NCBI GenBank assembly: GCA_947460065.1
Contig: CANHGF010000007.1
Coordinates: 1 to 19,033, forward strand
Source of the DNA: Comamonadaceae bacterium
GTDB taxonomy: Bacteria; Pseudomonadota; Gammaproteobacteria; Burkholderiales; Burkholderiaceae_C
DNA: 19,033 nucleotides
Direction of reading: 5' to 3'
The position numbers were made by a program, and so were the translations under genes. Positions 1-19,033 of the stretch are shown here, piece by piece (position 1 is the first letter of the stretch; every line of letters starts with the position of its first letter). Below the pieces are notes generated by a model. That model ran no database searches. It saw only the letters and a list, made by a program, of their open reading frames with translations, and had not been told where the DNA came from.

Positions 1-126
1 AGGGCCTGTTGTTCGGCGAGGCTCAGACTCACCTGGCTGCCGCAGGGCGCTGCAGGCCTGAGCCCGGGTGGGCGCGGCGACTGGGCCAGTTGACCGGCCA
101 GGGTCATGAGTTGTTCGAGCGACATG
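1..126 (-). CDS. Partial unrecognised protein (N-terminus only)
   Basis: An open frame starts with ATG at 126 and runs off the left edge with no stop in 42 codons. It begins MSLEQLMTLAGQ and has a Pro/Arg-rich stretch near residues 16-26, then a SLSLAEQQA segment. I do not recognise the family, and the visible part is too short for domain calls. It lies downstream of metH part B on the same strand, separated by a 108-nt gap with a hairpin. No clear Shine-Dalgarno precedes the ATG. A second minus-strand frame starting near 155-158 is also open to the edge, so the frame choice is uncertain. This frame was preferred because its composition looks more protein-like. Confidence 0.35.
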
Positions 127-194
127 AGCGGGCCTGTGTGTGAGATCAATGGCCTCCATCATGCCAACGGCCGTCGGATTAAACGTTAATTCTT

Positions 195-223
195 GCAACA
201 AAACGCGTCAGATCGTTTGTTGC
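195..223 (-). terminator. Hairpin downstream of metH part B, possible weak terminator
   Basis: GCAACAAAACG (195-205) and CGTTTGTTGC (214-223) form an imperfect inverted repeat with one bulged A and an 8-nt loop. It begins 12 nt past the metH stop. In the metH direction the stem is followed by an A/T-rich stretch rather than a true U-run, so intrinsic termination would be weak. It could instead be an RNA stabiliser or a protein site. The short palindrome ATTAAACGTTAAT lies just beyond it at 178-190. Confidence 0.35.
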
Positions 224-234
224 GTGGTTCCCAC

Positions 235-3021
235 TCAAAGGTTGGGCGCCAGCAGCCTTTCGAGTTCGCGCAGGTCGCGGCCGCGGCGGCGGGCCTGGTC
301 TTGCAATTGGTCTTCACCGATCTTGCCCACATTGAAGTAGACCGACTCGGGATGGCTGAGGTAGAAGCCGCTGACGCTGGCCGCTGGCGTCATGGCCAGG
401 CTCTCAGTCAGATCCATGCCGATTTCGCGCGCTTGCAGCAGTTCGAACATGTCCTGCTTGATGCTGTGGTCCGGGCAGGCCGGGTAGCCGGGCGCCGGCC
501 GAATGCCGCGGTATTTCTCGGCAATCAGATCTTCAGGACTCAGGGCCTCCTCAGCCGCGTAGCCCCAGAGGTCTTGGCGTACCCGCAGGTGCAGGGCTTC
601 AGCAAAGGCCTCGGCCAAGCGGTCGGCCAGAGCTTTGAGCATGATGGCCGAATAGTCGTCGTTATCGTCGAGGAAGTACTTTTCTTTCTTGTCCGAGCCT
701 ATGCCTGTGGTCACCGCAAACAGGCCGATATGGTCGGCGATGTGAAAACCGTCGGCGCCTTCGGCACCCGCCGCGCCTGCGCGCGCGGCCGCCACTTCAG
801 CCGGCAGCACTTTGGGCGCGATGAAGTCAGCCAGGCAGCGGTTAGGTCGGACCCGGCCGTCGGGGCCGCTGCTTTTTTCGGCCTGCTGGCGCAGTCCGTA
901 CCAAGTCATCGCCACCTGCCGTCGGCTCTCATCGGTGTAGATCTCGATGTCATCGCCAACGCTGTTGGCGGGCCAGAAACCGACTACCGCGTTGGCGCTC
1001 AGCCAGCGCCCTTCGATCAGCCGTCGCAGCATGCGCTGGGCATCACCATAGACGCGCACGGCCTCGGCGCCCACCACCTCGTCCTTGAGGATGGCCGGGA
1101 AGGGGCCGGCCAGATCCCAGGTCTGGAAGAAGGGGGTCCAGTCCATGTAACGGGCCAAGTCACTCAGGTCGTAATTGCGGAACACCCGCCGACCCAGGAA
1201 TTTGGGCGCCGGCGGGCGGTAGTGCACCCAGTCCATTGCGGTGGCGTTGGCCCTGGCCTTGTCCAGCGAGACCACGGGCGTTTGGCGCTTGCCGGCATGC
1301 AAGGCGCGCACCTTGTCGTAGTCGGCATTGAGTTCGGCGATGTACTGCGCCGCTTGATCACTCAGCAGGCCTTGGGCCACGCTCACGCTGCGTGAGGCAT
1401 CGGGCACGTAGACCACAGGGCCTTCGTAGTGCGGCGCGATCTTGACGGCGGTATGCACCCGGCTGGTGGTGGCCCCGCCGATGAGCAGGGGGATTTTGCG
1501 AATCCTGAAATGGTCGTCCTTCTGCATTTCGGCGGCGACGTACTGCATTTCCTCCAGCGAGGGCGTGATCAGCCCGGACAGGCCGACGATGTCGGCGCCC
1601 TCAACCTTGGCGCGCGCCAGGATCTCGTGGCAGGGCACCATCACGCCCATGTTGACCACTTCAAAGTTATTGCACTGAAGCACGACGGTGACAATGTTCT
1701 TGCCGATGTCGTGCACATCGCCCTTGACGGTGGCGATGACGATCTTGCCCTTGGTCTTGACGTCTTCGCCGGCGGCCTCCTGCTGGCGTTTTTCTTCTTC
1801 AATATAGGGAATGAGGTGTGCGACGGCCTGCTTCATCACCCGCGCGCTCTTGACCACCTGTGGCAAAAACATCTTGCCCTGGCCAAACAGGTCGCCCACC
1901 ACATTCATGCCGTCCATCAAAGGGCCTTCGATCACATGCAAAGGCCGTCCGCCGTCTGCGCGCAGCAGTTGCCACATCTGCTCGGTGTCTTCGGTGATGA
2001 ACTCGTTGAAGCCGTGCACCAGGGCATAGCTCAGACGCTCGCGCAGGGGCAGGGCGCGCCACTCGTACTTTTTGCTTTCGTCGCGGGCCCCGCTCTTGGC
2101 GGTTTCAGCAATTTCAATCAGGCGCTCGCCCGCATCCGGGCGCCGGTTGAGCACCACATCTTCAACCCGCTCGCGCAGTACGGGTTCGAGCTCGTCATAC
2201 ACGCCGACCATGCCGGCGTTGACGATGCCCATGTCCATGCCGGCCTGGATGGCATGGTAGAGAAACACGGTGTGTATCGCTTCGCGCACCGGATCGTTGC
2301 CGCGAAAGGAAAAGCTGACATTGGACACGCCGCCCGAGACCTTGGCGCCGGGCAGGTTCTGCTTGATCCAGCGGGTGGCTTCGATGAAGTCGACCGCGTA
2401 GTTGTCGTGCTCCTCGATGCCGGTGGCTATTGCGAAAATATTGGGGTCGAAGATGATGTCTTCCGGCGAAAAGTCGACCTCGTCGACCAGTACCCGGTAG
2501 GCGCGCTGGCAGATCTCGATCTTGCGCGCATAGGTATCGGCCTGGCCTTTTTCGTCAAAGGCCATCACCACAGCGGCCGCGCCGTAGCGGCGGATCAGCT
2601 GGGCCTGGCGCTTGAACTCATCGATACCCTCTTTCATGCTGATCGAGTTGACGATGCCCTTGCCCTGAATGCAGCGCAAGCCCGCCTCGATGACGCTCCA
2701 CTTGGAGCTGTCGATCATGATGGGAACGCGGGCGATGTCGGGCTCAGAGGCGATCAGGTTCAGAAAGCGCACCATGGCGGCCTGGCTGTCGAGCATGGCC
2801 TCGTCCATGTTGATGTCGATGATCTGGGCGCCGTTTTCCACCTGCTGGCGGGCTACGGCCAGGGCTTGCTCGTAGTCGCCGTTGAGAATCAGGCGGGCAA
2901 AGGCCTTGGAGCCGGTGACATTGGTGCGCTCGCCAATGTTGACGAACAGGCTGCCCTGGCCTACAGAGACGGGCTCGAGGCCAGAAAGACGCAGAGGAGG
3001 CGGGGTAAGGGGCGTGGACAT
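235..3021 (-). CDS. metH: Methionine synthase, pterin/cobalamin/activation half (split MetH, part B)
   Basis: This 928-aa protein corresponds to the C-terminal three modules of cobalamin-dependent methionine synthase, which transfers the methyl group of methyltetrahydrofolate via cob(I)alamin to homocysteine. The pterin-binding module comes first, with [14 protein letters not shown] near residue 20. Next is the cobalamin module with DVHDIGKN, where His437 is the lower-axial cobalt ligand. Last is the AdoMet-dependent reactivation module with [13 protein letters not shown]. The homocysteine/zinc module is absent here and is encoded separately at 4472-5518. The start at 3021 is chosen because GGTGAG lies just upstream and because the upstream in-frame ATG at 3108 falls inside the SAH riboswitch. 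Expression is probably controlled by that riboswitch. The enzyme is cytoplasmic and should work together with part A. Confidence 0.96.
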
Positions 3022-3023
3022 AG

Positions 3024-3120
3024 GCTCACCTGGTTTGCAAGGTGAGCGTGGTTGCACCGGGTCTGGCCCTTTCCCCAAGCCTGGCCCTATCGCGGTGATG
3101 GGCTGCAACGCTCCTTGGGG
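3024..3120 (-). promoter_or_regulatory. S-adenosylhomocysteine (SAH) riboswitch with Shine-Dalgarno-masking hairpin
   Basis: In the metH direction the leader begins CCCCAAGGAGCGTTGCAG and continues with CCAGGCTTGGGG and GGTGCAACCACGCTCACC, matching the conserved segments of SAH riboswitches known from ahcY and metH leaders in proteobacteria. Visible pairings are P1, CCCCAAG (3120-3114) with CTTGGGG (3079-3073), and a long-range helix of GAGCG+TTGC with GCAA+CGCTC (3055-3052, 3048-3044) carrying a CCA bulge. In the alternative state, GCTCACC (3047-3041) pairs with GGTGAGC (3030-3024), which contains the ribosome-binding site. The two states share GCTC, so SAH binding should free the Shine-Dalgarno: a translational ON switch. 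The motif match is seen directly; the mechanism is inferred from the family and the pairings. Confidence 0.92.
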
Positions 3121-3128
3121 AGATGCTT

Positions 3129-3134
3129 ATTTTA
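3129..3134 (-). promoter_or_regulatory. Candidate -10 box of the metH part B promoter
   Basis: TAAAAT on the minus strand matches the -10 consensus at five of six positions. It would place the transcription start near 3121-3123, right at the first base of the riboswitch P1 helix. No good -35 is visible at 16-18 bp (TAGCCC at 17 bp). The spacer contains the 12-nt perfect palindrome GCCCCAAGGGGC at 3139-3150, which could be an operator or chance in GC-rich DNA. Support comes mainly from the fit with the riboswitch boundary. Confidence 0.4.
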
Positions 3135-3166
3135 GCGGGCCCCAAGGGGCGGGGCTAGGCGCAGCT

Positions 3167-4462
3167 TCAGGCTGCCAGCAAAACTTGGTGCAGCGCGTGC
3201 GCCGCCGCCAATGTAAGCGCATCGCCCGCCACCGGCCCGACCACTTGCAGGCCCAAGGGCATGCCCTGGGCCGTGTGGCCTGCCGGGATGTTGACCGTGG
3301 GGGTGTGAAGCGCGGTCCAGATGCGGCAAAAAACCGGATCACCGGTGTTGTCCAGGCCCAGTGGCGCCGCGCCCGGGGCGCTGGGCGTGAGCAGCACGTC
3401 GACATCTGTGAATACATCGGCCAGCTGCGCACGGCAGCGCGCGAGCCAGGCCTGCGCTTGATCGTATTGCGCGAGCGTCACGGCCAGGCCGGCGTTCATG
3501 ATGCCCTGCAAGCGTGGGCTTAGGCGCTCAAAGTGCTGCAGGCGTTCATAGGCCAGGCTTTGCGCTTGCTCGGCCAATTGAACCTGGGTCTGGGCCTGCA
3601 CCAAGTGTTCAAAATCGGCGGGTAAGCGCAGCTCCTGCAGCGCCATGCCACTTGTGCGAACGATGCGTGCTGCCGCGTTGTGCATCGCCGCTTGCGTTTC
3701 GGGCAGCGCGTGTGCCCATTCATAGGTTGGGCAAAGGCCCACCCGCAATGGGCGGCCGAGCCCTTGGGCCAGGGGGCGCACCAGCCAGTCCGTGCGACCG
3801 CTCAATGCAGCGGCGAACAGGGCAGTATCAGGCACGCTGCGGGCCAGGGTGCCTACCGTGTCCAGGGTGTCCGACAAGGGTTTGACGCCGGCACGGTTGA
3901 TGCCGCCAAAGCTGGGCTTGAAGGCCACTACGCCGCAGTACGCCGCCGGGCGGGTGAGCGAGCCTGCGGTCTGTGTGCCCAAAGCCAAGGGCACCATGCC
4001 ATCGGCGACTGCAGCGGCCGAGCCCGAAGACGAGCCCCCGGGTGTGTGCGCCAGGTTGTGCGGGTTGCGGGTTTGGTTGGGCTGGAAGGTGGCGAATTCG
4101 GTGGTGACGGTCTTGCCGATGAGCACCGCCCCGGCGGCACGCGCCAGCGCCACGCAACTGGCATCGTGGGCCGGCTGATGGCCCGCATAGATGGGCGATC
4201 CATAGGTGGTGGGCATGCCGGCGGTGGCGATCAGGTCCTTGATGCCGACCGGCAGGCCATGCAGCAGGCCTTGGTGGGCGCCTTGATCGAGTGCGCGCGC
4301 ACGCGCCAAAGCGGCCTGGCCGGCCACATGGCTCCAGGCTTGTATCTCGCCCTCACGGGCATCGATGCGCGCCAGGCAGTCGCGTACCAGATCTTCGGCG
4401 CGCAGGCTGCGCTGGGCCAATTGCTCGGCCGCCTCGCAAGCGCTCAACAGGTGGTGTGCCAT
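3167..4462 (-). CDS. Amidase-signature-family enzyme
   Basis: This 431-aa cytoplasmic protein belongs to the amidase-signature hydrolases, which cleave carboxamides or act in amidotransfer. The Ser-cisSer-Lys triad is visible: Lys75 in GLPVGIKD, Ser144 in TPGGSSSGSAAA and the nucleophile Ser168 in GTQTAGSLTRPA. The start at 4462 follows the metH part A stop by 9 nt and has an AGGA-like ribosome-binding site, so the two are very probably co-transcribed. It separates the two halves of methionine synthase. It is shorter than typical GatA and has no gatB or gatC beside it, so a GatA role is unlikely. The substrate cannot be read from the sequence. The reaction class is secure; the biological role and any link to methionine metabolism are unknown. 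Confidence 0.9.
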   Translation of the reverse strand: MAHHLLSACEAAEQLAQRSLRAEDLVRDCLARIDAREGEIQAWSHVAGQAALARARALDQGAHQGLLHGLPVGIKDLIATAGMPTTYGSPIYAGHQPAHDASCVALARAAGAVLIGKTVTTEFATFQPNQTRNPHNLAHTPGGSSSGSAAAVADGMVPLALGTQTAGSLTRPAAYCGVVAFKPSFGGINRAGVKPLSDTLDTVGTLARSVPDTALFAAALSGRTDWLVRPLAQGLGRPLRVGLCPTYEWAHALPETQAAMHNAAARIVRTSGMALQELRLPADFEHLVQAQTQVQLAEQAQSLAYERLQHFERLSPRLQGIMNAGLAVTLAQYDQAQAWLARCRAQLADVFTDVDVLLTPSAPGAAPLGLDNTGDPVFCRIWTALHTPTVNIPAGHTAQGMPLGLQVVGPVAGDALTLAAAHALHQVLLAA

Positions 4463-4471
4463 CGTCCTGGT

Positions 4472-5518
4472 TCAGGCCGCTTCGCGGTAAAACGGGCCCG
4501 TGTGCAGGGGCCGCACTGCCTGATGGGCGACTGCCTTGCCGATGGCGGCAATATGCTCGGGCGTGGTGCCGCAGCAGCCGCCAACGATGTTGACCAGCCC
4601 TTCGGCGGCGAATTCATGCAGTAGGCGGCTGGTGACTTCCGGGGTTTCGTCAAAGCCGGTTTCACTCATGGGGTTGGGCAGGCCTGCATTGGGGTAGCAG
4701 GAAATGAAGGTGTCGCCGGCCACCTTGGCCAGCTCCTGGATGTAGGGGCGCATCAGCGCAGCGCCAAGCGCGCAGTTGAGGCCGACGGCCAGCGGGCGGG
4801 CGTGGCGCACGCTGTGCCAGAAGGCGCTGACCGTCTGCCCGCTCAGAATGCGACCGGATGCGTCGGTCACGGTACCGCTGATGATCAAGGGCAGGCGCTC
4901 GCCGGAATGCTCGAAGTACTCGTCGATCGCAAACAGCGCAGCTTTGGCATTGAGTGTGTCAAAAATGGTCTCGACCAGCAGCAGGTCGCTGCCGCCCTCG
5001 ACCAGAGCCTGGGTCTGTTCGTAATAGGCCTGGCGCAGCTCCTCGAAGTGGGTGTTGCGCGCCCCCGGGTCGTTCACATCCGGGCTGATGCTGGCGGTCT
5101 TGGGCGTGGGGCCCAGGGCGCCGGCCACAAAGCGGGGCCGCTCGGGGGTGGAGAATTTGTCGCAGGCCGCGCGGGCGATGGCGGCCGAGGCTCGGTTCAT
5201 CTCCACCGCCAAATCGGCCATGTCGTAGTCGGCCTGGGCCACGGTGGTGGCGCCAAAGGTGTTGGTCTCGATCAGGTCGGCGCCAGCGGCCAGATAGCCC
5301 TCATGGATGTCGCCGATCACCTGCGGCTGAGTCAGGCTGAGCAGCTCGTTGTTGCCTTTGACGTCCTTGTGAAAGTCTTTGAAGCGCTCGCCCCGGTATT
5401 GGGCCTCCGACAGCCTGAGGCGCTGGATCATGGTGCCCATGGCGCCGTCAAGGATGAGCAGGCGTTGGCGCAGCAGCTCGGGCAGGGCTTGGGCGCGGGT
5501 ATAGGCTGGAGCAGACAT
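4472..5518 (-). CDS. metH: Methionine synthase, homocysteine-binding half (split MetH, part A)
   Basis: This 348-aa protein is a stand-alone homocysteine S-methyltransferase module that binds zinc-activated homocysteine and accepts the methyl group from methylcobalamin. The N-terminal [10 protein letters not shown] motif starts near residue 22. The three zinc-ligand cysteines are Cys249 in GLNCALGA and Cys315/Cys316 in [11 protein letters not shown]. It corresponds to the first module of full-length MetH; the partner modules are in the gene at 235-3021, beyond an amidase. The start at 5518 is chosen because homologous sequence begins soon after, although the frame stays open to 5638. No Shine-Dalgarno is visible. 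TACAAT (5526-5531) lies 7 nt upstream, hinting at a leaderless transcript. A separate betaine or S-methylmethionine methyltransferase is possible but less likely given the partner nearby. Confidence 0.93.
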
Positions 5519-5525
5519 GGGCGCG

Positions 5526-5531
5526 ATTGTA
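5526..5531 (-). promoter_or_regulatory. Candidate -10 box (TACAAT) immediately before metH part A
   Basis: TACAAT matches the -10 consensus at five of six positions and sits 7 nt before the ATG, which would start transcription at or next to the start codon. No convincing -35 is present at the usual distance. It lies in the 122-nt gap shared with the divergent rhodanese gene. Confidence 0.35.
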
Positions 5532-5640
5532 GGTAGCCCGATAGGCAGGCGCACCTTTTGGCCGGGCCGCGCCCGGGCGCTGCAGGCCGGCCCGGCATGC
5601 TCGACAATGGATGCTTGTCTGCGCCGCCACACCCTCACGC

Positions 5641-6033
5641 ATGAAGCAACTGCAACCTCAGCAAGCCTGGCAATGGCTCAACAGCCGCGACGACGTGGTT
5701 TTCGTCGATGTGCGCATGGAGATCGAGTCCATGTACGTCGGCCGCCCCCCCGGCGTGGTCAATATCGCCTGGTATGAATACCCCGATATGACGGCCGATC
5801 CACAGCAATTTGTGGCGTCCGTCGAGCGTGAAGCTGGCCACAAGAGCCGGCCCGTGCTTTTGATTTGCCGCTCCGGCCAGCGCACGCTGGATGCCGGCGC
5901 GGCGCTGGAGGCCGCCGGCTTCACCGAAGTGGCCCATGTGGTGCATGGCTTTGAGGGCGAGCTCGACGAGCATTTCAAACGCTCGAGCCGTTCGGGCTGG
6001 CGATTTGAGGGCTTGCCCTGGGAGCAACTGTGA
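5641..6033 (+). CDS. Single-domain rhodanese-like protein
   Basis: This 130-aa protein is a single rhodanese domain, a fold that transfers sulfane sulfur from a persulfide on its catalytic cysteine. The active-site loop is CRSGQR with Cys76, preceded by a hydrophobic strand (PVLLI), and the N-terminal VVFVDVR strand is typical. No signal peptide or membrane segment is seen, so it should be cytoplasmic. ATG 5641 is preferred over ATG 5611 because the domain begins directly after it; neither has a clear Shine-Dalgarno. A GACAAT hexamer at 5602-5607 could be its -10 box. recQ starts 22 nt after its stop, so the two are likely co-transcribed. The sulfur donor and acceptor are unknown. Confidence 0.88.
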
Positions 6034-6055
6034 GCGTCTGGCGCGGCCAGGGCCA

Positions 6056-7921
6056 ATGATGCCCACCCAGCCGCTGGAGATCCTCGGCGAGGTCTTCGGT
6101 TACGACAGTTTTCGCGGCCCGCAGCAGGACATCATCGAGCATGTGATCGCCGGCGGCGACGCCTTGGTGCTCATGCCTACCGGCGGCGGCAAGTCGCTGT
6201 GTTATCAGGTACCGGCCATTGCCCGCCAGCGCGCCGGCCTGGGGGTTACGGTGGTGGTCTCGCCCCTGATTGCGCTGATGCACGATCAGGTAGGCGCTTT
6301 GCTGGAGGCGGGCGTGGCGGCGGCCTTTCTCAATTCCAGCCTGAGCTTTGAGCAGGCCCAGCAGGTGCAGGCCAGGCTGCAGCGCGCCGAGCTGACCCTG
6401 CTCTACGTGGCGCCGGAGCGGCTTAACACCTCGCGCATGCTGGGGCAACTGGGCGCGCTGTATGAGCAGGGCTTGCTTAGCCTGTTTGCCATCGACGAGG
6501 CCCATTGCGTCAGCCAGTGGGGGCATGACTTTCGGCCCGAATACCGGGGACTGTCGCTCTTGCATGAGCAATTCCCCAAGGTGCCCCGGGTGGCTTTGAC
6601 CGCCACGGCCGATGCGCTGACCCGGCAGGACATGGTCGAGCGGCTGGATTTGGGTGCGGCCCGGCAGTTCGTCAGCAGCTTTGACCGGCCCAATATCCGC
6701 TACCGGGTGGTCGAAAAGACTGAGCCTATGCGCCAACTGCTGCGTTTCATAGAAACCGAGCATGCCGGTGAAGCCGGCATCGTTTACTGCCAGTCCAGGA
6801 AGCGGGTTGAAGAGGTGGCTGAACAGTTGCAGGCCGCCGGTGTATCTGCGCTGGCCTATCACGCTGGCCTGGACACGGGCTTGCGGCAGCAGCGGCAAGA
6901 CCGCTTTCTGCGGGAAGATGCTGTGGTGATGGTGGCCACCATCGCTTTTGGCATGGGCATCGACAAGCCGGATGTGCGTTTTGTTGCCCATCTGGACATG
7001 CCCAAGAACATCGAGGGCTATTACCAGGAGACAGGCCGGGCCGGGCGCGATGGCCTGGCCGCCGACGCCTGGATGGCTTACGGGTTGCAGGACGTGGTCA
7101 ACCAGCGTCGCATGATCGACAGCGGCGAGGTGGCTGGCGAGGACTATAAGCAGGTCATGCGAGGCAAGCTTGACGCCTTGCTGGCCATGGCCGAGAGCAC
7201 CGGCTGCCGCCGGGTCAGCCTGCTGGGCTATTTCGGCGAGACCAGCCAGCCGTGCATGAACTGCGACAACTGCCTGCAGCCGCCCTTGATGTGGGACGGC
7301 ACCGAGGCAGGGCGCAAGCTGCTCAGCTGCATCTACCGGGTGGAGCAGGCCAGCGGGCTCCATTTTGGTGCGGGCCATTTGATGGACATCCTGCGCGGCA
7401 AGCCCACCGACAAGGTGCACCAGTACGGGCATGAGCGGCTGTCGACCTTTGGCATTGGCGCCGATCTGGGCGAGTCGCAGTGGCGAGCGGTTTTGCGCCA
7501 GTTGATCGCGCGCAATATGGTGCACGTCGACAGCGAGGGCATGAGCACCTTGAGCCTGCTGCCGGCGGCGCGCACCCTGCTGCGGGGTGAGGGTCAGCTC
7601 TGGCTGCGCCAGAGCCGGGTGGAGCCGGCGGGATCAGGCTCACGCAAGCGCGAAGCCCGCAGCTCGACCCGCGCCCTGGCCGAGGCCAGCCTCAACACGG
7701 CAGCGCTTGAGCGCTTGCAGCGCCTCAAGGCCTGGCGGGCCGAGGTCGCCCGCGAGCACAACCTGCCCGCTTTCCTGATTTTTCACGACGCCACCTTGCG
7801 GGCCATCGCACAGACCCATCCGCAGGAGATCAAGGCGCTGGAGGGCATCAGCGGCATGGGCACCAAGAAGCTGCAAGCTTACGGCGCCGATGTGCTCCGC
7901 GTGTGCGCCGGACCAGCCTGA
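6056..7921 (+). CDS. recQ: ATP-dependent DNA helicase RecQ
   Basis: This 621-aa protein is a full-length RecQ 3'-5' DNA helicase, acting in recombination and repair of stalled forks. In order it shows the RecQ motif 0 region ([14 protein letters not shown]), Walker A PTGGGKS (41-47), a DEAH box (147-150) followed by [13 protein letters not shown], helicase motif [11 protein letters not shown], the RecQ zinc site with Cys384, Cys400, Cys403 and Cys406, a winged-helix region, and a C-terminal HRDC domain (about 545-615) ending in [14 protein letters not shown]. The length is close to E. coli RecQ. The frame is open further upstream, but the ATG pair at 6056/6059 is chosen because the earlier codons overlap the rhodanese gene. 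The ribosome-binding site is weak. Confidence 0.97.
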
Positions 7922-7950
7922 CGGGCAGGCTGCAGGGAGTCCGAGGCGGT

Positions 7951-7980
7951 CGGCATGACTTTATGCCGCTGCGGCATGAG
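7951..7980. repeat. CGGCATGA repeat pair with internal inverted copy
   Basis: CGGCATGA occurs at 7951-7958 and 7972-7979, a 21-bp period (about two helical turns), with the inverted ATGCCG between them at 7963-7968. Competing hairpins are CGGCAT/ATGCCG with a 6-nt loop, or the near-perfect palindrome ATGCCGC-T-GCGGCAT. It lies just past the recQ stop and about 160 nt before aapJ. No U-run follows, so a terminator role is doubtful; a protein site is possible. Confidence 0.45.
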
Positions 7981-7998
7981 GCCGCCCAACCCGGGTTA

Positions 7999-8030
7999 GT
8001 CCTAGGGCCTTGGCGGCCAGGCCCTAGGAC
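7999..8030. repeat. Perfect 11-bp inverted repeat containing CCTAGG, upstream of aapJ
   Basis: GTCCTAGGGCC (7999-8009) and GGCCCTAGGAC (8020-8030) are exact inverted copies separated by 10 nt (8010-8019) that can themselves close a short TGG/CCA stem. Each arm contains the palindrome CCTAGG, built on the CTAG tetranucleotide that is rare in most proteobacterial genomes. No U-run follows in either direction. It could be a recQ terminator of low strength, an operator for the amino-acid transporter operon, or a dispersed intergenic repeat. The structure is certain; the role is not. Confidence 0.6.
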
Positions 8031-8054
8031 AACAGATACCGTTTCGTTTAGCAT
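8026..8054 (+). promoter_or_regulatory. Weak candidate promoter for the aap operon
   Basis: AGGACA (8026-8031, four of six matches to TTGACA) and TAGCAT (8049-8054, four of six matches to TATAAT) are separated by exactly 17 bp. The -35 overlaps the right arm of the inverted repeat at 7999-8030, which would suit repression by a dyad-binding regulator. This is the best-spaced pair I found in the gap, but the matches are poor. Confidence 0.25.
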
Positions 8055-8114
8055 CCCGCTCTTGGTTTGTCACATGCGGTGCGAACCGTCATTGATCTTA
8101 TACGGGAGTATCTT

Positions 8115-9155
8115 GTGCTCAATAAAACCCAAACGCGCAGTTTGAAGGCGCTTGCCGCCGCCGGTCTGTCCTTGGCCTTTTTGTCCCCCGCCTTTGCCGG
8201 CAAGACGCTCGATGCCATCAAGCAGCGCGGTCAGGTGGTGTGCGGCGTCAACACCGGCCTGGCCGGTTTTTCTGCGGCCGATTCGTCGGGCAACTGGAGC
8301 GGCCTGGACGTAGACGTCTGTAAGGCCGTGGCGGCCGCGACCCTGGGCGATGCCAGCAAGGTCAAGTATGTTCCGCTCAATGCCCAGCAGCGCTTTACCG
8401 CCTTGCAGTCCGGTGAGATCGACATCCTCTCGCGCAACACCACCTTTACCCTGACCCGCGACGGCTCGCTGGGCCTGCACCAGACGGCAGTCACCTACTA
8501 CGACGGCCAGGGCTTCATGGTGCCGGTCAAGAGCAAGATCAAGAGCGCCAAGCAGCTCAAGGGTCAAACCGTGTGCGTGCAGTCTGGCACCACCACCGAG
8601 AAGAACATGACCGATTTTTCCCGCGCCAACAACCTGGGCATCAAGCCGGTGGTGTTTGAGAAATTGGAGGCCGCCACTGGCGCCTACTTCTCTGGCCGCT
8701 GCGTGGCCTACACCACCGACGCTTCGGGCCTGGCTTCAGTGCGCAACAAGGAAGCCAAGAACCCGGCTGACCACCTGATCCTGCCCGAGCTGATCTCCAA
8801 GGAGCCCCTGGGCCCCATGGTCCGCCGTGGTGATGACGAGTGGTTCGCCATCGTCAAGTGGACCATCTACGGTCTGCTCGAGGCCGAGGAATATGGCGTG
8901 ACCCAGGCCAATGTGGACCAGCTCAAGACCAGCACCACCGACCCGGTCGTGCAGCGCCTGCTGGGCACCACCGATGACACCGGCAAGCTGCTGGGCCTGG
9001 ACAAAGAGTGGATGGCTCGCGCCATCAAAGCCACTGGCAACTACGGTGAGATGTTCGAGCGCAACGTCGGCCCCAAATCGGCCCTCGCTCTGCCGCGCGG
9101 TGTCAATAACCTTTGGAACAAGGGCGGCCTGATGTACGCCTATCCGATCCGCTGA
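8115..9155 (+). CDS. aapJ: General L-amino-acid ABC transporter, periplasmic binding protein (AapJ/BztA type)
   Basis: This 346-aa precursor is the solute-binding protein of a polar/general amino-acid ABC importer. A signal peptide is evident: positively charged N-terminus, hydrophobic core (ALAAAGLSLAFLSP), and likely cleavage after AFA at residue 28. The mature part has family-3 binding-protein features such as GQVVCGVNTGLAGFSAADSSG near its start and the ALQSGEIDILSRNTTFT segment. GTG at 8115 is chosen because GGGAG (8104-8108) sits 6 nt upstream and the signal peptide begins there; the frame also extends to a TTG at 8067. It is the first gene of a four-gene operon and is followed by an attenuator-like hairpin, consistent with making binding protein in excess. 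Substrate range cannot be fixed from the sequence. Confidence 0.94.
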   Translation: MLNKTQTRSLKALAAAGLSLAFLSPAFAGKTLDAIKQRGQVVCGVNTGLAGFSAADSSGNWSGLDVDVCKAVAAATLGDASKVKYVPLNAQQRFTALQSGEIDILSRNTTFTLTRDGSLGLHQTAVTYYDGQGFMVPVKSKIKSAKQLKGQTVCVQSGTTTEKNMTDFSRANNLGIKPVVFEKLEAATGAYFSGRCVAYTTDASGLASVRNKEAKNPADHLILPELISKEPLGPMVRRGDDEWFAIVKWTIYGLLEAEEYGVTQANVDQLKTSTTDPVVQRLLGTTDDTGKLLGLDKEWMARAIKATGNYGEMFERNVGPKSALALPRGVNNLWNKGGLMYAYPIR

Positions 9156-9172
9156 TTCTTCCCTGATCATGG

Positions 9173-9211
9173 AAAACCGCCTGTTGGGCAGCTGCCTGGC
9201 AGGCGGTTTTT
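9173..9211 (+). terminator. Rho-independent terminator/attenuator between aapJ and aapQ
   Basis: AAAACCGCCTG (9173-9183) pairs perfectly with CAGGCGGTTTT (9200-9210), an 11-bp stem. Its loop contains the self-complementary GGCAGCTGCC, and TTTTT (9207-9211) closes the structure. It lies 18 nt after the aapJ stop and about 64 nt before aapQ. In an operon it would act as a partial terminator that lowers permease expression relative to the binding protein. Confidence 0.85.
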
Positions 9212-9274
9212 CTGCGATGGCCTTCATTTTTGTTAAGAGTCTTTAAGGGCCTGCGGCCTGCTTGAGTCCATCTC

Positions 9275-10456
9275 ATGAATCGACCTCCATCTGCTGCTCC
9301 CAAGAAAAAGAGCTGGTCATGGCGCAGCCAGGCTTTCCGTGGGCTTGTCTATCAGCTGCTGGCTTTGGCGCTGATTGCGTTCGGCCTTTGGTACTTGGGG
9401 CACAACACCCTGGTCAACATGCGCGAGCGCGGCATCCAGAGCGGGTTTGGCTTTCTGGGGCAGACGGCCGGCTTTGACATCGGCGAGACGCTGCTGTCCT
9501 TCGAATCCAACCAGAGTTACCTCAAGGCCTTTTTGGTGGGTCTGGTCAATACCCTGAGGGTGGCGGTGCTGGGCATTGTGCTGGCCGCGATTTTGGGCAC
9601 GCTGCTGGGGGTGGCGCGATTTTCGCGCAATGCGCTGGTGCGCGGGCTCTGTCAGGCCTATGTCGAGTTCTTCCGCAATGTGCCCATCTTGCTGCAGTTA
9701 CTGATGTGGTACCTGCTCTTTACCGAAACCCTGCCTGAAGCCAGCGAAGCCTGGCAAATCGGCGATGTCTACCTGAGCAAGGGCGGGCTCAATTTCCCGG
9801 TGCCCATTTGGCAGCAGGGGCATTTGTGGGCCGGTATCGGCCTGCTGGCCGGCCTGCTGTTGGCCTGGCTGCGCAGTCGCTGGGCGCGCGCACAGTTCGA
9901 GGCGACCGGGCAGGTGCGCAGCGCGTTTTGGGTGCCGTTGCTGATCGTGTTGGCCATGGGGGTGCTAGGCTGGCTGCTGGGCGGCGCGCCCCTGGAGGCC
10001 AACTTTCCCAGCAAGGGCGAGTTCGCTGTTGAAAACGGAGGCGCGCTCACCCCAGAGTTCATGGCCTTGCTCCTCGGCCTGGTGGTCTACACCGCAGCCT
10101 TTGTGGCCGAGGTGGTGCGCGCAGGCATCGCCTCGGTGCCGCGCGGCCAGGGCGAGGCGGCTGCGGCCCTGGGCCTGTCGCGTGCCCAGGAGATGCGCCT
10201 GGTCATGCTGCCGCAGGCGCTGCGGGTGATCATCCCGCCCATGACCAACCAGTTCCTGAACCTGACGAAGAACTCCTCGCTGGCGGTGGCCATCGGCTAT
10301 CCGGATGTGGTCTCGATCGCCAACACCGCCATCAACCAGACCGGCCGGGCGGTGGAATGCATTTCCATCGTGATGCTGGTCTACCTTTGCACCTCGCTGG
10401 CCACCTCGGCGCTGATGAATTGGTACAACACCCGTGCCGCCATCAAGGAGCGTTGA
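9275..10456 (+). CDS. aapQ: General L-amino-acid ABC transporter, permease 1 (AapQ/BztB type)
   Basis: This 393-aa inner-membrane protein is one of the paired permeases of the amino-acid importer. The N-terminus is basic (residues about 8-16, PKKKSWSWR), then a first membrane segment (LLALALIAFGLWYLG). Further segments occur around residues 85-160, 180-205, 210-235 and 265-385. The cytoplasmic EAA loop that contacts the ATPase begins at Glu294 (GEAAAALGLSRAQEMRLV). The length fits the large AapQ-type permeases rather than the roughly 220-aa HisQ/HisM type. The ribosome-binding site is weak. Its stop at 10454-10456 is one base before the aapM ATG, so the two permeases are translationally coupled. 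Confidence 0.94.
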   Translation: MNRPPSAAPKKKSWSWRSQAFRGLVYQLLALALIAFGLWYLGHNTLVNMRERGIQSGFGFLGQTAGFDIGETLLSFESNQSYLKAFLVGLVNTLRVAVLGIVLAAILGTLLGVARFSRNALVRGLCQAYVEFFRNVPILLQLLMWYLLFTETLPEASEAWQIGDVYLSKGGLNFPVPIWQQGHLWAGIGLLAGLLLAWLRSRWARAQFEATGQVRSAFWVPLLIVLAMGVLGWLLGGAPLEANFPSKGEFAVENGGALTPEFMALLLGLVVYTAAFVAEVVRAGIASVPRGQGEAAAALGLSRAQEMRLVMLPQALRVIIPPMTNQFLNLTKNSSLAVAIGYPDVVSIANTAINQTGRAVECISIVMLVYLCTSLATSALMNWYNTRAAIKER

Positions 10457-10457
10457 G

Positions 10458-11558
10458 ATGAATGCCCGAGTTTTCCAATCCATCCCGGCGCGCCCGGCCC
10501 CCGTGCGAACCGAAGGGCTGATCGGCTGGCTGCGCAGCAATTTGTTTGCCGATGCCTCGACCACGGTCAGCACCTTGATCGTCGGCGGTTTGTTGCTCTG
10601 GTACCTGCCCGCCTTGTTCGATTGGGCGCTGTGGTCGGCCTATTGGCGGCCAGATGCCCAGGCCTGCCGAGCGCTTGAAGTGGGTGCCTGCTGGGGCGTG
10701 GTGGCTGAAAAATACCGCCTCATTATTTTCGGCCGCTACCCGTTTGAGGAGCAGTGGCGTCCCCTGGTGGCGACGCTGTTGATGCTCACGCTCATCGTGA
10801 TCAGCTGTACCCGCGCGTTCTGGCGTGCATCCCTGGTAGCGGTCTGGATCGTCGGGCTGGTGGTGTTTTTCTGGCTGATGCTCGGTGGCCTGGGCTTGAG
10901 CCGGGTCGAGACCGACCGTTGGGGCGGCCTGCCGCTGACGCTCTTGCTGGCCACCTTGTCGATTGCCATGGCCTTTCCGCTGGCCTTGTTGGTGGCCCTG
11001 GGGCGGCGCTCGGAGCTTCCAGCCATACGCACGGTTTGCACCTTGTATGTGGAGTTGATCCGCGGCGTGCCGCTGATCTCGGTGCTGTTCATGGCCTCCT
11101 TCATGTTCCCGCTGTTCATGCCGCAGGGCACCAAGATCGATGTGCTGTTGCGGGTGCTGGCCGGGATCACCTTGTTTGCCGCAGCCTACATGGCCGAGGT
11201 GATCCGCGGGGGCCTGCAGGCCATCCCCAAGGGGCAGGTCGAGGCGGCCGCTTCTCTGGGCCTGTCGTACTGGCAGACGCAGCGCAAGATCGTTTTGCCG
11301 CAGGCTCTGGCCATGGTGGTGCCGGGCATCATGAACAACTTCATCGCCATCTTCAAGGACACCTCGCTGGTGACCATCGTCAGCTTGTATGAGCTCACCG
11401 GCGCGCTGGGTCTGGCCCTCAATTCGGATGCCGACTGGCGGCCCTACAAGATTGAGGGCTATGTCTTTATCGCCTTGATCTATTTCGCCTTCTGCTTTGC
11501 CATGTCGCGCTACAGCCAGTGGGTTGAGCAACATGTCAACCGCGGCAAGCAGCGCTGA
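10458..11558 (+). CDS. aapM: General L-amino-acid ABC transporter, permease 2 (AapM/BztC type)
   Basis: This 366-aa inner-membrane permease is the partner of AapQ. It has a soluble N-terminus of about 25 residues, a membrane segment near 45-60, a cytosolic or periplasmic insert with several aromatic residues, then hydrophobic segments from about 100 to 350. The EAA loop starts at Glu262 ([17 protein letters not shown]) and is followed by the conserved VLPQAL and [15 protein letters not shown] segments. ATG 10458 is supported by AAGGAG (10445-10450) 7 nt upstream, placed inside the end of aapQ. The upstream in-frame ATG at 10434 would overlap aapQ and lacks that spacing. Confidence 0.94.
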
Positions 11559-11578
11559 TTCAAAGAAGAAGAGTCATC

Positions 11579-12322
11579 ATGAGCACACCGATTATTTCTT
11601 TCGACAAAGTCAACAAGTGGTATGGCAATGATTTTCATGTGCTGCGCGACATTGACTTGAACGTGGCCAAGGGCGAGCGCATCGTCATTTGCGGTCCTTC
11701 AGGCTCGGGCAAGTCCACTCTGATCCGCTGCATCAATCGATTGGAAGAGCACCAGCAGGGCCGCTTGATGGTCGACGGCATTGAGTTGAGCGACGACCTC
11801 AAGGCCATCGATACCGTGCGCAAGCAAGTCGGCATGGTGTTCCAGCAGTTCAACCTCTTTCCCCATTTGACGGTGCTGGAAAACCTCACCCTCTCGCCCA
11901 TGTGGGTGGGCAAGTTGCCTAAAAAGGAGGCCGAGGAGCGGGCCATGACGCAGCTGCAGCGGGTGCGCATTGCCGAGCAGGCCAGCAAGTACCCTTTGCA
12001 ACTGTCAGGCGGTCAGCAGCAGCGGGTGGCCATTGCCCGCGCACTGTGCCTGACGCCCAAGATCATGTTGTTCGATGAGCCCACTTCCGCGCTCGATCCG
12101 GAGATGATCAAGGAAGTGCTCGATGTGATGGTCGAGCTCGCCGGCCAGGGCATCACCATGCTGTGCGTCACGCATGAGATGGGTTTTGCCAAGGCGGTGG
12201 CCGATCGGGTGATCTTCATGGACCAGGGCCAGATCGTCGAGCAAAACACGCCCGAGCAGTTCTTCAATCACCCCCAGACTGACCGGGCGCAGGACTTTCT
12301 CTCCAAGATCCTGGGCCACTGA
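11579..12322 (+). CDS. aapP: General L-amino-acid ABC transporter, ATPase (AapP/BztD type)
   Basis: This 247-aa cytoplasmic protein is the ATP-hydrolysing subunit that drives the AapQM permease pair. Walker A is GPSGSGKST (39-47), the Q-loop is in [10 protein letters not shown], the ABC signature is LSGGQQQR, Walker B is IMLFDEP, and the switch histidine is in VTHEMGFA. All motifs are intact and the length is usual for polar amino-acid ABC ATPases. It starts 20 nt after aapM with a purine-rich AAGAAGAG upstream. It is the last gene of the operon, followed at once by a strong terminator. Confidence 0.96.
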
Positions 12323-12325
12323 AGT

Positions 12326-12359
12326 CCGAGGCCAGCCCTGGCTGGGCGTCGGCTTTTTT
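12326..12359 (+). terminator. Rho-independent terminator of the aap operon
   Basis: CCGA (12326-12329) pairs with TCGG (12349-12352), and an inner CCAGC/GCTGG stem closes on a 4-nt loop. The run TTTTTT (12354-12359) follows after a single C. It begins 3 nt after the aapP stop. The T-run touches the stop codon of the convergent corA gene. Confidence 0.85.
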
Positions 12360-13480
12360 CAGCGGCTGGCCAAGTAGCGTTTGCGCCAGAACACGCCCAG
12401 CACCAGAACGGTCAGGCTGAGCATGAGGCCCATCACCCACCAAAAGCCGGTGCTGGTGTGGACCGCCGGCATGAATTCGAAATTCATGCCGAAAAAGCCG
12501 GTGATGAAGTTCAGTGGCAGAAACACCGCCGTCAGCGCCGTCAGGGTACGCATGACCTCGTTGGTGCGGTGGCTCTGGGCTGAAAAATGCATCTGCACCG
12601 CAACCTCGGTGCTGTGCTCGAGCCGCTGCACATGGCGCACCACCCGTTCGATGTGCTCGAGCACGTCCCGCGAGCGCACCTTGAGCAGTTCGCGCTCGCG
12701 CTGCGGCACCGGCGAGGGATCGTCGGGCCAGGTCTGCAGCGCATCGATCCAGTCCACGATGGCGCTGCGCTGGTCTTCGCAGACCTCGTCGAGCCGGTGC
12801 AGGGTGATGCGGGCGTCGAGCACTGCGCTCCAGTTGGAAAAACGGCTGTTCGGCTTGAGCAGTTCGGCCTGCCAGTGGTCGAGCTGGCGGTTGAGCTCGC
12901 GCCGCAGGTCCAGGTATTGATCGACCATCAGGTTGACCAGCCTGAGCATCAGGTCGGCCGGGCTGGTGGGCAGTTTGGCACCGGCTTGCGCGCCGGTCTG
13001 TCCATTGGGCTGCATGCCCGCTTCGAGCAGCCTGGTCGCGTAGGCCTCGCGCACGCTGCAGTCATCGGGGTGGACTGACAGCAGCACCCGGTCGAAGACG
13101 GCCAAGCCCACTGGGCTGGTGTCTATGCGCCGCAGAATCACCGGACCGCGCATCTTGCGGCCCTCCGTCTGCGTACTGGCCGGCCTGCTTTGGGCGCTCA
13201 GGCGCCGAAACGTCAGCAGATCGTATTGGGAGGTGTAGTCGTAATGGGAGGGCAGCTGTGGGTTGAGCAGATCCGACACATGCAGATCGAGCAGCGCCTG
13301 TGCACTCAGGTTTTGCAGGGTCTGCTGCACCTCCTCCAACCGTTCCTGCAGGACTGACCGTTTGACGGCTAACCAGACAAAGCCCTGTTCAGGCGGCCGC
13401 GAGGGCCAGTGTGCGCTTTCGCTGACCTGGCCGGCCGCAATATGAAAGATGCGCAGCGGCGCTGCAGGACTTTGGTTCAT
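12359..13480 (-). CDS. CorA-family divalent cation (Mg2+/Co2+ or Zn2+) transporter
   Basis: This 373-aa protein has the CorA architecture: a large cytoplasmic N-terminal domain (about 1-300) with long helices rich in Leu, Glu and Arg, followed by two C-terminal membrane segments (about 305-328 and 343-364). The signature pore motif GMN is at residues 331-333 in GFFGMNFEFM and ends the first membrane helix. A short basic tail (WRKRYLASR) closes the protein. The length is slightly above the roughly 316 aa of E. coli CorA. It starts 49 nt after hemB on the same strand, so it may share that transcript. CorA relatives include Mg2+ importers and ZntB-type Zn2+ transporters; the sequence does not decide between them. 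Confidence 0.92.
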   Translation of the reverse strand: MNQSPAAPLRIFHIAAGQVSESAHWPSRPPEQGFVWLAVKRSVLQERLEEVQQTLQNLSAQALLDLHVSDLLNPQLPSHYDYTSQYDLLTFRRLSAQSRPASTQTEGRKMRGPVILRRIDTSPVGLAVFDRVLLSVHPDDCSVREAYATRLLEAGMQPNGQTGAQAGAKLPTSPADLMLRLVNLMVDQYLDLRRELNRQLDHWQAELLKPNSRFSNWSAVLDARITLHRLDEVCEDQRSAIVDWIDALQTWPDDPSPVPQRERELLKVRSRDVLEHIERVVRHVQRLEHSTEVAVQMHFSAQSHRTNEVMRTLTALTAVFLPLNFITGFFGMNFEFMPAVHTSTGFWWVMGLMLSLTVLVLGVFWRKRYLASR

Positions 13481-13529
13481 GGCGGGCCTATTTTCTGGCT
13501 TTTCATCCGACCGCCAGGCCCGGCGGGCT

Positions 13530-14771
<1,242 letters not shown>

Positions 14772-15206
14772 ATGCTCTGGATTAAAGCTTTACACATTGT
14801 GTTTGTGGCCAGCTGGTTCGCCGGGCTGTTCTACTTGCCGCGCATCTTCGTGAACCTTGCCATGGTGCCCGCCGGCAGCGAGGCCGAGCGCGACCGACTG
14901 CTGCTGATGGCCCGTAAGCTGATGCGTTTTACCAACATCCTGGCCATCCCGGCTGTCGGTCTGGGGCTTTGGCTCTGGCTGGGCTATGGCATAGGCCGGG
15001 GTGCCGGCCAGGGGTGGATGCACGCCAAGCTGGCCGTGGTGGTTCTGACCCTGGCCTACCATCATCAGTGTGGTCGCCTGCTGCGGGTGTTCGAACGGGG
15101 CGAGAACGTCCGGGGCCATGTCTGGTTCCGCTGGTTCAATGAATTGCCGGTGCTGTTCATGCTGACCGCGGTGGTGCTGGTGGTGGTCAAGCCCTGGCAA
15201 GGCTGA
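14772..15206 (+). CDS. hemJ: HemJ-type protoporphyrinogen IX oxidase (membrane protein)
   Basis: This 144-aa inner-membrane protein matches the HemJ (UPF0093) family, which oxidises protoporphyrinogen IX to protoporphyrin IX, the penultimate step of heme synthesis. The start MLWIKALHIVFVASWFAGLF is the family hallmark, with the invariant histidine at residue 8. The conserved lysine is Lys86 in WMHAKLAVV. Four hydrophobic segments are visible (about 5-28, 52-72, 84-100 and 122-140). The length is normal. No Shine-Dalgarno is present; TACACT (14760-14765) lies 6 nt before the ATG, suggesting a leaderless or near-leaderless mRNA. The neighbouring divergent hemB supports a heme role. Confidence 0.92.
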   Translation: MLWIKALHIVFVASWFAGLFYLPRIFVNLAMVPAGSEAERDRLLLMARKLMRFTNILAIPAVGLGLWLWLGYGIGRGAGQGWMHAKLAVVVLTLAYHHQCGRLLRVFERGENVRGHVWFRWFNELPVLFMLTAVVLVVVKPWQG

Positions 15207-15266
15207 GCGGGCCATGAACGCGGGCTGGCGGCGACCATGAGGCCCGTGATCGGGCAGACCTGAGCG

Positions 15267-16388
15267 ATGGCCTCAGGATCGCGTCCTACTTTGGCCTGGC
15301 CTCTGGCTTTGGCGCTGTCCTGTGTGGTGGTCTACGCCAGCCTCTACCCTTTTTCGCCCTGGCGGGACCAGGGGCTGTGGTCGCTGTCTTTTTTGTCCGC
15401 TCCCTTGCCCCGCTACTGGTCCGGTTTTGATGTCGCAGTCAACATCCTGGGTTATGCCCCCCTGGGGTTCTTATTGGCCTTGTCGGTGATGCGCGGGCCG
15501 GGCTGGAGGTGGCCGGTGGGCCTGGCGACCCTGGCCGCTTCGATGCTCTCCCTCCTGATGGAGGCCCTGCAGGGTTATCTGCCATTGAGGGTGCCTTCAA
15601 ACATGGACTTTGCCCTCAATACGCTGGGCGCATGGCTGGGCGCTCTGGCTGCCGCTTTGCTGGAGCATTGGGGGGTCCTGCAGCGCTGGAGCGCGTTCCG
15701 ACGGCGGTGGTTCGTCGCCCAGGCGCGCGGCGCGCTGGTACTGCTGGCCCTGTGGCCGGCCGCCTTGCTCTTTCCCGCCTCGGTGCCATTCGGGCTCGGG
15801 CAGGTTTTGCAGCGGGCCGAAGATGCGCTGTTCGAATCACTGGCGGGCACGCCCTTCATTGAATGGATGCCGCTACGCGATGTGGAGTTGCAGCCCCTTT
15901 TGCCTGGGGCGGTGGCCGTCTGCGTGGCCTTGGGCGTGCTGGTGCCCGTCTTGTTGGCTTATGCGGTGGTTCGCGAGCGCTGGCAAAGGCTGGTGGCCCT
16001 GCTTGGCACCCTGGTGCTTGGGGTGGCGAGCACCGCTTTGTCGAGCGCGCTCAGCTTTGGCCCTGACCACGCCTGGGCCTGGCTCGATGCATCGGCCCGG
16101 CTGGGTCTGGGTCTGGGCCTGCTGTGCGCTGTGGTGGCTTTGCTGCTGACGGCCCGCGCGGCCATCGCCCTGGCCCTGCTGGTCCTGGCCGTGCAGCTGA
16201 CTTTGCTCAATCAGGCCCCGGTCGACCCTTATTTTGAGCAAACCCGCCAGGTCTGGGAGCAGGGGCGTTTCGTGCGCTTCAATGGCTTGACCCAGTGGCT
16301 GGGCTGGTCGTGGCCGTTTGCGGCCCTGTCCTATGTGCTGCTGCGCTTGTCGGGCAGGCCGACGCGCGTGGACACAGGCCCACTTTAG
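15267..16388 (+). CDS. VanZ-like family membrane protein
   Basis: This 373-aa polytopic membrane protein carries a VanZ-like domain in its N-terminal part: a first membrane helix ending in VYASLYPFSPWRDQG, then NILGYAPLGFLLALSV (about residues 60-75), the conserved MEALQGYLPLRVPSNMD segment (about 98-114) and NTLGAWLGAL. The C-terminal half adds several further hydrophobic helices. VanZ-like proteins are widespread and of unclear biochemical role; only VanZ of the vanA cluster is tied to teicoplanin resistance, and there is no van cluster here. The ribosome-binding site is weak. Its TAG stop is part of the TAGAAT hexamer just before the next gene. Confidence 0.85.
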   Translation: MASGSRPTLAWPLALALSCVVVYASLYPFSPWRDQGLWSLSFLSAPLPRYWSGFDVAVNILGYAPLGFLLALSVMRGPGWRWPVGLATLAASMLSLLMEALQGYLPLRVPSNMDFALNTLGAWLGALAAALLEHWGVLQRWSAFRRRWFVAQARGALVLLALWPAALLFPASVPFGLGQVLQRAEDALFESLAGTPFIEWMPLRDVELQPLLPGAVAVCVALGVLVPVLLAYAVVRERWQRLVALLGTLVLGVASTALSSALSFGPDHAWAWLDASARLGLGLGLLCAVVALLLTARAAIALALLVLAVQLTLLNQAPVDPYFEQTRQVWEQGRFVRFNGLTQWLGWSWPFAALSYVLLRLSGRPTRVDTGPL

Positions 16389-16398
16389 AATTGCAGCG

Positions 16399-16758
16399 AT
16401 GACGAACCCATCTCCGGCGCCTGGATCGCCCGCCCCTTACTACAAGTACCACGTCTTTTTCTGCCTCAATGAGCGCAGCAATGGCGAGGACGCCTGCGGA
16501 CACCACGGCGCCCAGCAGGCTTTTGACCGCTGCAAAGCGCAGGTCAAGGCTGCCGGCCTGGCTGGCCCTGGCGGGGTTCGGGTCAACAAGGCGGGCTGCC
16601 TTGATCGCTGCTCTGGCGGGCCGATGGCTGTCGTCTATCCCGAGGGCACTTGGTACAGCTATGTAGACGGCAGCGACATCGACGAGATCGTCTCCTCCCA
16701 CCTGCAGCGCGGCCAGGTGGTCGAGCGCCTCCTCACCGCGCCTGAAGTCGGCCGCTGA
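16399..16758 (+). CDS. Thioredoxin-fold [2Fe-2S] ferredoxin
   Basis: This 119-aa protein belongs to the thioredoxin-like [2Fe-2S] ferredoxins related to NuoE and the Aquifex/Azotobacter Shethna-type proteins. Four cluster cysteines are visible: Cys22 in FFCLNER, Cys33 in DACGHHG, and Cys67 and Cys71 in AGCLDRCSGGP, followed by the typical VVYPEGTWY strand. It is cytoplasmic and probably carries electrons to an unidentified partner. The ATG at 16399 is chosen because the frame upstream overlaps the VanZ-like gene. There is no Shine-Dalgarno; TAGAAT (16386-16391) lies 7 nt upstream and may be a -10 box. The alpha/beta hydrolase gene follows 17 nt after the stop, so they are probably co-transcribed. 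Confidence 0.92.
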   Translation: MTNPSPAPGSPAPYYKYHVFFCLNERSNGEDACGHHGAQQAFDRCKAQVKAAGLAGPGGVRVNKAGCLDRCSGGPMAVVYPEGTWYSYVDGSDIDEIVSSHLQRGQVVERLLTAPEVGR

Positions 16759-16775
16759 GCGGAGCCGTCTCGGCG

Positions 16776-17399
16776 ATGAATGCACAGACCCAGCGCTCGA
16801 CGGTGGCGGGCCCGGCCGGCGCGATTGAAGTCGCCCGCGACCCTGCCCAGGGCATCTCGCGCGGGCTGGCCTTTGTCTCGCACCCCCATCCGCTCTTCGG
16901 TGGCACCCTGGACAACAAGGTGGTGCAGACCTTGGCGCGCGCCTTCAATCAATCGGGCTGGGACACGGTGCGCTATAACTTTCGCGGCGTTGGCGAAAGC
17001 GCCGGCAGCCATGATGGCGGGCGCGGTGAACTCGAGGACCTGCTATGCCTGATCGACAACCTGCAGCCCCAGGGACCGCTGTGCTTGGCCGGCTTTTCTT
17101 TCGGCGCTTTCATCACCGGCTGCGCCTGCGCGCGTCTGCATGAGCAGCGCGCAATTGCCAAGCTGGTGCTGGTGGGCACTGCAGCTGGCCGGTTTGAGGT
17201 GGCGCCGATTCCCCAGGCGCTGCATGAGCGCACCTTGGTGGTCCATGGCGAGGCCGACGATACCGTGCCGCTGACCGCCGTCATGGACTGGGCGCGTCCC
17301 CAGGTGCTGCCGGTGCTGGTTATTCCCGGGGGCGGGCACTTCTTTCATGGACAATTGCCCTTGCTCAAAAATCTGGTCGTTCGCCATCTGAGCGCCTGA
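16776..17399 (+). CDS. Small alpha/beta hydrolase
   Basis: This 207-aa cytoplasmic protein is a compact alpha/beta hydrolase resembling the COG2945 group. The HPHPLFGGT oxyanion-side motif is at about 36-44, RYNFRGVGES at 66-75, the nucleophile Ser108 in AGFSFGAF, a likely acid at Asp161 or Asp162 in HGEADDTVP, and His188 in GGGHFFHG. No signal peptide is seen. It follows the ferredoxin closely, but no shared pathway is evident. The substrate is unknown; the family includes esterases and peptidase-like enzymes. A terminator-like hairpin follows. Confidence 0.88.
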   Translation: MNAQTQRSTVAGPAGAIEVARDPAQGISRGLAFVSHPHPLFGGTLDNKVVQTLARAFNQSGWDTVRYNFRGVGESAGSHDGGRGELEDLLCLIDNLQPQGPLCLAGFSFGAFITGCACARLHEQRAIAKLVLVGTAAGRFEVAPIPQALHERTLVVHGEADDTVPLTAVMDWARPQVLPVLVIPGGGHFFHGQLPLLKNLVVRHLSA

Positions 17400-17413
17400 A
17401 CAGCCTGCTCAGT

Positions 17414-17436
17414 CCGCCAGGCTGCTGGCCTGGCGG
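17414..17436 (+). terminator. Stable hairpin between hydrolase and dacC
   Basis: CCGCCAGGC (17414-17422) and GCCTGGCGG (17428-17436) form a perfect 9-bp stem with a 5-nt loop, starting 15 nt after the hydrolase stop. The T-rich stretch comes only about 18 nt later, so this is at best a weak intrinsic terminator or a 3' end stabiliser. Confidence 0.45.
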
Positions 17437-17464
17437 GCTGGGGCGGCCTTACCTTCTTTTATCC

Positions 17465-18643
17465 ATGCTCCTTCGCTGTTTTGTCATCGCGGGCCTGCTC
17501 TGGGCCGGCCTGCTGTCGTCGGTCTTGGCTCAGGCGCCGCAGCCGCCCGAGGTGGCCGCCCGCGCTTACTTGCTGATCGACGTGACCGCCAATCAGATCC
17601 TGGCCTCGCACGAGATCGACAGCCCGGTGGAGCCGGCTTCGCTGACCAAGCTGATGTCCGCCTACCTGGTGTTTGACGCCCTGCGAGCCAAGAAACTCGA
17701 GCTTCAGAAGGCGCTGCCGGTCAGCGAGCGGGCCTGGAAGATGCCAGGCTCGCGCATGTTCATAGACCCCAAGATGCAGGTGCCGGTGGAAGACCTCATC
17801 AAGGGTATGGTCGTGCAATCGGGAAACGACGCCACTGTGGCATTGGCTGAGGGCGTGGCCGGCAGCGTGGAGCAGTTTGTGCAGCGCATGAACGAGCAGG
17901 CCAAGGCCTTGGGCATGAAAAACACCGTCTACAAGAACCCTGAAGGGCTCACCGAGGCAGGCCACCTGAGCACCGCCCGTGATCTGAGCATTCTGGCGCA
18001 GCGCCTGATGAGCGACTTCCCCGAGTTTGTGAGCTTTTATGCGATCAAGAAGTACCGTTACCCAGGTACCCCGGCCTCTAATGACACCAACCGCAATGTC
18101 CTGCTGTTTCGCGACCCATCGGTCGACGGCCTGAAAACCGGCCACACCCAGGCGGCTGGCTATTGCCTGGTGGCGACGGCCCGCCGGGACTTTCCCAACC
18201 TGGGTAGTGGGGCTCAACCGGGCCCGCGGCGCATGCTGGCCATCGTGCTGGGCGCGGCCAGCGAAAACGCCCGGGCCGGCGAAGCGCAAAAGTTACTCAA
18301 TTGGGGCTATACCGCTTTCGAAGCGGTCAAGCTCTTCGATGGCAATCAGGCTGTGGTCTCGCCGGCGGTCTGGAAGGGCCGTTCGTCGGTGGTGCGCATC
18401 GGGCGGCCCCAACCCATCGTGATCGCGGTACCTTCGGGCAGCGGCGCCAAGCTCAAGACCGAGGTGGTCAGGCGCGATCCGCTGGTTGCACCGTTCCAGC
18501 GCGGCCAGGCCATGGGGACCTTGCGCATCAGCATCGACGGTCAGGGGCCGGTCGGTGAGGTGCCGCTGGTTGCGCTTGAAGCGGTCGAGGAGGCTGGCAT
18601 CCTGGGACGCGCCTGGGATGCGGTCCGGCTTTGGATCAAATAG
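17465..18643 (+). CDS. dacC: Serine-type D-Ala-D-Ala carboxypeptidase (PBP5/6 family)
   Basis: This 392-aa precursor is a low-molecular-mass penicillin-binding protein that trims the terminal D-alanine from peptidoglycan pentapeptides in the periplasm. A signal peptide occupies residues 1-22 (cleavage after VLA). The catalytic motifs are complete: SLTK with Ser59 and Lys62, SGN at 119-121, and KTG at 224-226. A PBP5-type C-terminal beta domain covers about 285-375, and the last residues (AWDAVRLWIK) can form the amphipathic membrane anchor. The length matches DacA and DacC. No Shine-Dalgarno stands out before ATG 17465. The dacA/dacC assignment cannot be resolved from one paralogue. The rpsL promoter region follows. 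Confidence 0.95.
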   Translation: MLLRCFVIAGLLWAGLLSSVLAQAPQPPEVAARAYLLIDVTANQILASHEIDSPVEPASLTKLMSAYLVFDALRAKKLELQKALPVSERAWKMPGSRMFIDPKMQVPVEDLIKGMVVQSGNDATVALAEGVAGSVEQFVQRMNEQAKALGMKNTVYKNPEGLTEAGHLSTARDLSILAQRLMSDFPEFVSFYAIKKYRYPGTPASNDTNRNVLLFRDPSVDGLKTGHTQAAGYCLVATARRDFPNLGSGAQPGPRRMLAIVLGAASENARAGEAQKLLNWGYTAFEAVKLFDGNQAVVSPAVWKGRSSVVRIGRPQPIVIAVPSGSGAKLKTEVVRRDPLVAPFQRGQAMGTLRISIDGQGPVGEVPLVALEAVEEAGILGRAWDAVRLWIK

Positions 18644-18668
18644 GCCATGCGCCGGCCGCCGAGGCCTA

Positions 18669-18690
18669 AAAGCGACAAACGCGACGCTTT
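18669..18690 (+). terminator. Weak inverted repeat downstream of dacC
   Basis: AAAGCG (18669-18674) and CGCTTT (18685-18690) form a 6-bp stem with a 10-nt loop, 25 nt after the dacC stop. There is no strong T-run, only CTTTCTGCCCTT-like pyrimidine-rich sequence. It may weakly terminate dacC transcription before the rpsL promoter. Confidence 0.3.
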
Positions 18691-18725
18691 CTGCCCTTCC
18701 GAAAAGACTTTGGTCACATCAAGGT

Positions 18726-18754
18726 TTGCCCGGTCCCCTGGGACCTGATACACT
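18726..18754 (+). promoter_or_regulatory. rpsL promoter with extended -10
   Basis: TTGCCC (18726-18731) and TACACT (18749-18754) are separated by 17 bp, and TGA directly before the -10 supplies the TGn extended element. Transcription should start near 18761, giving a leader of about 80 nt before rpsL. The spacer contains the dyad GGTCCC-CT-GGGACC (18732-18745). Confidence 0.7.
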
Positions 18755-18820
18755 AGAAGGCTTTTCCGCATTTGAAGCGGAGCTATTTTCGTGCTTGCTT
18801 AGACCGGAGCAGGCAGATTC

Positions 18821-18836
18821 AACGTTCAGGGACGTT
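18821..18836 (+). promoter_or_regulatory. Ribosome-binding-site hairpin before rpsL
   Basis: AACGT (18821-18825) and ACGTT (18832-18836) can pair around the loop TCAGGG, which holds the only Shine-Dalgarno-like sequence (AGGG) before the rpsL ATG at 18841. A 5-bp stem is weak, so it may simply expose the site in a loop. Confidence 0.35.
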
Positions 18837-18840
18837 CTTA

Positions 18841-19033
18841 ATGCCAACCATCAATCAGCTCGTGCGTCAGGGCCGCGAGGTCGAGAAGACCAAGTCCAAG
18901 AGCCCCGCGATGCAAAACTCGCCGCAGCGCCGCGGCGTGTGCACGCGTGTCTACACCACGACACCCAAAAAACCCAATTCGGCCTTGCGCAAGGTTGCCA
19001 AGGTGCGCCTGACCAACGGTTTTGAGATCATCT
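18841..19033 (+). CDS. rpsL: 30S ribosomal protein S12 (partial, 5' end)
   Basis: The first 64 codons of rpsL are present and the gene is cut by the right edge. The protein begins [20 protein letters not shown] and contains the S12 hallmark blocks [22 protein letters not shown] and VRLTNGFE. S12 sits at the decoding centre of the 30S subunit. The lysine in the PKKPNSAL loop that is altered in many streptomycin-resistant mutants is wild type here. The gene normally heads the rpsL-rpsG-fusA-tuf operon, so those genes probably follow outside the window. Confidence 0.98.

Follow-up and report, generated by a model that had tools for sequence, protein, structure and literature searches.

SAH riboswitches (RF01057) were reportedly first described by Wang et al. 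in 2008, as ON switches of ahcY. The passages available from Leyn et al. 2014 (PMC4239095) place MetH in the SAH riboswitch regulon as a Comamonadaceae-specific member, and give neither the expression platform nor the half of MetH that is controlled. A different family, the SAM/SAH riboswitch (RF01727), also responds to SAH and involves the Shine-Dalgarno (SD) sequence, as described in the accessible part of PMC10622847, and it occurs upstream of metK in Rhodobacterales according to the same portion of PMC4239095.

The window, the whole 19,033-nucleotide stretch of Comamonadaceae DNA analysed here, carries an SAH aptamer 5' of a gene of the SAM cycle, metH part B, which lies directly downstream (Table 1). 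We consider it highly likely that this RF01057 element switches translation of metH part B ON, as an original prediction made from the letters of the sequence had proposed; the covariance-model match, two mutually exclusive helices, a hairpin that covaries in relatives, a -10 box and the absence of a terminator-like site in 2900-3300 all support that reading. By covariance model the aptamer is the same as that of the ahcY riboswitches, it belongs to the same pathway, and ON logic is predicted here too. The two differ in target, which here is metH part B, and in that an aptamer arm is predicted to pair directly with the SD, whereas most ahcY leaders hold the corresponding hairpin well upstream of the start codon. 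Because MetH has been counted in the SAH regulon since 2014 (PMC4239095), both the class and the target are known and the window represents a further member, for which a likely mode of control and a start codon are now supplied.

Table 1 Features of the window and tandem aptamers of the order. Positions refer to the window; tandem aptamers are given by locus.
Feature	Position	Strand	Basis or remark
SAH riboswitch aptamer (RF01057)	3037..3122	(-)	covariance-model match
P1 helix, 7 bp	3121-3115 with 3078-3072	(-)	RF01057 alignment
Internal hairpin inside P1	3102-3097 with 3091-3089 and 3087-3085	(-)	RF01057 alignment
Long-range (pseudoknot) helix, possible pairing	3113-3105 with 3055-3044	(-)	duplex -9.7 kcal/mol
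Predicted SD-sequestering hairpin, 8 bp, 8-nt loop	3047-3040 with 3031-3024	(-)	folding, covariation
Shine-Dalgarno sequence AGGTGAG	3025..3031	(-)	sequence reading
-10-like box TAAAAT	3129..3134	(-)	sequence reading, conserved position in relatives
metH part B, 928 aa from ATG 3021	235..3021	(-)	domains: folate-binding, cobalamin-binding, activation
metH part A, homocysteine S-methyltransferase domain	4472..5638	(-)	no SAH aptamer before it in window
Amidase gene between metH halves	3167-4462	(-)	ORF and domain reading
Tandem SAH aptamers	L272 853-1083; L273 899-1101; L274 1484-1263; L275 1488-1225; L276 1524-1240

The covariance-model search that had been suggested as a check of the class assignment matched the minus strand with a score of 49.8 bits and an E value of 1e-6, where the gathering score is 37, covering model positions 1-78 with every marked pair standard. 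It was the only Rfam match in the whole window, where RF01727 gave none at its own gathering score, and the same RF01057 search returned zero matches in 14 control genomes. All three conserved segments that had been expected can be read on the minus strand: the core GGAGCG-UUGC, CCAGGCU and GCAAC..CGCUCAC is present together with P1 in an alignment with 22 relatives, and the 7 bp foreseen for P1 are borne out by the RF01057 alignment. A long-range pseudoknot helix is a feature of SAH riboswitch crystal structures, and a duplex calculation recovered the nine-pair helix anticipated here, interrupted by a 3-nt bulge, a result that speaks for possible pairing and not for structure. P1 is absent from the best fold of 3122-2990, for which the folding programs used cannot form a pseudoknot, and the stability of the whole leader (3122-3010) is ordinary (z -1.30; 24 of 200 shuffles fold at least as well). 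On the covariance-model evidence, the element is confirmed as a genuine SAH riboswitch and an ordinary member of its class, whose predicted on/off hairpin is clean and conserved; judging from that class, it would bind SAH and prefer it over SAM.

Elements of this class are widespread among relatives, being present in 146 of 150 genomes sampled from the family, most of them with two copies, in 37 of 41 from the genus and in 101 of 120 from the order. In the source assembly, which is 79% complete, we found neither a second SAH element nor a match to the AhcY family; given that completeness and the missing AhcY match, a count of one element says little.

The SD is predicted to be sequestered by pairing of GCUCACCU (3047-3040) with AGGUGAGC (3031-3024). 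The hairpin had been foreseen to cover the SD and to end 2 nt before the ATG, and does both, but T3040 and A3031 pair as well, which turns the 7 bp and 10-nt loop assigned to it into 8 bp and a loop of 8 nt. Since the four bases 3047-3044 are common to this hairpin and the long-range helix, the two are mutually exclusive. Their computed energies are -12.2 kcal/mol for the hairpin alone and -9.7 kcal/mol for the long-range helix as a duplex, and in the ligand-free ensemble of 3122-2990 the hairpin dominates, with pair probabilities of 0.91 to 1.0. Measured against dinucleotide shuffles of the linker, SD pairing in the window gave p = 0.015; linker shuffles gave p <= 0.05 in 48 of the 65 metH leaders scored (79 minus nine without an exact anchor motif and five duplicates).

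To mimic the SAH-bound aptamer, the motif CGCUC was withheld from pairing, a manipulation that does no more than remove five bases. In the window this reduced the cost of opening the SD from 12.4 to 5.0 kcal/mol. Across 45 metH leaders the mean dropped from 11.0 to 4.3 kcal/mol; 42 leaders showed a decrease of at least 1 and none an increase of that size. Part of this fall is built in by construction because the five bases belong to the hairpin. The 45-leader tests exclude metH leaders that lack a start or whose start lies at least 48 nt from the anchor. The mutually exclusive helices and the lower SD opening cost therefore predict a translational ON switch. Transcription would most likely begin at the aptamer; when SAH is absent, GCUCACCU would pair with AGGUGAGC and hide the SD, and when SAH is bound, CGCUC would be kept in the long-range helix of the aptamer, so that the lower half of the hairpin is lost, the SD is freed and initiation at 3021 becomes possible. 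In this way, high SAH would yield more of the folate/cobalamin half of methionine synthase, which would help to consume the homocysteine made from SAH. Both the direction of regulation at metH part B, adopted from the known class, and the size of its effect are predictions.

For comparison, a set of metH and ahcY leaders was assembled; 80 named metH-B loci supplied part of it, and genomes of the family, genus and order supplied the rest. A model based on 23 of these leaders served to locate the aptamers. The family and genus leaders come from the matches listed, and strong matches are over-represented in the sample. A script took the first in-frame ATG of each leader as its start codon, a choice that is doubtful in a few cases (e.g. 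L074, L169, L131, L207, L213). Of 101 unique metH leaders, the 87 in which both hairpin arms could be anchored were used to count covariation, the other 14 being left out. The first base beyond CTCACC is paired in 75 of these 87 leaders, against 59.7 expected if the positions were independent, and the second in 63, against 37.4; at the second outer pair, T-A occurs 21 times and G-C 36 times, versus two and three for the mixed combinations. Kinship among the leaders inflates these counts. When linkers were swapped among 45 metH leaders, pairing stood at -15.15 for a leader's own linker and -14.35 for swapped ones (0 of 5000 swaps as good), and the reversed-linker control showed no difference (z -0.6). 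Restricted to the outer six tail bases alone, the swap test was flat (z -0.5; 1479 of 5000), and hence the metH covariation signal stems from few positions.

In 42 of 64 metH leaders, 1-4 nt separate the end of the best helix from the start codon, but in 15 of the 64 the distance is at least 19 nt, so the direct SD design is not universal. Among the same-genus metH leaders in the matches listed, 27 of 29 carry a GGTGAG-like SD arm directly before the start, and in the remaining two the scripted start falls inside that arm.

A TAAAAT box had been placed 9 nt upstream of P1; the box is there, though at a distance of 7 nt. Hexamers of the form TAnnnT with at least five of six matches to TATAAT recur at a near-constant distance 5' of the aptamer in 69 of 71 metH leaders, where base shuffles lead one to expect 1.9, and the same rule holds for 62 of 69 ahcY leaders (0.9 expected, again from base shuffles). 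No full sigma-70 promoter match was found in 2900-3300. The near-constant spacing of the -10 box from the aptamer indicates that the transcript very probably starts at the aptamer.

An SAH aptamer at this position could instead act on transcription, through intrinsic or Rho-dependent termination, and not directly on ribosome access. Two ahcY leaders of the order, L272 and L273, build an aptamer arm into a terminator-like stem of 13 bp with T's behind it, and the class can therefore be wired for termination. At metH part B, however, the partner of the aptamer arm is the SD itself, adjoining the ATG, and no terminator-like site occurs in 2900-3300, on which ground a terminator mechanism was ruled out for this leader; we regard an action on transcription as improbable. 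Slightly less credible still is a decayed or non-switching aptamer, a relic beside which the hairpin would simply fix a low level of translation. The unexceptional stability of the whole leader would fit such a relic, as would a bit score below that of many relatives (up to 71.3 among the matches listed), yet the RF01057 match is full-length and without a broken pair, the hairpin covaries in relatives, and both the -10 box and the SD arm are conserved.

The aptamer region might also be coding sequence, translated from 3108 and resembling the Rfam family by accident. The original prediction had dismissed an in-frame ATG at 3108 as the true start; the codon there is in fact TTG, but a start at this position is indeed unlikely because in-frame stops interrupt the stretch from the 5' end of the aptamer to the start codon in 35 of 74 metH leaders. 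Although the frame is open over this stretch in 39 of the 74, including the window, where it runs uninterrupted from TTG 3108 to ATG 3021, the coding reading was rejected on the stops in the others; the RF01057 match and the well-spaced SD of ATG 3021 also speak against it, and we give it next to no weight.

If SAH does switch on translation of metH part B, it would set the level of the B half apart from that of the A half. Set against the full-length models, part B covers MetH from about residue 320 onward. Its best-matching named relative is a Polaromonas, with 83% identity in the best segment, and the organism is therefore probably a member of the Comamonadaceae close to Polaromonas. Upstream sequence was present in 76 of the 80 named metH-B loci, and the four truncated upstream (L051, L075, L079, L107) were left out of the context counts. 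A riboswitch stands directly 5' of part B in 46 of the 76 loci, two of them with weak scores (L043, 22.4 bits; L045, 21.4 bits), and before part A in one (L063), while 29 have none. For 25 of these 29, the end of part A lies in the range from 134 nt ahead of the part B start to 20 nt beyond it; part A was not found in the available flank of the other four. The riboswitch occupies the 113-166-nt gap between the halves in L035, L046, L061 and L067. In this 76-locus sample, SAH control thus accompanies part B being its own unit. Flanks of up to 3 kb around the 80 named loci yielded no relative of the intervening amidase above 45% identity. In the locus with a riboswitch 5' of part A (L063 1-71, Comamonadaceae bacterium OS-4), the SD hairpin is compensated, as GCTCACT/AGTGAGC.

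The ahcY leaders of the same family are arranged differently, the best helix with the aptamer arm lying at least 13 nt before the start in 67 of 68 (one ahcY leader without an exact anchor, and duplicates, were dropped). In these leaders, covariation links the aptamer tail CCRCNNN to NNNGYGG, a distal arm located 5' of the ahcY SD (e.g. L012, L030, L122, L178). Across 75 ahcY leaders, tail and arm pair at -10.92 kcal/mol with their own partner and at -7.42 kcal/mol when swapped (z -13.8; 0 of 5000), with z -8.3 over the 35 unique tail types, and all seven positions are paired in 35 of the 75, against a mean of 5.45 when swapped. A reversed-sequence control gave z -4.2, so kinship accounts for part, but not most, of this signal. 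Between the distal arm and the ahcY SD, own versus swapped pairing gave z -4.0; this candidate third helix, which would be the closing step of a relay, we leave as weak because the reversed control reached z -2.7 and the 35 unique tail types only z -2.3.

Withholding CGCUC lowered the mean SD opening cost of the ahcY leaders from 5.17 to 3.88, with a change of at least 1 downward in 39 of 75 and upward in two; L164, whose start is mis-set, was excluded from this and from the relay tests. Covariation of the anti-aptamer hairpin was not measurable in ahcY leaders, where 1065 of 2000 swaps were as good and the helix hardly varies. A relay platform at ahcY is possible on these patterns of pairing: the aptamer tail, when free, would pair with the distal arm, which could otherwise cover the ahcY SD.

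Two SAH aptamers in series were found in five of the 120 genomes of the order, and all ten exceed the RF01057 gathering score. The downstream gene is ahcY in four of these loci, the fifth (L276) being without classification. In the two that were scanned, L272 and L273, it is the first aptamer that runs into the 13-pair terminator-like stem, using its own arm, and T's follow.

Neither relay nor tandem descriptions were found in the available portions of the literature searched, which included PMC4239095, PMC10907184, PMC10622847, PMC3766115 and PMC2864571, the founding papers lying outside this set. The second covarying helix at ahcY and the tandem SAH aptamers, both located outside the window, are possibly new. 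One aptamer class may thus be wired gene by gene, with direct SD pairing at metH part B, a relay at ahcY and tandems with a terminator, a tentative proposal about which our doubts slightly outweigh our confidence. Were it true, the SAM cycle would draw gene-specific SAH responses from interchangeable platforms, which would be new as far as the literature searched, exclusive of the founding papers, shows. Pairing of an aptamer arm with the SD is a short and direct expression platform that is easy to test, and comparison of metH with ahcY leaders makes the wiring of one aptamer to several genes directly testable.

The more distant metH starts include those of L066, L071, L174 and similar leaders, which lie about 50-60 nt downstream of the aptamer. 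In these leaders, the GGTGAG arm falls within an inverted repeat rich in GC; the far arm of the repeat could pair with GAGGCCGCC adjoining the ATG, and metH leaders of this type look like another relay.
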